Assembly (NCBI RefSeq): GCF_036227225.1
Contig: NZ_CP109444.1
Span: 7,049,501 to 7,113,500, forward strand
Origin: Streptomyces sp. NBC_01478
GTDB lineage: Bacteria > Actinomycetota > Actinomycetes > Streptomycetales > Streptomycetaceae
DNA length: 64,000 bases
Reading direction: 5' to 3'
Made by a program: the position numbers and the translations under genes. Position 1 is the first letter of the stretch; each line of letters opens with the position of its first letter. Below, in pieces: positions 1-64,000 of this stretch. Below the pieces are notes generated by a model. It was not told the origin of the DNA and made no database searches. It saw nothing but the letters and a program-made list of their open reading frames with translations.

Positions 1-167
1 TGAGGCGGGTGGGTTCGGGTTTGGCGCGCCAGATCCGTCAACCCCTCTTTGTGGGTTGCCTCCGGCACGTATCGTGAGTGGTTGCGGACCGTACGCATCC
101 AGGTATGTAGGCGGAACGGGGCGCAAGGCGAACGGAATTGACCAACCGGGCGGCCGGGGGAGGCAAC

Positions 168-3100
168 GTGGACGACTATGCGGGTCGGGTGCTCGCCGAC
201 CGCTACCGCCTGCCGCTGCCGCCCTCCGACGAGTACGAACTCACCGAGTCCCGGGCCTTCGACACCTACAGCGGGCAGGAAGTCCTGGTACGCCAGGTGC
301 CGTTGCCGGAGGTCGTCGAGGCGGAGGTGCTCGGCGAGGACGGGCTGCCCGACGGGTTCACGGCGCGTGATCGCGGGGCGCGGCGGCCGACCACGGCGCG
401 GACCGCCACACGGCGGCCCACCGATCCGGCGGTACGGCGTGCGGTCGAGGCCGCGCAGGCCGCGGCGCGGATCCCTGATCACCCCCGGCTGGACCAGGTC
501 TTCGACGTGTTCGCCGAGGGCGGTTCGCTGTGGATAGTGAGCGAACTGGTGTCCGCCCAGCCGTTGTCAGCGCTGCTCGTCGAGAAGCCGTTGTCGCCGT
601 ACCGGGCGGCCGAGGTCGCGTCCGACGTGCTGATGGCGCTGCGGGTGCTGCACGCGCACGGCTGGGTGCACCGGAACATCACCGCGCGCACGGTGCTCGT
701 CTGCGACGACGGCCGCGTGATGCTGACCGGGCTCGCGGTCGGAGCGGCGGAGGAGGCACTGTGCGGCTACGACCCGGTGCCGGTCCAGGACGGCGAGGAC
801 GGGGCCGGGGCCGAGGGGCAGCACGGTGCCGGGGCGCCGGGGCGGCAAAGTGGCGGTGCGCAGGGGCAGTTCGGCGGCCGAGCCGGTACGGGACCCGGCG
901 GCGGGGCGGTGGTACCCGCGGGGCCCGGTGCGCAGCAGGGCGGTTCCAGGCACCCCGGGGGTTCCACGGCTCCCGGTGGTTCGACGGCTCCGGCCGGCTT
1001 CATGGCTCCGGGCGGTTCGAGGGCTCCCTCAGGACCGGTGGCTCCAGGCGGTTCTCACTCTCCTTCTCCCTCAGGTCCCCTGGCCGCCGCGGCCGGCTCC
1101 ACAACTCCCGGCGGTTCTACGGTTCCTGCGGTCCCCGGTGACTCCCGCGGAGGCGGCGCCGGTGGTGGCGGGGCGATCGGCTTCGGGGGCGCGCGTGGCG
1201 GTACGGGCGCCGGTGCGGCCCCCGCTGCCGTAGGTCCCGGTGGTGTGGACCCCGAGGCCGCCCGGCGGGCGGCGATCGAGGCGCGGGCCGCCGGAGGGCT
1301 GCCCGGAGTCGGTGTGGAGGGCGGCGGCGGGAGCGGGTCCTCCGCCGCGCCGGCCCGCAGGGAAGCGGAGGCAGGCGGTGACGTCCGGGCCGCGCGGGCC
1401 GGGGCGATCGCCGCGTACCGGGCCGGCGCGCGAGCCGCTGCCCGCGTGCAGGAGACCCAGCCGGGGCGCCCTGCGCTGCCCGGTGCCCGGCCGGCGGCGG
1501 AGGACGACCGCGGCGCCGCACAGGCCAACGGTTCGGCCCAACTGCCGTACTCCGGCGGCAACGGCGTGGAACACACGGCCGGCACCACGCCCCCCGGCCA
1601 GATAGCCGACCCCTACGGCGTCCGCAACACCGCCTGGCACGACGCGACACCGCGCCCCGGCGCCCCGTCCCCGACAGACACGTTCCTCGGCCCGGACGCC
1701 CAGGCTCACGGCGGCGAGGCTCGTCCCTACGGCCCGGCCATCCCGGCTGACGGTGGCGAGGCTCGTCCCTACGACACGGCCGTTCCGGCTGACGGCGCCG
1801 ACGTCCATCCCTACGGCGGAGACACTCGTCCCTACGGTGCGGGTACCTCGGGCCGCGGCACGGACACGTATCCCTACGGTGCGGGTACCGCCGCCCATGG
1901 CACGGAGACGTCCCCCTACGGTGCGGGTCCCGCGCCCCACGGCACGGACACGTCCCCCTACGGCGTCCGCCAGCCCGCCGCCGGTCAACCCGTCGTACCC
2001 CCTGCCGGTAATCCGCACCTTCCCACTCCCGCGAACTCTCCCCGCCCCCCGGCCCGTTGGGACGAACTCGCCGCCGCCGGTGCTCCCGCCCGTCGGGGTC
2101 CCGCCACCGCGCTGGCCGCCGAGCGGGCTCGGCAGGTGCGGATGACGGTGGTGGGACCGGTCACCGAGCGGTGGGCGCCTGAGCAGGCTGTGCCGGTGCA
2201 CGAGAACTGGCAGTTGGCCGCGCCGATCGGGCCGGCCACCGATCTGTGGGCGCTGGGGGCGTTGCTCTTCCGGGCCGTGCAGGGGCATGCGCCGTATCCC
2301 GAGGAGGCGACCGCCGAGCTCGTGCAGCTCGTGTGTGCGGAGCCGCCCGCCTTCGCGGAGGAGTGCGGGCCGCTGCGGCCGGTCGTCGAGTCGCTGTTGC
2401 GGCAGGACCCGACCGAGCGGCTCGACTTCGAGGAACTGCGGGGCTGGCTGCGGTCGTTGGTGCGTTCCGCGCCCGAGCCCGAGGCCGGTACGTATGTCGT
2501 CGCCACCCCGCCCACCGACCCGCGGCGGCTGCCGATCGTGCGCAGGCGCGGCGAGTTGGTGCGCAGGCGCCGGGCCGGGCTGCCCGCGACCAGTCCGCAC
2601 GGCCGGCACAAGCGGGCCAAGCAGGAGATCGAAGGCTCGCCCCGGCGGCTGGGCCGGACTCTGCTCATCCTCATATTCCTGCTGCTGGCCGGTGCCGTCG
2701 CCTACGCCATGCTCTTCCTGCCCAAGTCCGGGGAGGACACCGGTGCCGGGCAGGGGGACAGGACGGGAGCAGCGGGGGACGTCAGCCCCGCGCCCAGCGA
2801 GTCCTCGGCCGCGGCGAGCAGCCAGCCGCAGCCCGACCAGACCTCGCCCGCGGCGGGCAACAGCCCCTCCACGTCCGCCGGTTCGACCCCGACGGGGAGC
2901 GGCTCGAACGTCGCCGACGGCTTCGTGCTGCGCAAGGACTCCGAGGGGTTCCAGATCGCCGTCGCCAAGGGCTGGACCCGCACGCCCAAGAACGGGAGCG
3001 GCCAAGTCGTCTACTCGCACGGCGACTTCGAGCTGATCGTCGTGGCGGGGCGGGACAGTGCCACGACGAACGGCAGCGATCCGATGGTGTATCAGCGGGA

Positions 3101-3365
3101 CAAGGAGCGGGAGTTGGCGCCCTACCGTGCGTCCAGTTGGGCCACGGCGACCGGGCTGCGGACCATCACGGTGGGCGGAAAGACCATGGCCGAGGGGCAG
3201 TTCACCTGGACGGACAGCCAGGGCGGCGACCTGTTCGTGCGCAACATGGCGTTCCTCATCGACGGCCGCTACCACATCGTGCAGGTACGCGGCCCGGAGG
3301 CCCAACGGGACGAGGTGACACGGCTGTACGAGCAGGCGTCGTCGACCTACCAGTACACCGGGTGA
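168..3365 (+). CDS. Hanks-type pseudokinase with very long internal insert, membrane anchored
   Basis: Protein of about 1065 aa. GTG 168 is chosen because a GGGGGAGG Shine-Dalgarno precedes it; an in-frame TTG at 138 is the alternative. The N-lobe VAIK lysine appears replaced (VLVRQV), the catalytic loop reads HRNITARTVLV (Asn for the HRD Asp) near residue 169, and DFG is replaced by LTGLA near residue 187, so catalysis is unlikely. Residues about 200-680 are a Gly/Pro/Ala-rich then YGAG-repeat insert. The kinase C-lobe resumes with ATDLWALGALLFRAVQG near residue 685. A membrane helix (LLILIFLLLAGAVAYAMLFL) lies near residues 830-850, followed by an extracytoplasmic domain at about 915-1064. 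It is first of five kinase-type genes in a row. A scaffold or allosteric partner of the active kinases is inference; no such role is shown. Confidence 0.85.
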   Translation: MDDYAGRVLADRYRLPLPPSDEYELTESRAFDTYSGQEVLVRQVPLPEVVEAEVLGEDGLPDGFTARDRGARRPTTARTATRRPTDPAVRRAVEAAQAAARIPDHPRLDQVFDVFAEGGSLWIVSELVSAQPLSALLVEKPLSPYRAAEVASDVLMALRVLHAHGWVHRNITARTVLVCDDGRVMLTGLAVGAAEEALCGYDPVPVQDGEDGAGAEGQHGAGAPGRQSGGAQGQFGGRAGTGPGGGAVVPAGPGAQQGGSRHPGGSTAPGGSTAPAGFMAPGGSRAPSGPVAPGGSHSPSPSGPLAAAAGSTTPGGSTVPAVPGDSRGGGAGGGGAIGFGGARGGTGAGAAPAAVGPGGVDPEAARRAAIEARAAGGLPGVGVEGGGGSGSSAAPARREAEAGGDVRAARAGAIAAYRAGARAAARVQETQPGRPALPGARPAAEDDRGAAQANGSAQLPYSGGNGVEHTAGTTPPGQIADPYGVRNTAWHDATPRPGAPSPTDTFLGPDAQAHGGEARPYGPAIPADGGEARPYDTAVPADGADVHPYGGDTRPYGAGTSGRGTDTYPYGAGTAAHGTETSPYGAGPAPHGTDTSPYGVRQPAAGQPVVPPAGNPHLPTPANSPRPPARWDELAAAGAPARRGPATALAAERARQVRMTVVGPVTERWAPEQAVPVHENWQLAAPIGPATDLWALGALLFRAVQGHAPYPEEATAELVQLVCAEPPAFAEECGPLRPVVESLLRQDPTERLDFEELRGWLRSLVRSAPEPEAGTYVVATPPTDPRRLPIVRRRGELVRRRRAGLPATSPHGRHKRAKQEIEGSPRRLGRTLLILIFLLLAGAVAYAMLFLPKSGEDTGAGQGDRTGAAGDVSPAPSESSAAASSQPQPDQTSPAAGNSPSTSAGSTPTGSGSNVADGFVLRKDSEGFQIAVAKGWTRTPKNGSGQVVYSHGDFELIVVAGRDSATTNGSDPMVYQRDKERELAPYRASSWATATGLRTITVGGKTMAEGQFTWTDSQGGDLFVRNMAFLIDGRYHIVQVRGPEAQRDEVTRLYEQASSTYQYTG

Positions 3366-3513
3366 CCTGCGAAGGCGGCTCGCCGTAGCCCCATGGTTCC
3401 CGTTCGGGCGCAGAAGCGACAACCGTCACAGTGCGGTCTCCGTGGTACCCCGCTGGTTCCCTGGACGAGGGCCTGTCCTTACGCTGAGCCTGTCAAGAGC
3501 ATTGCGGGGAAAC

Positions 3514-5265
3514 GTGAATCAGATGCAGGGCCTGCTCCTCGCGGGGCGCTATCGGCTGGCCGAATCGATCGGCAGCGGCGGCATGGGCCGGGTGTGGCGT
3601 GCCCACGACGAGGTGCTGCACCGGGCCGTCGCCATCAAGGAGTTGACGGCCGCGCTCTATGTGTCCGAGAGCGACCAGCCGAGACTTCTGGCGCGCACCC
3701 GCGCCGAGGCGCGCGCCGCCGCCCGGATCAACCACTCCGCCGTCGTCACCGTCCACGACGTACTCGAACACGACGGCCGCCCCTGGATCGTCATGGAGCT
3801 GGTCGAGGGCAACTCGCTGGCCGACGAGGTCAAGGAGCAGGGCCGGATCGAGCCGGCCGAGGCCGCGCGCGTCGGCGTGTGGGTGGTGCGCGCGCTGCGC
3901 GCCGCGCACGCCGCCGGCGTCCTGCACCGTGACGTGAAGCCGGGCAACGTGCTGCTCGGGCAGGACGGCCGGGTGCTGCTCACCGACTTCGGCATCGCGC
4001 AGATCGAGGGCGACAGCACCATCACGCGTACGGGAGAGGTCGTCGGCTCCGTCGACTACCTCGCCCCCGAGCGCGTCCGCGGCGCCGATCCCGGACCCTC
4101 CTCCGACCTGTGGGCGCTGGGCGCCACGCTCTACACGGCCGTCGAGGGCCGTTCGCCGTTCCGCCGCACCTCGCCGCTGTCCACCATGCAGGCCGTCGTC
4201 GAGGAGGAGGCCGGCGAGCTGCGGTACGCCGGCCCGCTCGCACCCGTCATCGCCGCGCTGCTGAACAAGGATCCCGCGCTGCGGCCCGACGCGGACCAGA
4301 CCGAGCAGATGCTCGCGGAGGCCGCCGAGGGGCGCCGGCCGCGGTCGGCGCAGGAGTGGCTGCCGACGCAGCACGTGGGCTCGCGGGCCGAGAGTTTCAC
4401 CCAGGACACGCCCGGCACGGGCGCGACGCCGTACGCGCCGGGAGCCTCGGGTGCGACTCCGTATCCGTCGGGGGCCTCGGGTGCGACGCCGTACCCGTCG
4501 GTGGCCTTGGGCGCGGTGCCCTATCCGTCGGCGACCGGGTCGGCCACCCACCAGACGCCTCTCGTCGGCGGTACGGCCATCCCGCCCGCCTCGCTCGTCC
4601 CGCCCAGGCGCCGCCGGTTCCGTTCGGTCGTCCTGGTGGTCGTCCTCGCCGCGCTCGTCGGCGGCGGTACGGCGCTGGGACTGCAGAAGTGGCACCAGGA
4701 CCGGGAGTCGGTCGGGAGCCCCGGCGCCACCACCTCGCAGAGCCCCTCGGGCGGTGCCTCGGCCTCGACCTCGGCTCCGGCGCAGGGTTCCCTTCCCGCC
4801 AACTGGGAGATCCACCACGACCCTTGGGGCTTCGACATCTCGCTCCCCAAGGGCTGGTCGCGGAAGGTCTACAGCGACAGCGGCGGCATCAAGCAGGTCG
4901 ACTACACGCCCGACAGCGGGAAGCACTTCGTCCGCATCGCCATCGACGCCACCCCGGACTTTCCCACCGCGTACGCCCACCAGTTGGACCTGGAAGTGCA
5001 GCTCCGGCGCCTGGTCGACTACAACAGGGTGACCCTGGAGGAGAACACCTACCGCGACCGTCCGGGCTCCCTCTGGGACTACACCTGGACCGCGCAGGCG
5101 AAGGACACCCCCTACCCGGGGCCGCGGCGCGCCATCGAGGAGACCTACATGTCCCGTGACGGCGTCGAGTTCGCGATCTACATGTCGTCGCCGGCCGCCG
5201 ACTGGGCCACGACGAGCGCGCAGTTCAAGTCGGTCCTGCAGACCTGGAGTCCCGGCTCGGGCTGA
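3514..5265 (+). CDS. Ser/Thr protein kinase, transmembrane, with extracytoplasmic sensor-like domain
   Basis: About 583 aa. GTG 3514 follows a GCGGGGA ribosome site; an upstream in-frame ATG at 3442 has none. The kinase domain is intact: P-loop GSGGMGRVW, VAIKEL lysine, HRDVKPGNVLL, DFGIAQ and the SVDYLAPE substrate segment. A linker with repeated GATPYPSGAS units follows, then a membrane helix (VVLVVVLAALVGGGTALGL), then a domain of about 155 aa beginning WEIHHDPWGFDISLPKGW. That domain resembles those of the neighbouring kinases. Active eukaryotic-like Ser/Thr kinases of this type phosphorylate cytoplasmic targets in response to an extracellular cue; the cue is unknown here. In S. coelicolor a corresponding five-kinase cluster has been linked to spore-wall formation (recalled, not checked). 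Confidence 0.9.
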   Translation: MNQMQGLLLAGRYRLAESIGSGGMGRVWRAHDEVLHRAVAIKELTAALYVSESDQPRLLARTRAEARAAARINHSAVVTVHDVLEHDGRPWIVMELVEGNSLADEVKEQGRIEPAEAARVGVWVVRALRAAHAAGVLHRDVKPGNVLLGQDGRVLLTDFGIAQIEGDSTITRTGEVVGSVDYLAPERVRGADPGPSSDLWALGATLYTAVEGRSPFRRTSPLSTMQAVVEEEAGELRYAGPLAPVIAALLNKDPALRPDADQTEQMLAEAAEGRRPRSAQEWLPTQHVGSRAESFTQDTPGTGATPYAPGASGATPYPSGASGATPYPSVALGAVPYPSATGSATHQTPLVGGTAIPPASLVPPRRRRFRSVVLVVVLAALVGGGTALGLQKWHQDRESVGSPGATTSQSPSGGASASTSAPAQGSLPANWEIHHDPWGFDISLPKGWSRKVYSDSGGIKQVDYTPDSGKHFVRIAIDATPDFPTAYAHQLDLEVQLRRLVDYNRVTLEENTYRDRPGSLWDYTWTAQAKDTPYPGPRRAIEETYMSRDGVEFAIYMSSPAADWATTSAQFKSVLQTWSPGSG

Positions 5266-5282
5266 CGGCTGCCGGTTGCGTC

Positions 5283-6998
5283 ATGATGGTGCGCATGGGG
5301 ACCGAGGGGGACAACGTCCGGGTGATCGCCGGGCGTTACCGACTGGAGCAGCGGCTCGGGCGCGGTGGCATGGGCGTCGTGTGGCGGGCGACCGACCAAC
5401 TCCTGGGCCGGCAGGTCGCCGTCAAGGAGGTCGCCCAGGACGACACCCTCTCCGAGGAGGAGGCCCGCCGGCACCGTGACCGCACGCTGCGCGAGGCACG
5501 GGCGGTGGCGCAGTTGCGGCACCCGCACATCATCGTCGTGCACGACGTCGTCGAGCAGGACGAACGGCCGTACATCGTCATGGAGTTGATCGGTGGCGGT
5601 TCGCTCGCCGACCGGATCTCCAGTCGTGGCCCGGTCGACGCCGACGAGGCCGCGCGGATCGGGATCGCCCTGCTCGGCGCGCTGCGCACGGCACACGCGG
5701 CGGGCATCCTGCACCGGGACATCAAACCGGCGAACGTACTGCTGGAGCCGGCCACCGACCGGGCGGACTCCGGCCGAGCCGATTCCGACCGCGTCGTCCT
5801 GACCGACTTCGGCATCGCGCAGGTCGCGGGTGCCACGACGCTCAGCGAGAGCGGTGTGTTCGTCGGCTCGCCCGAGTACACCGCGCCGGAGCGGATGTCG
5901 GGCGCGCGGACCGGTCCCGCGTCCGACCTGTGGTCCCTCGGCGCGCTGCTGTGCACGGTGCTGAGCGGTGAATCGCCGTTCCGGCGCGACTCGTTGGGCG
6001 GCATCCTGCACGCGGTCGTCGTCGACGAGATCCGCCCGCCCGAGCAGGTCCGGCCACTGCTTCCCGTCGTACGAGGGCTGCTCGAGCGCGATCCGGAACG
6101 GCGGCTGGGGGCGGCGGAGGCGGAGCGGATGCTGCGGGCCTTCCTGGAGACCGGGCGCACGCCGGGCGCCGCGCCTTCGGACCGTACGGCGCACCCGGCG
6201 CCGGGCTACACACCGACCCAACGGGACGTGCCGAAAAGGCGGTTGGCCACCCAGGCGGCACCGCAGGACCCCGCGCACTCCGGGACGGCGGAGCAGCAGT
6301 CGCCGCCCCGGCGTTCCACGCGCGGTGTGCTCGTGGCGGCGTTGCTGGTCGCGGCGATGGCGGGGGCCGGAGTGTCGGCCGCCGCGCTCCTGATGCGAGG
6401 GGACGGCGCCGGGGGCGCCGCCGCGCCGGTGAGTTCGGCGCCGTCGACGTCCACGAGTGCCGGTACCTCGGCACCACCGTCCTCGACCCCCTCGAAGAGT
6501 TCCCCCACCCCCTCGAAGAGCCCCGACACCCCCTCGAAGAGTCCCAACACCCCTACCGCGCCCTCCGGTTACCGCATCGCCCACGACCCCGACGGCTTCG
6601 CCCTCGCCGTACCGGAGGACTTCGTGCGCGTACCGCAGGGTGAGCGCATCTTCTACATGTCGCCGGGGGAGACCTTCCGCCTGGGCATCAAGATGACCGA
6701 CCCCGAAACGGGCGGCCCGCTCGCGGTGATGAAGAGCGCGGCGGCCGAGGGGGCGGACACGAACCCCGGTTACCACGACGGCAAGGTCACCGACACCACG
6801 CACTACGGACACCCCGCCGCGCTCTGGGAGTTCAGTTGGAACGGCTTCAGCACGGCGGAGGGGCCCCGGCACACGTACGACATGTGCTGGGAGGAGGACG
6901 GCCGGATGTACGACGTGTGGGTGTCGGCGCCGGTCGGGAAGGTGCGGGAGGCGAAGGAGTACTTCGACGTCGCGCTGGACACGTTCGGACCGGCATAA
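5283..6998 (+). CDS. Ser/Thr protein kinase, transmembrane
   Basis: Up to 571 aa. The start is uncertain: ATGs at 5283, 5286 and 5295 lack a clear ribosome site, while GTG 5322 has GAGGGGG 11 nt upstream and would place the kinase domain at the very N-terminus. Motifs are complete: GRGGMGVVW, VAVKEV, HRDIKPANVLL, DFGIAQ. A short Asp/Arg/Ser-rich insert (TDRADSGRADSDR) sits between the HRD and DFG segments. Then come a Pro-rich tail, a membrane helix (GVLVAALLVAAMAGAGVSAAALL), a PSKS-repeat stalk, and an extracytoplasmic domain starting YRIAHDPDGFALAVPEDF. It is 17 nt downstream of the preceding kinase gene, so probably cotranscribed. Confidence 0.88.
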   Translation: MMVRMGTEGDNVRVIAGRYRLEQRLGRGGMGVVWRATDQLLGRQVAVKEVAQDDTLSEEEARRHRDRTLREARAVAQLRHPHIIVVHDVVEQDERPYIVMELIGGGSLADRISSRGPVDADEAARIGIALLGALRTAHAAGILHRDIKPANVLLEPATDRADSGRADSDRVVLTDFGIAQVAGATTLSESGVFVGSPEYTAPERMSGARTGPASDLWSLGALLCTVLSGESPFRRDSLGGILHAVVVDEIRPPEQVRPLLPVVRGLLERDPERRLGAAEAERMLRAFLETGRTPGAAPSDRTAHPAPGYTPTQRDVPKRRLATQAAPQDPAHSGTAEQQSPPRRSTRGVLVAALLVAAMAGAGVSAAALLMRGDGAGGAAAPVSSAPSTSTSAGTSAPPSSTPSKSSPTPSKSPDTPSKSPNTPTAPSGYRIAHDPDGFALAVPEDFVRVPQGERIFYMSPGETFRLGIKMTDPETGGPLAVMKSAAAEGADTNPGYHDGKVTDTTHYGHPAALWEFSWNGFSTAEGPRHTYDMCWEEDGRMYDVWVSAPVGKVREAKEYFDVALDTFGPA

Positions 6999-7090
6999 AA
7001 GGGAGATAGGTGACCGTTCGAGTCACGGGTGTGTGACCGGAAAGCATTCCCTGTGGATACCGGAGCGGTCGCCGCGATATGGATGGACGT

Positions 7091-8812
7091 ATGAGCAGCG
7101 ACGGGGGAGCCCGACACGGAGCCGACGAGCCGACGAGTTTCGCTCTGCAACCACCGGCTTTGCAGCCATCGGCTCCGCAATCACCGGCTTTGCAGCCATC
7201 GGCTCCGCAATCACCGGCTTTGCAGCCATCGGCTCCGCAGCCGCCGAACCCGCGCACGGCCGTGCCGGTGCAGGTGCCGCACCCGGACAATCCCTACGCG
7301 ACGCCCGCCCCGGCGCCCGACCCCGGCACCGGGCGGCTCATAGCCGAGCGGTACCGGCTGCTCGGCAAGCTCGGGCACGGCGGGATGGGCACGGTGTGGC
7401 GCGCCAAGGACGAGACGGTGGACCGCGAGGTCGCCGTCAAGGAACCGCGCGTCCCGGATCATCTTCCCGAACGCGAACGTGCCAACGCTTTCGAGCGGAT
7501 GCGCCGCGAGGCCCGCGCGGCGGCCCGGCTCGACCACCCGGCCGTCGTGAACGTGCACGACGTGGCCGTCGTCGACGGTCAGCCGTGGATCGTGATGGAA
7601 CTGGTGACCGGCCGCTCGCTGGGCGACGCGTTGCAGGAGGGCACCCTCGACGCACGCGACGCGGCCCGGATCGGCCTTCAGGTGCTCGGCGCGCTGGAGG
7701 CCGCGCACGCGGCGGGCGTCCTGCACCGTGACGTCAAGCCGGACAACGTCCTGCTGGGCCGCTACGACCGGGTCGTCCTGACCGACTTCGGCATCGCCCA
7801 GATCGAGGGCGAGACGAACCTGACGGACACCGGCGGTTTCGTCGGCTCGCCCGAATACATCGCGCCGGAACGGGTGTTGGGCCAACGCCCCGGCCCCGCC
7901 TCCGACCTCTGGTCCCTCGGTGTGGTCCTGTACGCGGCGACGGAGGGCGTCTCGCCGTTCCGCCGCAGCAACACCCCCGCCACCCTCCAGTCGGTCCTCA
8001 ACGCCGCGCCCGCACCGCCGACTTCGGCGCCGGGCCCGCTCGCCGCACTCATCACCGGCCTGCTGGCCAAGGACCCGTCGAGCCGCCCGAACGCGGCCCA
8101 GGTGCGTGCCGTACTCGAATCGGTGGCGAACCCGCCCGCGCCGTCCTCGACGCAGGAGGTGCGGTACGTCGAAAGACCCGGCGGAAGACGCCGGCCCGGC
8201 CGCAAGACGTGGTTCGGGCTCGGTGCCGTGGTCGTCGCGGCGGCGGTGGCAGCCGCGTACGTGGTGTTCGGCAACCCGTTCGCGGGGCCGCTGCCGCACG
8301 GCTGGGCGAAGCATCACGTGTCCGATGTGGCCGCGACGCTCGCCGTCCCGGCCGCGTACCAGCGGACCACCCCCGACCGCACTTCGGACAAGAGCCACTG
8401 GGTCACGTACACCGATCCGAGCGGCAGCATCTGGATCTTCCTGAGCCTCGACAAGAAGTCCGAGGACACCAACGGCTACATCAAGGACTCGGCGGCGGCC
8501 GAAATGTACTCGGACAACGGCGACTTCAAGACCAGCGGCAGTGTCGACCTCGACATGGGCAAGGCCACGGAGACCGTCCCGAAGCCGACCGGCACGTACC
8601 AGGGCCGACCGTCGGCCGAGAATACGGTCACCTACGACTCCGACGACACCCAGAACCCCCTCCCGCGCGAGCTGAGGATCCTCTACTACAAGACCTCCGC
8701 CGGCGACATGTACCGGCTCATCGTCAGCTACCCGGGCAAGGGCGACTTCACGGCCCGCGGCCGCGAGGTGGCGCGGGCGGCGATCGCGAACCTGGACATC
8801 GACACGCTGTGA
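7091..8812 (+). CDS. Ser/Thr protein kinase, transmembrane, with N-terminal repeat tail
   Basis: 573 aa from ATG 7091 (ATG 7079 is in frame but less likely). Unlike its neighbours it carries about 85 residues before the kinase domain, including a triplicated ten-residue ALQPSAPQSP unit, followed by GHGGMGTVW, VAVKEPR, HRDVKPDNVLL and DFGIAQ. After a single helix (WFGLGAVVVAAAVAAAYVVFG), an extracytoplasmic domain starts WAKHHVSDVAATLAVPAAY. All catalytic residues are present. Its stop codon overlaps the GTG start of the next small gene (GTGA), indicating translational coupling. Substrates and signal are unknown. Confidence 0.9.
   Translation: MSSDGGARHGADEPTSFALQPPALQPSAPQSPALQPSAPQSPALQPSAPQPPNPRTAVPVQVPHPDNPYATPAPAPDPGTGRLIAERYRLLGKLGHGGMGTVWRAKDETVDREVAVKEPRVPDHLPERERANAFERMRREARAAARLDHPAVVNVHDVAVVDGQPWIVMELVTGRSLGDALQEGTLDARDAARIGLQVLGALEAAHAAGVLHRDVKPDNVLLGRYDRVVLTDFGIAQIEGETNLTDTGGFVGSPEYIAPERVLGQRPGPASDLWSLGVVLYAATEGVSPFRRSNTPATLQSVLNAAPAPPTSAPGPLAALITGLLAKDPSSRPNAAQVRAVLESVANPPAPSSTQEVRYVERPGGRRRPGRKTWFGLGAVVVAAAVAAAYVVFGNPFAGPLPHGWAKHHVSDVAATLAVPAAYQRTTPDRTSDKSHWVTYTDPSGSIWIFLSLDKKSEDTNGYIKDSAAAEMYSDNGDFKTSGSVDLDMGKATETVPKPTGTYQGRPSAENTVTYDSDDTQNPLPRELRILYYKTSAGDMYRLIVSYPGKGDFTARGREVARAAIANLDIDTL
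7151..7240 (+). repeat. Three tandem 30-bp repeats inside a kinase gene
   Basis: Three nearly identical 30-bp units at 7151-7180, 7181-7210 and 7211-7240, differing only at the first two bases of unit one and the last base of unit three. Being a multiple of three, they preserve frame and encode repeated ALQPSAPQSP. The near identity suggests recent slippage expansion, so copy number may vary between strains. Confidence 0.95.
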
Positions 8813-9225
8813 GCGGCGGTACGGACGCCGAGCTCGCGGTCATGAGCGTGCGCGCGCTCGGCGACCGCGGTCTGCCGCGCGACGTGATCGACGTGTACGC
8901 CGCCCGCCACCTCTACTCCGCCGTGGAACTGGAGCAGTTGGGCCTGCGCGACGGCGGAGCGGACTTCGACCTCTTCGGGCTGCGGGACCGGTTGGAGAGC
9001 GTGGTCTGGGTGAGCGACGAGGAGTTCACGGCCCACGGACTCGATGCGCGGGAGATCGCGGAACTGCGGCGGTGGGCCCTGGAGTGGGAGTCCGACTTGG
9101 GGCTGCGGCTCGCCGAGGAGTACGCGGACGAGCCGGATCCCGATGAATGCCAAGTTGCGGCACCTCAGAGGGAGTTGGACGCGCGTCGACAAGGCCGTAC
9201 CCGGCACGGTACTGATGGGGCATGA
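8809..9225 (+). CDS. Small protein of unknown function between two kinase genes
   Basis: 138 aa, predicted soluble, with no signal peptide or membrane helix. GTG 8809 overlaps the preceding kinase stop (GTGA), and its own stop overlaps the ATG of the next kinase (ATGA at 9222-9225), so all three are probably translated as a coupled unit. It is rich in Leu/Glu/Asp/Arg with predicted helical stretches (ALGDRGLPRDVIDVY, LRRWALEWESDLGLRLAEEY). An alternative start is ATG 8842. I do not recognise the family. Its position suggests a partner or regulator of the flanking kinases (inference). Confidence 0.75.
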   Translation: MSGGTDAELAVMSVRALGDRGLPRDVIDVYAARHLYSAVELEQLGLRDGGADFDLFGLRDRLESVVWVSDEEFTAHGLDAREIAELRRWALEWESDLGLRLAEEYADEPDPDECQVAAPQRELDARRQGRTRHGTDGA

Positions 9226-10697
9226 GCGAAGTCGGCGAACAGGTGCGCGACGGACGGCTGGTCGGCGGTCGCTACCGGCTGCTCGAACGGATCGGCTCCG
9301 GCGGCATGGGCACCGTATGGCGCGCGTTCGACGAACTCGTGGACCGCGAAGTCGCCGTCAAACAGCCGCGGTTGCCCGGCTACCCGGAGGACGAGGAGTT
9401 CCAGCGCGCCGCCCACCGGCTCTACCGCGAGGCCCGCGCCGCCGCCCGCGTCGACCATCCCTCCGCCGTGGCCATCCACGATGTCGTCATCGAGGACGAA
9501 CTCCCGTGGATCGTCATGGAGTTGGTCCGCGGCGAGTCCCTGCACGAACTGCTCGCGCGTGGCCCCCTCGCCCCAGCCGAGGCCGCCCGCATCGGCCTCG
9601 CCGTCCTCGGCGCCCTGCGCGCCGCGCACGCCGTGGGGATAGTGCACCGCGATGTGAAACCCGCCAACGTCCTGCTCGGTCCCCACGACCGCGTCGTCCT
9701 CACCGACTTCGGCATCGCGCACATCCAGGGCGAGGAATCCCTCACCGCCAGCGGGGAGTTCGTGGGTTCGCTCGAATTCATCGCCCCCGAGCGGATGTCG
9801 GGCACGGGCGCGGGCCCGTCCTCCGACCTGTGGTCCCTGGGCGTCCTCCTGTACGCGGCCGTCGAAGGCGCGTCCCCTTTCCGCCGTACGACCGTGGAGT
9901 CCACCCTCGGCGCCATCCTCGCCGGCGACCCACCCGAGCCGACCCGGTCGGGGCCTCTCGCGCCGCTGGTCCTACGGCTGTTGGCGCGGGAGCCGGAGTC
10001 GCGGCCGGAGGCGGAGGAGGTCGGCGTGGTACTGGAGGCGGTGGCCGCGGGGAAGGACGTACCGGAGCCGCCGCTCAGCGTCCAGGACGCGGAGCCCGAG
10101 GGCGCCTCGGCTGCGGCCGCCAACGACCCTGTGCCGCAGCCCGAGTTGGAGTCCGCGCCCAAGTCCCGCCGCCCCCGCCACCGTTCGCTTCTCATCACCC
10201 TCGGGGTACTCCTCCTGGCGGGTCTGGTCTTCGGCACCGTCCTGGAGAACGTCCTCGACAAGGACTCCTGGACCGCTCACCGGCGGGAGGGCATGAACGC
10301 GGTCCTCTCCCTCCCCTCCCAGTACCGGCTTCTCCGGACACAGGCGGCATCCGGCAGCCGTACCGTCACCTACGGCACCGGCGCACTGCGCGTCCGCCTC
10401 ACGGAATGGGACAAGGCCCCCGGCTCACCTCTCACCGAGGCCCAGTCCTGGGGCGAGGACACCTCCGACCCCCGCTACACGCGCACCAGCTTCCACGGGA
10501 ACAAGGACGCCGTCCTGGCCGACACCACCTACGACCAGTCGGGCGTCCTCACCCGCGCCATGGCCCTGGTCATCCGCACCGCCGGTCACCGCATGTACGA
10601 ACTGCGCGTGGACATGCCCAAGGGCACCCCGGACGAGAAGAAGGGCACGGCCCTCTTCAAGGGCGCCCGCGACCGGATCACCCTCACGGAAAACTGA
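9222..10697 (+). CDS. Ser/Thr protein kinase, transmembrane
   Basis: 491 aa from ATG 9222, which overlaps the previous stop. The kinase domain has GSGGMGTVW, VAVKQPR, HRDVKPANVLL, DFGIAH and the EFIAPE segment, all intact. A helix (LLITLGVLLLAGLVFGTVL) near residue 330 leads to an extracytoplasmic domain of about 145 aa starting WTAHRREGMNAVLSLPSQY, related in layout to those of the upstream kinases. It is last in the kinase run. No terminator was recognised directly after it; a 16-bp palindrome at 10745 follows. Confidence 0.9.
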   Translation: MSEVGEQVRDGRLVGGRYRLLERIGSGGMGTVWRAFDELVDREVAVKQPRLPGYPEDEEFQRAAHRLYREARAAARVDHPSAVAIHDVVIEDELPWIVMELVRGESLHELLARGPLAPAEAARIGLAVLGALRAAHAVGIVHRDVKPANVLLGPHDRVVLTDFGIAHIQGEESLTASGEFVGSLEFIAPERMSGTGAGPSSDLWSLGVLLYAAVEGASPFRRTTVESTLGAILAGDPPEPTRSGPLAPLVLRLLAREPESRPEAEEVGVVLEAVAAGKDVPEPPLSVQDAEPEGASAAAANDPVPQPELESAPKSRRPRHRSLLITLGVLLLAGLVFGTVLENVLDKDSWTAHRREGMNAVLSLPSQYRLLRTQAASGSRTVTYGTGALRVRLTEWDKAPGSPLTEAQSWGEDTSDPRYTRTSFHGNKDAVLADTTYDQSGVLTRAMALVIRTAGHRMYELRVDMPKGTPDEKKGTALFKGARDRITLTEN

Positions 10698-10744
10698 CCA
10701 ACGGGTGATCGTCCCTGGTCAACGCCCTGATCAGCGCGTTTGTT

Positions 10745-10760
10745 GCCAGTGATCACTGGC
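10745..10760. promoter_or_regulatory. 16-bp perfect palindrome, operator candidate
   Basis: GCCAGTGATCACTGGC is a perfect palindrome 75 nt before the gabD2 start and 48 nt after the last kinase stop. With no loop and no U-run it fits a repressor operator for the downstream promoter better than a terminator. The binding protein is unknown. Confidence 0.4.
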
Positions 10761-10821
10761 GTGATGTGAGCGCCCGGTGAAACCCGATTACCGACGGGTA
10801 CCCAAAGCCCCCGTGGCGGCA

Positions 10822-10827
10822 TACGCT
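10822..10827 (+). promoter_or_regulatory. Putative -10 box, leaderless gabD2 transcript
   Basis: TACGCT fits the TAnnnT -10 consensus and lies seven bases before the ATG at 10835, where no Shine-Dalgarno is visible. Transcription would start at or next to the start codon. Confidence 0.45.
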
Positions 10828-10834
10828 GCCGCAC

Positions 10835-12466
10835 ATGACGGACTCGCAGGCCCCGGAAAAGACCGGTACGGAAACCACGACCGGCACGAACCCCCTCGCG
10901 CCGGCCCCCACAGGCGCCCGTACCGCCGCCGATGTGGTGACCCCGGAGCTGGTCGCCCAGCTCACGAAGGGGGTGGCCGGCTCCGGCCGGACCGCCAACC
11001 ACTCACCGTTCACCGGCGAGAAGCTCGCCGACCTGCCCGAGTCCACACCCGAGGACGTGGCGAAGGCCTTCGACGCGGCCCGCGCCGCGCAGGCCCTCTG
11101 GGAGCAGACACCGGTACGGCAGCGCGCCGCGGTCCTGCTCCGCTTCCACGATCTCGTCCTCGCCCGCCAGGCCGAGGTCCTCGACCTGATCCAACTGGAG
11201 ACAGGCAAGGCGCGGCTGCACGCGCACGAGGAGGTGCAGGCCGTCGCCGTCGCGGCCCGCCACTACGGCCGCAAGGCCCCCGCCTACCTCAAGCCGAAGC
11301 GGCACACCGGCGCCGTCCCGACCCTCACCAAGGTCACCGAACTCCGCCACCCGCGCGGGGTGGTCGGGCAGATCGCCCCCTGGAACTACCCGCTCGAACT
11401 CTCCGTCGGCGACGCGCTCCCGGCCTTCGCGGCGGGCAACGCGGTCGTGATGAAGCCGGACACCGAGACCTGCCTGACCGCCCTCTGGGCCCGCGACCTC
11501 CTCATCGAGGCGGGCCTGCCGGCCGACCTCTTCCAGGTCGTCCTCGGCGAGGGCCCGGTCGTCGGCCCCGAGGTGGTCAAGCACGCCGACTACGTCTCCT
11601 TCACCGGCTCCACCCGCACCGGCCGCCAGGTCGCGCGGAGCGCCGCCGCCCGCCTGGTCGGCGTCTCCCTCGAACTCGGCGGCAAGAACGCGATGTTGGT
11701 CCTGGAGGACGCGGACATCGAGAAGGCGGCGGCGGGCGCGGTCCGCGCCTGCTTCTCCTCCGCCGGCCAACTCTGCGTCTCCATCGAGCGGTTGTACGTC
11801 CACGAGTCGATCGCCGACACCTTCCTGGACCGCTTCGCCGCCCGCACGAAGGCGATGCGCCTGGGCACCGCCCTCGCGTACGGCGCGGACATGGGATCGC
11901 TGGCGGGGGAACGGCAGTTGGAGTCGGTCACGCGGCACGTGGACGAGGCGGTGGCCAAGGGCGCCAAGCTCGTCGCCGGCGGCGTCGCCCGCCCCGACAT
12001 CGGCCCGTACTTCTTCGAGCCCACCATCCTCGACGGCGTCGAGGCCCCCATGTCCGTCTGCGCCGAGGAGACCTTCGGCCCGGTCGTCTCCGTCTACCGC
12101 TTCAAGACGGACGACGAGGTCGTGGAAGAGGCCAACTCCACGCCGTACGGCCTCAATTCCTCGGTCTGGACGAAGAACGCCCACCGAGGCCGCACGATCG
12201 CCGCCCGCCTGCGCACCGGCACGGTCAACATCAACGAGGGCTACGCCTCCGCCTACGGCAGCGTCCAGTCCCCGATGGGCGGCATGAAGGACTCCGGCCT
12301 CGGCCGCCGCCACGGCTCCGAGGGCATCCTCAAGTACACCGAGGCCCAAACGGTGGCCCAGCAGCGGTTGTTGCCCATGGCTCCCTCGCTGGGAATGACC
12401 GACGAGGCGTACGCGCAGTTCATGAGCCGCAGCCTCCGGGTGATGAAGGCATTCCGGCTCAGGTAG
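10835..12466 (+). CDS. gabD2: Succinate-semialdehyde dehydrogenase, NADP-type aldehyde dehydrogenase
   Basis: 543 aa, aldehyde dehydrogenase superfamily. It oxidises succinic semialdehyde to succinate, feeding 4-aminobutyrate-type carbon into the TCA cycle. Visible family features are GVVGQIAPWNYPLELS (cofactor region), FTGSTRTGRQVA, LELGGKNAMLVLEDADI (general base Glu), the catalytic-cysteine segment FSSAGQLCVSIERLYV, and EETFGPVVSVY. The N-terminus has an extra Thr/Ala-rich stretch of about 30 aa. It is followed after 41 nt by the GMC oxidoreductase, probably in one operon. The exact aldehyde substrate is assigned by resemblance to actinobacterial GabD2 and is less certain than the family. 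Confidence 0.85.
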   Translation: MTDSQAPEKTGTETTTGTNPLAPAPTGARTAADVVTPELVAQLTKGVAGSGRTANHSPFTGEKLADLPESTPEDVAKAFDAARAAQALWEQTPVRQRAAVLLRFHDLVLARQAEVLDLIQLETGKARLHAHEEVQAVAVAARHYGRKAPAYLKPKRHTGAVPTLTKVTELRHPRGVVGQIAPWNYPLELSVGDALPAFAAGNAVVMKPDTETCLTALWARDLLIEAGLPADLFQVVLGEGPVVGPEVVKHADYVSFTGSTRTGRQVARSAAARLVGVSLELGGKNAMLVLEDADIEKAAAGAVRACFSSAGQLCVSIERLYVHESIADTFLDRFAARTKAMRLGTALAYGADMGSLAGERQLESVTRHVDEAVAKGAKLVAGGVARPDIGPYFFEPTILDGVEAPMSVCAEETFGPVVSVYRFKTDDEVVEEANSTPYGLNSSVWTKNAHRGRTIAARLRTGTVNINEGYASAYGSVQSPMGGMKDSGLGRRHGSEGILKYTEAQTVAQQRLLPMAPSLGMTDEAYAQFMSRSLRVMKAFRLR

Positions 12467-12507
12467 ACCACAACGCACCCGCACGTGAAACTCAACGAGG
12501 AGACCCC

Positions 12508-14286
12508 GTGCCCCAGGACACCTACGACTACGACGTCCTCGTCGTCGGCTCCGGCTTCGGCGGTTCGGTAACCGCCCTCCGCCTGACCGAAAAGGGCTAC
12601 ACCGTAGGCGTGTTGGAAGCCGGCCGCCGCTTCACCCCGTCGACGCTCCCCAAAAATTCCTGGGACCTCAAGAACTACCTCTGGGCCCCCAGGCTCAACC
12701 TGTACGGCATCCAGCGCATCCACCTGCTGGGCAACGTCATGGTCCTCGCCGGCGCAGGCGTGGGCGGCGGCTCCCTCAACTACGCCAACACCCTCTACGT
12801 CCCGCCGAAGCCGTTCTTCGAGGACCCCCAGTGGCGCGACATCACCGACTGGGAAGAGGAGTTGAGCCCGTACTACGACCAGGCCCGCCGCATGCTCGGC
12901 GTACGGCTCAACCCGACGATGACCCCCTCCGACGTCCACCTGAAGGCCGCGGCCCAGCGGATGGGCGTAGGAGACACCTTCCACATGGCCCCGGTCGGCG
13001 TCTTCTTCGGCGACGGCGAGGACGCCGAGGGCACCACGAAGGCCGCGCCCGGCGAACAGGTGGCCGACCCGTACTTCGGCGGCGCGGGCCCGGCCCGCAA
13101 GGCCTGCACCGAGTGCGGCGAGTGCATGACGGGCTGCCGGCACGGCGCTAAGAACACCCTCAACGAGAACTACCTCTACCTCGCCGAGAAGGCGGGCGCG
13201 GTGGTCCACCCGATGACGACGGTCGTGTCGGTCACGGACGACTCGCAGGGCGGCTACGCGGTGGCGACCCTGCCCACGGACGCGCGCCGCACGTCGGAAG
13301 GGAGGACCTTCAAGGCCCGCCGGATCGTCCTCGCCGCCGGCACCTACGGCACCCAGACCCTGCTGCACCGTATGAAGACGGGCGGCCAACTGCCGTACCT
13401 CTCCGAGAAGTTGGGTGAGCTGACCCGCACCAACTCGGAGGCGCTGGTCGGCGCGCAGACCAACAACCGCCGCTACCGCAAGGCGACGGGCGAGCGGCAG
13501 GTCGACTTCACGCGCGGAGTCGCCATCACCTCCTCGGTCCACCCCGACGAGAACACCCACATCGAACCGGTCCGCTACGGCAAGGGATCCAACTCGATGG
13601 GCGGCCTCTCCATCCTCCAAGTCCCCTACGCCGAGGGCTCGTCGAGGGCGCTGGCCTGGCTGGCGAACGCGGCCCGCCACCCGCTCCTGGTCCTGCGTTC
13701 GCTCTCCAACCGGCACTGGTCGGAACGGACCATCATCGGCCTGGTGATGCAGTCGCTGGACAACTCCCTGACGACGTACCTGAAACCGGACGGCGTGGGG
13801 AAAGGCCTGCTGACGGCACGTCAGGGACACGGCGCCCCCAACCCCAAGCAGATCAGGGCGGCTTCGGAGGCCGCGGCGGCGATCGCCGCCGAGATCAACG
13901 GCTTCGCGGGCTCGAACGTCGGCGAACTCATGGGCACCCCGCTCACCGCCCACTTCCTCGGCGGCTGCCCCATCGGCGCCTCCCGCGAGACCGGCGTGAT
14001 CGACCCGTACCACCGTCTCTACGGCCACGCGGGCATCTCGGTCGTCGACGGCTCGGCGGTCTCCGCGAACCTCGGCGTCAACCCGTCCCTCACCATCACC
14101 GCGCAGGCCGAGCGCGCGATGTCCTACTGGCCCAACAAGGGCGAGCCGGACCCGCGCCCGGAGCAGGGGCTGTCGTACGAACGCCTGAAGGCGGTGGAGC
14201 CGCATCAACCCGCGGTCCCCGAGGGCGCGTTCGGCGCACTGAAGCTGCCGTTCCTGGGGATGCCGACGGTCCCGCCGAAGTCGTAG
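12508..14286 (+). CDS. GMC-family flavin oxidoreductase, cholesterol-oxidase-like
   Basis: 592 aa from GTG 12508, preceded by GAGGAGA. The N-terminal FAD-binding motif is GSGFGGSVTALRLTEKGY, then GAGVGGGSLNYANTLY. A cysteine cluster CTECGECMTGCRHGAKN lies near residue 200, and the C-terminal GMC signature region includes HFLGGCPIG and VVDGSAVSANLGVNPSLTI. This architecture is that of ChoD-like enzymes, which are often called cholesterol oxidases but whose real substrates are mostly unproven. The CxxCxxC(x3)C pattern suggests an iron-sulfur or metal site. No signal peptide is seen, so it is cytoplasmic. It is cotranscribed with gabD2 (inference) and ends at a strong bidirectional terminator. 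Confidence 0.85.
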   Translation: MPQDTYDYDVLVVGSGFGGSVTALRLTEKGYTVGVLEAGRRFTPSTLPKNSWDLKNYLWAPRLNLYGIQRIHLLGNVMVLAGAGVGGGSLNYANTLYVPPKPFFEDPQWRDITDWEEELSPYYDQARRMLGVRLNPTMTPSDVHLKAAAQRMGVGDTFHMAPVGVFFGDGEDAEGTTKAAPGEQVADPYFGGAGPARKACTECGECMTGCRHGAKNTLNENYLYLAEKAGAVVHPMTTVVSVTDDSQGGYAVATLPTDARRTSEGRTFKARRIVLAAGTYGTQTLLHRMKTGGQLPYLSEKLGELTRTNSEALVGAQTNNRRYRKATGERQVDFTRGVAITSSVHPDENTHIEPVRYGKGSNSMGGLSILQVPYAEGSSRALAWLANAARHPLLVLRSLSNRHWSERTIIGLVMQSLDNSLTTYLKPDGVGKGLLTARQGHGAPNPKQIRAASEAAAAIAAEINGFAGSNVGELMGTPLTAHFLGGCPIGASRETGVIDPYHRLYGHAGISVVDGSAVSANLGVNPSLTITAQAERAMSYWPNKGEPDPRPEQGLSYERLKAVEPHQPAVPEGAFGALKLPFLGMPTVPPKS

Positions 14287-14322
14287 GGGACAAGCGGTAC
14301 TTGCGGTACTCGCCGGACAACC

Positions 14323-14362
14323 AAGAAGGACCTGCGCCCCCCTCCGAGCGCAGGTCCTTCTT
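14323..14362. terminator. Strong bidirectional terminator between convergent genes
   Basis: Perfect 15-bp stem (14323-14337 with 14348-14362) around a 10-nt loop. The AAGAAGG/CCTTCTT ends provide a short U-tract on both strands. It separates the plus-strand GMC gene from the minus-strand surface protein. Confidence 0.9.
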
Positions 14363-14380
14363 CGTCGAGCGAGCTACGGG

Positions 14381-15448
14381 TTACGCGCTCTCTCCGGTCT
14401 TGCGCCGACGCACCATGACCACCGCGGCGGCACCCGCGACGACGGCCGCACCGCCCACGAGCCCGATCACCGGGAGCGCGGAACTGGAGCCGGTCTCGGC
14501 GAGGTTGCCGGTGGCCTCGTTCACGTCACCCTGCGGCTTCAGGTCCTCGTTGGTCCCGGTGGGCTTCTCGCCGGTCGGCTTGGCCTCGCCGACGTCGCCC
14601 GGGTCGCTGCTGCCGGCGGCGAGCACGGAGAACTCGTAGTAGTCGCCGTTGCCGTAGCAGGAGTCACCCTTGCCCGCGTACACCGCCTGGCTCAGCGCGA
14701 ACGACGAGCCTGCGGGGGCCGAGGACTTGATCTTCACGCGCAGGTCGAGCGTGGTCGAGGACTTCTTCTCCAGGGTGGGAAGAATCGCGACGATGCTCCC
14801 GGACAGGGTGGTCGTGTCGCTGCCGGAGCCGACGGTCTCCTGGTAGGAGTCGGTCCACTTGCCGTCCTGCTTCAGCTGGATCTGGGCCAGGTTCAGCATG
14901 AGCGAGGAGTCGTCGTTCACCTCGTCGCTGTACTCGGTGAGCGCGTTGATCCAGACGTTCGTGAGGTCCTTGTCCGAACCGTTCGTCACCACGAACTTGA
15001 AGGTGTGCCAGCCGGAACCGGCGACGATCTTGTTCGGCAGCCCGGTGATCGACGCGCTGAGCTTCTCGTCCAGGTCGAACGACTTGCAGTCCGCGTACGG
15101 GTCGAAGTCGTCGGCCGGCTTGCTCGGCGACGCGGAGACGGTGGGCGAGGAGGACCCGGTCGGGGTGCCCGTCGCGGCCGGGGTGCTGTCACCGGGCGCG
15201 GGGGTGCTGTCGTCGGCGGCCGGAGTGCTGTCGTCCGCCGCCGGGGTGCTGTCGTCCGCCGCGGGGGTGCTGTCGTCGGCGGCCGGGGTGCTCTCGTCCG
15301 CCGCCGGGCTGCTGTCCTCTGCCGCGGGGCTGCTGGACGACGTGTCCGGAGACTCGTTGTCGGCGAACGCGACCGGCGCGGACAGCAGAGCGAGCGGAGC
15401 GATGACGGCCGTCGCGGCGGCCGCGGCCATGGCACGGCGAAGCTTCAT
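14381..15448 (-). CDS. Sortase-anchored surface protein (LAETG)
   Basis: 355 aa. A signal peptide (MKLRRAMAAAAATAVIAPLA, cleavage after VAFA) is followed by a Ser/Thr/Pro/Ala stalk with repeated STPAADD units, a folded region of about 150 aa (SFDLDEKLSASITGLPN onward, containing two cysteines), then the LAETG sorting signal, a hydrophobic helix (PVIGLVGGAAVVAGAAAVVM) and a basic tail RRRKTGESA. LAxTG is the motif used by class E sortases of Streptomyces. The protein should be covalently attached to peptidoglycan. Its ligand or function is not recognisable; chaplin and pilin signatures are absent. Confidence 0.88.
   Translation of the reverse strand: MKLRRAMAAAAATAVIAPLALLSAPVAFADNESPDTSSSSPAAEDSSPAADESTPAADDSTPAADDSTPAADDSTPAADDSTPAPGDSTPAATGTPTGSSSPTVSASPSKPADDFDPYADCKSFDLDEKLSASITGLPNKIVAGSGWHTFKFVVTNGSDKDLTNVWINALTEYSDEVNDDSSLMLNLAQIQLKQDGKWTDSYQETVGSGSDTTTLSGSIVAILPTLEKKSSTTLDLRVKIKSSAPAGSSFALSQAVYAGKGDSCYGNGDYYEFSVLAAGSSDPGDVGEAKPTGEKPTGTNEDLKPQGDVNEATGNLAETGSSSALPVIGLVGGAAVVAGAAAVVMVRRRKTGESA
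15180..15330 (-). repeat. Tandem about 21-bp repeats encoding a surface-protein stalk
   Basis: Six or so imperfect 21-bp units built around GTGCTGTCGTCCGCCGCCG encode repeated STPAADD/SSPAAED in the minus-strand surface protein. Length variation here would change how far the folded domain extends from the wall. Confidence 0.85.
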
Positions 15449-15660
15449 GAAGTCCTCGAGAAGTCCGGTGTACTGCGGGAGCGCAGCACCCTGGTCGGAG
15501 GGCTCCGCGTGTGGGGCGCGGCTGTGACCCTTGGTTATGCAGAGGAGACCCGGGAAACCTGCGAACGGTTGTGCCCACTCTCACGAGATTCTTATGTGGG
15601 CTCTGTCACACCCAAGTGCTCCTTGTGAACGGGCTTTCGGAACGTCTAGAACTTGGGGAC

Positions 15661-16857
15661 GTGTCTGACAAGCCTGCCGAGGAACCGTCCTCGCACCCGG
15701 AGATCCCCGACGATGTCTGGGAACAGTTCGCCCGCGACACGGAGCGGGACATTCGCGCCTCCGCCCCGAAGGAACCGTCCGCCCGCGCCCGCGAGGTGAC
15801 CGAGCGACTGAAGAAGAGCGAAGAGAAGGCGAAGGGGAAGAAGAAGGGAAAGCGACAGGAGCCCGAGGGCTGGCGGACCGGTCCCGCCTGGCAGGAGATG
15901 AACGGGCGGGCCCAGCGCAAGCGCCGCGTGTGGGCCGTCCTCGGCCTTCCGCTCGCCATAGCCGTCGCCGTGGTCGCGATGAAACCGTCGCTCATCCCCG
16001 GCGACCCCTTCGGCAAGGGCGACGACAGCGGCACGGGTGCCGCCGGCGCCGCCGCGGCCTCCCCGCTCGCGCCGGAGACCGCCGCCCCGACCGCCGCGCC
16101 CTCCGCCGTGGACCCCGAAGTCCCCACCCTGGACCGGCCGTTCGCCGGTTCACCCGCCCTGAACTGGGCGGACGGCGCGGCCGGCATCGTCCTGCCGAAG
16201 GCGAAGGCCGTGGGCGCGCTCTCCAAGGAGCGGGTCCAACTCGCCCTCCAGCAGACCGAGAAGCTCCTCGTCGCCGCCAACCTCGACCCGAAGACGATCG
16301 CGGGCGCCCGCCCGACCGCCGCGCTCGCGATACTGGACCCCCAACAGCCGGGAATGCTGGACGAGTTGAACACGTCCCTGCGCACCCCGGCCAAGACGCA
16401 CGACCCCCTGCTGCTTTTCAGCCGCTTCGACCCCAAGGACCTACGGCTCGTCGGTGACGTCGTGAAGACCCGCGGCCGTATCACCTTCAAGAAGAACGAC
16501 CGCTCCGGCGTCGAGGTCCACGCCGACTACACCTTCGTCTACCCGGTCGTCCGCACCGACGGCTCCCCCGAGGTCGCCCGCACCATCGTCCGCCGCGTGA
16601 TCGACCTCGAACTCCTCGACCCCGCGCGCTACCAGGTCACTCCGGGCCGCCTCAACGTCGTCCACTACGACTCGGACTTCGGCAACAGCGCCTGCGACGT
16701 CTACGACGGCTACTTCCACCCCGAGTTCACCGCGGACCTCACCTCGGACGAGCCGACGGGAGCCACGCCGTCCGGCCCGACGACGGACCCGTACGACCGC
16801 AGCCGGGACATCGGCGAGGGTGCGAACGAGACGTGCGGGACGGTGAGCCGCACCTGA
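15661..16857 (+). CDS. Membrane protein of unknown function
   Basis: 398 aa from GTG 15661. The cytoplasmic N-terminal region of about 85 aa is strongly charged (KKSEEKAKGKKKGKRQ), then a single membrane helix (VWAVLGLPLAIAVAVVAM), then an exported region of about 290 aa. The latter has an Ala/Pro linker and a folded domain containing LNWADGAAGIVLPKAKAVG and VIDLELLDPARYQVTPGRLN. No family is recognised. There is no convincing Shine-Dalgarno; TAGAAC at 15647-15652 ends 8 nt before the GTG, so a leaderless mRNA is possible. GTG 15625 is an alternative start. The first 280 codons look well conserved in codon usage. Confidence 0.75.
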   Translation: MSDKPAEEPSSHPEIPDDVWEQFARDTERDIRASAPKEPSARAREVTERLKKSEEKAKGKKKGKRQEPEGWRTGPAWQEMNGRAQRKRRVWAVLGLPLAIAVAVVAMKPSLIPGDPFGKGDDSGTGAAGAAAASPLAPETAAPTAAPSAVDPEVPTLDRPFAGSPALNWADGAAGIVLPKAKAVGALSKERVQLALQQTEKLLVAANLDPKTIAGARPTAALAILDPQQPGMLDELNTSLRTPAKTHDPLLLFSRFDPKDLRLVGDVVKTRGRITFKKNDRSGVEVHADYTFVYPVVRTDGSPEVARTIVRRVIDLELLDPARYQVTPGRLNVVHYDSDFGNSACDVYDGYFHPEFTADLTSDEPTGATPSGPTTDPYDRSRDIGEGANETCGTVSRT

Positions 16858-16888
16858 GCCGTACCTGAGTTGTGGTGCCGGGCAAGCG

Positions 16889-16921
16889 AAGGGCCCCGCG
16901 GGACGGAGCCGCGGGGCCCTT
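16889..16921 (+). terminator. Rho-independent-type hairpin
   Basis: A 13-bp perfect stem (16889-16901 with 16909-16921), loop of seven, ending CCCTTCT, 32 nt after the stop of the preceding membrane protein gene. Confidence 0.85.
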
Positions 16922-16929
16922 CTCCGTCA

Positions 16930-16956
16930 GCACCGGCGTCAGGGCTGCGCCGGTGC
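16930..16956. other. Second hairpin after the terminator
   Basis: GCACCGGCG and CGCCGGTGC (9 bp each) flank a 9-nt loop, eight bases beyond the main terminator stem. It may be a backup terminator or an RNA-stabilising structure. Confidence 0.5.
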
Positions 16957-17470
16957 CTGGGAGCGGCGCCGGGGGGTTGCGCCGCTTGTCTCAAGTGCCC
17001 TGGGTCGGCGCCCCGGCGCACACGGGGCGCACGCTTGGTCTCGACCTCTGGCGGTAGGACGGTGCACTGCAGTGAGGTGGTCAATGCAGGTGTGTGCGTT
17101 GGGACTTGGGAGCCCGGGCGAACTCGGGGAGTGCTCAGAACGCCCGGAGCCTTCTTACGCATCGTGCTGGATGGACGCGGCCTCCGCAACCGTTCGATCC
17201 GGCTTTGTGCATTTTTGCATTTTCCGCCGGGCGGCCCCGGGCGTCCCCGGAGCCGACCGTTCTCTTGGGTGACCGGGCTGCTGTCCCCTGCCGTCCGGTC
17301 ACGACCCTGGAGCGAGGTCCCACGACGTACGGCACGATCCGTACGTCTCATCGCCCCAGTCGAGCCACGCGTGGTTCTTTCGGGCCCGCCCCTGGCTGGC
17401 ACGGACACCACCCCCAACGAAGGGGTTCGCGGAGCGGTCACGCGCCGTACGGGTGAGACGGCGCTCGAAC
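16957..17470. other. Intergenic stretch without a recognisable gene
   Basis: About 510 bp between two convergent units. Open frames crossing it (for example minus 16710-17441) have Arg/Pro/Ser-rich, shadow-like composition and no ribosome site. It contains a perfect 9-bp inverted repeat at 17324-17347 and an unusually A/T-rich direct repeat TGCATTTT-TGCATTTT at about 17208-17223. No tRNA or known ncRNA fold was recognised. Confidence 0.6.
17324..17347. promoter_or_regulatory. Inverted repeat, operator-like
   Basis: GACGTACGG, a 6-bp spacer CACGAT, then CCGTACGTC: perfect 9-bp arms. It lies in gene-free DNA 124 bp beyond the 3' end of chorismate mutase. The spacing and symmetry resemble a dimeric regulator site, but no adjacent start codon is evident. 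Confidence 0.35.
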
Positions 17471-17728
17471 TCAGATCCGCCCCCGGGAGAGTTCGAGGAG
17501 CGTCATCGCGAGGGAAGTGCCGGGCCGGCCGAGCGCGGCGCTGTAGTGGCTGAGGATCTCGTTCTCCCGGCTCAGGCTCACCCGCCGCCCGCCGGAGGCG
17601 ATCCGCGCCTCCTGGACGACGGCGGACACGGCGACCCGTTCCTGGATCAGCCCGATGATCCGGTCGTCCAGGGCGTCGATGCGCTCCCGGGCGTCGGCGA
17701 TGGTCTGCTCGGGCGTGGTGGTGGTCAT
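17471..17728 (-). CDS. Chorismate mutase, AroQ type
   Basis: 85 aa, the usual size of a stand-alone AroQ-fold chorismate mutase. It converts chorismate to prephenate, the first committed step to phenylalanine and tyrosine. The pattern [20 protein letters not shown] is the canonical helix 1 with its Arg and the D-IIGLI segment, and [10 protein letters not shown] contributes the second active-site helix. All-helical, cytoplasmic. Its upstream region carries a short leader ORF containing Phe and Tyr codons and a terminator-like hairpin, suggesting regulation by attenuation (inference). It is transcribed divergently from guaA. Confidence 0.9.
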
Positions 17729-17779
17729 ACCGGGCTCCTTGTGTCTGGAGCGCCTGGACCGACCGGACCGGGAAACGAC

Positions 17780-17812
17780 AGGCGCCCCGGGCCTTGTCGG
17801 CCCGGGGCGCCT
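17780..17812 (-). terminator. Attenuator-type hairpin upstream of chorismate mutase
   Basis: A 14-bp perfect stem (17780-17793 with 17799-17812) and 5-nt loop, in the 5' leader 52 nt before the chorismate mutase start. On the minus strand it is followed by GTCGTTTCCC, a weak U-tract. No gene ends here (the flanking genes are divergent), so a terminator makes sense only as a conditional attenuator. Confidence 0.6.
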
Positions 17813-17833
17813 GGAAAGTCGCTTGTCAGTAAC

Positions 17834-17905
17834 TCAAGCAGCTCGACCATGGCAGCCGGCGGGCCGGTTGCCATAGGTAAAGAGGGAGGTCGGGTGCGTG
17901 AGCAT
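17834..17905 (-). CDS. Putative 23-aa leader peptide of the chorismate mutase attenuator
   Basis: Reads [20 protein letters not shown] plus RAA. It contains a TTT Phe and a TAT Tyr codon two codons apart, both rare in this GC-rich genome. A 24-nt near-palindrome (17850-17873) overlaps its second half, and its CGGCCCG can alternatively pair with CGGGCCG in the 5' arm of the terminator hairpin, the layout of a trp-type attenuator. No Shine-Dalgarno; a CATACT box (17912-17917) 6 nt upstream hints at a leaderless transcript. Expression is unproven. Confidence 0.45.
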
Positions 17906-18096
17906 GGGGGGAGTATGGCACAGGACCGGTTGGGGGTGCCGGGCGGGGACGCCGGCGTCCGCGAAGCCCGCCGAGTCGGACAGCGGTTTCTGCGGCGCCC
18001 GTCCAGCCCACCGAGTCGGGCGGTGGGTGGGCACAGGTCTCGGGGGTCCGGGGGCGGAGCCGCCGGGGACGGCCAGGTGTCCCACGCCGACCCCGT

Positions 18097-18102
18097 TAGA
18101 AT
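18097..18102 (+). promoter_or_regulatory. Putative guaA -10 box
   Basis: TAGAAT matches the TAnnnT consensus and sits 43 bp before the GTG start at 18146, leaving room for a short leader with GGAAGG at 18130-18135. No convincing -35 box was found. Confidence 0.35.
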
Positions 18103-18145
18103 CGGTACCCAGACCCCCGCCCCACCGCCGGAAGGCCACGCTCCC

Positions 18146-19714
18146 GTGTCAGCGACCCCCGCCCCCGACACCGTCCTGGTCGTCGACTTCGGCGCGCAGT
18201 ACGCCCAGCTCATCGCCCGCCGCGTCCGCGAGGCCCGGGTCTACAGCGAGATCGTGCCGAGCACCATGCCGGTCGCGGAGATGCTCGCCAAGAACCCGGC
18301 GGCGATCATCCTCTCCGGCGGCCCCTCCTCGGTGTACGCGGAGGGCGCCCCCCGCCTGGACCGCGCACTCTTCGACGCCGGCGTCCCGGTCTTCGGCATG
18401 TGCTACGGCTTCCAGCTGATGGCCACGACTCTCGGCGGCACCGTCGACAACACGGGCGCCCGCGAGTACGGCCGTACGGAACTGCATGTCTCCCGGTCGT
18501 CCTCCACCCTCTTCGAAGGCACCCCGGACGAGCAGTCCGTGTGGATGTCCCACGGCGACGCCTGCTCCGCCGCCCCCGAGGGCTTCACGGTCACCGCGTC
18601 CACGGACGTCGTCCCGGTCGCCGCCTTCGAGAACGACGAGAAGAAGCTCTACGGCGTCCAGTACCACCCCGAGGTCATGCACTCCACGCACGGCCAGCAG
18701 GTGCTCGAGCACTTCCTGTACCGCGGCGCCGGCCTCACCCCGAACTGGACCACCGGCAACGTCATCGACGAGCAGGTCGCCCTCATCCGCGAGCAGGTCG
18801 GCGACAAGCGCGCCATCTGCGGTCTGTCCGGCGGCGTCGACTCCGCCGTGGCGGCCGCGCTCGTCGCTCGCGCCATCGGCGACCAGCTCACCTGCGTCTA
18901 CGTCGACCACGGCCTGATGCGCAAGGGCGAGACCGAGCAGGTCGAGAAGGACTTCGTGGCCGCGACCGGCGTCAAGCTCGTCGTCGTGGACGCGGAGGAG
19001 CGCTTCCTCACCGCGCTCAAGGGGGTCTCCGATCCCGAGCAGAAGCGGAAGATCATCGGCCGCGAGTTCATCCGCGTCTTCGAGCAGGCCCAGGCCGAGA
19101 TCATCGCGGACGAGGGCCCCGAGGTCGCCTTCCTGGTCCAGGGCACGCTCTACCCGGACGTGGTCGAGTCGGGCGGCGGCACGGGCACCGCGAACATCAA
19201 GTCGCACCACAACGTCGGCGGTCTCCCCGAGGACCTCGAATTCAAGCTCGTCGAACCGCTGCGCAAGCTGTTCAAGGACGAGGTCCGGATGGTCGGCCAG
19301 GAGCTGGGCCTCCCGGACGAGATCGTCCAGCGCCAGCCCTTCCCCGGCCCCGGCCTCGGCATCCGCATCGTGGGCGAGGTCACCAAGGACCGCCTCGACC
19401 TGCTCCGCGACGCCGACGCCATCGCCCGCGAGGAGCTGACGGCGGCCGGCCTCGACCGCGACATCTGGCAGTGCCCGGTGGTCCTCCTCGCCGACGTCCG
19501 CAGCGTCGGCGTCCAGGGCGACGGCCGCACCTACGGTCACCCGATCGTCCTGCGCCCGGTCTCCTCCGAGGACGCCATGACCGCCGACTGGTCGCGCCTG
19601 CCGTACGACGTCCTCGCGAAGATCTCCACCCGCATCACCAACGAGGTCGCCGACGTCAACCGCGTCGTCCTCGACATCACCTCGAAGCCCCCGGGGACCA
19701 TCGAGTGGGAGTGA
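18146..19714 (+). CDS. guaA: GMP synthase (glutamine-hydrolysing)
   Basis: 522 aa, normal length. It converts XMP to GMP using ATP and glutamine ammonia. GTG 18146 with GGAAGG upstream is chosen over the open frame extending back to 17453. The N-terminal class I glutaminase has nucleophile Cys86 in GMCYGFQL and the HPEV histidine ([10 protein letters not shown]). The ATP-pyrophosphatase domain follows with the PP-loop [14 protein letters not shown], then the C-terminal dimerisation/XMP-binding domain ([14 protein letters not shown], ending KPPGTIEWE). It stands alone, divergent from chorismate mutase and convergent with the next gene. Confidence 0.97.
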
Positions 19715-19746
19715 GCCTTCCCGGAGCCCTTCGGGCATCTTGAGGC

Positions 19747-20220
19747 TCAGGTCCGCTTGAGGGTCCGCACCGGCCCTCCGGGCTTCCAGACCTGCACGAC
19801 GAGATACGTTTCGTCCTCGACGTAGGTCCGCACGACCTCCGTCAGCTCGGTGCGGAAGAGGTGGAACGGCTCCGGCGGTTCCACCTCTTTCCTGTACGCC
19901 CCCTTCACCCCGGCATCGGTCACCTCCACCGCCCGCCCGCTCACCCGTACGTCACCGCCGTGCGTGTCCGTACCTGGCCCCGGGTTCGCCTGCAGCGCGA
20001 ACCGCGGATCGCGCCGCAGATCCAGCGCCTTCAGCGAGTCGGGCATCATCCCGAGCCACAACTCGCCGTCCAGGAAGCGCACTTCGAGCCCGGTCGTGCG
20101 CGGCGACCCGTCCTTGCGCAGGGTCGCGAGGACGTGATGCGTGAAGGCCCCGAAGCGCGTCTCGACGATCGCGGCGAGGTCCGGTTCGGCGGCGGTGAAG
20201 GTGGCCCAGTTCGCTGTCAT
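19747..20220 (-). CDS. Split-barrel flavin/F420-binding PPOX-class protein
   Basis: 157 aa with the pyridoxamine-5'-phosphate-oxidase-like split-barrel pattern: HHVLATLRKDGSPRTTGLEV, GELWLGMMPDSLKALDLRRD, then RVSGRAVEV. Such proteins bind FMN or coenzyme F420 and reduce varied small molecules; the substrate cannot be told from sequence. Ends 33 bp from the guaA stop on the opposite strand. A single-gene unit. Confidence 0.75.
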   Translation of the reverse strand: MTANWATFTAAEPDLAAIVETRFGAFTHHVLATLRKDGSPRTTGLEVRFLDGELWLGMMPDSLKALDLRRDPRFALQANPGPGTDTHGGDVRVSGRAVEVTDAGVKGAYRKEVEPPEPFHLFRTELTEVVRTYVEDETYLVVQVWKPGGPVRTLKRT

Positions 20221-20339
20221 ACGGCGAGTGTTCCGCCGATAACCGACATCCTCTGTCCTCTTTACCGACCCGCACTGCCCTTTTCGACCGACCGGCGGTA
20301 ACTTCTCGCCCTTACAACAAACCCAGTGCTGGAGGACCG

Positions 20340-21134
20340 ATGCACGGGCCGATGCCGCCCTCCCCCCTGCCCACCGACCAACTGCGGTTCGCCATGCCGC
20401 CGATGCACGAGTCGGTCGAGGACGAACGCCGGCACCGCAAGGAACGGCTCGCGGGCGCCCTGCGCCTGTTCGGCCGGCTCGGCTTCGAGGACGGGGTCTC
20501 GGGGCACATCACCGCCCGCGACCCCGAGTTCAGCGACTGCTTCTGGGTCAACCCCTTCGGGATGCCCTTCCGACATGTCACCGTGAGCGATCTGGTGCTG
20601 GCCAACTCGGACGGCCAGGTGCTCCAGGGCCGCCACCACGTCAACCAGGCCGCGTTCACCGTGCACTCCCAGGTCCACGCAGCCCGCCCGGACGTCGTCT
20701 CGGTCGCCCACTGCCACTCCGTGCACGGCCGGGCGCTCTCCGCCCTCGGCGACTTCCTCGACCCGATCAGCCAGGAGAGCTGCGCCTTCTACGAGGACCA
20801 CGCGCTCTACGACGCCTACAGCGGGGTCTCCGTCGACGCCGAGGAGGGCAAGCGGATCGCCGCCGGGCTGGGCTCCCGCAAGGCGCTCGTGCTGCGCAAC
20901 CACGGACTGCTCACCGTGGGCGACTCGGTGGACGCGGCGGCCTGGTGGTTCGTGTCCATGGAACGCTCCTGCCAGGTCCAGCTCCTCGCGAAGGCGGCCG
21001 GCCGGCCCCTCCTCATCGACCACAAACTCGCCGTCGCCACCCGCGAACAGACCGGCGGCGACCTCGTCGCGTGGATCAACTACCAGCCCCTGTGGCAGGA
21101 CATCAGCCGCAGCGAACCGGACCTCCTCAGTTGA
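20340..21134 (+). CDS. Class II aldolase/adducin family protein
   Basis: 264 aa; ATG 20340 is preceded by GGAGG at 20331. Family features are FEDGVSGHITARDPE near the N-terminus, the zinc-binding HCHSVHGRALSAL near residue 123 and RKALVLRNHGLLTVGDSVD carrying the third His. Members include fuculose- and ribulose-phosphate aldolases as well as uncharacterised actinobacterial proteins; the particular substrate is unknown. It is cytoplasmic, in a single-gene unit convergent with the next gene. Confidence 0.8.
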   Translation: MHGPMPPSPLPTDQLRFAMPPMHESVEDERRHRKERLAGALRLFGRLGFEDGVSGHITARDPEFSDCFWVNPFGMPFRHVTVSDLVLANSDGQVLQGRHHVNQAAFTVHSQVHAARPDVVSVAHCHSVHGRALSALGDFLDPISQESCAFYEDHALYDAYSGVSVDAEEGKRIAAGLGSRKALVLRNHGLLTVGDSVDAAAWWFVSMERSCQVQLLAKAAGRPLLIDHKLAVATREQTGGDLVAWINYQPLWQDISRSEPDLLS

Positions 21135-21173
21135 AGCCGAACGGCTGAGCCGGGAGCCGACCGGCTGAGCCGC

Positions 21174-22067
21174 TCAACTGAATCCCCGCAGCACGGCCGC
21201 CTTGGTCATCCTGAACTCCTCGTCCGTGAGCACCCCTTCCCGGTGCAGCTCGCCCAACTCCCGCAGCCTGCGCAGGAGTACGTCGTGATGATCGGCCGGC
21301 GGCGGAACGGTCGCCAGCCGTCGAGGGCGGTCCGCGAACTCCCCGTTGTCGAGTTCCCGGACCGACGGATGCGGCAGCCGCGCGGTCACCGCCGTCGCGA
21401 CCAGCGCGGTGAGCAGATCGCGCCGGGTGCTGCCCCACAGATCGAGGGCGTACGGGTCCTTCTCCGGCGGCAGTTTGGAGAACACCGTCTCCCGGGTCAC
21501 GAACCGCATGAACCCGTCCTCGTAGCCGGAGTTGGGCAGCCACTCCACCTGCACGAGGTCCCCGACGGAGACGATGCGCGGCCCGGTGGCACGCTTGACG
21601 CGCTCCGAGGTGTCGGCCCAGTCGATGCGCACCTGGGCGCCGTCGAAGGACACCGTGCCGTCGGAGGAGCGCACGGAGACCGGGACCGGCGGGCCGGGCA
21701 GGAGATAGGCCTTGGTGGGCTCCTTGGGGATCTGGTCCAGGAGCAGCGCGTGCCGGATCTCCTCCGCCACGTACTCCGCGACCCCGGACCGGTCGATGTC
21801 CACGATCAGCCGGTACGGATCCGCCGCGTCCGGCAGCCGTCCGCCGGTCGCCTGGAGCAGCGGGTCGGCTCCCTCGCGCAGCCTCAGCCGCAGCCGGCCA
21901 CGCTTGCGTTCGGGTTCGTAGACGACGCCCGCGACGGCTTCGAGGGGCACCGCGATCTCCCCGTACGTCTGCCGGAACAGTGGCACGGAGCGGTGAAGTC
22001 CCGGCGTGATACGGACCGTTGTGCCGTCGAAGGCCCAGGTCCCGTCGCGCTGGATGATCTCGGCCAT
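21174..22067 (-). CDS. DUF4429 protein with C-terminal SHOCT motif
   Basis: 297 aa. Two related halves each begin with a pattern of the type GTWAFDGTTVRI (near residue 10) and GTVSFDGAQVRIDW (near 135), matching the DUF4429 domain as I recall it. The C-terminus (LRRLRELGELHREGVLTDEE) is a SHOCT oligomerisation helix pair. No signal peptide or membrane segment. Function unknown; related proteins are thought to bind lipids or membranes through a PH-like fold (inference). The 39-bp gap to the convergent aldolase gene holds two copies of CGGCTGAGCC. Confidence 0.7.
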   Translation of the reverse strand: MAEIIQRDGTWAFDGTTVRITPGLHRSVPLFRQTYGEIAVPLEAVAGVVYEPERKRGRLRLRLREGADPLLQATGGRLPDAADPYRLIVDIDRSGVAEYVAEEIRHALLLDQIPKEPTKAYLLPGPPVPVSVRSSDGTVSFDGAQVRIDWADTSERVKRATGPRIVSVGDLVQVEWLPNSGYEDGFMRFVTRETVFSKLPPEKDPYALDLWGSTRRDLLTALVATAVTARLPHPSVRELDNGEFADRPRRLATVPPPADHHDVLLRRLRELGELHREGVLTDEEFRMTKAAVLRGFS

Positions 22068-22285
22068 AGGGAAATTCTCGCAGCAGGGTCAACACGGCGG
22101 CGCCCGCTTCACCCGCGCTGACCAGACCTGCCGGACGCGGACCCCGTTCCGTAGGGCACAATCCGCTGGTGTCGTGCGGGAGTTGCAAGGCGGTGGCCAA
22201 AGGCTTCGGAGCCGGCCGCCGAACGTGAGGGCCCGGGGTCGAGGGCCGAGGACCATGAGGGTCGTGGGGAAGGCAGGCGTCGGGC

Positions 22286-23566
22286 GTGGCGGTGCAGGAG
22301 GCGAGACAGGGCGGCGAGCACATCGGTGCCCACGGAGGTGGCTGCACCTGCGGGGACTGCCCGCACGGAGCACGCGAGGGGCATCGGCGCGCGGTCGCCG
22401 CGTTCCTCGTCAAGCGGGACGGCTTCGCGGCCGGCGAGGGGCTGCCCGCGGCGGTGGCGCACTCGGCGTCCGCCTCCCGGCAGTGGGTCTCGGACGAACT
22501 GACCCAGTCCGCCGACGACGTCGCCGAACGCGGCCGCGCCGAGGGCGGCGCCTGGCTGGCCCGCCTGTGGCATCGCACGGCCTTCACGGTGTGGGCTGCT
22601 TTCGTCGTGCTGCTCCTGGTGCAGTCGCTCACCGCGATCGGCGCGGGCTGGACGGCGGCCCGCACGGCCGGGCTGCTGGCCGCGCTCGTGGTCGGCGGTG
22701 CGGTGACCGCCGCCTCCTGGTTCCACCGGGCGCGCGGCGGGGCGCTGGCACCGGTCATCGGTGAGGACAACCGGCTGTCGACCTCCCGCGCTGTCGCCGT
22801 GTCCTGGGTGCTGTTCGTGGCGTACGCGGTGCTGGTCCTGGCCGGCCGCCTCGCCGCCGCCTCCGACCACGCCGAGCGCGACGCCCTCATCTCCGGCCTC
22901 GAACTCGCCCGCGGCGCCGGTGTGGTGACCGTCCTCGCCGTGGTCTGCGCGATCGCCGTGCTCGTCCGCCGGGTCGTCGGCCTGCGGGTCCTCGGCCAGC
23001 GCCTCCAGAAGATCCCCGCCGACCGCCCCCGCGCCGCCGACCTCCTCACCGACGACGCGGGCCGCGGCACCTTCGCCGACATCCAGTACGTCGCGATCAG
23101 CGCCGTCGCCCTCGTCTTCGTCGCCGTACGCCTCGCCCGCCGCCCCGACCAACTGCCCGACCTGCCCTGGGGGTTGGCGGTGGTCGTGCTGATCTCGGCC
23201 GCGACGTACCTGGCCGGCAAGTACGCGGAGGGCGGCCGCCCGGTCATCCTCTCGGTGGTGCGCTCCCGTGAGGCGGGCGACCTCGACGCCCCCATCCGCA
23301 CCGGCGACGACATCGAGATCCGCGGCGCCGGCTTCGTCCCCCCGGGCGCCCAGACCGCCGACCGGCTCTCCCGCATGGTCGTCCGCATCGGCCCGGTCAA
23401 CGTCCACGTCCCCCTCGTCCCGGTCACCGGCGGCTTCTCCAACCCCACGGACACCCTCCTGACCGTCCCCGTCCCGGTCGACGTCGAGCCCGGACGCGTG
23501 GAGGTACAGGTGGTGACCGCGGCCGGCGTGGAGACGAACGCCTGCGTGGTCGACGTGACGGACTGA
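22286..23566 (+). CDS. Multi-pass membrane protein of unknown function
   Basis: 426 aa. The N-terminus is Cys/His rich (HGGGCTCGDCPHG), possibly a metal site. Then come four or more membrane helices (FTVWAAFVVLLLVQSL, AVAVSWVLFVAYAVLVLAG, GVVTVLAVVCAIAVLV, LPWGLAVVVLISAATYLAG), and a soluble C-terminal domain of about 100 aa with a beta-rich IPT/TIG-like feel (GDDIEIRGAGFVPPG, VPVDVEPGRVEVQVVTAAGV). Start GTG 22286 is provisional because the ribosome site is weak; GTG 22292 is possible. It is followed after 8 bp by another unknown gene, probably in one operon. Confidence 0.65.
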   Translation: MAVQEARQGGEHIGAHGGGCTCGDCPHGAREGHRRAVAAFLVKRDGFAAGEGLPAAVAHSASASRQWVSDELTQSADDVAERGRAEGGAWLARLWHRTAFTVWAAFVVLLLVQSLTAIGAGWTAARTAGLLAALVVGGAVTAASWFHRARGGALAPVIGEDNRLSTSRAVAVSWVLFVAYAVLVLAGRLAAASDHAERDALISGLELARGAGVVTVLAVVCAIAVLVRRVVGLRVLGQRLQKIPADRPRAADLLTDDAGRGTFADIQYVAISAVALVFVAVRLARRPDQLPDLPWGLAVVVLISAATYLAGKYAEGGRPVILSVVRSREAGDLDAPIRTGDDIEIRGAGFVPPGAQTADRLSRMVVRIGPVNVHVPLVPVTGGFSNPTDTLLTVPVPVDVEPGRVEVQVVTAAGVETNACVVDVTD

Positions 23567-23574
23567 CCCCACCC

Positions 23575-24063
23575 ATGAGCGACGACGTCCTGTCGGTCAT
23601 CCCGACCGACCCCCACTGGCAGCCCGGGCCGGAGGCGGGCGAGCGCGCGGCCGCCCTGGTGACCCGGCTGGTCTCGGACGGCCGGGCTTTCGCGGACGAC
23701 CCGGACGCCGACGACGATCCGGAGATCGACGTCGACTGGTACGCCATCCCGACCATGGTGGACTGCGGCGGCAACCTCGAACGCATCGGCTGCCCCCACT
23801 GCGGTGCCTCGATCGACCGGCAGTGGTACGCCGATCTGGTCGAGCACCACCCGGACGGCTTCCCGACGCTCGCCGTGACCGCCCCCTGTTGCGCCGCCGC
23901 CACCTCCCTGGACGCCCTCGACCACGACTGGCCGTGCGGTTTCGCCCGCTTTGAGATCGCCGTCTGGAACCCGGGACGCGTCATCTGGTTCGGTGACGAC
24001 GAGCTGTCGGCCGTCGCCGAGGCTCTCGGGCACCCCGTGCGACAGGTCCGGGCCCACATCTGA
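23575..24063 (+). CDS. Hypothetical protein with zinc-ribbon-like cysteines
   Basis: 162 aa, acidic and soluble. Contains CPHC (residues about 66-69) and CC (about 103-104) that could bind zinc. No known family recognised. It lies 8 bp after the membrane protein gene and so likely shares its promoter. Confidence 0.7.
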   Translation: MSDDVLSVIPTDPHWQPGPEAGERAAALVTRLVSDGRAFADDPDADDDPEIDVDWYAIPTMVDCGGNLERIGCPHCGASIDRQWYADLVEHHPDGFPTLAVTAPCCAAATSLDALDHDWPCGFARFEIAVWNPGRVIWFGDDELSAVAEALGHPVRQVRAHI

Positions 24064-24202
24064 ACATCCATAGAAGCGGGCCGACCGCAGCCCGGACTCT
24101 GCCGAAGTCCGAAAAACTGTCCGAAGCATGGTTGAGCGGGTCCCCCTTTTCGTACGTATGGTCTGTTGAGGGGTCAACGGCGGCGAGAGGCGGCTAAGGG
24201 CG

Positions 24203-24733
24203 ATGACTCACAGCACTCGAATGGATACGCAAACCCCGTACCTCGACGGCGACCGGAGCTGGCGTGACACCGCCACCCGGTACGCCCTGCTCCCACTGCG
24301 CGTCTTCCTCGGCGTCACCTTCATCTACGCAGGCCTGGACAAACTCACCGACAGCGCCTTCATGAAGTCCTCCGGCGCCGGCTCGATCGGCGAGACGATG
24401 CGCGCGGTCCGCGACTCGTCGGCGATCCCGGCCCTGGTCGACCTCTCCCTGAAGAGCCCCGTCGGCTTCGGCTACGCCATCGCCTTCGGTGAACTCGCCG
24501 TCGGCATCGGCACGTTGATCGGTCTGCTGGCCCGCCTCGCCGCACTCGGCGGTGCGCTGATCTCGCTCAGCCTGTGGCTGACCATTAGCTGGGCCAACGA
24601 CCCCTACTACTACGGCAACGACCTCGCCTATCTGATGGCCTGGCTGCCCCTCGTCCTCGCGGGCGCCTCCGTGTTCTCCCTGGACGCGGCGATCCGAGCC
24701 AGGCGAAGGCAGCGCACGGGCGGCTACCGGTAG
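24203..24733 (+). CDS. DoxX family membrane protein
   Basis: 176 aa with four membrane helices: LLPLRVFLGVTFIYAGLDKL (the typical DoxX first helix), GFGYAIAFGELAVGIGTLIG, LGGALISLSLWLTISWAND and LAYLMAWLPLVLAGASVFSL. The DoxX family has roles proposed in quinol oxidation or redox homeostasis; the precise role is unknown. ATG 24203 has AAGGG close by. It stands alone. Confidence 0.85.
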   Translation: MTHSTRMDTQTPYLDGDRSWRDTATRYALLPLRVFLGVTFIYAGLDKLTDSAFMKSSGAGSIGETMRAVRDSSAIPALVDLSLKSPVGFGYAIAFGELAVGIGTLIGLLARLAALGGALISLSLWLTISWANDPYYYGNDLAYLMAWLPLVLAGASVFSLDAAIRARRRQRTGGYR

Positions 24734-24834
24734 CCCCTGAAGGGGAGCCGGCGGTGGCCGGGTCCTGGGACTCGGTCACCGGGTTCTCGCCGGGCGGGCC
24801 GTCGGCTCGGCCCGGTCCGGTTCGTAGACGATCG

Positions 24835-25077
24835 TCAGCCGGATATGTCCGGACCGGGGTCGGCCGTGCTCCTACGGCCGGCCCTTCGGTGTCGGCGGAT
24901 CGCGCCGCTGACCCCCGCCACCACACCGGCCAGCAGCAGGCCGAACACGACCAGCGGGATCACCGCGAACCACTCGGTCACCCACAGCCCGCCCGCGTCC
25001 CCGGCGTAGACCACGCCCGCGACGGCGAGGAAGAGGCCGACGACCAGCTTCCCGGGCTGGAACTCATGACGCAGCAC
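24835..25077 (-). CDS. Small membrane protein downstream of the PspC/LiaF-like gene
   Basis: 80 aa with two helices (LVVGLFLAVAGVVYAGDAG and FAVIPLVVFGLLLAGVVAGV) and a basic tail. GTG 25077 is chosen because GGAGG stands six bases upstream; the frame opens further to 25212 but lacks support. It overlaps the end of the preceding gene by 14 nt, so translation is coupled. Likely an accessory to the envelope-stress membrane protein (inference). Confidence 0.75.
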   Translation of the reverse strand: MLRHEFQPGKLVVGLFLAVAGVVYAGDAGGLWVTEWFAVIPLVVFGLLLAGVVAGVSGAIRRHRRAGRRSTADPGPDISG

Positions 25078-26485
25078 GGCTGACCTCCGCCTGTCCGACG
25101 CCGACATGGAGGTCCAGGTCCAGCGTGCCGGTGCTCTTGACGCCCGCCGTCGGGGCAAGGGTGACCTGCTGCTGCTTGTCCGGCTCCACGTCCACGTCCT
25201 TCTTGTCGTCACCGGGCAACTGGATGTCCCCGACGTTCACGTCCACGTTCAGCTTCACCGTCACGTCCGAGGGCACGATCACCTTCAACTGCCCGACGCC
25301 CACCTCGGCCTGGGCCGAGACCGTCTGCCCCTTGGTCAGGTGCAGTCCGGTCAGGTCCAGCGTGCCCACCCCGTTCCCCAGGTCGTACCTCTGCTGTACC
25401 TCCGCCACCGCCGCGGGCTGCCAGGTGACGTGTTCCCAGTGGGTGGTGAGGTCCTTGGGCAGGGCAGCCGAGGCGGCGAGCAGGCCGGCCGTGACGATCG
25501 CGAGGAACACCGAGCCCGCCCCCGTACGCCCCGCGAACGCGCTGATCGCGATCCCCAGGCCGAAGACGACGAGCGCACAGGCCAGGCCGGCCTGCAGGCT
25601 GGTGCCGAGCTCCTGGTCGTTCCACTTCGCGGCGGTGCCCAGGGCCCCCGCGAACAGCGCGAGCAGGAACACCCAGCCGCCGATCCAGCGCGGGCCGCGC
25701 GGCTTCGGAGGTGCCGGGCGCGGTCTCCGCTGATCCTCGCGCCAGTGCGGGTACGAAGGGCCGAGGCTGATGTGGATCGCGTCGGCGATGTCCCGGTCGC
25801 GGGAGTCGCCGGGGCCCCACAGATAACCGGTGCCACCGACGTGTGTGCCGTCCTTGACGATCGGATCACGCCACCAGGAGGGATAGGACGCGGCCACCGG
25901 CGGCGCCTGGGCCTCCGGCGGGGCATCGGCGACGGCCTGCGCGGCCAGCGGGTCGGGGTCGGGGGCGCCGCGCTGCTGCGACCAGTACCCCGCGCCCGCC
26001 AGCAGGAGGGAGACGACGACGGCGAAGGTCAGCACACTCGCGTTGTTCAGCATCGACAGGAACACACCGCAGCCGACCAGCGCGAACAGCACGGCGGCCA
26101 GGGCCTGGCCGTCCACGCGGCCGGTGAAGAGCTTGCGGACCTCGTTCTCCTCCTCGTCGTCGTACGGGACGAAGAGCCAGGCGAAGCCGTAGAAGATGAG
26201 GCCGATGCCGCCCGTCGCCGAGAGCACGGCGAGCGTGATCCGGAAGATCACCGGGTCCATGTCGCACTGCCGCCCGAGCCCCGCGCACACCCCCGCGAGC
26301 ACCTTCGACCGCCGGTCCCGCCGGAACCGGTGCAGAGCCGCGCCCGCGCTGCCGCCGCCGGGCACCGCACCCGGCGAGGAGGCGGCACCCGCGCCGGGCA
26401 CGGCGTCCTGCGGCCCGGCGCCCGCTCGCGGACGTGGGCCGGAGCCGGGTCCCGGACCCGTCGCGGCGTGCTCGTGATCTGTCAT
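25064..26485 (-). CDS. PspC-domain membrane protein with LiaF-like C-terminal domain
   Basis: 473 aa from ATG 26485; the frame is open to 26596. After a Gly/Pro/Ala-rich N-terminus comes a PspC domain (SKVLAGVCAGLGRQCDMDPV, then IFRITLAVLSATGGIGLIFYG), then several more membrane helices. A C-terminal beta-repeat domain (VGTLDLTGLHLTKGQTVSAQ, VGVGQLKVIVPSDVTVKLNV) resembles the LiaF C-terminal domain. LiaF proteins restrain cell-envelope-stress two-component systems; such a histidine kinase/regulator pair is encoded divergently next door. A regulatory interaction between them is inference. Confidence 0.85.
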   Translation of the reverse strand: MTDHEHAATGPGPGSGPRPRAGAGPQDAVPGAGAASSPGAVPGGGSAGAALHRFRRDRRSKVLAGVCAGLGRQCDMDPVIFRITLAVLSATGGIGLIFYGFAWLFVPYDDEEENEVRKLFTGRVDGQALAAVLFALVGCGVFLSMLNNASVLTFAVVVSLLLAGAGYWSQQRGAPDPDPLAAQAVADAPPEAQAPPVAASYPSWWRDPIVKDGTHVGGTGYLWGPGDSRDRDIADAIHISLGPSYPHWREDQRRPRPAPPKPRGPRWIGGWVFLLALFAGALGTAAKWNDQELGTSLQAGLACALVVFGLGIAISAFAGRTGAGSVFLAIVTAGLLAASAALPKDLTTHWEHVTWQPAAVAEVQQRYDLGNGVGTLDLTGLHLTKGQTVSAQAEVGVGQLKVIVPSDVTVKLNVDVNVGDIQLPGDDKKDVDVEPDKQQQVTLAPTAGVKSTGTLDLDLHVGVGQAEVSRAAS

Positions 26486-26716
26486 GCGTCCATGCTGCCC
26501 GCCGCGAGGCGCCGATGGCAGTCGGGACGACCCTGGCCGAACCCTGAAATCGGCCCCGACCCGGACCGGGGGAGTGTTCGACAACGGCCCCGACACCGCG
26601 AAAGGCCCCCGCGGCGCTCTGTCTTCGCGGACCGAGCGCGCCGTATTCGAAGATCAGGGGAGTCTCGGGGGTCCACCCTGATGCCCGGAACGGCGGGGCG
26701 TGTGAACATCGGTGGC

Positions 26717-28009
26717 ATGCCGGAAGCCGCAGCACTGCCCGTCGAGGACCCGCGGCCGCCGCGCAAGCTCTACCGCAGCAGTGACGGTCGCTGGCTCGGT
26801 GGGGTGGCGCGGGGGCTCGCCGGGCATCTCGGGCTGCCGGTGATCTGGGTGCGGCTGGTGTTCGTGGGGCTGTTCCTCGCGGACGGACTCGGCGCGCTGT
26901 TGTACGCCTCGTTCTGGTTCTTCGTGCCGCTCGGCGTCGGCGGGGTCGCCGGCCAGCGGCCCCCGTCCCTCGTCTCCACCGAGACCTCACCGGACGGCCG
27001 TCGCAGACTCGTCGCCCGCAAGCCGGACAAGGGCCAGATCGTCGCCCTGCTCCTCATGGTCGTCGTGGCCCTGGTCTTCGTCGGCAATGTGAACCTGGGC
27101 AATGGCGCCAAGGCCTATCTCTTCCCGGTCGTCCTCGTCGGCGCGGGCGTCGCCCTCGTCTGGCGCCAGGCGGACAACGCCCGCCGCGCCCGCTGGGCCG
27201 AGGTCGGCAGCAGACGCCGTACGCTCAGCCTGCTGCGCGCGGGCGGCGGCGTCCTGCTCGTCACCGCCGGCGCCACCGCGATCTTCGTGCTGCAGGGCTC
27301 CGCCGACCACCTCGGCTCGGTCCTCCAGGCCGCCCTCGCGGTCCTCGTCGGCATCACCCTGCTTGCCGGCCCGTATCTCGTGCGGATGACCCAGGACCTC
27401 TCCGAGGAGCGCCTGATGCGCATCCGCGCCCAGGAGCGCGCCGAGGTCGCCGCCCATGTCCACGACTCCGTGCTGCACACCCTGACCCTGATCCAGCGCA
27501 ACGCGGAGAGCCCGAACGAAGTGCGCCGCCTGGCCCGCGCCCAGGAGCGCGACCTGCGCGCCTGGCTCTACAAACCGGAGGGCACCGGCAAGGACGAGGC
27601 CGACGAACCCGACACCCTCGCCGAGGCGGTGCGCCGCAGCGCGGCCGAGGTCGAGGACAAGCACGGCGTCCCCATCGAGGTCGTCGTCGTCGGGGACTGC
27701 CCGCTCGACGACAGGATCGGCGCCCAGATGCAGGCCGCACGCGAAGCGATGGTGAACGCGGCCAAGTACGGTGGCGAGGGCGGCGCCGTACAGGTCTACG
27801 CCGAGGTGGAGGGGAAGAAGGTCTTCGTGTCCGTCCGCGACCGCGGACCGGGCTTCGACCTCGACTCGATACCCGCCGACCGCATGGGCGTCAGAGAATC
27901 GATCATCGGCCGTATGGAGCGACACGGCGGTACGGCACGGCTGCGCGCCGTACCGGACGGCGGTACCGAGGTCGAGCTGGAGATGGAGAGGGCGGAGAAG
28001 ACGTCATGA
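26717..28009 (+). CDS. PspC-domain histidine kinase (NarL/LiaS type)
   Basis: 430 aa from ATG 26717 (alternatives GTG 26702 and ATG 26681). The N-terminal PspC domain (RWLGGVARGLAGHLGLPVIW) precedes four or five membrane helices. The HisKA_3 phosphoacceptor region is AEVAAHVHDSVLHTLTLIQR, with His in VHDSV. The ATPase domain has EAMVNAAKYGG (N box) and VRDRGPGFDLDS (G1). Autophosphorylation and transfer to the next gene's product are expected. The stop overlaps the regulator's ATG (ATGA), so the pair is translationally coupled. Confidence 0.92.
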   Translation: MPEAAALPVEDPRPPRKLYRSSDGRWLGGVARGLAGHLGLPVIWVRLVFVGLFLADGLGALLYASFWFFVPLGVGGVAGQRPPSLVSTETSPDGRRRLVARKPDKGQIVALLLMVVVALVFVGNVNLGNGAKAYLFPVVLVGAGVALVWRQADNARRARWAEVGSRRRTLSLLRAGGGVLLVTAGATAIFVLQGSADHLGSVLQAALAVLVGITLLAGPYLVRMTQDLSEERLMRIRAQERAEVAAHVHDSVLHTLTLIQRNAESPNEVRRLARAQERDLRAWLYKPEGTGKDEADEPDTLAEAVRRSAAEVEDKHGVPIEVVVVGDCPLDDRIGAQMQAAREAMVNAAKYGGEGGAVQVYAEVEGKKVFVSVRDRGPGFDLDSIPADRMGVRESIIGRMERHGGTARLRAVPDGGTEVELEMERAEKTS

Positions 28010-28725
28010 GCGACGCGACCGAGACGAACGAACCGGCGGAGCCGACCGGCGGGAGCGCGGGCGGGCGTCACGTGCGCGTGGTCCTCGTCGACGACCACCG
28101 CATGTTCCGTACGGGGGTCCAGGCCGAGATCGGCCGCACCGAGGAGACCGGAGTCGAGGTGGTCGGCGAGGCCGCGGACGTCGACCAGGCGGTCACGGTC
28201 ATCACCGCGACCCGCCCCGAGGTGGTCCTCCTCGACGTCCACCTCCCGGGCGGTGGCGGGGTCGAAGTCCTGCGCCGCTGCGCCCCGTTGATGAGCGACG
28301 CCGAGCAGCCCGTCCGCTTCCTCGCCCTGTCCGTGTCGGACGCGGCGGAGGACGTGATCGGGGTGATCCGCGGCGGTGCGCGCGGCTACGTCACCAAGAC
28401 GATCACCGGCACGGACCTCGTCAACTCCGTCTTCCGGGTCCAGGAGGGCGACGCGGTCTTCTCGCCCCGGCTGGCCGGCTTCGTCCTCGACGCCTTCGCG
28501 TCGACCGACGCCCCGCCGGTCGACGAGGACCTCGACCGTCTCACCCAGCGCGAGCGCGAGGTCCTGCGCCTCATCGCGCGGGGCTACGCCTACAAGGAGA
28601 TCGCCAAGCAACTGTTCATCTCGGTGAAGACGGTCGAGTCCCATGTCTCGGCGGTGCTCCGCAAGCTCCAGTTGTCGAACCGGCACGAGCTGACGCGCTG
28701 GGCGACGGCACGTCGACTGGTGTGA
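28006..28725 (+). CDS. LuxR/NarL-family response regulator
   Basis: 239 aa. Receiver domain with the acidic pair in VVLVDDHRMF, phosphoacceptor Asp in VVLLDVHLPGGGG and a Lys in GYVTKTITG. The C-terminal LuxR HTH is LTQREREVLRLIARGYAYKE then ISVKTVESHVSAVLRKLQLS. It is cognate to the upstream PspC-type kinase by overlap and family. Likely targets are the divergent PspC/LiaF-like operon or other envelope genes (inference). Confidence 0.94.
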   Translation: MSDATETNEPAEPTGGSAGGRHVRVVLVDDHRMFRTGVQAEIGRTEETGVEVVGEAADVDQAVTVITATRPEVVLLDVHLPGGGGVEVLRRCAPLMSDAEQPVRFLALSVSDAAEDVIGVIRGGARGYVTKTITGTDLVNSVFRVQEGDAVFSPRLAGFVLDAFASTDAPPVDEDLDRLTQREREVLRLIARGYAYKEIAKQLFISVKTVESHVSAVLRKLQLSNRHELTRWATARRLV

Positions 28726-28753
28726 CCCGTAAGGGAGTTCACCTGCGGGATCA

Positions 28754-28771
28754 CCCAGGGGATCCCCTGGG
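28754..28771. terminator. Palindrome between convergent genes, terminator candidate
   Basis: CCCAGGGGATCCCCTGGG is an 18-bp perfect palindrome in the 49-bp gap between the response regulator stop and the convergent NlpC/P60 stop. Confidence 0.5.
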
Positions 28772-28774
28772 GGT

Positions 28775-29848
28775 TCACACCACCCGGGTCGCCCCCGCGA
28801 ACGGCATCTGGTCGATCGGCGCCAGCCGTACCGGAGCGGTCGGGTTCGGGGCGTGGATCATCTGGCCGTCGCCGACGTAGATGCCGACGTGACTGATGCC
28901 CGAGTAGAAGAACACCAGGTCGCCGGGGCGCAGTTCGTCCCGGGAGACCCGCTGTCCGGCGTTGATCTGGGCGTAGGTCGTGCGGGGCAGCGAGACACCC
29001 GCGGAGTTGTAGGCGGCCTGCACGAGGCCCGAGCAGTCGAAGGCGTTCGGGCCCGTCGCCCCCCACACGTAGGGGCTGCCGAGCTTCTGGTAGGCGTAGG
29101 AAACGGCCGCGGCCGCACGGGAGTTGGGGGCGTCTGCCGCGGCGGCCGAGGACCCGGGCGCGGCCAGCGCACCCCGTGCCGTGGTCGACGACCGTGACGC
29201 GCGGCCGGAGCCACTCGCCTCGCCGACCTGGGCCCGCTGCCGCGGAGGCAGCGTCGACAGCAGCCGGCGTGCCTGGTCCAGCTTCCCGTTGATGGTCTTC
29301 TTCTGCCTGCCGAGCTCCGCCTGCCGCGACTTCAGCGAGGTCAGCTCGATGTGCGCGGCACCGCGCAACTGCTCGATCTCCCGCAACTGCTGCCGTACGA
29401 GAGCGACGGCAGCCGTCTGCCGGTGGCCCACCCGGTCGGCGAACTCGGCGCCGTCCAGATACCGTTCGGGGTCGTCGGAGAGCATGAGCTGCACCGCGGG
29501 GTCGATCCCGCCACCGCGGTACTGGGCCGCGGCGACATAACCCAGCGAGTCCCGCGCCGAGTTGAGCTTCTCCGTCTTGCGCGCCGCCTCGTCCCGCAGG
29601 GTGTTCAACTGCTTCTCGGCCGCGTCCGCCTTCTCCTTCGCGCCGTCGTACTTCTCGGTGGCGACCTCCGCCTCCTGGTACAGCTTGTCCACCTTGGCCT
29701 TGACCTGTGTCGGCGTCAGTTGCGGCTCGGCGTGCGAGGTCCCGTCGAAGGCCGTGGCGGTCGCCGCGCCCGCGAGGGCGATCGTGGCCGCGGTACGGGC
29801 CGTATGGCCGCTGAGCGGGCGCTGTCGGGCCTTGCGGTGCGCTGCCAC
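28775..29848 (-). CDS. Secreted NlpC/P60 peptidoglycan endopeptidase
   Basis: 357 aa from GTG 29848 with GAAAGGA about 12 nt upstream. A signal peptide (ARTAATIALAGAATATAF) is followed by a long coiled coil (about residues 50-210, rich in Lys/Glu/Gln) and a C-terminal NlpC/P60 domain. The catalytic Cys is in NAFDCSGLVQAAYNSAG and the His in GISHVGIYVGDGQMIHA. It cleaves D-Glu-DAP-type bonds in stem peptides. The long minus-strand leader upstream contains a 13-bp hairpin. Related in design to the second NlpC/P60 gene 3 kb away. Confidence 0.93.
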   Translation of the reverse strand: MAAHRKARQRPLSGHTARTAATIALAGAATATAFDGTSHAEPQLTPTQVKAKVDKLYQEAEVATEKYDGAKEKADAAEKQLNTLRDEAARKTEKLNSARDSLGYVAAAQYRGGGIDPAVQLMLSDDPERYLDGAEFADRVGHRQTAAVALVRQQLREIEQLRGAAHIELTSLKSRQAELGRQKKTINGKLDQARRLLSTLPPRQRAQVGEASGSGRASRSSTTARGALAAPGSSAAAADAPNSRAAAAVSYAYQKLGSPYVWGATGPNAFDCSGLVQAAYNSAGVSLPRTTYAQINAGQRVSRDELRPGDLVFFYSGISHVGIYVGDGQMIHAPNPTAPVRLAPIDQMPFAGATRVV

Positions 29849-30017
29849 GTGGACTGCACGTCCTTTCGTACGACCGCCGGGGGAGCGGGCGATTGCGCGT
29901 CCGGCGGCGGCCTGCACAGGGGGAGCGGGCCGCCGCCGGACTTCTCGGCGGTGGTGTCCGGCTGCCGCCCCTGGTCCGGGCGGCGGTGGGGAGCCGGTCA
30001 CCTGGTGGAGGACGCTA
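29849..30017 (-). promoter_or_regulatory. Promoter and structured 5' leader of the NlpC/P60 gene
   Basis: On the minus strand TTACCG, 18 nt, TAGCGT (30012-30017) makes a plausible promoter. It gives an mRNA leader of about 155 nt holding a 13-bp perfect stem (29900-29912 with 29928-29940). I looked for the c-di-AMP (ydaO) riboswitch core, which controls some Streptomyces wall hydrolases, and did not find it. Confidence 0.4.
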
Positions 30018-30247
30018 AACCTGATGGTTGCGGCCCGGTAACGCATGCGCGGAACTGACATGAGGTGACCGGGAATTGACCATAAGTGACTGTGATCCCG
30101 GACCGGGCCCGCCGCCTTCGCGTGGCGCGCTGACCGATGCGGCGGTTCCGGCGCGGGGCGGTCCGGCGCGATGCTATGGGCCGCATATATGCAAGGGAAT
30201 CGGAGCGCTACGGAGGGGCGGTGTCGGCCGGCCTCCGGGCCCCTGGT

Positions 30248-30253
30248 TAGGCT
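30248..30253 (+). promoter_or_regulatory. Putative -10 box, leaderless transcript
   Basis: TAGGCT ends eight bases before the ATG at 30262, and no Shine-Dalgarno is present. Confidence 0.45.
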
Positions 30254-30261
30254 CCGGCCCC

Positions 30262-30615
30262 ATGGACGTACTCATCCATCTCTTCGTCGGCCTGCACATC
30301 ATCGGCATCGCGGCGCTGCTCGGCGGTTTCCTCACCCAGATGAAGGCGATGGGCCAGGGCACGGCCCGCTTCGTCCCCGGCATGCTGCACGGAGCGCTGA
30401 CCATGCTGGTCACCGGCGCCGTCCTGGTCGGCCTCAACCAGGCCGACGATCAGCACGTCAACAACATCAAGATCGGCATCAAGCTCGCGCTGCTGATCGT
30501 GATCCTCGGCCTCGTCTATGTGAAGCGGGACGAGGAGACCGTCGACAAGAGCCAGTTCGCGCTGGTGGGCGGACTGACCATGGTGAACATCTTCATCGCG
30601 GTCCTGTGGACGTGA
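30262..30615 (+). CDS. Small integral membrane protein
   Basis: 117 aa, with four predicted helices: LIHLFVGLHIIGIAALLGGF, MLHGALTMLVTGAVLVGL, IGIKLALLIVILGLVYV and ALVGGLTMVNIFIAVLW. No family recognised with confidence. ATG 30262 lies just after a -10-like TAGGCT, suggesting leaderless translation; the frame is open to 30076 but unsupported. Its 3' end overlaps the convergent transporter gene by 23 bp. Confidence 0.75.
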   Translation: MDVLIHLFVGLHIIGIAALLGGFLTQMKAMGQGTARFVPGMLHGALTMLVTGAVLVGLNQADDQHVNNIKIGIKLALLIVILGLVYVKRDEETVDKSQFALVGGLTMVNIFIAVLWT

Positions 30616-31582
30616 CCCCGGACGTGGCGGCGAGGTAGAACCGGACCGTCCCCGCGGCGACCACCAGCCAGGCCGCCACCGCGATCCACAGCACCACCTC
30701 CCCGGGCGTCCGCAGCCACCCGACGTCCACGGCGGTCCCCACGGACAGCATGGTCGCCGCCGTCATCCCCAGGGGGAACACCGTCGACCAGCGGCGCACG
30801 TCGAAGCGCAGCCGCGGCCAGGCGGCCTCGGCGGCCACCAGGACCACGCACCAGGCCACGTCGATCACGAGCAGCGCCACGGTCACGGACCGCAGGACGC
30901 CCCGGTCGTCGGAGTTCCACAGGTACAGGCGCGCGCTGTCGGCGGCGATCAGCTTCGACCCGGCCAGCGCCGAGACGGCCAGCGCGCCGCCGACGATCCA
31001 GTGGTCCCCGACCCCGATGATCACCTGCCGCCATTCGAAACGGGCCAGCGCGAACCCGTAGAGCACCAGCCCGAGCCAGAACAGCACCAGCGCCGTGTGC
31101 GCGAGCCAGGCCACCGACTCGGCCCCGGCGATCGTCGCCCCCAGCACGGCCAGCGACTGCGTGGCCACACAGCCCAGGAACACCGTCCCGGGCATCCGCC
31201 CCCGCCAGTTCCCCAGGACCCGCACGAGCAGCCACGGCCACAGCACCGCACCCAGCGCCAGCAGCGCCTCGGCCACCGTCTGCCGGCCCGCGATCGAGAA
31301 CCGCGTCCCCAGGACGGCGCTTGCGGCCACGGCGGTCAGCGCACCGGGCGTCCCCGCCTCCGTGAGCCACCTCCGCCGGTCCCACAGCAGCCGTACGGCG
31401 AAGTCCGCGGCCAGCCCCAGCCAGAACACGCAGGCCACCGCGAAGGCGATACGGGACAGCACCTCGTACCCCGTGCCATGCAGGCCGACCGACACGATCG
31501 CGGTCGCCATCACGACGGCCCCGGCCGCCGGCGGACGCTGCGCCCACCAGGCGCGGAAGCGGGAGATACCGGTATCGGGCAT
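30593..31582 (-). CDS. TDT/SLAC1-like membrane transporter
   Basis: 329 aa with about ten hydrophobic helices (for example GAVVMATAIVSVGLHGTGYE, LGAVLWPWLLVRVLGNWRG, FWLGLVLYGFALARFEWRQV, FPLGMTAATMLSVGTAVDVG). The layout and the VMATAIVSV/PLGMTAATM repeats fit the tellurite-resistance/dicarboxylate transporter (TDT) family. The transported anion is unknown. TAGCAT six bases before the ATG and no Shine-Dalgarno point to a leaderless mRNA. Confidence 0.7.
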   Translation of the reverse strand: MPDTGISRFRAWWAQRPPAAGAVVMATAIVSVGLHGTGYEVLSRIAFAVACVFWLGLAADFAVRLLWDRRRWLTEAGTPGALTAVAASAVLGTRFSIAGRQTVAEALLALGAVLWPWLLVRVLGNWRGRMPGTVFLGCVATQSLAVLGATIAGAESVAWLAHTALVLFWLGLVLYGFALARFEWRQVIIGVGDHWIVGGALAVSALAGSKLIAADSARLYLWNSDDRGVLRSVTVALLVIDVAWCVVLVAAEAAWPRLRFDVRRWSTVFPLGMTAATMLSVGTAVDVGWLRTPGEVVLWIAVAAWLVVAAGTVRFYLAATSGVTSTGPR

Positions 31583-31588
31583 GGCCCG

Positions 31589-31594
31589 ATGCTA
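31589..31594 (-). promoter_or_regulatory. Putative -10 box, leaderless transporter transcript
   Basis: On the minus strand TAGCAT, then six bases, then the ATG at 31582. No recognisable -35 box. Confidence 0.45.
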
Positions 31595-31638
31595 GGGAGC
31601 GGCCCCGGTGCGGACGGCGGGCCACGCGCGCGGGGACG

Positions 31639-31696
31639 TCAAAAACACCTGCACGCGTGCGTGGCGCTCAAAAACACCCTCACGCGCGCGTACGGA
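31639..31696 (-). terminator. Tandem terminator-like repeats
   Basis: Two 29-bp units at 31639-31667 and 31668-31696, each with TCAAAAACACC next to an alternating CG/CA palindromic stretch (GCACGCGTGC; CGCGCGCG). Read on the minus strand, each is a GC-rich dyad followed by GGTGTTTTTGA, just downstream of the NlpC/P60 stop at 31703. This looks like a doubled intrinsic terminator. Confidence 0.5.
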
Positions 31697-31702
31697 CTCC
31701 GC

Positions 31703-32527
31703 TCAGGCCGGCCGCACCACGCTGTGGACGATCGCCGTGCCGTCGTAGTGGATCGATTCCTCGCGGACGTAGGCGCCCGGCTTCGGGGCGTGGATCATCA
31801 TGCCGTCGCCCACGTAGACACCGACGTGACTGGCATCGTCGTGGAAGAAGACCAGGTCGCCGGGTTGTGCGTCGGCCAGGGGGACCGTCGTGCCGGCGTC
31901 GGCCTGGGCGGCGGTGATACGCGGGAGGGTGACTCCGGCGGCCTTCCAGGCGGCTTGCGTGAGGCCCGAGCAGTCGTAGGAGCCCGGTCCGGCGGCGCCC
32001 CAGACGTACGGTTTGCCGACCTGGGCGCGGGCGAAGGTGATGGCCTGCCGGGCGAGCGCCGCCGCCTCTTGTTGCCGCTCCCGCGCGGCCAGTCGCGACA
32101 ACAGCGCGCGTGCGGTGGAGAGCTTCCGCTGGACGGTGGCCTTGGCCGTCCTCGGGTCGCTCTGTGTCCCGTCGGAGGCCTGGAGGCCCACGGCCGCCTC
32201 CTGACGCTGCCCCGTCGTCGTGGACCGCTCCGTGAGGTGCGCGGCGACCGCGTCCTTCTGGCGGGCGGTCAGCCGACTCATCAACTGGGCCTGGTCGTAG
32301 TGGTCGTGCGGGGTGGCGGTGAAGGAACTCGGTTTCTTCCGCGGGGAGTTGATCTTCTGCGTGCGCTTGGCCGAGCTCTGCCCCTCGGTCGCCGAGTCCG
32401 CCCGGCGGTAGAGGTCGTCGATCTTCTGCTCGACCTCTCCGAGGCTCCGGTTGCCGCCGTCGGCGGGGGTCCATATGCCTGCGATGCGCGAGCCCGCGGA
32501 ACGGGGCTTGCGGTGCGACGACGCCAA
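31703..32527 (-). CDS. NlpC/P60 family protein lacking a visible signal peptide
   Basis: 274 aa from TTG 32527, chosen for a GGAAGGAG site eight bases upstream (the frame opens to 32605). The C-terminal NlpC/P60 domain is intact: PYVWGAAGPGSYDCSGLTQA with the catalytic Cys and ASHVGVYVGDGMMIHAPKPG with the His. A charged helical region precedes it. The N-terminus, MASSHRKPRSAGSRIAGIWT, keeps the basic n-region typical of these secreted proteins but then runs straight into charged sequence with no hydrophobic core. Either the signal peptide has been deleted or export uses another route. A paralogue of the gene at 28775. Confidence 0.85.
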   Translation of the reverse strand: MASSHRKPRSAGSRIAGIWTPADGGNRSLGEVEQKIDDLYRRADSATEGQSSAKRTQKINSPRKKPSSFTATPHDHYDQAQLMSRLTARQKDAVAAHLTERSTTTGQRQEAAVGLQASDGTQSDPRTAKATVQRKLSTARALLSRLAARERQQEAAALARQAITFARAQVGKPYVWGAAGPGSYDCSGLTQAAWKAAGVTLPRITAAQADAGTTVPLADAQPGDLVFFHDDASHVGVYVGDGMMIHAPKPGAYVREESIHYDGTAIVHSVVRPA

Positions 32528-32780
32528 GGAGGCGACTCCTTCCGAGGTCGGTGGGGCCGTGGGGCTCGACGGCGGGGCCGTGGAACTTGAACGAACGCTA
32601 ACCAACTTGTGTGACTTGCGTGAAGATTGCCGGCCGATATGCCCGATACGTTTGCGTGACCTCGGTCATGCGTCCGCCCGGCCGTCGCCGATCGTGATCG
32701 ACCGGTCCTGGACCGTGAATTTTCCCGAGTTTTCGGGGTGGCAGCCGGTTGTCAGTGGGGCGCCCTAAACTCGGAGAGCG

Positions 32781-35282
32781 ATGAGCAGCCTCTTTGACGA
32801 CAGCTTCCTGGCGGACCTCCGGACCCCTCGGGGTCATGACGAAGAACCCCCGCCACCGCCCGAGGACGAGCACGGACCGGAGCAGGTTCCGGACGACCTG
32901 TTCGGCGGCAAGTTCGACGTGCCCGCGAGCAGAGACGCCTACTACCGTGACGGCGCCCCACGCCCCACGGTCGACCCGGCCGCACTCCTGGACGGGCTGA
33001 ACGAGAACCAGCGCGCGGCCGTCGTCCACTCCGGCACCCCGCTGCTCATCGTGGCCGGCGCCGGCTCCGGCAAGACCCGCGTCCTCACCCACCGCATCGC
33101 CCACCTCCTCGGCGAGCGCCATGTGCACCCGGGCCAGATCCTCGCGATCACCTTCACCAACAAGGCCGCGGGCGAGATGAAGGAGCGCGTCGAGCAGCTC
33201 GTCGGCCCGCGCGCCAACGCGATGTGGGTGATGACCTTCCACAGCGCGTGCGTGCGCATCCTGCGCCGCGAGTCCAAGAAACTCGGCTTCACGTCCTCGT
33301 TCTCGATCTACGACGCCGCCGACTCCAAGCGCCTGATGGCCCTGGTCTGCCGCGACCTGGACCTCGACCCGAAGCGCTTCCCCCCGAAGTCCTTCAGCGC
33401 CAAGATCAGCAACCTGAAGAACGAGCTGATCGACGAGGAGGACTTCGCCGCCCAGGCCGGCGACGGCTTCGAGAAGACCGTCGCCCAGGCCTACGCGATG
33501 TACCAGTCGCGGCTGCGTGAGGCCAACGCCCTCGACTTCGACGACCTGATCATGACGACGGTCAACCTGCTGCGCGCCTTCCCGGACGTGGCCGAGCACT
33601 ACCGCCGCCGCTTCCGGCACGTCATGGTCGACGAGTACCAGGACACCAACCACGCGCAGTACGCGCTCGTGCGTGAGCTGGTGGGGACCTCCGAGCACCC
33701 GGTCGACGTCCCGCCCAACGAACACGACCTGCCGCCCGCCGAGTTGTGCGTCGTGGGCGACGCCGACCAGTCGATCTACGCCTTCCGGGGCGCGACGATC
33801 CGCAACATCCTCCAGTTCGAGGAGGACTACCCGAACGCGACGACGATCCTCCTGGAGCAGAACTACCGCTCCACGCAGACCATTTTGAGCGCGGCCAACG
33901 CGGTCATCGAGCGCAACGAGTCCCGCCGCCCCAAGAACCTGTGGACCAACGCGGGCGCGGGCGCGCAGATCACCGGCTACGTCGCGGACACCGAGCACGA
34001 CGAGGCGCAGTTCGTCGCCGAGGAGATAGACCGTCTCACCGACGCGGGCGACGCGAAGGCCGGCGACGTCGCCGTCTTCTACCGGACGAACGCCCAGTCC
34101 CGCGTCTTCGAGGAGATCTTCATCCGCGTCGGCCTGCCGTACAAGGTCGTCGGCGGGGTCCGCTTCTACGAGCGCAAGGAGGTCCGGGACGTCCTGGCCT
34201 ACCTGCGCGTGCTGGCCAACCCGGAGGACTCGGTCCCGCTGCGCCGCATCCTCAACGTCCCCAAGCGCGGCATCGGCGAGCGCGCCGAGGCGATGATCGA
34301 CGCGCTCTCGCAGCGCGAGAAGATCAGCTTCCCGCAGGCGTTGCGGCGCGTGGACGAGGCGTACGGCATGGCCGCGCGGTCGACGAACGCGGTCAAGAAG
34401 TTCAACACGCTGATGGAGGACCTCCGTACGATCGTCGACTCCGGCGCGGGCCCGGCGACGGTCCTGGAGGCCATCCTCGAACGCACCGGCTACCTCGCCG
34501 AGTTGCAGGCCTCCACCGACCCGCAGGACGAGACCCGGATCGAGAACCTCCAGGAACTCGCCGCCGTGGCGCTGGAGTTCGAGCAGGAGAACAGTGCAGG
34601 TGAGGGCGAGAGCGAGACCCCGGCCGGGCTCGCCGCGTTCCTGGAGCGGGTGGCGCTGGTCGCCGACTCCGACCAGATCCCCGACGAGGACGAGGACGGC
34701 TCCGGAGTCATCACCCTGATGACCCTGCACACCGCCAAGGGCCTTGAGTTCCCGGTCGTCTTCCTCACCGGCATGGAGGACGGCGTCTTCCCGCACATGC
34801 GCGCCCTCGGCCAGGCCAAGGAGCTGGAGGAGGAGCGGCGCCTCGCGTACGTGGGCATCACGCGCGCGCGTGAACGCCTGTATCTGACCCGGTCGTCGCT
34901 GCGCAGCGCCTGGGGACAGCCGTCGTACAACCCGCCCTCCCGCTTCCTGGAGGAGATCCCGGCGGCGCATGTGGAGTGGAAGCGGACCGGTGCCATGGCG
35001 GCTCCGCCGTCGACGGGTCCGGCCTCGGGCATCGCGGCCTCGCTGTCCTCGACCCGCTCGCGCTCGTCGGCGTCGGGTGCGTCGGGCTTCGCCACCCGCC
35101 GTACCTCGGAGAAGCCGGTCGTGGCACTGGCCGTCGGTGACCGGGTCACGCACGACCAGTTCGGGCTCGGCACGGTGGTCGGCGTGAAGGGCACGGGGGC
35201 GAACGCGGAGGCGACGGTCGACTTCGGGGAGCCCAAGCCGAAGCGCCTGCTGCTGCGGTACGCGCCGGTGGAAAAGCTGTAG
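32781..35282 (+). CDS. pcrA: ATP-dependent DNA helicase, UvrD/PcrA type
   Basis: 833 aa superfamily 1A 3'-5' helicase. It acts in repair and in clearing replication-transcription conflicts. Walker A GAGSGKTRVLTHRI lies near residue 93; Walker B is VDEYQDTN; other motifs are QNYRST (IV), LMTLHTAKGLEFP (V) and LAYVGITRARERLYL (VI). The Ser/Thr-rich linker is followed by a C-terminal Tudor-like domain (VGDRVTHDQFGLGTVVGVKG) that in PcrA binds RNA polymerase. The N-terminal 70 aa are actinobacteria-type extra. ATG 32781 has GGAG five bases upstream, and TAAACT at 32766 could be the -10, leaving a very short leader. Confidence 0.95.
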   Translation: MSSLFDDSFLADLRTPRGHDEEPPPPPEDEHGPEQVPDDLFGGKFDVPASRDAYYRDGAPRPTVDPAALLDGLNENQRAAVVHSGTPLLIVAGAGSGKTRVLTHRIAHLLGERHVHPGQILAITFTNKAAGEMKERVEQLVGPRANAMWVMTFHSACVRILRRESKKLGFTSSFSIYDAADSKRLMALVCRDLDLDPKRFPPKSFSAKISNLKNELIDEEDFAAQAGDGFEKTVAQAYAMYQSRLREANALDFDDLIMTTVNLLRAFPDVAEHYRRRFRHVMVDEYQDTNHAQYALVRELVGTSEHPVDVPPNEHDLPPAELCVVGDADQSIYAFRGATIRNILQFEEDYPNATTILLEQNYRSTQTILSAANAVIERNESRRPKNLWTNAGAGAQITGYVADTEHDEAQFVAEEIDRLTDAGDAKAGDVAVFYRTNAQSRVFEEIFIRVGLPYKVVGGVRFYERKEVRDVLAYLRVLANPEDSVPLRRILNVPKRGIGERAEAMIDALSQREKISFPQALRRVDEAYGMAARSTNAVKKFNTLMEDLRTIVDSGAGPATVLEAILERTGYLAELQASTDPQDETRIENLQELAAVALEFEQENSAGEGESETPAGLAAFLERVALVADSDQIPDEDEDGSGVITLMTLHTAKGLEFPVVFLTGMEDGVFPHMRALGQAKELEEERRLAYVGITRARERLYLTRSSLRSAWGQPSYNPPSRFLEEIPAAHVEWKRTGAMAAPPSTGPASGIAASLSSTRSRSSASGASGFATRRTSEKPVVALAVGDRVTHDQFGLGTVVGVKGTGANAEATVDFGEPKPKRLLLRYAPVEKL

Positions 35283-35294
35283 GGAGAAGGGGAG

Positions 35295-36911
35295 TTACGT
35301 CGGGTCGAGCCCGTGGCTGCGAAGCCACGGGAGCGGGTCGATCGCCGCCCCGCCCGCGGGCCGTACCTCGAAGTGCAGGTGCGGACCGGTGGAGTTGCCG
35401 GAGTTCCCGGAGTACGCGATCGGGTCGCCGGCCTTCACCGTCGTCCCCGGGGCGACGCGATAGCTGGAGAGGTGGCAGTACCACGTCTCCGTGCCGTCCT
35501 TCTTGGTGAGGATCAGCATGTTGCCGTAGGCGCTGTTCCACTTCGTGCTGACGACGCCGTCGGTCGCGGCCATCACCGTCGTGCCGTACGAGACGGGGAA
35601 GTCGATGCCCGTGTGCACGGACATCCAGTTGACGCCGGCCTGCCCGAAGTAGGCGCTGAGGCCCCTCTGTGTCACCGGCAGCGCGTACTTGGGGCGCAGC
35701 CGTTCCTTGCGGGCCGCCTCGGCCGCCGCCTTCTTCTTCTCGGCTTCCTGCTGGGCCTTGAGGTCGATACGTTCCTGCGTACGGCTGGCCCGGTCGGCGA
35801 AGTCGTCGGCACCGGCCGACAGGCTCTTGATCTGGGCGTCCAGCTTGTTGTTCGCGACGGACGGCTGCACCGTGGTCGCGTCGGAGGCGGACGCCGTCGA
35901 GTCGCTGCCACCGGTCAGCGTGCCGACGGACGCGGCGGCGATACCGGCGACCCCCATCACACACGCGGACGGCACGGCGATGGTCATCAGCGCGGAGCGC
36001 TTCGGGGGCGTACGGCGCCGGGAACGGCTCCCGTTGCGGGACGCGGCGCGCGCGGCGGTCGCCGGGGCCGGGGTGAACTCCTCCTGGTCGTCGAGGAGTT
36101 CGGACTGCGGCGCGGACCCGTCGGGTTCCGGCTCGGCCTCGTCGAGGACGGCCAGCTCACCGGTGGCGGTCAACTCGCCGTCTTCCGGGGCGGGTTCGTC
36201 GTACGTGCCCTCGTGCGTCCCGTCGTACGAACCCTCGTGCGAGCCGTCGTACGTACCCTCATGCGGGCCGTCGTACGACGCCTGCTCGAAGGTGGTCGTC
36301 GCGTCGGCGGGGCTGCCGTCGGCGTTCCACTGCGTGGCGTCGTAGGCGCCGGTGTCGAAGGCCTGCGTGCCCCATTCCCACTGCTGGGTCTGGTCGGCGG
36401 CAGGGGCGGCGGAGTGGGCCGACGCGTCCGGCTGGAGCCAGGCGTTCGCATCCCTCCCCCAGAGGGGGGACCCCCAGCCGCTGATGTCGGGGGCGCCGGT
36501 CTGCGGCGGGATGGCGGAGAGCTGCTGGTAGTCGGCCGACCAGGCGGTGGTCTCGTAGGCGCCCGTGTCGTAGGCGGCGTGGTGCTGGGCCGCGTACGGG
36601 TCGTGGTTCAGGGTGTGTTGAGCACCCGTGGACCAGGCCGAGGAGTCGTAGGCGCCGGTGGCGTGCGACCCGGTGTCGTGGCTGTGGCCGTTGCCCGGCA
36701 TGTCGCCGAAGAGGGGGTCGGTGGCGAAACTCGCGGTGGCCTGGCCGCCGCCCGCGCCCGGGTGGAAATCCGTGGCGGTGTGGTCGCCGTACGTGGTGAA
36801 GTCACCGTACTGGGCGTCCTGTCCGCCGTACGACGCGTAGTGCGCCGAGATGGCATCGGAGGAAGCCGGATCCGGGGTGGTCATGGTCCCCGACGGGTGA
36901 CGATCGTTCAC
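35295..36911 (-). CDS. Membrane-anchored M23 (LytM) peptidase with long cytoplasmic tail
   Basis: 538 aa from GTG 36911; ATG 36884 is also possible. An N-terminal cytoplasmic region of about 280 aa is rich in Tyr/Asp/His/Gly and contains repeats of the type YDGSHEGSYDGTHEGTYD. After a basic patch (SRNGSRSRRRTPPKRS) comes one membrane helix (ALMTIAVPSACVMGVAGIAA), a coiled coil rich in Lys/Ala/Glu, then a LytM peptidase domain with zinc ligands in SVHTGIDFPV and GPHLHFEVRP. The peptidase should act on cell-wall cross-bridges outside. Its stop lies 12 bp from the pcrA stop (convergent). Confidence 0.9.
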   Translation of the reverse strand: MNDRHPSGTMTTPDPASSDAISAHYASYGGQDAQYGDFTTYGDHTATDFHPGAGGGQATASFATDPLFGDMPGNGHSHDTGSHATGAYDSSAWSTGAQHTLNHDPYAAQHHAAYDTGAYETTAWSADYQQLSAIPPQTGAPDISGWGSPLWGRDANAWLQPDASAHSAAPAADQTQQWEWGTQAFDTGAYDATQWNADGSPADATTTFEQASYDGPHEGTYDGSHEGSYDGTHEGTYDEPAPEDGELTATGELAVLDEAEPEPDGSAPQSELLDDQEEFTPAPATAARAASRNGSRSRRRTPPKRSALMTIAVPSACVMGVAGIAAASVGTLTGGSDSTASASDATTVQPSVANNKLDAQIKSLSAGADDFADRASRTQERIDLKAQQEAEKKKAAAEAARKERLRPKYALPVTQRGLSAYFGQAGVNWMSVHTGIDFPVSYGTTVMAATDGVVSTKWNSAYGNMLILTKKDGTETWYCHLSSYRVAPGTTVKAGDPIAYSGNSGNSTGPHLHFEVRPAGGAAIDPLPWLRSHGLDPT

Positions 36912-37249
36912 CAACTTCTCTATTCGCCTCGACAACAGGGGCTGCCAGAGCAGTGCGGTGGACTGTACCCGTCGGTATGAGGGCACGACAATCTTCGTCT
37001 GGTTTCGCGTCCGCCGGAAACGGGCATTCGGCCGTGTTTCGGGGGACGGCGGGCACGGGTTTGGCCTTGCGTTCGAATAGCGTTCGAGGTCGAGGGTTGT
37101 CCATTCGCTGTCGGTGCCCTGTGCGGATGCTTCGAAGGGCACGCTTCGAAGGGCATGGAAATGCTTCCCGCGTCGGGGGCGGGGCGCGTTGACTGGCGAC
37201 GGCCGACGGCATCCGAGCAGACCGCGGCATCCGACGTGGGGAGAGCGTG
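36912..37249. other. Divergent intergenic region with direct repeats
   Basis: 338 bp between the M23 peptidase gene (minus) and the small secreted peptide gene (plus). GCTTCGAAGGGCA occurs twice at 37129-37141 and 37143-37155 (14-bp period), with further TTCGAA/TTCGAG elements at about 37072-37087. Probably holds both promoters; I could not pick -10 boxes with confidence. Confidence 0.5.
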
Positions 37250-37453
37250 ATGAGGGTGTGGAAGCGTGTGGGGATCGCGGTCGTGCTGGCCGCGGCGACC
37301 GTCGGCATCGTGAGCCCGGCGGCATCGGCCGCGCCCGCGCCGTGGGACATCAGTCGCGCGCACCGGCCGACGCCGGCGCAGGGCGCGACGGCGTTCTCGG
37401 TCGGGGATGCCAGCACCGTCAGCGCTCTGTGCGGGAATCCCTGCTACCAGTAG
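37250..37453 (+). CDS. Small secreted peptide with C-terminal CGNPCYQ
   Basis: 67 aa. GGGGAGAG precedes ATG 37250. A clear signal peptide (MRVWKRVGIAVVLAAATVGI, cleavage after ASA or AAPA) leaves a mature peptide of about 37-40 aa ending SALCGNPCYQ, where two cysteines three residues apart could form a disulfide or be modified. No family recognised and no modifying enzyme gene is adjacent. A wall-associated or signalling role is speculation. Confidence 0.7.
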   Translation: MRVWKRVGIAVVLAAATVGIVSPAASAAPAPWDISRAHRPTPAQGATAFSVGDASTVSALCGNPCYQ

Positions 37454-37483
37454 GAGTCGCGCACCGCGGAAGCGCGGCGCCGG

Positions 37484-38350
37484 TCAGGCCACCGTCAGGC
37501 CGCCTCGGTGGGTGGCGGCCGGGGTCTCCGTCCGTGGGGTGTCGAGGGCCTGGCGGATGCCGGTCGCGACGGCGGGGTGGACCGGCAGGGCGAGGTGGCC
37601 GATGCCGCTGACCTGGACGTTCTCGGCGAGTAGGTCGGGGTGGTCGATACAGGCCGTCTCCAGCGGGTCCATCAGGTTGTCGAGGTCGCTCCAGAAGCTG
37701 ACGAAGTGCGTGCGGCAGCCGGGGGCGGGGCGGGTCAGTTCCTCGATCACCGGTGAGCCGGGCCGCATCTGGCGGACGATCGGGTGGGCGCTGGCCAGCG
37801 GGACCACGGCCGTACCGGAGTGCGGGGTGCCGAGCGTCACGAGCGTGCGGACCCGCAGGTCGCCGCCGAGCCGCTGCACGTAGTACCGCGCGATCAGCCC
37901 GCCGAGACTGTGCCCGACGATGTCGACCTCCCTGCTGCCCGTGCGCTCGCAGATCTCCTCGATGTGCCGGCCGAGCAGCTCGGCCGCGGTGCGGATGTCG
38001 CAGGTCAGCGGCGAGTAGTTGAGCGACTCGACCTGCCGGTGGCCGTGCTGGGCCAGGGAACGGCGCAGCAGCACGAAGACCGAGCGGTTGTCGATGAACC
38101 CGTGCAGCAGCACCACCGGGGGCTTCGCCTCGGTCGGCAGGTGGGTCGCGTCCTCGGGCGAGGGCGGCTCGGGCAGGGGCGCCCGGCGTTCCTGGGCCAT
38201 GCCGGAGGGATAGAGGAGGAGGTGGCCCGCGAGGATCACGATCTCCAGAGCGGTCGCTTTCAGGAGAGTCATCGAGAGGCCGGCCAGCCTGCTGGGCAGG
38301 AGGCGCTGACAGAGGGGGAGAAAGGGCAGTGCAGCCCCGGAGACCTTCAT
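37484..38350 (-). CDS. Alpha/beta-hydrolase lipase/esterase
   Basis: 288 aa; AGGAGGT stands six bases before ATG 38350. The N-terminal hydrophobic segment (LLKATALEIVILAGHLLLYP) is a signal anchor. The lipase core has the oxyanion motif VVLLHGFIDNRSVF, nucleophile GHSLGGLIARYYVQRL, and TLGTPHSGTAVVPLA as in Streptomyces triacylglycerol lipases. The catalytic Asp and His (GIGHLALPVHP) are visible. Probably exported or membrane-bound. The substrate is not known. Confidence 0.88.
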   Translation of the reverse strand: MKVSGAALPFLPLCQRLLPSRLAGLSMTLLKATALEIVILAGHLLLYPSGMAQERRAPLPEPPSPEDATHLPTEAKPPVVLLHGFIDNRSVFVLLRRSLAQHGHRQVESLNYSPLTCDIRTAAELLGRHIEEICERTGSREVDIVGHSLGGLIARYYVQRLGGDLRVRTLVTLGTPHSGTAVVPLASAHPIVRQMRPGSPVIEELTRPAPGCRTHFVSFWSDLDNLMDPLETACIDHPDLLAENVQVSGIGHLALPVHPAVATGIRQALDTPRTETPAATHRGGLTVA

Positions 38351-38675
38351 GGCCGACCTCCTGTCGGCACACGGAACGACAGCTCCGTCCCCCGTGTGCC
38401 CTCGTGGGAGGCCACCACGAGGACCATCGACGGTGCGTGAGGGGTGCGCGGGGTAGGTCCTGCGTGCCCTTCGTGCGTGCGCCGATGCGCCGTACCACCG
38501 GGCCGCGCGGCCTGCGGCGCGGTGGTACGGCGACCTCGTTGCGGCTCCCGGTGCGCTTGTTCCCGCTGGAACGCTGCGCGGCGAACGTGTCCCATCGTGT
38601 GATTTCCCCCTCGGTATCCGCCGCGAAACTGCCGGTTGCGGGATGCTGGAGATAACGTTCGTTCACTTCCCGCAC
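38347..38675 (-). pseudogene. Possible frameshifted small gene upstream of the lipase
   Basis: Two minus-strand frames each look protein-like over part of this stretch. The one from GTG 38666/38675 reads [20 protein letters not shown] and continues EITRWDTFAAQ with balanced composition, then turns Arg/Trp-rich. The other frame ends MVLVVASHEGTRGTELSFRV and its stop overlaps the lipase ATG (ATGA). A single one-base shift somewhere in 38440-38530 would join them into a protein of about 105 aa. It may instead be non-coding; ATG 38595 with a GAGGGGGA site would give an Arg-rich 82-aa product. Confidence 0.3.
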
Positions 38676-38736
38676 TGAAGCGGGTACCGCGGTACCCGTG
38701 GGTAGGGATGAACGCAGTCGCTTCATGGAGGCAGTG

Positions 38737-39153
38737 ATGGGTGTGGCAGCCGGTCCGATCCGCGTGGTGGTGGCCAAGCCGGGGCTCGACGGCCATGATC
38801 GCGGAGCCAAGGTGATCGCGCGGGCGCTGCGCGACGCCGGGATGGAGGTCATCTACACCGGCCTGCACCAGACCCCCGAGCAGATCGTCGACACCGCGAT
38901 CCAGGAGGACGCCGACGCGATCGGCCTCTCCATCCTCTCCGGCGCCCACAACACACTCTTCGCCGCGGTGATCGACCTGCTGCGTCAGCGCGAGGCGGCG
39001 GACATCCTGATCTTCGGCGGCGGCATCATCCCCGAGGCGGACATCGCCCCCCTCAAGGAGAAGGGCGTCGCGGAGATCTTCACCCCCGGGGCGACGACAC
39101 AGGCGATCGTGGACTGGGTGCGGGCGAACGTGCGGCAGCCGGCGGGGGCGTAG
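38737..39153 (+). CDS. icmB: Cobalamin-binding small subunit of an acyl-CoA mutase
   Basis: 138 aa from ATG 38737 (GGAGG upstream). A stand-alone B12-binding domain: the DxHxxG-type motif [20 protein letters not shown] supplies the axial histidine, with SxL (LSILSGAH) and GG ([10 protein letters not shown]) motifs completing the fold. Closest in memory to IcmB, the small subunit of isobutyryl-CoA mutase, whose large subunit is encoded elsewhere in Streptomyces. It links valine catabolism and butyryl-CoA pools used by polyketide synthases. The large subunit is absent from this window, as expected. Confidence 0.85.
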
Positions 39154-39167
39154 GGCCTTCGGCGGAC

Positions 39168-39360
39168 GGGGCTTCGCTTCTTGGCGCCGGTGACTCTTCA
39201 GCCTGGTCTTCGGCGAGTAGGGCTTCGCTTCTCGGCGCGGGCCGACATCATCCAGCCTGTCCGCGGTTCGCTTTTCAGCGCGGGCCGGCATTTTCAGCCC
39301 GTCCGGCGATTGAGGACGAGGCCGCTCAGGCCGAAGGGGGGTTTGGGGGCGCAGCCCCCA
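39168..39360. repeat. Degenerate tandem Streptomyces intergenic repeat
   Basis: Three decaying copies of a roughly 48-bp unit with the core GGGCTTCGCTTCTCGGCGCG ... CAGCCTGTCCG (about 39168, 39218 and 39263), ending in the better preserved CAGCCCGTCCGGCGATTGAG element (39295-39314) and a hairpin TGGGGGC-GCA-GCCCCCA (39344-39360). This repeat family is common between Streptomyces genes and probably acts as the icmB terminator. Confidence 0.7.
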
Positions 39361-39392
39361 AGCTTCTACGGCGCCTCCAACTCCCTCAGCTT

Positions 39393-41003
39393 CTACGACG
39401 ACGGTGCCCCCAACTCCTCCGCCATCGCCGCGCGCAACCGCAACGTAGTAACCAGCCGCTGAAACGCCTCCGCCCAATAGCCCCCGGCTCCGGGCGCCGC
39501 ATCCTCCGACTCGTCCGGCACCGCCAGCAACCCGTCGAGCCGCCTCGCCTCCGCCGGATCGAGACACCGCTCGGCCAGCCCCATCACCCCACTGAAACTC
39601 CATGGATAACTCCCCGCGTCCCGCGCGATGTTGAGCGCGTCCACCACAGCCCGCCCCAGCGGCGCAGCCCACGGCACCGCACACACCCCGAGCAACTGAA
39701 ACGCCTCGGACAGGCCCTGCGCCGCGATGAACCCGGCCACCCACTCGGCCCGTTCGCCCCTGCTCAACGTGCTGAGCAGCTTGGCGCGCTCGGCCAGGGA
39801 CACCGCCCCGGGCCCACCCGCCTCGGGCGCCGACGGCGTCCCCAACAGCGCCCGCGACCACTCGGCGTTCCGCTGCCGCACCGCCGCCCGGCACCACGCG
39901 GCGTGCAGCTCGCTCCGCCAGTCGTCCGCCACCGGAAGCGCCACGATCTCCCCGGCCGTACGTCCGCCGAGCCGCCGCTCCCAGGTCGCGAGCGGAGTCG
40001 CCTCCACCAACTGGCCGAGCCACCACGAGCGTTCACCTCGTCCCGCCGGAGCCTTGGACACCACACCGTCTCGCTCCATGCTCGAGTCGCACTCGTGCGG
40101 CGCCTCCACGACGAGGGCCGGTTCCGCGCGCGTACGGTCGACGGCCACGCAGGCCGACGCCCGGACCGCCATCCGCGCGGCGAGCGCCGAGTCGGGGAGC
40201 GCCGACAGCAACTCGGCCGCCGTGGCCCGGACGTTGCGGCTCCGGTCGGCCAACGTCTGCTCCAGGAACGGCTCGTCCTCGGCCGTGAGACCCGTCCGCA
40301 GCGAGTCGAGGAACATCAGCCGGTCCTCCGCCCGCTCCGTCGCCCAGGTCGTGATGAGCAACTCGCGTGCGGCGGTGGGGCGTTGTGCCCGTATCGCCGC
40401 GAGCAGCGCGACCCGCTCGGCGAACAGCCCCTCCTGCCACAGCAGTTGGACCTGGTCCGGGTCGTCGAGAGCGGGCAGGGCGGTGCCGCCGCCCGGTGTC
40501 GCGCGCAGGGCGAACCGCCAGTCCGGGTTCAACCGGGCCAGCCACAGCGCGCGCGGGCCCGCGAACTCCAGCGCCGCCGGCCGCAGATCCGTACGCCCCC
40601 GGGCCGCGTCCAGCAGCGCGGGCAGCACCGGAACAGGCGCGGCGAACCCGCGCGCGTTGGCCGCCGCGAGCCACTGGGGCAGCAACTCCATGAGATCCGG
40701 CGAGGTGCCCCTGCGGCCCCCACCACCCGCACCGGGACGGTCGGCCAGCAGCATCGCCAGCCTGCGGGCCGCAGCTTCGGGCAGCGCCGGACGAGCGTCG
40801 GGCACGGCCGGCTCCGGACGCTCCGCCGCCCGCGCCGGACACAGCCCCGCCCGCCGCCGTACGGTCTCCACGGCCGCCGCGTCCAGCAGCGCCACGGGGG
40901 CGTCCTGGCCCGGCGCGCACCCCGGAGGCGTACGACGGTCCGTGCCGAGCAGGGCCGTGGTGACGAGCTCTTCCCAGTCGCCCGCGGCAGAGGTGCCGTT
41001 CAT
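39393..41003 (-). CDS. DUF5691 family protein
   Basis: 536 aa, Ala/Arg/Leu-rich, no signal peptide. The pattern WEELVTTALLGTDRRTPPG at the N-terminus and PQWLAAANARGFAAPVPVLP are as I recall the DUF5691 family. Much of the rest looks like HEAT-like helical repeats (for example DRSRNVRATAAELLSALPDS). It follows the SWIM-protein gene on the minus strand after 34 bp and belongs to the module with MoxR, DUF5682 and VWA genes on the plus strand. Molecular function unknown. Confidence 0.75.
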   Translation of the reverse strand: MNGTSAAGDWEELVTTALLGTDRRTPPGCAPGQDAPVALLDAAAVETVRRRAGLCPARAAERPEPAVPDARPALPEAAARRLAMLLADRPGAGGGGRRGTSPDLMELLPQWLAAANARGFAAPVPVLPALLDAARGRTDLRPAALEFAGPRALWLARLNPDWRFALRATPGGGTALPALDDPDQVQLLWQEGLFAERVALLAAIRAQRPTAARELLITTWATERAEDRLMFLDSLRTGLTAEDEPFLEQTLADRSRNVRATAAELLSALPDSALAARMAVRASACVAVDRTRAEPALVVEAPHECDSSMERDGVVSKAPAGRGERSWWLGQLVEATPLATWERRLGGRTAGEIVALPVADDWRSELHAAWCRAAVRQRNAEWSRALLGTPSAPEAGGPGAVSLAERAKLLSTLSRGERAEWVAGFIAAQGLSEAFQLLGVCAVPWAAPLGRAVVDALNIARDAGSYPWSFSGVMGLAERCLDPAEARRLDGLLAVPDESEDAAPGAGGYWAEAFQRLVTTLRLRAAMAEELGAPSS

Positions 41004-41037
41004 GCGAGGTGCCTTTCCGTCGAGTTGGTGGATGCGC

Positions 41038-42396
41038 TCAGCACAGGGACACCGGCTCTCCCGCCCCCTCCGGCCAGGCCGTCAGCGGGGTGAAGCCCCG
41101 GTGGCCCAGCTCCCCGAAGACCTTGACCGGGGCGCCGCCGGAGAGGGCGACCAGACGCCACAGGCCGGGGCGGGAACGGGCGGTCGGGGTGAGGGGGAGC
41201 GCCAAGTCAGCGTCGGCGTCCGCCAGTTGCCACGAGTCGCCGTCCGGGGTGGGGACGACCCGGTCCAGCGTCACCGGGACGGCATCCAGCCACGGGTCGA
41301 GCCGTAGGGCTTCCCCGTAACGGACGGCGGCCCGCGCCGTCGTCACCCCCTGCGGCCGTCCCGTCGTACGCGAGGGCGCCGCGAACTGCTCGCCCAGGGC
41401 CGCCCGGAACTGCCCGGCGCCCGGGAACGCGGACACCTCCGCGTCCAGGGCGAGCCCCATGGGCAGCGCCAACTCCGGGGCACGGCCCGCGGCGCCGTAG
41501 GAGAGGAGAAGGGACGTGCGGCCCGACTCCGTGCCGTACAGCCATATTCTTCGGGTCGTCAGTTTCGGGTCCGCCGTGTCGTACTGGGCGAGGACCAGCC
41601 AGTGGTCGCGCAGGGGCGGGCCGTCCGCCGAGGCGGGCAGGCCGATGCGGGAGCGGACCGTCGCCGCCAGGTCGTCGGGCAGGCGCTCGCGGCGCAGCCA
41701 GGCCCGGTCGAGGAGGTGGAGCAGCGCGCACTCCTCCAGCAGCCGGACCGGCCAGCCCGGCCCCGAGGCCGGGATCGCCCCCAACTCCCGTGCCCGCGCG
41801 GCCAGTCCGGGGGCCTGGGCGTCGACCATGCGGGCCGCGGTCTCCTCCCACACGCCGTACCCCGCCTGCTCCGCCGAGGCCAGGCCGGTGCGCAGCAGGT
41901 CCGTCAGCCGCTGCTCCAACTCGGCCGCGCCCGCGCTGATCCGCTCGGCCCGCCGCTCCGCCCTGCGCCGCGCCGCCTCCGGGTCGGCGGCGGCCGGGGA
42001 ACCGGACGCGTCCCCCGCCCGTTTCTCCTCCGTCCGCTTCCGCCGTCCCGCCAGCCACTCCTCGGCCCAGTCCGGCGCCTGCCCCTGCCCCGCGGGCACC
42101 GAGTCGTCCTCGCCCGCCCACAACAGCAGCAGCCCCAGCGCGTGCTTGCACGGGAACTTGCGGCTCGGACAACTGCACTTGTACGCCGGCCCCGCGGTGT
42201 CCGCGATGTCGACGACCGTCTGATACGGCTTGCTGCCACTGCCCTTGCACAGCCCCCACACCGTCCCCTCGTCAGAACTGCCCGCCTCGGACCACGGCCC
42301 CGCCGCCCCGAGCTTGCTTCCCGCTTTGCGTGACGCTGCGTCAGGCGCCAGTGCCAGCACCTGATCAGCCGTCCAGCGCACCCCCTGCTGAGTCAT
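41038..42396 (-). CDS. SWIM zinc-finger protein (YehQ-like)
   Basis: 452 aa from ATG 42396. The SWIM zinc finger CSCPSRKFPCKHALGLLLLW (CxC...CxH) lies near residue 73; the rest is helical and Ala/Arg-rich. SWIM domains bind DNA or proteins. It is the first gene of a two-gene minus-strand operon with DUF5691, divergent from the MoxR gene 157 bp away. A TACCTT box seven bases before the ATG and absence of a Shine-Dalgarno suggest a leaderless mRNA. Upstream TTG 42426 is a weaker start. Confidence 0.85.
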   Translation of the reverse strand: MTQQGVRWTADQVLALAPDAASRKAGSKLGAAGPWSEAGSSDEGTVWGLCKGSGSKPYQTVVDIADTAGPAYKCSCPSRKFPCKHALGLLLLWAGEDDSVPAGQGQAPDWAEEWLAGRRKRTEEKRAGDASGSPAAADPEAARRRAERRAERISAGAAELEQRLTDLLRTGLASAEQAGYGVWEETAARMVDAQAPGLAARARELGAIPASGPGWPVRLLEECALLHLLDRAWLRRERLPDDLAATVRSRIGLPASADGPPLRDHWLVLAQYDTADPKLTTRRIWLYGTESGRTSLLLSYGAAGRAPELALPMGLALDAEVSAFPGAGQFRAALGEQFAAPSRTTGRPQGVTTARAAVRYGEALRLDPWLDAVPVTLDRVVPTPDGDSWQLADADADLALPLTPTARSRPGLWRLVALSGGAPVKVFGELGHRGFTPLTAWPEGAGEPVSLC

Positions 42397-42403
42397 GTCA
42401 TCG

Positions 42404-42409
42404 AAGGTA
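42404..42409 (-). promoter_or_regulatory. Putative -10 box, leaderless SWIM-gene transcript
   Basis: TACCTT on the minus strand, then seven bases, then ATG 42396. No -35 box recognised. Confidence 0.4.
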
Positions 42410-42552
42410 GATCCCGGCACTGACAATCGGTCGGCGAGCGGGCCGGCGGATGGCGCCGCGAGTGCGTTTCCGCAGGTCAGATCGCATTGTCAGTGGCGTG
42501 GTGCACGGTGGACACCAGATCCGAACCGGCAGAGCTGGAGGGGGCCTCAGCC

Positions 42553-43683
42553 ATGACTGTGTCCACAGAACCCATGAACGCGCAGGCGAGTGAGAAGGCG
42601 CCGGCCGAGGTACTGCGCCCGCACGCCGAGGACGCCTTCGCCGACGAACTCGCCGCGCTGGCGGCGCAGGACGACCGGCCGCGCCCGGTCCGCTGGAAGA
42701 TGTCGCCGTGGGCGGTCGCCACCTATCTGCTGGGCGGCATGCTGCCGGACGGCACGGTGATCACGCCGAAGTACGTCGGCCCGCGCCGCATCGTCGAGGT
42801 CGCCGTCACCACCCTCGCCACCGACCGCGCCCTGCTCCTGCTCGGCGTGCCCGGCACCGCCAAGACCTGGGTCTCCGAGCACCTCGCCGCGGCGGTCAGC
42901 GGCGACTCGACCCTGATCGTGCAGGGCACCGCGGGCACCCCTGAGGAGGCGATCCGCTACGGCTGGAACTACGCGCAACTGCTCGCCAACGGCCCGAGCC
43001 GCGACGCCCTCGTGCCCAGCCCCGTCATGCGGGCCATGGCGGAGGGGATGACCGCGCGGGTCGAGGAATTGACCCGCATTCCGGCCGACGTACAGGACTC
43101 GCTGATCACGATCCTGTCCGAGAAGACGCTGCCGATACCGGAGTTGGGGCAGGAGGTGCAGGCGGTCCGCGGCTTCAACCTGATCGCCACGGCCAACGAC
43201 CGCGACCGCGGGGTCAACGACCTCTCCAGCGCGCTGCGCCGCCGTTTCAACACGGTGGTGCTGCCGCTGCCGGAGAGCGCGGACGCCGAGGTCGACATCG
43301 TCGCGCGCCGCGTCGACCAGATCGGCCGCTCGCTCGATCTGCCGGCGGTGCCCGAGGGCGTCGACGAGATCCGCCGGGTGGTGACCGTCTTCCGCGAACT
43401 GCGCGACGGGATCACGGCGGACGGACGCACGAAGCTCAAGTCGCCCAGCGGCACGCTGTCTACGGCCGAGGCGATCTCCGTCGTCACCAACGGGCTTGCC
43501 CTGGCGGCCCACTTCGGCGACGGACTGCTGCGGCCGAGCGATGTCGCGGCCGGCATCTTCGGCGCCGTCGTCCGCGATCCGGCGGCCGACCGGGTCATCT
43601 GGCAGGAGTACCTGGAGGCGGTCGTCCGGGAGCGCGACGGCTGGAAGGACTTCTACCGGGCCTGCCGGGAGGTGAGCGCGTGA
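42553..43683 (+). CDS. MoxR-family AAA+ ATPase (YehL-like)
   Basis: 376 aa from ATG 42553 (GGAGGGGG upstream). AAA+ core with Walker A LLLGVPGTAKTWVSEHLAAA near residue 98, Walker B/sensor region VQDSLITILSEKTLPIPELG, sensor 1 FNLIATANDRDRGVND, and arginine finger ALRRRFNTVVLPLP. MoxR ATPases act as chaperone-like remodelers, usually with a VWA-domain partner; such a gene lies two genes downstream. First gene of the plus-strand arm of the module. Confidence 0.92.
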   Translation: MTVSTEPMNAQASEKAPAEVLRPHAEDAFADELAALAAQDDRPRPVRWKMSPWAVATYLLGGMLPDGTVITPKYVGPRRIVEVAVTTLATDRALLLLGVPGTAKTWVSEHLAAAVSGDSTLIVQGTAGTPEEAIRYGWNYAQLLANGPSRDALVPSPVMRAMAEGMTARVEELTRIPADVQDSLITILSEKTLPIPELGQEVQAVRGFNLIATANDRDRGVNDLSSALRRRFNTVVLPLPESADAEVDIVARRVDQIGRSLDLPAVPEGVDEIRRVVTVFRELRDGITADGRTKLKSPSGTLSTAEAISVVTNGLALAAHFGDGLLRPSDVAAGIFGAVVRDPAADRVIWQEYLEAVVRERDGWKDFYRACREVSA

Positions 43684-43749
43684 GCGAGTCCAGGGGGCTG
43701 GTCGACGACGACTCCGCTTGGAGTCTGATCCGTGGGCGAGGGGGACGAA

Positions 43750-46119
43750 GTGGCGGGAACTGAGGAGGGTCGGGGCGGCCGGCCGCTGCTGCTCGGGGTG
43801 CGGCATCACGGGCCCGGTTCGGCGCGGGCCGTGCGGGCGGCGCTGGCGGCGGCCCGGCCGAAGGTCGTGCTGATCGAGGGGCCGCCGGAGGCCGACGCGT
43901 TGATCCCGCTGGCCGCCGACGAGGACATGCGGCCGCCGGTCGCGCTCCTCGCCCACGCCGTGGACGAGCCGGGCCGCTCGGCCTTCTGGCCGCTGGCCGA
44001 GTTCTCCCCGGAGTGGGTCGCGATCCGCTGGGCCCTGGAACACGAGGTCCCGGCCCGCTTCATCGACCTCCCGGCCGCCCACACCCTGGCCTGGGGGAGG
44101 GACGGCGACACGGAGGACGAGCCCACGGGCGAGGAGCGGCCGCCGCACCGGAGCGACGACCCCGAGCCCGAGCCCGGCCCCGACCTCCGAGTGGACCCCC
44201 TCGCCGTGCTCGCCGAGGCCGCGGGCTACGACGATCCCGAGCGCTGGTGGGAGGACGTCGTCGAGCACCGGGGCGTGGGGGAGCGGGACGCGTTCGCGCC
44301 GTTCACCGCGCTGGAGGAGGCCATGGGGGCGCTGCGCGAGACGTACGGGGTCGGCGGGCACGACCGGGATCTTGTGCGCGAGGCGTACATGCGGCTCCAA
44401 GTGCGGGCGGCGCAGCGGGAGTTCGAGGACGACGTGGCCGTGGTGTGCGGGGCCTGGCATGCGCCCGCGCTGCGGCAGAAGACCGCCGTCGCCGCGGACC
44501 GTGCGCTGCTGAAGGGGCTGCCCAAGGTCAAGGCCGAGCTGACCTGGGTGCCGTGGACGCATCGCCGGCTGTCGCGGGCCAGTGGGTACGGCGCGGGGAT
44601 CGACTCGCCGGGCTGGTACGGCCATCTGTTCGGCGCGCCGGACCGGCCGGTCGAGCGGTGGATGACGAAGGTGGCGGGGCTGCTGCGGGAGGAGGACCGG
44701 ATCGTCTCCCCGGCCCATGTCATCGAGGCGGTACGGCTGGCGGAGACGCTCGCGGTGATGCGCGGCCGTCCGTTGCCGGGGCTCGGTGAGACCACCGACG
44801 CGGTGCGCGCGGTGATGGGCGACGGCTCGGACGTCCCGCTGTCGCTGGTGCACGACCGGCTCGTGGTCGGGGATGTGCTCGGCGAGGTACCGCCGGGTGC
44901 GCCGGCCGTGCCGTTGCAGCGCGACCTGGACCGGTCGCAGCGCAGGCTGCGGATCAAACCGGAGGCGCTGGAGCGGGAGTTGGAGCTCGACCTGCGCAAG
45001 GAGATCGACGCCGGACGCAGCAGGCTTCTGCACCGGTTGCGGCTGCTGCGTGTCGAGTGGGGCGAGCCGGTCGCCTCGCGGGGGAGCACGGGTACGTTCC
45101 GGGAGACCTGGCGGCTGCGCTGGGAGCCGGAGTTGGCGGTGCGGGTCGCCGAGGCGGGGGTGTGGGGCACGACGGTGCTCGCGGCGGCGACCGCGAAGGC
45201 GGCGGCGGACGCCACCGGGGCGCAGAGCCTCGCCGACGTCACCGCACTCGCCGAGCACTGCCTGCTGGCCGAACTGCCGGACGCGCTCCCGGTGGTGATG
45301 AAGACCCTCGCAGACCGCGCGGCCCTCGACACCGACGTCGGCCATCTCGCACAGGCCCTGCCCGCCCTGGTCCGTTCGCTGCGCTACGGCGACGTACGCG
45401 GCACCGACACGGCCGCGCTGACGGAGGTCGCGGCGGGCCTCGCCGAGCGCGTCTTCGTCGGCCTGCCTCCGGCCTGCGCGGCCCTCGACGCGGATGCCGC
45501 GGAGGAGATGCGGGGGCATGTGGATGCGGTGCACGGGGCGGTGGCGCTGTTGGGCGACGCCTCCGGAACCGGACCGGGATCCGGTCATGGTGACCTGCGG
45601 GACCGTTGGCGTGCGGTGCTGCGGACGCTCTCCGCGCGGGACACCGTGCCGGGTGTCATCCGGGGGCGTGCCGTACGACTTCTGCTGGACGAGGGGGAGT
45701 TGGAGGCGGACGAGGCGGCCCGGCTGATGGGGCTGGTGCTCTCGCCGGGGACGCCGCCGGCGGACGCGGCCGCGTGGGTCGAGGGGTTTGTCGGGGGCGG
45801 GGGCGGGCTGCTGCTCGTGCACGACGAGCGGTTGCTCGGGCTGGTGGACGCGTGGCTGACCGGGGTGCCGGCGGAGGCGTTCACCGACGTACTGCCGTTG
45901 CTGAGGCGAACGTTCTCGTCGTACGAGCCGGGGGTGCGCAGGACACTCGGTGAGTTGGTGCGGCGCGGACCGGGGAAGCAGGTGGGTACGGCGGCGACGG
46001 CGGCCGGGATACCCGGGTTCGGGACGGAGTTGGACGCCGGGCGCGCGGATGCGGTGGTGCCGGTGCTGCGGCTGCTGTTGGGGCTGGACGACAACGAGCT
46101 TGTGGGGGTGGCGGGATGA
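43750..46119 (+). CDS. DUF5682 family protein (YehM-like)
   Basis: 789 aa from GTG 43750 (GAGGGGG six bases upstream; GTG 43732 also in frame). Soluble. The N-terminus LLLGVRHHGPGSARAVRAAL and VVLIEGPPEADALIPLAADE is the hallmark of the family and loosely recalls TraB/ChaN-type enzymes. A central acidic linker is followed by a large helical region. Function unknown. Its stop overlaps the ATG of a 55-codon ORF (ATGA), linking it to the VWA gene. Confidence 0.85.
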   Translation: MAGTEEGRGGRPLLLGVRHHGPGSARAVRAALAAARPKVVLIEGPPEADALIPLAADEDMRPPVALLAHAVDEPGRSAFWPLAEFSPEWVAIRWALEHEVPARFIDLPAAHTLAWGRDGDTEDEPTGEERPPHRSDDPEPEPGPDLRVDPLAVLAEAAGYDDPERWWEDVVEHRGVGERDAFAPFTALEEAMGALRETYGVGGHDRDLVREAYMRLQVRAAQREFEDDVAVVCGAWHAPALRQKTAVAADRALLKGLPKVKAELTWVPWTHRRLSRASGYGAGIDSPGWYGHLFGAPDRPVERWMTKVAGLLREEDRIVSPAHVIEAVRLAETLAVMRGRPLPGLGETTDAVRAVMGDGSDVPLSLVHDRLVVGDVLGEVPPGAPAVPLQRDLDRSQRRLRIKPEALERELELDLRKEIDAGRSRLLHRLRLLRVEWGEPVASRGSTGTFRETWRLRWEPELAVRVAEAGVWGTTVLAAATAKAAADATGAQSLADVTALAEHCLLAELPDALPVVMKTLADRAALDTDVGHLAQALPALVRSLRYGDVRGTDTAALTEVAAGLAERVFVGLPPACAALDADAAEEMRGHVDAVHGAVALLGDASGTGPGSGHGDLRDRWRAVLRTLSARDTVPGVIRGRAVRLLLDEGELEADEAARLMGLVLSPGTPPADAAAWVEGFVGGGGGLLLVHDERLLGLVDAWLTGVPAEAFTDVLPLLRRTFSSYEPGVRRTLGELVRRGPGKQVGTAATAAGIPGFGTELDAGRADAVVPVLRLLLGLDDNELVGVAG

Positions 46120-46283
46120 CGAACAACGGCAGGCAGGGCATGAGGAGGCCGGGGGAGCGGGCTCAGGTGGCGGGTGCCGGTGGGGGTGTGCGTGGGCGTC
46201 GTACCGAGAACAACTGCCCGGCGACGGCCGTGCGGGTCGTACCGCTGTGGGAAGGGCTGCGTACGGCGGGGGTGCGCGGATGA
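46116..46283 (+). CDS. Unlisted 55-aa ORF coupled to both neighbours
   Basis: Starts with ATGA overlapping the DUF5682 stop and ends with ATGA overlapping the start of the VWA gene. Product MTNNGRQGMRRPGERAQVAG and onward, ending WEGLRTAGVRG; basic, Gly/Arg-rich, one Cys, no signal or membrane helix. Third-position GC (about 80 percent) is a little lower than the neighbours. It may be a real small component or simply a translational bridge that lets ribosomes cross the 160-nt gap. Confidence 0.45.
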   Translation: MTNNGRQGMRRPGERAQVAGAGGGVRGRRTENNCPATAVRVVPLWEGLRTAGVRG

Positions 46284-47470
46284 CGGTCGAGGCGGTCGCG
46301 GCCGGCGGGGTCGCGGACCCCGGCCAACCCGGCCAGGAGCGGTTGCGGCGGTGGCGGCTGGTGCTCGGGGGCGACGCCGCCGACGGCACCGGGTGCGAGC
46401 TGTCCGGGCGGGACGCCGCGATGGACGGGACGCTCGCCGCGCTGTACGGCAGGGGGGACAAGGGGCGGGCGGGGAAGGACCGTTCGGCGGGGCTCGGGGC
46501 GTCGGCGCCGTCCGTCGCGCGCTGGCTCGGGGACATCCGGACGTACTTCCCCTCCTCTGTCGTCCAGGTCATGCAGCGCGACGCCATCGACCGGCTCGGG
46601 CTGTCCGCGCTGCTCCTCGAACCGGAGATGCTGGAGGCGGTCGAGGCCGACGTGCATCTCGTCGGCACGCTGCTCTCCCTCAACAAGGCGATGCCGGAGA
46701 CCACGAAGGAGACGGCGCGGGCGGTGGTGCGCAAGGTCGTCGAGGACCTGGAGAAGCGGCTCGCCACCCGCACCCGGGCCACCCTCACCGGCGCCCTGGA
46801 CCGCAGCGCCCGTATCAACCGGCCGCGCCACCACGACATCGACTGGAACCGCACGATCGCGGCCAACCTCAAGCACTACCTGCCCGAGTACCGGACGATC
46901 GTGCCGGAGCGGCTGATCGGATACGGGCGGGCGTCCCAGTCCGTGAAGAAGGAGGTCGTCCTCTGCATCGACCAGTCCGGGTCGATGGCGGCGTCCGTCG
47001 TCTACGCCTCCGTGTTCGGGGCGGTGCTGGCGTCCATGCGGTCGATCAACACCCGGCTCGTCGTCTTCGACACGGCGGTCGTCGACCTCACCGACCAGCT
47101 CGACGACCCGGTGGACGTGCTCTTCGGGACCCAGCTCGGCGGCGGCACGGACATCAACAGGGCGCTGGCCTACTGCCAGTCGCAGATCACCCGGCCCGCG
47201 GAGACGGTGGTCGTGCTGATCAGCGACCTCTACGAAGGGGGGATACGGAACGAGATGCTCAAGCGGGTCGCGGCGATGAAGGCGTCGGGGGTGCAGTTCG
47301 TGACGCTGCTCGCGCTGTCCGACGAGGGCGCGCCGGCCTACGACCGCGAACACGCCGCCGCGCTGGCCGCGTTGGGGGCGCCGGCCTTCGCCTGTACGCC
47401 CGATCTGTTCCCGGAGGTGATGGCTGCGGCGATCGAGAAGCGACCGTTGCCGATACCGGACACCGCGTGA
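46280..47470 (+). CDS. VWA-domain protein, MoxR partner (YehP-like)
   Basis: 396 aa from ATG 46280. A helical N-terminal half (DIRTYFPSSVVQVMQRDAID and onward) leads to a von Willebrand A domain with a complete MIDAS: DQSGSM near residue 231, the Thr in GGGTDINRAL and the Asp in VVLISDLYEGG. VWA partners of MoxR ATPases bind metal-dependently to client proteins, as ViaA does for RavA. Cytoplasmic. Last gene of the module. Confidence 0.9.
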   Translation: MTVEAVAAGGVADPGQPGQERLRRWRLVLGGDAADGTGCELSGRDAAMDGTLAALYGRGDKGRAGKDRSAGLGASAPSVARWLGDIRTYFPSSVVQVMQRDAIDRLGLSALLLEPEMLEAVEADVHLVGTLLSLNKAMPETTKETARAVVRKVVEDLEKRLATRTRATLTGALDRSARINRPRHHDIDWNRTIAANLKHYLPEYRTIVPERLIGYGRASQSVKKEVVLCIDQSGSMAASVVYASVFGAVLASMRSINTRLVVFDTAVVDLTDQLDDPVDVLFGTQLGGGTDINRALAYCQSQITRPAETVVVLISDLYEGGIRNEMLKRVAAMKASGVQFVTLLALSDEGAPAYDREHAAALAALGAPAFACTPDLFPEVMAAAIEKRPLPIPDTA

Positions 47471-47555
47471 CGAACAGGCGTTGGTGGTGATGAACGGGCT
47501 TGAGGGGCAGGGGGGTTGCGCGTCCTCGGGCGGCCCGTGCAAGGATCGTCGCCTC

Positions 47556-48392
47556 ATGATCTGGTCCACCGCCGCGATGCCCGGTGCCGCCCTGCGCGTG
47601 ATGCGTACGGCGGTTGGGCGGCGTGTGCTCCAAGTCGCCCTGCTGGTAGGCGGGTTGTTCGTGCTCGGCGCTGTGTTCGGGGGGCAGGCGCAGGCGGTGG
47701 ACGGGGTTCCGGGAAAGCCGGTGAGTCTCGGCAAGCCGGGGATTCCGGCGGTGGCTTCAGTGGTGAAGCCGGTTCCGGTTCCTGTTCCTGTTCTCGCTCC
47801 GGTCCTGGCTCCGGTCTCGGACGCCGTGGAGCGGGTCGTGCGGCCCGTGAGTGACGTGGTGGCGAAGACGGTGACCGCGGTGTTGGCCGAGGTGCCTTCG
47901 TTGCCCGCCGTGCCCACGTTGCCCTCACTCCCCGCGGTGCCGAGTTTGCCGGTGCCTCCGGTGCAGGCGCCTCCAGCGCACACGGCGCCGACGCCGGTGC
48001 CGGCACCCGTACCCGTCCGGTCCGCCCCGCAGGCTTCGAGCGGTGGGCATCGTTCGGATGCGAGGCATGCCGAGGCGGCGGTCGGCGTAGGCGTGACGTA
48101 CGGGCCGCGCATCGTCGCCGCTGTCGATGCGGTCGGCGCCGTAAGGCATGCGGCCTTACACGGTGTCCCGTCCGTCGGACACACCCCCGTGCCCCAGGCA
48201 CCCGACGGCGGCCGGGATGGCGCCCCGCGCAACCAGTCGGCCCTGGACAACGGCACCTCGCGGCACTGTGACGCGCACGCCGTGAGCTTGGACATCCGCG
48301 TGGCCGTGCGGTTCGTGCCCGGTGTCGTCGCGTGTGCGGGCGTGGCAGAGGCCCGGGACAGGTACCGGGACGTTCCCGTCTTCCCAGGCTAG
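47556..48392 (+). CDS. Secreted Pro/Val-rich protein of unknown function
   Basis: 278 aa from ATG 47556 (AAGGA ten bases upstream; ATG 47577 and 47598 also possible). A hydrophobic export signal (RRVLQVALLVGGLFVLGAVF, then GGQAQA) is followed by repeated Pro-Val stretches (VVKPVPVPVPVLAPVLAPV; LPAVPTLPSLPAVPSLP) and a His/Ala/Gly-rich C-terminal half. Likely exported, wall-spanning and unstructured. No family recognised. Confidence 0.65.
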   Translation: MIWSTAAMPGAALRVMRTAVGRRVLQVALLVGGLFVLGAVFGGQAQAVDGVPGKPVSLGKPGIPAVASVVKPVPVPVPVLAPVLAPVSDAVERVVRPVSDVVAKTVTAVLAEVPSLPAVPTLPSLPAVPSLPVPPVQAPPAHTAPTPVPAPVPVRSAPQASSGGHRSDARHAEAAVGVGVTYGPRIVAAVDAVGAVRHAALHGVPSVGHTPVPQAPDGGRDGAPRNQSALDNGTSRHCDAHAVSLDIRVAVRFVPGVVACAGVAEARDRYRDVPVFPG

Positions 48393-48472
48393 GCAGGCCC
48401 TTTCCGGCAGTTGAGCTGCCAGGAATGCCGCCATACCTCCCGTTTCGCGATGCCTGAGGAACCGACGCGCGC

Positions 48473-48649
48473 ATGAGCACACGTATGAACGAGAACACCG
48501 ACGTCACCCCGGCCGAACTCCGGCGACGTGTCGTCGCTGCCGTGGTCTCCGTCCCGAGAGAGTCGAGGGTCAGGGCCGCCGCGGCCATCCAGGGCGCACG
48601 GGCCGCACGCAATGTCTGCGCCCGGACCGCCGTCCGGCACTGGGAGTAA
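48473..48649 (+). CDS. Possible small ORF, 58 aa
   Basis: MSTRMNENTDVTPAELRRRV and onward, ending TAVRHWE; basic, helical and Ala/Arg-rich. The nearest purine-rich ribosome site (GAGGA) is 13 nt upstream and lies inside an 8-codon ORF (48450-48476) whose stop overlaps this ATG. ATG 48485 is another start. In the 670-bp gap before sucC this is the only frame with reasonable composition; coding status is doubtful. Confidence 0.3.
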   Translation: MSTRMNENTDVTPAELRRRVVAAVVSVPRESRVRAAAAIQGARAARNVCARTAVRHWE

Positions 48650-48870
48650 CCGACTCCGTGAGGCAGTGACCCCGGACGGCCGAATGCCGTCGGTCTGTCC
48701 GGGGTGCGTCTCGCGGTAAGGGGTCCCGCCGGGCCAGCCCCAACCCGGTGGGACCCCGCCCGAACGGCCTGCCCGAACGATTTGGCCGAGCTACCCGCCC
48801 GAAACGACCCACCTGAGCGACCGCCCACAAGCCCCGTCCGCGGCACTCCGTGTCACGAATCCCGGCATCA

Positions 48871-48886
48871 TGTGACAGGTATCACC
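48871..48886. promoter_or_regulatory. CRP-type palindrome upstream of sucCD
   Basis: TGTGACAGGTATCACC matches TGTGA-N6-TCACA with one mismatch. It is 176 bp before the sucC start and 45 bp before TAACCT (48931-48936), a candidate -10 box. Streptomyces Crp recognises GTG-N8-CAC-type sites (family knowledge), so cAMP control of succinyl-CoA synthetase is plausible. Confidence 0.5.
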
Positions 48887-49061
48887 GCTCAGGTGTGACC
48901 CTCGATTTAGAGGCCCTCTGCAAGCAGCGATAACCTGCGAGGCGGACATGCCGCGCGCTCGGTCACCGTGTGCGCCTCCCTTGTGACAGCGGACGTCACG
49001 TTGCCCTTCGCGGCACGCCCACGCATCCAACGAACCGCGATATCACTGAGGACGGAAGCGC

Positions 49062-50240
49062 GTGGACCTGTTCGAGTATCAGGCGAGGGACCTCTTCGCC
49101 AAGCACGATGTACCGGTGCTGGCCGGTGAAGTCATCGACACGCCTGAGGCGGCCCGCGCAGCCACCGAGCGTCTTGGTGGCAAGTCCGTCGTCAAGGCCC
49201 AGGTGAAGGTCGGCGGCCGTGGCAAGGCCGGTGGCGTGAAGCTCGCCGCCACCCCGGACGAGGCCGTCGCGCGTGCGACGGACATCCTCGGCATGGACAT
49301 CAAGGGCCACACGGTCCACAAGGTGATGATCGCCGAGACCGCGCCCGAGATCGTCGAGGAGTACTACGTCTCGTACCTCCTCGACCGCACCAACCGCACC
49401 TTCCTCGCCATGGCGTCCGTCCAGGGCGGCGTGGAGATCGAGGTCGTCGCGGAGGAGAACCCCGAGGCCCTCGCGAAGGTCCCGGTCAACGCCAACGAAG
49501 GCGTCTCCATCGAGAAGGCCCGCGAGATCGTCGCGCAGGCCAAGTTCCCGGCCGACGTCGCGGAGCAGGTCGCCGAGATCCTGGTGACGCTGTGGGACAC
49601 CTTCGTCAAGGAGGACGCCCTCCTCGTCGAGGTCAACCCGCTCGCGAAGGTCGCCGGCGGCCGTGTCATCGCGCTCGACGGCAAGGTGTCGCTGGACGAG
49701 AACGCCGAGTTCCGTCAGCCGGAGCACGAGGCGCTGATCGACCACGACTCCGCCAACCCGCTCGAGGCCGCCGCCAAGGCGAAGAACCTCAACTACGTCA
49801 AGCTCGACGGCGAGGTCGGCATCATCGGCAACGGCGCGGGTCTCGTCATGAGCACCCTGGACGTCGTCGCGTACGCCGGTGAGGCCCACGGCGGCGTGAA
49901 GCCGGCCAACTTCCTCGACATCGGCGGCGGCGCGTCCGCGGCCGTGATGGCGAACGGCCTGGAGATCATCCTGGGCGACCCCGACGTCAAGTCGGTCTTC
50001 GTCAACGTCTTCGGCGGCATCACCGCGTGCGACGAGGTCGCCAACGGCATCGTGCAGGCGCTGCAGCTCCTCGCGGACAAGGGCGAGGAAGTCACCAAGC
50101 CCCTCGTCGTCCGCCTCGACGGCAACAACGCCGAGCTGGGTCGCAAGATCCTCTCCGACGCCAACCACCCGCTGGTCCAGCGCGTGGACACCATGGACGG
50201 CGCGGCCGACAAGGCCGCCGAGCTCGCGGCTGCGAAGTAA
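49062..50240 (+). CDS. sucC: Succinyl-CoA synthetase beta subunit
   Basis: 392 aa from GTG 49062 (GGACGGAAG upstream). An ATP-grasp N-terminus ([40 protein letters not shown]) is followed by the CoA-ligase domain with the nucleotide-contacting region [20 protein letters not shown] and [19 protein letters not shown]. With SucD it interconverts succinyl-CoA and succinate with NTP synthesis in the TCA cycle. 21 bp upstream of sucD, clearly one operon. Confidence 0.97.
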
Positions 50241-50261
50241 GGGACGAGGGACAAAACAGCC

Positions 50262-51146
50262 ATGGCTATCTTCCTCACCAAGGACAGCAAGGTCATCGTC
50301 CAGGGCATGACCGGCTCCACGGGCATGAAGCACACCAAGCTCATGCTGGCCGACGGCACCAACATCGTCGGTGGCGTCAACCCCCGTAAGGCCGGCACGT
50401 CCGTCGACGTCGACGGCACCGAGATCCCGGTCTTCGGCACGGTCGCCGAGGCGATCGAGAAGACGGGCGCGAACGTATCCGTCCTCTTCGTACCGCCGGC
50501 CTTCTCCAAGGCCGCCGTCGTCGAGGCGATCGACGCCGAGATCCCGCTCGCGGTCGTCATCACCGAGGGCATCGCCGTCCACGACTCGGCCGCGTTCTAC
50601 GCGTACGCGGTCGCGAAGGGCAACAAGACGCGGATCATCGGTCCGAACTGCCCGGGTCTGATCACCCCCGGCCAGTCGAACGCCGGCATCATCCCGGGCG
50701 ACATCACGAAGCCGGGCCGTATCGGTCTGGTCTCGAAGTCCGGCACGCTGACGTACCAGATGATGTACGAGCTGCGTGACCTCGGCTTCTCGTCCGCCGT
50801 CGGCATCGGTGGCGACCCGGTCATCGGTACGACGCACATCGACGCGCTCGCCGCGTTCGAGGCCGACCCCGACACCGACCTGATCGTGATGATCGGTGAG
50901 ATCGGTGGCGACGCGGAGGAGCGGGCCGCGGACTTCATCGCGAAGAACGTCACGAAGCCGGTCGTCGGTTACGTCGCGGGCTTCACCGCGCCCGAGGGCA
51001 AGACCATGGGCCACGCCGGTGCCATCGTCTCCGGTTCCTCCGGTACGGCCGCGGCGAAGAAGGAGGCCCTCGAGGCCGCCGGCGTCAAGGTCGGCAAGAC
51101 GCCGACGGAGACGGCGAAGCTGGCCCGCGAGATCCTGGCCGGCTGA
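50262..51146 (+). CDS. sucD: Succinyl-CoA synthetase alpha subunit
   Basis: 294 aa. The CoA-binding Rossmann domain starts [20 protein letters not shown]. The phosphorylated active-site His is in the [20 protein letters not shown] segment, and [20 protein letters not shown] is the family signature. Cotranscribed with sucC and ends at a 10-bp-stem terminator. Confidence 0.97.
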
Positions 51147-51164
51147 GTTTCTCCGCTGAACGTT

Positions 51165-51199
51165 GATGGGCCCGTTCCCTGTGTGGGGGCGGGCCCATC
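51165..51199 (+). terminator. Terminator of sucCD
   Basis: GATGGGCCCG (51165-51174) pairs with CGGGCCCATC (51190-51199), 15-nt loop, 19 nt after the sucD stop. Confidence 0.8.
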
Positions 51200-51235
51200 G
51201 CGCGTCATGGGGTGCCGGGGCGGGTTGTCCGGCGG

Positions 51236-51424
51236 GTGCGGGTGCGTCGTGGCTGGTCGCGCAGTTCCCCGCGCCCCTAAAAACGCAGGCCGGCCCATCT
51301 CGCTTTACGGGGTGCCGGGTTCGGTTGTCGGGCGGGTGTGGGTGCGGGTGCGTCGTGGCTGGTCGCGCAGTTCCCCGCGCCCCTGTGAAGCCGGCCTGCG
51401 ATTGAGGGGCGCGGGGAACTGCGC
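51236..51424. repeat. Streptomyces intergenic repeat, two direct and one inverted copy
   Basis: A 43-bp sequence is repeated exactly at 51236-51278 and 51342-51384 within a longer unit of about 105 bp. The last 20 bases (GCGCAGTTCCCCGCGCCCCT) recur inverted at 51405-51424, so 51365-51384 and 51405-51424 form a 20-bp stem with a 20-nt loop. This motif is very common between genes in Streptomyces. It fills the gene-free stretch 51200-51455. Confidence 0.85.
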
Positions 51425-51455
51425 GGCCCGGCCCCACCGGGCCGCGGCCGGCGAA

Positions 51456-52568
51456 CTACCGACTCAGCGGTGCCAGCCTCTCCGGACCGCTCGTCATCCC
51501 GGTCCGCAGCCGGTCCCGTAGTTCCACCTCCGCCGCCGACAACGCCCCCTGCACCACCCGCGCAGGCACCCCCTCCACCCGTTGCCCCAACGGCACCGGC
51601 GGCTCGTAATGCGTGGGCGCCGTCCGCACGGTCAACGTCGTCGCACCGATGATCGCGACCGTGAACGCGATCGCCGCCCGGGTCCAGAACACGGTCCGGC
51701 GTTCGCCGACGAACCGCACCACCGGCGGCTTGGCCGCGTGCAGCCGCCCCGTGGAGGCCAGTTCGGTCATCCGCCGCTGCAACTCGGTCGGCTCCGACAA
51801 CTCGGGGAGCTGCGCGGCAAGCGCCTCGCGCGCGTGCAGCAGCCGGTTCGCCGCGGCCGGCGTGCTCGCCTCCGTCTCCGCCGCGGTCTCCGCGAGACCG
51901 AGCCCCACACCGTCGTAGAGGAGGAGGGTTCGGCGGTACGACGGCGGGAGTTTCAGGAGGGCGGTCAGCAGGGCGCGGTCGGCGGGGGCCGGGGGCGGGG
52001 GTTCCGGGTGGCGGTATCTGGGGCGGAACCGGTGCCAGGGGGAGAGGGCGTACTCGTACGCCACCGAGCGCACCCAGCCTGCCGGGTCGCGGTCGACCGC
52101 CACCTCGGGCCAGCGCTGCCAGGCGACCTGGAAGGCCCGCTCGACGGACTCCCGCGCCAGTTCGCGCCGCCCGGTGAGCAGATAGGCCTGCCGTACGAGG
52201 GCGGGTGCGCAGAACGCGTAGAGCGCGTCGAAGGCCTGAGCGGGCGTCAGGGGAGCGGGCGGTGGTGGTGTCGGCTGAGGCTCCGTCACCGTCGCCGCCA
52301 ACCCCGCGATCTCCGCCGTTTCCTCCACGGCTTCTTCGGCGGGGAGTTGCTCTTCGGTGGGGGTGTCTTCACTCAGGCTGGTGAGCAATTTCGCGTACGC
52401 CTCCCGTTTCCGGCCGCGTGGTGTGGTGCGGCCGCTCTCCCACGAGCGCACCGTCTCGCGGCTGACGCCCACCTCTGTCGCGATCTGAGCCTGTGTCAGC
52501 GAGCCCGCCTCGCGCAGGCGTCGGCGTTCCTTGGGCGGAGGGAGCGGGGTTGCAGGGGTCTGCGTCAC
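51456..52568 (-). CDS. HTH plus ECF-sigma-like fusion with C-terminal membrane helix
   Basis: 370 aa from GTG 52568 (GAAAGGG upstream). Residues about 12-50 form an XRE-type helix-turn-helix (LTQAQIATEVGVSRETVRSW, then ESGRTTPRGRKREAYAKLL). Residues about 100-270 resemble a sigma-70 ECF protein (FCAPALVRQAYLLTGRRELA; LLKLPPSYRRTLLLYDGVGL like region 4). A single membrane helix (FWTRAAIAFTVAIIGATTLT) near 310 leaves a short outside tail. A DNA-binding, membrane-tethered regulator of this composition is unusual; whether it initiates transcription is unknown. It is divergent from the perM-like gene, with palindromes between them. Confidence 0.8.
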   Translation of the reverse strand: MTQTPATPLPPPKERRRLREAGSLTQAQIATEVGVSRETVRSWESGRTTPRGRKREAYAKLLTSLSEDTPTEEQLPAEEAVEETAEIAGLAATVTEPQPTPPPPAPLTPAQAFDALYAFCAPALVRQAYLLTGRRELARESVERAFQVAWQRWPEVAVDRDPAGWVRSVAYEYALSPWHRFRPRYRHPEPPPPAPADRALLTALLKLPPSYRRTLLLYDGVGLGLAETAAETEASTPAAANRLLHAREALAAQLPELSEPTELQRRMTELASTGRLHAAKPPVVRFVGERRTVFWTRAAIAFTVAIIGATTLTVRTAPTHYEPPVPLGQRVEGVPARVVQGALSAAEVELRDRLRTGMTSGPERLAPLSR

Positions 52569-52578
52569 CGGACGCCCT

Positions 52579-52604
52579 TTCGTACGAAAAAGTACATAAA
52601 TGTA
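52579..52604. promoter_or_regulatory. Adjacent palindromes in the divergent promoter region
   Basis: TTCGTACGAA (52579-52588, perfect) and TACAT-AA-ATGTA (52593-52604) sit in an AT-rich patch striking for this genome. TATATT at 52603-52608 may be the -10 box for the plus-strand gene. They are likely operator sites for one or both flanking genes. Confidence 0.45.
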
Positions 52605-52664
52605 TATTGAGCGACACTTCGGAGGTTCGCCTGTTACGACGAGAAAGCGCGTGTCGTTGGGAGC

Positions 52665-54428
52665 ATGGCGGTCGTGATGCCGATGACCCACCGCCGACCG
52701 TCGTTGTCGCCCCTGCTCACCCGGATGCGCGACCGATCCCCCGGACTGGCCGCCAGCCTCTTGGGTGGCGCGGTCGCGGCGGGGCTCGGGCTCGGCTCGT
52801 TCGCGGTGCTCGTGATGGTGCTGTGGATCAGCTCGCCGTACCCGGACAGCGGACCCGGCGGCGCCCTGCACATCGCCGCCGCCCTGTGGCTGCTGGCGCA
52901 CGGCGTCGAACTGGTCCGCGCCGACACCCTCACCGGAGTCCCGGCCCCTGTCGGCGTCACCCCGCTGCTCCTCCTCGCCGTGCCGCTGTGGCTGCTGCAC
53001 CGGGCGGCACGGCACGCGGTGCTGGGCGGTGCGGCCGACGCCACCGACATTCCGCCGGTCCCGGCCCGTACGGCGTGGACCGGCGTCGCCCTCGGCTACC
53101 TCGCCGTAGGCACCGCCGCCGCCCTCTACGCGTCCGGCGGCGAACTCTCCCCCTCCTGGAGCTGGACCGCGGTCTGCCTCCCGCTGCTCGCCGCGGGCGC
53201 GGCCGGGTCGGGCGTGTGGACGGCGTACGGGCGCCCGCGCGAACCCGTGCTGAGCCTGCTGGTCCTGTTGCCGGCCGGGCTGCGACGGCTCGTCCTGGGC
53301 CCGGAGGCGCGCGAGTCCCGGGCCCGCATCGGCACCGCCGCACGCGCCGCGGGCCTCGCCACGGCGGTGCTCGTCGGGGGCGGGGCGCTGCTGCTCGGGG
53401 CGTCCCTGGTCTGGCACGGCGGCGCGGCCCGGACGTCCTTCCTCCAGTTGACGGAGGGTCTGTCGGGCCGGTTCGCCGTCCTGTTGCTCTGCCTCGCGCT
53501 GCTCCCGAACGCGGCGGTGTGGTCGGCGGCGTACGGCCTCGGCCCCGGATTCGTGCTCGGAGTGCACCACACGGTCGCCCCGCTCTCCTCGGCCCCGGCC
53601 CCGCTCCTCCCGCCCTTCCCGCTCCTCGCCGCGGTCCCGGACGCGGGCACCGGGACCCCGCTGAACTGGCTCGCCGTGCTGGTGCCGGTGACGGCCGGGG
53701 TGACGGCGGGGTGGTTCGTGGCACGGGTCGCGGTGGGTCAACGGGGCGATGGCGGGGGCGAGTTGTCGGAGGAGCGGAAGCGGAAAGCGGTCGGCGCCGG
53801 GCTCCGTCAACAGTCGACGTCGGCCCCCTGGGCGCAAGGCCGTACCGCCGCCACCGCGTTCCTCGCCGCGGCCCTGTGTGCCGTAGCGCTGGCTGTGTTC
53901 GCGGAGTTGTCCGGCGGGCCGCTCGGGGGTGCGGCGCTCGCGCGGTTCGGGCCGGTGTGGTGGCAGACCGGGGGCGCGGCGCTGGGGTGGATCGCGGTGG
54001 TCGCGGTGCCCACGGCGGTGGGGCTGCGGGCGTGGCGGCTGCTGGAGCGGCGGGTGCCGACGCCGACGATCGGGACGTCGACGATCGGGAAGCCGCGGGA
54101 GGCCGAGGCGGAGACGCCGGCCGTTGCTGACGGATCTTGGTTCCGGAGGTCGTTCACGGTCGGCCGGGGTTGGTTCACCCGCAAGCCGAAGGCGGAGCAG
54201 CCGGTATCTGTACCGGTCCCTGTCCCTGGACCTGTGCCTGTCTCCGTGCCGTTCCCGGCCCCCGTCGACCAGCCGTACATCGCCTACGACCACGACCCGA
54301 CGTTCGACCCGCCCTCGCTCACGCCCTGGTACGACGACGCCTCCCGCGAGGCCCGCTGGGCGGCCTTGAGGGAGGCGTCCACACCACCGGAGCAACCGGA
54401 AGAACCGGGCGAGCCCGAGCCGAACTGA
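52665..54428 (+). CDS. DUF6350 multi-pass membrane protein, PerM-like
   Basis: 587 aa with at least ten membrane helices (for example [60 protein letters not shown]), then a cytoplasmic Pro/Val-rich tail. The order sucC-sucD-this gene-purN-purH matches M. tuberculosis, where the equivalent gene is perM (Rv0955), linked to cell division. Assignment rests on synteny and membrane layout. ATG 52665 is provisional. Confidence 0.7.
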
Positions 54429-54441
54429 CCGGCGGCGTCCG

Positions 54442-55212
54442 TCAGTTGGCGGTGCCCAGCAGCCCCCGCAGATCCTTCGGCAGCAACTGGTTGCAGGACT
54501 GCTTGGCCTCGTTGGTGAGGGCGTCGTTGGCGCAGGTGTAGTAGTCGCTGTAGGCGAGCTGGGCGACGAACATCGCGGCGACCAGGGCGATGGCCAGGGA
54601 CGCGGTGACCAGGCCGCTCACCGCCGCCGTCGTCTGGGGGCGGGCCTGGGATTCGGGCGTGGCCGGGGTGTCCGGGTCGCCGGGGCGGGGCTTGGCGCGC
54701 AGGGCGCTGCCGCCCCAGTAGAGGGCCAGCGCGCCCAGCAGCAGGGCCACGTACGGCCAACTGAAGAGCGCGAAGAAGAAGGCCCACATGCCGCTCAGCA
54801 GGGCGTAACGGGCGCGGCGCTGGGCCGGGTCCGTCGGATCCCAGCGCATGCCTCCCTGGCCGGGACCGCCGGCGGGGCCCTCGGGCCCGCCCTGTCCGCC
54901 GGGACCGCCGGTGCCACCGGGCCGGTCACCGAAGCCGCCCTGGGAACGGCCGGGCTGCTGATCGCTCCACTGACTGCCCCACGGCGAACGGCCGCCGTCA
55001 CCCTGCGGGGCGTCGCCGCCGTCGCGACCCTCCGGGCGCCGCGGCTGCCACGGGCGGTCCGGGGTGCCCTCGGGCGGCGGCGCGAAGGGGTTGTCGTCCT
55101 GCCCCGCACCGCTCTTCCCCTCCGAGGGCGCGTCGGGCGGCGACGAGGGCCGCTCCCGGAGCAGCACCGACTGCGGCGGGAACGTGAGAAGTCGCAGGCT
55201 GCGGTCCGGCAT
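54442..55212 (-). CDS. Membrane protein of unknown function
   Basis: 256 aa from ATG 55212. A Pro/Gly/Gln-rich cytoplasmic N-terminal half ([20 protein letters not shown]) is followed by two or three helices ([40 protein letters not shown]) and a short exported tail with two cysteines ([20 protein letters not shown]). No family recognised. The 3' end is 13 bp from the perM-like gene (convergent). Confidence 0.7.
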
Positions 55213-55471
55213 CAAATGAGCGTCTTCCCCTTGTGGATGTGCTTGGTGGACGGGCTTGGCGGGTGTGCTTGGTGAATACGTCTCTCCGACTCGAGCTGGT
55301 AGTACGTGAACGCCTCGCACGACAACGGCGTTCCCGAACCCGCTCTCCCCAGACGCTACCTTCCGGCCACGCCCCCGTCCCGTGGGGGCTGTCCGGTGTG
55401 CCGGTATCGTTGCTGACGGTCGGCCGCTTCGTAGACTTCCCCGTATCCCGGGGCGCGAAGCATTCGTATGA

Positions 55472-55508
55472 ACGCACGAGCGGACGTACGAGTGGACGCG
55501 CGAGTCGG
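55472..55508. repeat. Short 12-bp tandem repeat upstream of purN
   Basis: ACGCACGAGCGG, ACGTACGAGTGG and a diverged ACGCGCGAGTCGG lie in tandem 37-73 bp before the purN start, in the leader or promoter region. No purine (ZTP) riboswitch was seen here. Confidence 0.4.
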
Positions 55509-55544
55509 CCGTGTGAAGACGCTCCCCCGAGAAAGGGCCCCGCC

Positions 55545-56174
55545 GTGGCCGCCAAGCCCGTGGCCAAGCGCCTTGTCGTGCTGGTCTCCGGATCCGGTAC
55601 GAATCTGCAGGCGCTCCTCGACGCCGTCGAGCATGCCGGTACCGAGGCGTACGGAGCCGAGATCGTGGCCGTGGGCGCGGACCGGGCGGGCATCGAGGGG
55701 CTCGCCCGTGCCGAGCGTGCCGGGCTGCCCACCTTCGTGTGCAAGGTGAAGGACTTCGCGACCCGTGAGGAATGGGACGCGGCGCTGGCCGAGGCGACCG
55801 CCGCGTACGAGCCCGACCTGATCGTGTCCGCCGGGTTCATGAAGATCGTGGGCAAGGAGTTCCTGGCCCGCTTCGGCGGCCGGGTCGTGAACACGCACCC
55901 CGCCCTGCTGCCCAGTTTTCCGGGAGCCCACGGCGTACGCGACGCACTCGCGTACGGCGCCCGGGTCACCGGCTGCACCGTCCACTTCGTCGACGACGGC
56001 GTCGACACCGGGCCGATCATCGCTCAGGGCGTGGTGGAGATCCGGGACGAGGACGACGAGAGCGCTCTGCACGAGCGCATCAAGGAAGTCGAGCGCACGC
56101 TGCTCGTCGATGTCGTGGGGCGGCTCGCCCGCAACGGCTATCGCATTGAGGGACGAAAGGTAGTTATCCAGTGA
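55545..56174 (+). CDS. purN: Phosphoribosylglycinamide formyltransferase
   Basis: 209 aa from GTG 55545 (GAAAGGG seven bases upstream). N10-formyl-THF-dependent GAR transformylase of purine synthesis. Signature elements: [14 protein letters not shown] (phosphate loop), the catalytic Asn-His pair in [17 protein letters not shown] and the Asp in [16 protein letters not shown]. Its stop overlaps the GTG of purH. Formyl-THF for this step is made by FolD, encoded 5 kb downstream. Confidence 0.95.
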
Positions 56175-57736
56175 CCGCCGAGAGCAACAAGCGAGCCATC
56201 CGTCGCGCGCTGGTCAGTGTCTACGACAAGACCGGCCTGGAAGAGCTGGCACGCGGCCTGCACGAGGCGGGCGTGGAACTCGTCTCCACGGGTTCCACCG
56301 CCGCCCGTATCGCCGCGGCCGGTGTCCCCGTCACCAAGGTCGAGGAGCTGACCGGCTTCCCCGAGTGCCTGGACGGCCGGGTCAAGACCCTGCACCCCAA
56401 GGTCCACGCCGGCATCCTCGCCGACCTGCGCCTGGAGAGCCATCGTCAGCAGCTCGACGAGCTGGGCGTGGCCCCCTTCGACCTCGTGGTCGTCAACCTC
56501 TACCCGTTCCGGGAGACGGTCGCCTCGGGCGCGTCCCCCGACGAGTGCGTCGAGCAGATCGACATCGGTGGCCCGTCGATGGTCCGCGCCGCCGCCAAGA
56601 ACCACCCCTCGGTCGCGGTCGTCACCAGCCCGGCCCGCTACGCCGATGTCCTGAACGCCGTACAGAACGGCGGTTTCGACCTCAACACCCGTAAGCGGCT
56701 GGCCGCGGAGGCCTTCCAGCACACGGCGTCGTACGACGTGGCGGTGGCGAGCTGGTTCGCGTCGTCCTACGCGCCCGTCGACGAGTCGCGGTTCCCGGAC
56801 TTCCTGGGCGCGACCTGGGAGCGCGAGAACACCCTGCGCTACGGCGAGAACCCGCACCAGCCGGCCGCGCTCTACGTCGACGGCAGTGGCGGTGGCCTGG
56901 CGCAGGCCGAGCAGTTGCACGGCAAGGAGATGTCGTACAACAACTACACGGACACGGACGCCGCGCGCCGGGCCGCGTACGACTACGCCGAGCCCTGTGT
57001 CGCGATCATCAAGCACGCCAACCCGTGCGGTATCGCGATCGGTTCGGACGTCGCCGAGGCGCACCGCAAGGCGCACGCGTGTGACCCGCTCTCCGCGTTC
57101 GGCGGGGTGATCGCGGTCAACCGGCCGGTGTCGAAGGAGCTGGCCGAGCAGGTCGCGGAGATCTTCACCGAGGTCATCGTCGCGCCCGGCTACGAGGACG
57201 GCGCGCTGGAGATCCTCGCCAAGAAGAAGAACATCCGCGTGCTGAAGGCGTCGGGCGGCCCGTCGAACGCGGTCGAGGTCAAGCCGATCGACGGGGGCGT
57301 GCTGCTCCAGGTCACCGACCGGCTCCAGGCCGACGGCGACGACCCGGCCAACTGGACGCTGGCGACGGGCGAGGCGCTCTCCGAGTCCGACCTGGCCGAC
57401 CTCGCGTTCGCGTGGAAGGCCTGCCGCGCGGTGAAGTCCAACGCGATCCTGCTCGCCAAGGACGGTGCCTCGGTCGGCGTCGGCATGGGCCAGGTCAACC
57501 GGGTCGACTCCGCGAAGCTGGCCGTCGAGCGGGCGGGGGAGGAGCGGGCGCGCGGTTCGTTCGCGGCCTCGGACGCGTTCTTCCCGTTCCCGGACGGCCT
57601 GGAGGTCCTCACCGACGCGGGGGTCAAGGCCGTGGTCCAGCCCGGCGGTTCGCTCCGCGACGAGCTGACCATCGAGGCGGCGAAGAAGGCGGGCGTCACG
57701 ATGTACTTCACGGGGACGCGGCACTTCTTCCACTGA
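56171..57736 (+). CDS. purH: AICAR formyltransferase/IMP cyclohydrolase
   Basis: 521 aa from GTG 56171 (GTGA overlap with purN). The N-terminal MGS-like cyclohydrolase domain ([38 protein letters not shown]) precedes the AICAR transformylase domain ([20 protein letters not shown]; the active-site Lys-His in [34 protein letters not shown]). Catalyses the last two steps of IMP synthesis. The 3' end overlaps the convergent HATPase gene by 29 bp. Confidence 0.96.
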
Positions 57737-58157
57737 CATCAGCCAGATCCTCCGGGATCGACGCGGGAGTTGAAACAGGGGCCGGAGGCGGCTCGGGCGG
57801 TGGCAGTTCGCACCACACCGTCTTGCCCTCCGGCCCCTGTTCCACGCCCCAGCGCGCCGCGACCGCGTCGAGCAGCAGCAGGCCGCGGCCGTTCTCGTCC
57901 TCCGGCCCGGCCGCGCGTACGACGAGCCAGGCGTACGGCTCCGGGTCCGTGACGGCGACGCGGATACGGCTGGGGGTGCGGGTGATGCGCAGGGTCACCG
58001 GTGTGCCCTCGCCGAGGTGCCGGATCACATTGGTCAGTAACTCGCTGACACAGAGCTGGACTTCGGGACACGGGACGCCGAGGTGTTCCCGTACGGCACG
58101 GCGGGCCTCCGGCACGGCCTTGGGGACGGCGAGGAGTTCCAGGGCGAGCGGCGTCAC
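57708..58157 (-). CDS. HATPase (anti-sigma/RsbW-like) ATP-binding protein
   Basis: 149 aa. GHKL ATPase fold: [20 protein letters not shown] (N box), [11 protein letters not shown] and [20 protein letters not shown] (G box). A Pro-rich C-tail. Such proteins are partners of WhiJ-like HTH regulators in Streptomyces. GTG 58157 overlaps the stop of the small upstream gene (GTGA). Confidence 0.88.
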
Positions 58158-58363
58158 CGGCCGGCCGCCTTGCGGAGGGCGGCGGTGAGGGCGCGGGCGG
58201 TGTCGAGGTTGCAGTTCCCGAGTTCGACGAGTGGGGGGCCGTAACTCTGGACGACCGAGGGGAGGTCGAGGCCGAGGGACGGCAGGGTGATTCCGTTCGC
58301 TTTCAACGCGGCCTGGAGTTCGGCCACTTCGCTGTTGGCCTCGTGGGAGTAGGGGCTGATCAT
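58154..58363 (-). CDS. Small protein of the WhiJ-like cluster
   Basis: 69 aa from ATG 58363 (AGAGG ten bases upstream; the open frame extends to 58483 but that would run across the operator). Sequence MISPYSHEANSEVAELQAAL and onward, helical, one Cys. Translationally coupled to the HATPase gene and divergent from the HTH gene. Family recognised only by context. Confidence 0.65.
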   Translation of the reverse strand: MISPYSHEANSEVAELQAALKANGITLPSLGLDLPSVVQSYGPPLVELGNCNLDTARALTAALRKAAGR

Positions 58364-58378
58364 TTGCCGTACGCCTCT

Positions 58379-58402
58379 CTCTGTGACGAATTGCTCACAG
58401 AG
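58379..58402. promoter_or_regulatory. Inverted-repeat operator between divergent WhiJ-cluster genes
   Basis: CTCTGTGA, 8-bp spacer CGAATTGC, TCACAGAG: perfect 8-bp arms centred in the 110-bp divergent region. A further half-site GTGACAGAG (58422-58430) lies nearer the HTH gene. A likely autoregulatory site of the HTH protein (inference). Confidence 0.6.
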
Positions 58403-58473
58403 TGACGCGGAATCTCGTACCGTGACAGAGGTTTGGGTTGCACCCGGGAACTGGCAAAAGGCGGTGGTGAGTT

Positions 58474-59325
58474 GTGCCCCCACGCAAGGACACCGACGCG
58501 TCGGCGAATGTGCCTTCCTTCTACGGCGCGGAGTTGCGCTTCAAGAGGGAAGCGGCCGGCCTCACGCTCGAACAGTTGGCGGAGGGAAGCTTTCGGGGCG
58601 TCCCGTTTTTGAGCCAGATCGAGCGCGGTGAGCGGCGAATGCCGTTGGATCTGGCCCAGCACGTCGATAAGAGGCTTGGCACGGACGGCTTTTTCGAGCG
58701 GCGTTGTGAAGACGCGCGGAAGGCGAAGCAGTCGGGGCATGCGGAGTATTTCGCGGATGTCGCCGAGATGGAGAAGTTCGCGGAGTCGATTGAAGAGTGG
58801 GCGCCAGCGCTACTTCCGGGACTGTTGCAGACGGAGGCGTACGCCCTGAAGGTCATTCGGACTGGTAGCCCATGGCTGCGATCCGACACCGTCGAGGCGC
58901 AGGTCAACGCACGCATCGCGCGCGCGAAGCTCTGGGGGCGGGAGGAACGTCCGTCGTTCTGGGCGATTGTCCGGGAGGAGCTGATTCGCAAGCCGCTGTT
59001 GCCGTCCGACGAGATGGCGGCGCAGTTGGAACACATCGCGCAGGTGGTTCGCTCCACGCAAGGCGTTCTGCAGGTCCTTCCGGAAACGACGGTGGCCTAC
59101 CCGCTCATGATGGGCATGATCAAGGTGATGACCTTTCCGGACGCGCCGCCCGTGGTGTACACGGAGGGCCTGCACAGTGGCCAACTGATCGACTATCCAG
59201 CCCTCGTGAAGGACTACCGCAGGTCGTACGATCTGCTCAGGGCCGCGGCACTACCGCCGGAGACGTCCCTGGACATGATCGAGCAAGCGGCGGAGGATCA
59301 CAGAAATGGCAAGCACAGGGCCTGA
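58474..59325 (+). CDS. XRE-type HTH regulator with DUF5753 domain (WhiJ-like)
   Basis: 283 aa from GTG 58474. The HTH is FKREAAGLTLEQLAEGSFRG, then VPFLSQIERGERRMP; the DUF5753 domain starts about residue 90 (IEEWAPALLPGLLQTEAYAL) and includes LPETTVAYPLMMGMIKVMTF. Streptomyces has many such regulators, each paired with a DUF397 protein and often a HATPase; WhiJ represses development in S. coelicolor. Slightly lower GC than neighbours. Overlaps the DUF397 gene by 20 nt. Confidence 0.92.
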   Translation: MPPRKDTDASANVPSFYGAELRFKREAAGLTLEQLAEGSFRGVPFLSQIERGERRMPLDLAQHVDKRLGTDGFFERRCEDARKAKQSGHAEYFADVAEMEKFAESIEEWAPALLPGLLQTEAYALKVIRTGSPWLRSDTVEAQVNARIARAKLWGREERPSFWAIVREELIRKPLLPSDEMAAQLEHIAQVVRSTQGVLQVLPETTVAYPLMMGMIKVMTFPDAPPVVYTEGLHSGQLIDYPALVKDYRRSYDLLRAAALPPETSLDMIEQAAEDHRNGKHRA

Positions 59326-59509
59326 CTTGAGCACCGCTGTTTGGCGTAGGAGCAGCTACAGCAACAGCAGCGGCGGCGACTGCGTCGAGGTCCGCGACGA
59401 CCTCCCCGGCATCGTCCCCGTCCGGGACTCCAAGGTCCCGGACGGTTCCGCTTTGCTCATTTCCGGCGTCGCCTGGGCGTCCTTCGTCGACTGGGCCGGT
59501 ACTGCCTAG
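59306..59509 (+). CDS. DUF397 small protein
   Basis: 67 aa, typical of the family: LSTAVWRRSSYSNSSGGDCV, then EVRDDLPGIVPVRDSK and SGVAWASFVDW. It acts as the cognate partner (likely antagonist) of the HTH-DUF5753 regulator. Translationally overlapped with it. Confidence 0.93.
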   Translation: MASTGPDLSTAVWRRSSYSNSSGGDCVEVRDDLPGIVPVRDSKVPDGSALLISGVAWASFVDWAGTA

Positions 59510-59988
59510 CTGTCCACCTCGTACTGCCCCACCTCGATGAAGTACCGCAACTCCTCCGGCGTCCCATCGATCGCCGCCTCCGCTGCCGCGCGCAATGCGG
59601 GGCTGATGGTCGGGTCGGCGAGGATGCGGAAGGCGGCCACGCGGTCGTCCTCGGCCTGGGCCAGGCGGTAACCCGTCTTCAGGAAGGTCCGCAGGTCGTC
59701 CACCGTGCCGTTGAGGGCCGCGTTGGCCGCGCGGGTGACGGCCTTGCCGGAGTCGGGGTCCGCCAGGATGCGCAGGACCGCGATCCGGAGGTCGTCGTCC
59801 GACATGGTGTCGACGGTCGTCGGGTCGACCGGGGTGTACGTGGCCACGGCGGTGGACGTGGATGCTGACGTGGATGCGGATGTCGCGTCGGCCGCGTGTG
59901 CCGGTGTCGCGAGCAGGAGGATCGGAGTGACGGCTGTGGCCGCTGCGAGCAGGGCGGTGTGGCGGACGGCTCGGCGGATCGGTCTCAC
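59506..59988 (-). CDS. Secreted protein with ALF repeats
   Basis: 160 aa from GTG 59988. Signal peptide HTALLAAATAVTPILLLATP with cleavage after AHA, then a Thr/Ser linker and two ALF-type helical repeats (AVTRAANAALNGTVDDLRTF and ALRAAAEAAIDGTPEELRYF). ALF repeats occur in exported actinobacterial proteins of unknown role. The 3' end overlaps the DUF397 gene by 4 bp. Confidence 0.8.
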   Translation of the reverse strand: MRPIRRAVRHTALLAAATAVTPILLLATPAHAADATSASTSASTSTAVATYTPVDPTTVDTMSDDDLRIAVLRILADPDSGKAVTRAANAALNGTVDDLRTFLKTGYRLAQAEDDRVAAFRILADPTISPALRAAAEAAIDGTPEELRYFIEVGQYEVDS

Positions 59989-60122
59989 TGGTGAACCTGC
60001 CTCACGGGAACGGGAACTGGACTTGTGCGAGCGGTGATCGTCGCACCGGGCCGCCCACGAAGTCATTGCCGCGTACAGGCAGTCTTGCCGCCGCCGTTCC
60101 TGCCGTAGAGCGGAGAAACGCG

Positions 60123-60158
60123 CCGGGGCCGGGTCACCACGTGGTGACCCGGCCCCGG
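60123..60158. terminator. 36-bp perfect palindrome, terminator candidate
   Basis: Perfectly symmetric around CCAC|GTGG (60140/60141), 18 bp each side, 25 bp after the stop of the minus-strand RDD gene. As RNA it would form a stem of about 16 bp with a 4-nt loop. Confidence 0.75.
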
Positions 60159-60183
60159 GCAAAAAGCTTGCCGATCAGGCGAG

Positions 60184-60798
60184 TTACTGCGTGCGGATCA
60201 CGATCGAGCCGCAGATCTTGTCCGCGAACGTCTGACGCTTCGCGTCCCACGCCGGCCACAGCCAGCCCAGGTAGCAGGCGATGGAGTCGACGAAGTGGGC
60301 GAGGCGGCGGACGAACGCCATGCCTATGCCGAGCGGCTGGCCGGTGTTCTCGCGCACCAGACGGATGCCGAGCGCCTGCTTGCCCACGGTCTGGCCGGTG
60401 CGGCCCTCGCGGATCAACTGCCAGACGAACAGGCCGAAGACGACGATGCCGCCGATGCCCGTCAGCGCGGCGTTGTCGCTGCTGCGGCCGACGATGAACA
60501 GGACGTACGGCACGAGGTAGATGAGGCCGTCGACCAGCGTGCCGAGGAAGCGCTGACCCCAGTTCGCGAACGGCGGGGTCGCGCCGTAACCCTGCTGCGG
60601 GTAGCCGGGGTAGCCCGGCTGCTGCGGATAGCCGTAGCCCTGCTGCGGCGGGACACCCTGGGGGGCGCCCTGCGGGTAGCCGTATCCCGGCTGACCCTGC
60701 GGCTGGCCGTAGCCGGGCTGGCCCTGCGGCTGGCCGTAACCCGGCTGGGGGTTCTGCGGTGGCTGCTGCCCGTAGGGGTTGTTCGGGTCGTAACTCAT
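60184..60798 (-). CDS. RDD family membrane protein with Gly/Tyr/Gln/Pro-rich tail
   Basis: 204 aa; GGAGGAAA precedes ATG 60798. The N-terminal 75 aa repeat GYGQPQGQP/GYPQQ units and look disordered. The RDD domain has ANWGQRFLGTLVDGLIYLVP, TGQTVGKQALGIRLVRENTG and a last helix pair. RDD proteins include cation/proton transporters, but most are unassigned. Confidence 0.88.
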   Translation of the reverse strand: MSYDPNNPYGQQPPQNPQPGYGQPQGQPGYGQPQGQPGYGYPQGAPQGVPPQQGYGYPQQPGYPGYPQQGYGATPPFANWGQRFLGTLVDGLIYLVPYVLFIVGRSSDNAALTGIGGIVVFGLFVWQLIREGRTGQTVGKQALGIRLVRENTGQPLGIGMAFVRRLAHFVDSIACYLGWLWPAWDAKRQTFADKICGSIVIRTQ

Positions 60799-61027
60799 GA
60801 CGGGATTTCCTCCGTTGGCACTGCGGGGACGACGCGGATTGCGCGGAGGTACATCACGAGATGAGCGGTTTGCCCCCCAACACCTACCGCGGTGGTGCGC
60901 CGTTCATCGTTCTCTTCGGGGCGACTTTTTGTCCAGTTGCATTCCGTAGGCGTTGTGTAAGTGCAACATCCTGATCATTCGGTACCCGGATTGGAACCAT
61001 GACGGCGTCATCCGCGAGGATGGGCCC

Positions 61028-61882
61028 ATGACAGCCCAGATTCTCGATGGCAAGGCCACCGCAGCCGCGATCAAGTCCGATCTGACCGCCCGCGTGGCGG
61101 CGCTGAAGGAGAAGGGCGTCACGCCCGGCCTCGGCACGGTCCTGGTCGGGGACGACCCCGGCAGCCAGAAGTACGTCGCCGGCAAGCACCGGGACTGCGC
61201 CCAGGTGGGCATCGCGTCGATCCAGCGCGAACTGCCCGCCACCGCGACCCAGGAGGAGATCGAGGCCGTCGTCCGCGAGCTCAACGACGACCCCGCCTGC
61301 ACCGGTTACATCGTCCAACTCCCGCTCCCCAAGGGCATCGACGAGAACCGCATCCTGGAGCTGATGGACCCGGACAAGGACGCCGACGGCCTGCACCCGA
61401 TGAACCTCGGCCGGCTCGTCCTGAACGAGCCCGCCCCGCTGCCCTGCACCCCGAACGGTGTGCTGACCCTGCTGCGCCGCCACGGCGTGGAGATCAAGGG
61501 CGCCGAGGTCGTGGTCGTCGGACGCGGCATCACCATCGGCCGCCCGATGCCCCTCCTCCTCACCCGGCGCAGCGAGAACGCGACGGTGACCCAGTGCCAC
61601 ACGGGTACGCGTGATCTCTCCTCGCACCTCAAGCGCGCGGACATCATCGTCGCCGCGGCCGGTTCCGCCCACCTGATCCGGCCCGAGGACGTCAAGCCGG
61701 GCGCCGCCGTCCTCGACGTCGGTGTCTCGCGCAACGCCGACGGCAAGATCGTGGGAGACGTCCACCCGGGCGTCGCCGAGGTCGCCGCCTGGATCTCCCC
61801 GAACCCCGGCGGAGTCGGCCCGATGACCCGCGCCCAGCTCCTCGTCAACGTGGTCGAGGCGGCGGAGCGCAGTGTCGCCTGA
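61028..61882 (+). CDS. folD: Bifunctional methylene-THF dehydrogenase/cyclohydrolase
   Basis: 284 aa from ATG 61028. Motifs: [20 protein letters not shown] (catalytic Lys/Tyr region), [63 protein letters not shown] (NADP fold) and [14 protein letters not shown]. Makes 10-formyl-THF precursors for purine and fMet synthesis. Upstream at 60999-61011 ATGACGGCGTCAT is a small inverted repeat. No riboswitch was recognised in the 230-bp leader region. Confidence 0.96.
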
Positions 61883-62375
61883 CAGCCCTGAAAGCCCTGA
61901 GACCAAGGACCGCGGTGAGGGTGTGGACGACATCGAGGTCACGGACCCCGTCAGCGCGCCCGACGCCGAGGGCAGGCCGCGCCGCACCACCCGCCGCTTC
62001 CCCCTCTTCACCCGCGACACCGCCCGCCCCGAGGGCGGCGGCCGGGCCGCCCCGGGCGACGCCCCGGCCCCGGCCCGCCAGTGGCCGATCCTCGCCGTCC
62101 TCGGCACGGTCGGCCTCGGCCTGCTCCTGACCGCCTTCGACGTCTTCCGCTACGGCACGCTCCTGATCGGCGCCGCGCTGCTGGCCGGCGCCGTCCTGCG
62201 CTGGGTCATGCCGGGCGTCGGCATGCTCGCCGTCCGCTCCCGCTTCACCGACATCGTCACCTACGGCGTGCTCGGCCTCGCGATCGTCCTGCTGGCGCTG
62301 ATGGCGCAGCCGAAGCCGTGGCTGACGATCCCGTTCCTGAAGGACACGCTGCACTACACGGTCAACAGCAACTAG
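61872..62375 (+). CDS. DUF3017 membrane protein
   Basis: 167 aa from GTG 61872, overlapping the end of folD by 11 nt. An acidic N-terminus of about 68 aa is followed by three helices ([60 protein letters not shown]). The folD-DUF3017 pairing is conserved in actinobacteria (for example next to M. tuberculosis folD). Function unknown. Confidence 0.85.
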
Positions 62376-62406
62376 CGCCCGGCGCCCCGCAGTTCGTGAC
62401 ACACGA

Positions 62407-62450
62407 CGGCGGCCCGTCCTCTCCCCCGAGCAAGGACGCGCCGCCGTCTG
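62407..62450 (+). terminator. Hairpin after the folD operon
   Basis: GACGGCGGC (62407-62415) pairs with GCCGCCGTC (62442-62450); large loop of 26 nt. The rest of 62376-62650 shows no gene. Confidence 0.45.
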
Positions 62451-62650
62451 CGTTCACTGTGCCGACGTGTGAGCGCGCTGTTCAACGGCTGTCGGCGCGC
62501 TGTGGCAGGGAGGTGACCGTTTCGCTACGCGGTCCGCACCGCGTGGCGACGAGGGAACCGTTCCCCTTCCGATGTCGTCATTTTGCTCGGAGCGGGCATA
62601 TGGGGACGCCGGGGATACCGGCGAGGTACCGAGGGCGTCGGGGAGGTGCG

Positions 62651-63124
62651 ATGGGCGGCTGGCAGCCGCTGCCGGACGAACTCCCGGCGGAGGTACGGCA
62701 CTTCGTGGAGCAGTTGCGCCTCCTCAAGGACCGCACCGGGCTGAGCCTGGTGGCGCTCGGCGCGCGCACCGCGTACAGCAAGTCCTCCTGGCACCGCTAT
62801 CTCAACGCCACCCAGCCCCCGCCCCGGCAGGCCGTCGTCGCCCTGTGCCGGGTGGCCGGTGTCGACGCCGAACGCATCGGTGTGCGCTGGGAGTTGGCGG
62901 TCCAGGCCTGGCCCCGCCCGGAGCCGGTCCCGGCGCGGGCGGAGGGTGAGGGCGAAGGCCGGGACGAGTACCGGGACGACCCGACCCTGCCCTGGTGGGA
63001 CACGCCGCCCGGGGAGCCGGAGCGGGGGCCCGGTGGACTACTGCTCCGGTATGCGGTGGCGCTGTTGCTCTTCCTCCTTCTCGTGGCTGTCGCGGGAGTC
63101 GTGACCCTTGTGTCGACGCATTGA
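62651..63124 (+). CDS. Membrane-anchored HTH protein
   Basis: 157 aa; GGAGG stands four bases before ATG 62651. The N-terminal XRE-like HTH (LRLLKDRTGLSLVALGARTA, then YSKSSWHRYLNATQPPPRQA) is followed by an acidic linker and a C-terminal helix (LLLRYAVALLLFLLLVAVAG). A DNA-binding domain tethered to the membrane with almost nothing outside. Paralogue of the next gene. Confidence 0.85.
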   Translation: MGGWQPLPDELPAEVRHFVEQLRLLKDRTGLSLVALGARTAYSKSSWHRYLNATQPPPRQAVVALCRVAGVDAERIGVRWELAVQAWPRPEPVPARAEGEGEGRDEYRDDPTLPWWDTPPGEPERGPGGLLLRYAVALLLFLLLVAVAGVVTLVSTH

Positions 63125-63200
63125 CACGATTGCTTGTGCGCGGCGGACCCGGCCAACAACCGCGCTAGCGTGGACAATTCAGGGCAGAAGGGGGGAAGTA

Positions 63201-64000
63201 ATGCCTCGTTGGAGGGCCTTGCCGGATGAACTCGATCCGCAGGTCAGGGAGTTCGCGGGCCAGTTGCGCAGGCTCGTGGACCGCAGCGGCCTGAGCATCG
63301 CGGTGCTGGCCGACCGCACGGGCTACGGCAAGACGTCCTGGGACCGCTACCTCAACGGCCGGCTCCTCGCGCCGAAGGGTGCGGTCATCGCCCTCGCCGA
63401 GGTCACCGGCACCAGCCCCGTCCATCTGACCACGATGTGGGAGCTCGCCGAACGCGCCTGGAGCCGCTCGGAGTTGCGGCACGACACGACCATGGAGGCG
63501 CTGCGGATCTCCCAGGCGCGCGACGCGCTGGGGGAGGGGCAGGGCAGCGGCTCGGTGCCGCCGCGGCCGACGGCGCCCGACAGCGACGTACGGGAAAGTG
63601 CTGCTCGGCCCTCCCCGCCCGGGGGCAGGCGGCGGGTGCTGATGGTCGGTGCCGGGGTCGTCGGGGTGCTGGTGGTGATCGCGGCCGTGTTCCTGTTCAT
63701 CGGCAACGGCGGCAGCGGCGGCGGGGGCAGGAAGGCCGGGGCCGCGCACGCCTCGGTCTCGCCGTCCGTGAGCACGAACCCCGAGCCGCCGGCCGGAGTG
63801 AAGTGCGTGGGCGCCGGCTGCACCGGCAAGGACGCCGAGGCGACGGGGTGCGCCACGGACGCGGGCGCGGTGACGACCGCCAGGACCGCGACCGTCGGCA
63901 CGACCGTCGTCGAGGTCCGCTACAGCAAGACCTGCGCCGCCGCCTGGGGCCGTGTCACCGCCGGTGTCCCGGGGGACTCCGTCCGGGTGAGCGCGGGGAC
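63201..64000 (+). CDS. Membrane-anchored HTH protein with DUF2690 domain, cut by window end
   Basis: At least 266 aa; ATG 63201 with a G-rich site upstream. The HTH (LRRLVDRSGLSIAVLADRTG, then YGKTSWDRYLNGRLLAPKGA) closely parallels the previous gene. One helix (VLMVGAGVVGVLVVIAAVFL) precedes an exported domain with CVGAGCTGKDAEATGC and RYSKTCAAAWGRV, fitting DUF2690, which has paired cysteines. The 3' end lies beyond the window. Confidence 0.85.
   Translation, partial: MPRWRALPDELDPQVREFAGQLRRLVDRSGLSIAVLADRTGYGKTSWDRYLNGRLLAPKGAVIALAEVTGTSPVHLTTMWELAERAWSRSELRHDTTMEALRISQARDALGEGQGSGSVPPRPTAPDSDVRESAARPSPPGGRRRVLMVGAGVVGVLVVIAAVFLFIGNGGSGGGGRKAGAAHASVSPSVSTNPEPPAGVKCVGAGCTGKDAEATGCATDAGAVTTARTATVGTTVVEVRYSKTCAAAWGRVTAGVPGDSVRVSAG

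Follow-up and report, generated by a model that had tools for sequence, protein, structure and literature searches.

Introduction

Few bacterial pseudokinases have a job that is known, as stated in a review of these proteins. The kind described most closely to the gene studied here is ActPs2, a family named in 2025 (O'Boyle et al. 2025, PMC12599244), for which that report gives a Lys-to-Arg replacement, a change of HRD to HRN, a lost DFG motif and a disordered activation-loop extension of about 250 amino acids, the significance of which it calls unclear. The second relevant system is the SCO4775–4779 spore-wall kinase cluster of Streptomyces coelicolor. Its five genes are reported as separately transcribed; by RT-PCR pkaH was reported as undetected and SCO4776 as constant, while another data set had pkaH high. 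Two-hybrid screens with PkaI, as described in the main text of the report (S5 Table aside), name PkaA and PkaD as partners and do not name SCO4776. A second copy of SCO4776 alone was described as disturbing spore-wall integrity, with an imbalance of kinases as the published reading. In the literature searched we found no labelling of SCO4776 as a pseudokinase.

Results

The features of the gene and its neighbours are collected in Table 1, with positions given in the window, i.e. the whole stretch of 64,000 nucleotides analysed. The transmembrane helix (residues 828–850) and the ectodomain (residues 916–1065) that follow the C-lobe were absent from the original prediction. The next kinase in the cluster has a related ectodomain, and the profile match to that of the upstream kinase U was weak (65%). 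The g2 (sister genus) and g4 orthologues stop soon after the transmembrane helix and lack an ectodomain.

Table 1. Coordinates of the pseudokinase gene, its parts and the adjacent kinase genes
Feature	Position	Strand	Remarks
ActPs2-type pseudokinase ORF	168..3365	+	GTG start, 1065 aa; predicted SCO4776 orthologue by synteny
N-lobe to start of activation segment	168..782	+	residues 1-205
Arg42 replacing beta3 (VAIK) Lys	291..293	+	
beta3-alphaC insertion, ~30 aa	315..425	+	about residues 50-86; sequence variable
HRN replacing HRD	669..677	+	residues 168-170
G188-L189-A190 at DFG positions	729..737	+	
Gly/Ala/Pro-rich activation-segment insert	780..2093	+	residues 205-642; pLDDT mostly <50
Island 1 of insert, DPEAARRAAIEARAAGGLPG	1248..1307	+	residues 361-380; partly conserved
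Island 2 of insert, DVRAARAGAIAAYRAGARAAARVQE	1380..1457	+	residues 405-430; best conserved of the islands
Island 3 of insert, PGQIADPYGVRNTAWHDATPR	1590..1652	+	residues 475-495; partly conserved
42-bp in-frame tandem repeats, YGAG type	1681..1963	+	highly variable part
Activation segment end, RGPATALAAERARQVRM...RWAPE	2094..2183	+	APE motif at 2175-2183
C-lobe	2145..2477	+	residues 660-770
Single transmembrane helix	2649..2717	+	residues 828-850
Ectodomain, PsbP/Mog1/LpqN-like fold	2913..3362	+	residues 916-1065
Stop codon of upstream active kinase U	1..3	+	U = genome C1:7046900-7049503, L085:2400-5003
Active kinase K1	3442..5265	+	PkaD/SCO4777 position
Active kinase K2	5283..6998	+	PkaI/SCO4778 position; similar activation-loop peptide
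Active kinase K3	7079..8812	+	PkaJ/SCO4779 position
Active kinase K4	9222..10697	+	outside the five-gene S. coelicolor layout

The Pfam profile PF00069 hit two separate parts of the protein, with a whole-protein E of 7.7e-13, and residues 103–189 and 685–757 aligned separately to solved kinases with phmmer. When aligned with the neighbouring active kinases and with orthologues, the beta3 Lys was found replaced by Arg42, the alphaC Glu by Ala95, the HRD Asp by Asn170, and the catalytic-loop Lys and Asn by Thr172 and Thr175, respectively. The DFG positions are occupied by G188-L189-A190, aligned without a gap, and a Gly-rich loop looked for in the alignment with active kinases was not found. The prediction of three altered landmarks thus held for the VAIK Lys, for HRN in place of HRD and for the loss of DFG, with the exception that the motif read as 'LTG' lies two residues too early. 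In the 70 Streptomyces rows of alignment A1, which omits 11 of 80 loci owing to contig ends and broken or odd frames (L005, L007, L011, L019, L020, L045, L066, L069, L070, L072 and L073), position 42 is Arg in 69, Thr in one and Lys in none, with A95, N170, T172, T175 and G188 invariant (70/70); at the same position 12 g2 rows carry Asp or Glu, and g4 carries Phe. None of the aligned rows had a catalytic Lys/Asp/Asp set, i.e. the catalytic Lys, HRD Asp and DFG Asp of an active Hanks-type Ser/Thr kinase, in agreement with what had been proposed. AlphaFold modelled the kinase part of the full window protein poorly; with a short-insert orthologue, modelled instead of residues 1–210 joined to 680–770, the two lobes were predicted to form one kinase fold, as anticipated. 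These results support the assignment of the protein as a pseudokinase, having a kinase-like fold that lacks the catalytic residues.

Between G188 and W669 lie 480 residues, as originally counted, whereas the DFG-to-APE distance among 271 active kinases of the loci is 17–29 (median 26), and the net activation-loop insertion is thus about 450 residues. A further insertion, some 30 residues long, lies between beta3 and alphaC; by hand count R42 and A95 are 53 residues apart, compared with 23 between the Lys and Glu of K1. The YGAG elements proved to be true 42-bp (14 aa) tandem repeats (1681–1817 and 1830–1963) that are among the most variable parts of the insert, and tandem repeats of 18–24 bp are also found in parts of it. 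It had been asked whether the insert is conserved in position or in sequence. Its position is fixed. Across the 70 Streptomyces rows the insert ranges between 113 and 534 aa in length, and most of its sequence is poorly conserved, with the exception of one island. Island 2 was kept in 66/70 Streptomyces sequences and in 27/32 picked through U, compared with 44/70 and 11/32 for island 1 (by regular expression) and 52/70 and 17/32 for island 3 (DPYG); the 32 are those >600 aa read by script as pseudokinase, with L134 and four cut ones uncounted and the partly masked L152 counted as lacking islands. The 72-row alignment used for insert conservation omits nine of the 11 loci listed above (all but L007 and L069). 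Outside Streptomyces island 2 was found in 0/9 sequences. The AlphaFold model has helices at residues 362–374 in island 1 and 407–418 in island 2, both at low confidence. Island 2 is retained in L043 although the insert there is only 131 aa, and is missing from the short-insert Streptomyces orthologues L089 (distance 143) and L077 (insert 113).

The distance from HxN to RW(APE) is 500 in the window protein and 133–554 in the 70 Streptomyces rows, compared with 69 in 13 of 14 g2 orthologues (one unread), 56 in g4 and 102 in g3. Since the motifs are dead in these relatives having only 56–102 residues at that site, the catalytic losses are older than the long insert, and the notion that the insert killed the kinase was ruled out.

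The gene had been described as heading a run of four kinases; it stands second, behind U, which lies beyond the window edge apart from its stop codon. The steady companion of the pseudokinase is U, at the PkaH/SCO4775 position, and not the downstream four: U precedes it in 78/80 and 37/39 Streptomyces loci, the exceptions being cut by contig ends, and the pairing is also present in three other genera. Unlike U, the downstream kinases vary in number, with none in 8, one in 12, two in 10, three in 38 and four in 12 (79 loci plus the window). Of the eight loci with none, six are on contigs cut off within the pseudokinase and L069 has an odd frame, which leaves L074 as the only clean zero. This neighbourhood listing covers same-strand kinase ORFs, and other small genes may lie between U and the pseudokinase.

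The pseudokinase was present in 222/227 sampled genomes of the genus (window's own included, by subtraction), and four of the five others have a contig end ≤0.7 kb downstream of the best kinase match. Using only columns filled in >60% of rows, which leaves out the variable loops, mean core identity was 0.87–0.90 among Streptomyces pseudokinases (71 of them in one of the two comparisons), higher than for the active neighbours. In g2 it was 0.680 versus 0.812 for U (6 loci, 15 pairs) and 0.675 versus 0.863 for the next kinase (7 loci), and across genera 0.504 versus 0.704 for U. Family f3 gave order-level matches with E about 1e-16 to 1e-18 in 10 genomes, and the two loci examined (L093 and L094) were active kinases. 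A class-wide search with a C-terminal part of L106 left its home genome itself unmatched at the cut-off and has no bearing on spread.

The order kinase, pseudokinase, PkaD, PkaI matches that of the S. coelicolor cluster, in which SCO4776 is placed by gene order and not by its own sequence. In L036 the PkaI phosphopeptides occur two genes past the pseudokinase (one exact, one with one mismatch), K2 of the window has similar peptides with 2 and 4 mismatches, and P0142 of S. anthocyanicus carries the same catalytic changes. By synteny the window pseudokinase is thus the predicted SCO4776 orthologue of the SCO4775–4779 spore-wall kinase cluster. The gene was also considered as pkaH/SCO4775, which was ruled out as U occupies that position.

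Discussion

With SCO4776 placed in a family that lacks the catalytic residues, the published 'kinase imbalance' phenotype needs another reading, and an imbalance of kinase activity through a second copy cannot, in its simple form, hold for SCO4776. The most likely role of this membrane-spanning ActPs2 pseudokinase, for which we consider the chances evenly balanced, would be that of a regulator or scaffold of its neighbour kinase, sensing the envelope and using its insert as a docking arm. The dead kinase domain would bind the active neighbour U, and perhaps other SCO4775–4779 kinases or spore-wall proteins, acting as an allosteric regulator or scaffold and not by catalysis, whereupon SCO4776 dosage would matter via stoichiometry and not phosphorylation. 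The outer domains of the pseudokinase and the kinases might sense a common envelope signal, and the insert could be a flexible arm with the helix-like island RAGAIAAYRAG docking a partner, its repeats setting only the length of the arm. A neighbouring position of U and the pseudokinase is no proof of contact. Against this reading we counted the report of separate transcription, the failure of RT-PCR to detect pkaH, the PkaI screen text lacking SCO4776, the lower conservation of the pseudokinase than of U outside Streptomyces, the weak ectodomain match to U and the g2 and g4 orthologues lacking that domain.

It seems rather unlikely that the activation loop, freed from catalysis, has become a long tether with one conserved helical docking motif, by which SCO4776 would keep its neighbour kinase together with spore-wall proteins beneath a common outer sensor, with the second-copy spore defects reflecting scaffold dosage; if so, those defects would not come from excess kinase activity. 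The insert may also be neutral filler, enlarged by repeat slippage in a loop freed from phosphorylation, with only the core being of importance. The greater age of the catalytic losses (short HxN-RW distances in g2, g3 and g4), the 42-bp and 18–24-bp repeats, the variable length of the insert and its mostly poor conservation, and the lack of island 2 in L089 and L077 all agree with this, but island 2 persists amid hardly alignable sequence in most Streptomyces orthologues, even in L043, and is predicted as helical, albeit at low confidence, and we therefore regard neutral filler as possible but doubtful. A protein that serves the spore-wall (SSSC) proteins as scaffold or decoy independently of U, with the gene order being only an inherited neighbourhood, would suit cluster genetics that, as published, concern spore-wall integrity and the effect there of an extra SCO4776 copy alone; with the pairing to U kept, also in three other genera, while the downstream kinases vary, we find this unlikely.

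Nucleotide could still be bound, perhaps with activity, via Arg42 and a second arginine. An AlphaFold3 model of an ActPs2 protein with ATP is described as having R42 and R177 touching the ATP phosphates (PMC12599244), possibly the same pair as Arg42 and Arg183 here, which were kept in 41/42 and 42/42 Streptomyces rows of alignment A2 (built from 42 sequences out of the 70 and from the g2 loci other than L112 and L118, 12 of 14), as well as in g3. Neither is present in g4 or in any of the 12 g2 rows, a pattern that might be expected of cooperating residues, but one that also means that the orthologues do not all share nucleotide binding by way of this pair; with the Gly-rich loop, the metal Asp and the catalytic Asp lacking as well, such binding appears distinctly improbable. 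The lost residues and the long low-complexity insert might also suggest a formerly active kinase that is now decaying as a pseudogene. That idea is contradicted by a core more conserved than that of the active neighbours and by the wide occurrence, with four of the five apparent absences near contig ends, and can for practical purposes be dismissed. Having set these alternatives beside the regulator or scaffold of U, we note that the natural short-insert orthologues allow a clean test of the effect of the giant activation-loop insert.

With regards to known systems, the window pseudokinase fits ActPs2 as judged by the published features, and not by the residue-constraint profile of the family or WP_053198479.1. 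The likeness includes the beta3 Lys-to-Arg change (Arg42), the HRD Asp-to-Asn change (N170, 70/70), a beta3-alphaC insertion of about 32 aa (~30 aa here), a large disordered activation-loop extension (~450 extra residues here, pLDDT mostly <50), a transmembrane segment C-terminal to the kinase domain (helix 828–850) and an actinobacterial origin. DFG is lost in both, by a deletion in most members as the family is described, whereas here GLA is found ungapped. Beyond the ActPs2 description are the extension of ~450 aa, the conserved island, the ectodomain, the steady partner gene and the short-insert relatives.

MviN (ActPs3) of Mycobacterium tuberculosis, which has a role in envelope control, is likewise located in the membrane, and its kinase domain too is dead. 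We ruled out that the window protein is its orthologue, because the degenerate motifs differ (VALT and Lsid at beta3 and the catalytic loop in the M. tuberculosis row of a review table, versus VLVR and HRNIT here) and because a separate protein of the same genome (L120) matches PDB chains 3otv/3oun, which we take to be MviN. These chains were also absent among the PDB matches listed (60 of 633 for P0001, 60 of 689 for P0122), which alone is no proof. EssB/YukC of type VII secretion, as described, is similar in principle only, being a membrane pseudokinase that works without catalysis, but it is from Firmicutes and has a reduced activation loop. SCO4776 (Ladwig et al. 2015, PMC4416010) shares the second place in the cluster, before PkaD and PkaI, and was there taken as a serine/threonine kinase, whereas its sequence family lacks the catalytic residues. 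ActPs2, named but unstudied, is hereby tied to a locus of a model organism that is open to genetic work; what was already known is the kind of pseudokinase, and what is new is its company of one active kinase gene together with its correspondence to SCO4776.

A pseudokinase with a divided kinase domain

The ORF encodes a single protein of 1065 residues whose Pfam kinase match is broken into two stretches, and in which residues 103-189 and 685-757 were each matched separately by PDB kinases. The original prediction was of two lobes split by an insert of roughly 480 residues; between G188 and W669 lie 480 residues, and the DFG-to-APE distance in active kinases of the loci examined had a median of 26 (n = 271). 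The C-lobe is followed by a transmembrane helix and then an ectodomain. Upon alignment with the cluster's own active kinases, the beta3 Lys was found as Arg42, the alphaC Glu as Ala95, HRD as HRN, the catalytic-loop Lys and Asn as Thr172 and Thr175, and DFG as GLA (188-190), with no Gly-rich loop. The predicted alteration of the catalytic landmarks (Arg42, HRN, no DFG) was thereby borne out, save that the "LTG" assigned to the DFG position had been read two residues early.

Coordinates of the features discussed
Feature	Location	Remark
Window start	C1:7049501	genome contig C1
Stop codon of kinase U	window 1-3	active kinase (HRDVKPSN, DFG)
Pseudokinase ORF	window 168-3365 (+)	
Arg42	window 291-293	
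Arg183	window 714-716	
Cys199	window 762-764	EALCG, directly before insert
Insert islands 1, 2, 3	residues 361-380, 405-430, 475-495	
Repeats of K3, third downstream kinase	window 7079-7300	N-terminal tandem ALQPSAPQSP-type, preceding kinase domain
Kinase U of the window's genome	L085:2400-5003	Gly/Ala/Ser-rich linker of some 300 residues ahead of transmembrane helix
Second pseudokinase-like protein	L120:1325-3103 (C1:5950801-5955500)	same genome; 593 aa, additional C-terminal domain

Conservation and spread

The pseudokinase is neither a chance match nor a decay product. At E <= 1e-20 it matched 2690 of 7979 scored database proteins (weaker matches may in part be other kinases), the best 120 aligning across the entire core, and 71 pseudokinases formed one clade with support 1.0 on a long branch of the kinase-domain tree. 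When the order was sampled evenly, the gene was present in 222 of 227 Streptomyces genomes, as counted by subtraction and including the window's own genome; in four of the other five, a contig ends on the downstream side of the best kinase match. A95, N170, T172, T175, R183 and G188 were invariant in 70/70 aligned Streptomyces sequences, and R42 was kept in 69 of them.

In loci picked by their match to U, the active kinase just upstream, between-species core identity was 0.870 for the pseudokinase versus 0.841 for U (31 loci), and 0.890 versus 0.722 for the next kinase (26 loci). The pseudokinase core also ranked above all five neighbours in the 80 pseudokinase-picked loci (0.896 versus 0.871 for U, for example), a set biased for such a comparison. 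The order was reversed in genus g2 (0.680 versus 0.812) and across genera outside Streptomyces (0.504 versus 0.704), so that such strong constraint is peculiar to Streptomyces.

Some orthologues (L087 and L103 of genome G195) appear split between frames, and the N-terminal half of that in L069 appears to run directly into the aldehyde dehydrogenase region, in each case by sequencing or assembly error or as a real change. Residues 79-315 of the L120 protein match PDB chains 3otv/3oun, which are MviN.

A steady partner kinase and the SCO4776 position

The pseudokinase had been thought to head a run of four kinases; this does not hold, as U ends 164 bp ahead of its start. Among kinase ORFs on the same strand, U was the next one upstream in 78 of the 80 pseudokinase-picked loci, the exceptions being L045, with U and a cut pseudokinase, and L035, whose contig begins too close. 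The gap had a median of 164 bp, with 526-1471 bp in three loci. U was present in 40/41 Streptomyces genomes; of 39 of these loci examined besides the window's own, 37 had the pseudokinase next and the other two stretches stopped at contig ends. U was seen in 8/9 pseudokinase-picked loci of three other genera. Kinase ORFs downstream on the same strand numbered from none to four within the flanking DNA examined, with none in L074 or, over about 9 kb, in the U-picked L154-L157 and L160. What stays constant is therefore the pairing of U with the pseudokinase; it is the downstream run of four that varies.

For PkaI (SCO4778) of S. coelicolor, phosphopeptides VLTRGPVDAVEAAR and FGVAQVAGATTLTE are given in the published account of the cluster (PMC4416010). 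In locus L036, the second gene after the pseudokinase contains FGVAQVAGATTLTE exactly and VLTRGPVDAVEAAR with one mismatch, within a layout of five kinases like SCO4775-4779 followed by aldehyde dehydrogenase; K2 of the window carries FGIAQVAGATTLSE. Because of these peptides two genes on and the five-kinase layout, the pseudokinase can be assigned the SCO4776 position by synteny. P0142 of S. anthocyanicus, a species very near S. coelicolor strain A3(2), has the same catalytic changes.

Alone among the cluster's genes, SCO4776 bears no pka name in that account, which lists it as a kinase expressed at every stage; an extra copy gave aberrant, vancomycin-sensitive spores, explained there as a kinase-activity imbalance (PMC4416010). 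In a protein that lacks the catalytic residues, the second-copy phenotype needs another cause. Compared with S. lividans, S. coelicolor is reported to contain more of four of the five cluster proteins, PkaI not being detected (PMC9739823). Most likely, judging from the pairing with U and the sequence constraint, the pseudokinase would serve U as a non-catalytic partner bound to the membrane: its dead kinase domain would regulate or hold U and perhaps also spore-wall proteins, its stretched activation loop would be a flexible arm, and its outer domain would be of the kind carried by neighbouring kinases. Against certainty in this role, SCO4775-4779 are reported to be transcribed separately and expressed unequally (PMC4416010).

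History of the insert

The gene was found in 14/14 g2 genomes searched, and the 13 read have HGN exactly 69 residues from the RW of the APE motif. That distance is 56 in g4, 102 in g3 and 500 in the window protein, and spans 133-554 in the 70 Streptomyces sequences; the 31 U-picked loci gave 220-547. All 56 sequences of the cross-genus alignment share the HRN/HGN Asn and have Gly at the DFG position. Since short-loop relatives share the dead motifs, the kinase was dead before its loop lengthened, and the lengthening is graded.

Short Streptomyces inserts occur in L077 (113 aa) and L043 (131 aa). Island 2 (RAGAIAAYRAG) was found in 66/70 and 27/32 Streptomyces sequences, L043 among them, and in 0/9 outside the genus; islands 1 (44/70 and 11/32) and 3 (52/70 and 17/32) were weaker. 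Given these islands, the insert is not uniformly random; its YGAG repeats are 42-bp tandem units in the worst-aligning part. Cys199 was kept in 41/42 Streptomyces sequences and every g2, g3 and g4 sequence of the cross-genus alignment.

Comparison with the ActPs2 family

The ActPs2 pseudokinases are defined (PMC12599244, section 7) by beta3 Lys to Arg, HRD to HRN, deletion of DFG in the majority, 32 residues inserted ahead of alphaC, and an activation loop that about 90% of members have extended by 250 residues. The extension is of unclear significance, was modelled as disordered, and is commonly followed by transmembrane regions. The describers of the family also modelled ATP as held by R42 and R177 (PMC12599244). 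Here, Arg42 and Arg183 co-occur in 41/42 Streptomyces sequences of the cross-genus alignment and in g3, and both are absent in g4 and the 12 g2 sequences; they may be a ligand pair that one branch alone possesses. If R177 corresponds to Arg183, nucleotide binding would be confined to that branch. The window protein shows every defining ActPs2 feature that could be tested and is therefore a member of this published family, the bare observation not being new. As far as the literature searched goes, four points are new beyond ActPs2: the connection with SCO4776 and the genetics of that gene, the constant partner kinase, the finding of when the insert arose relative to the loss of catalysis, and the island conserved within it.
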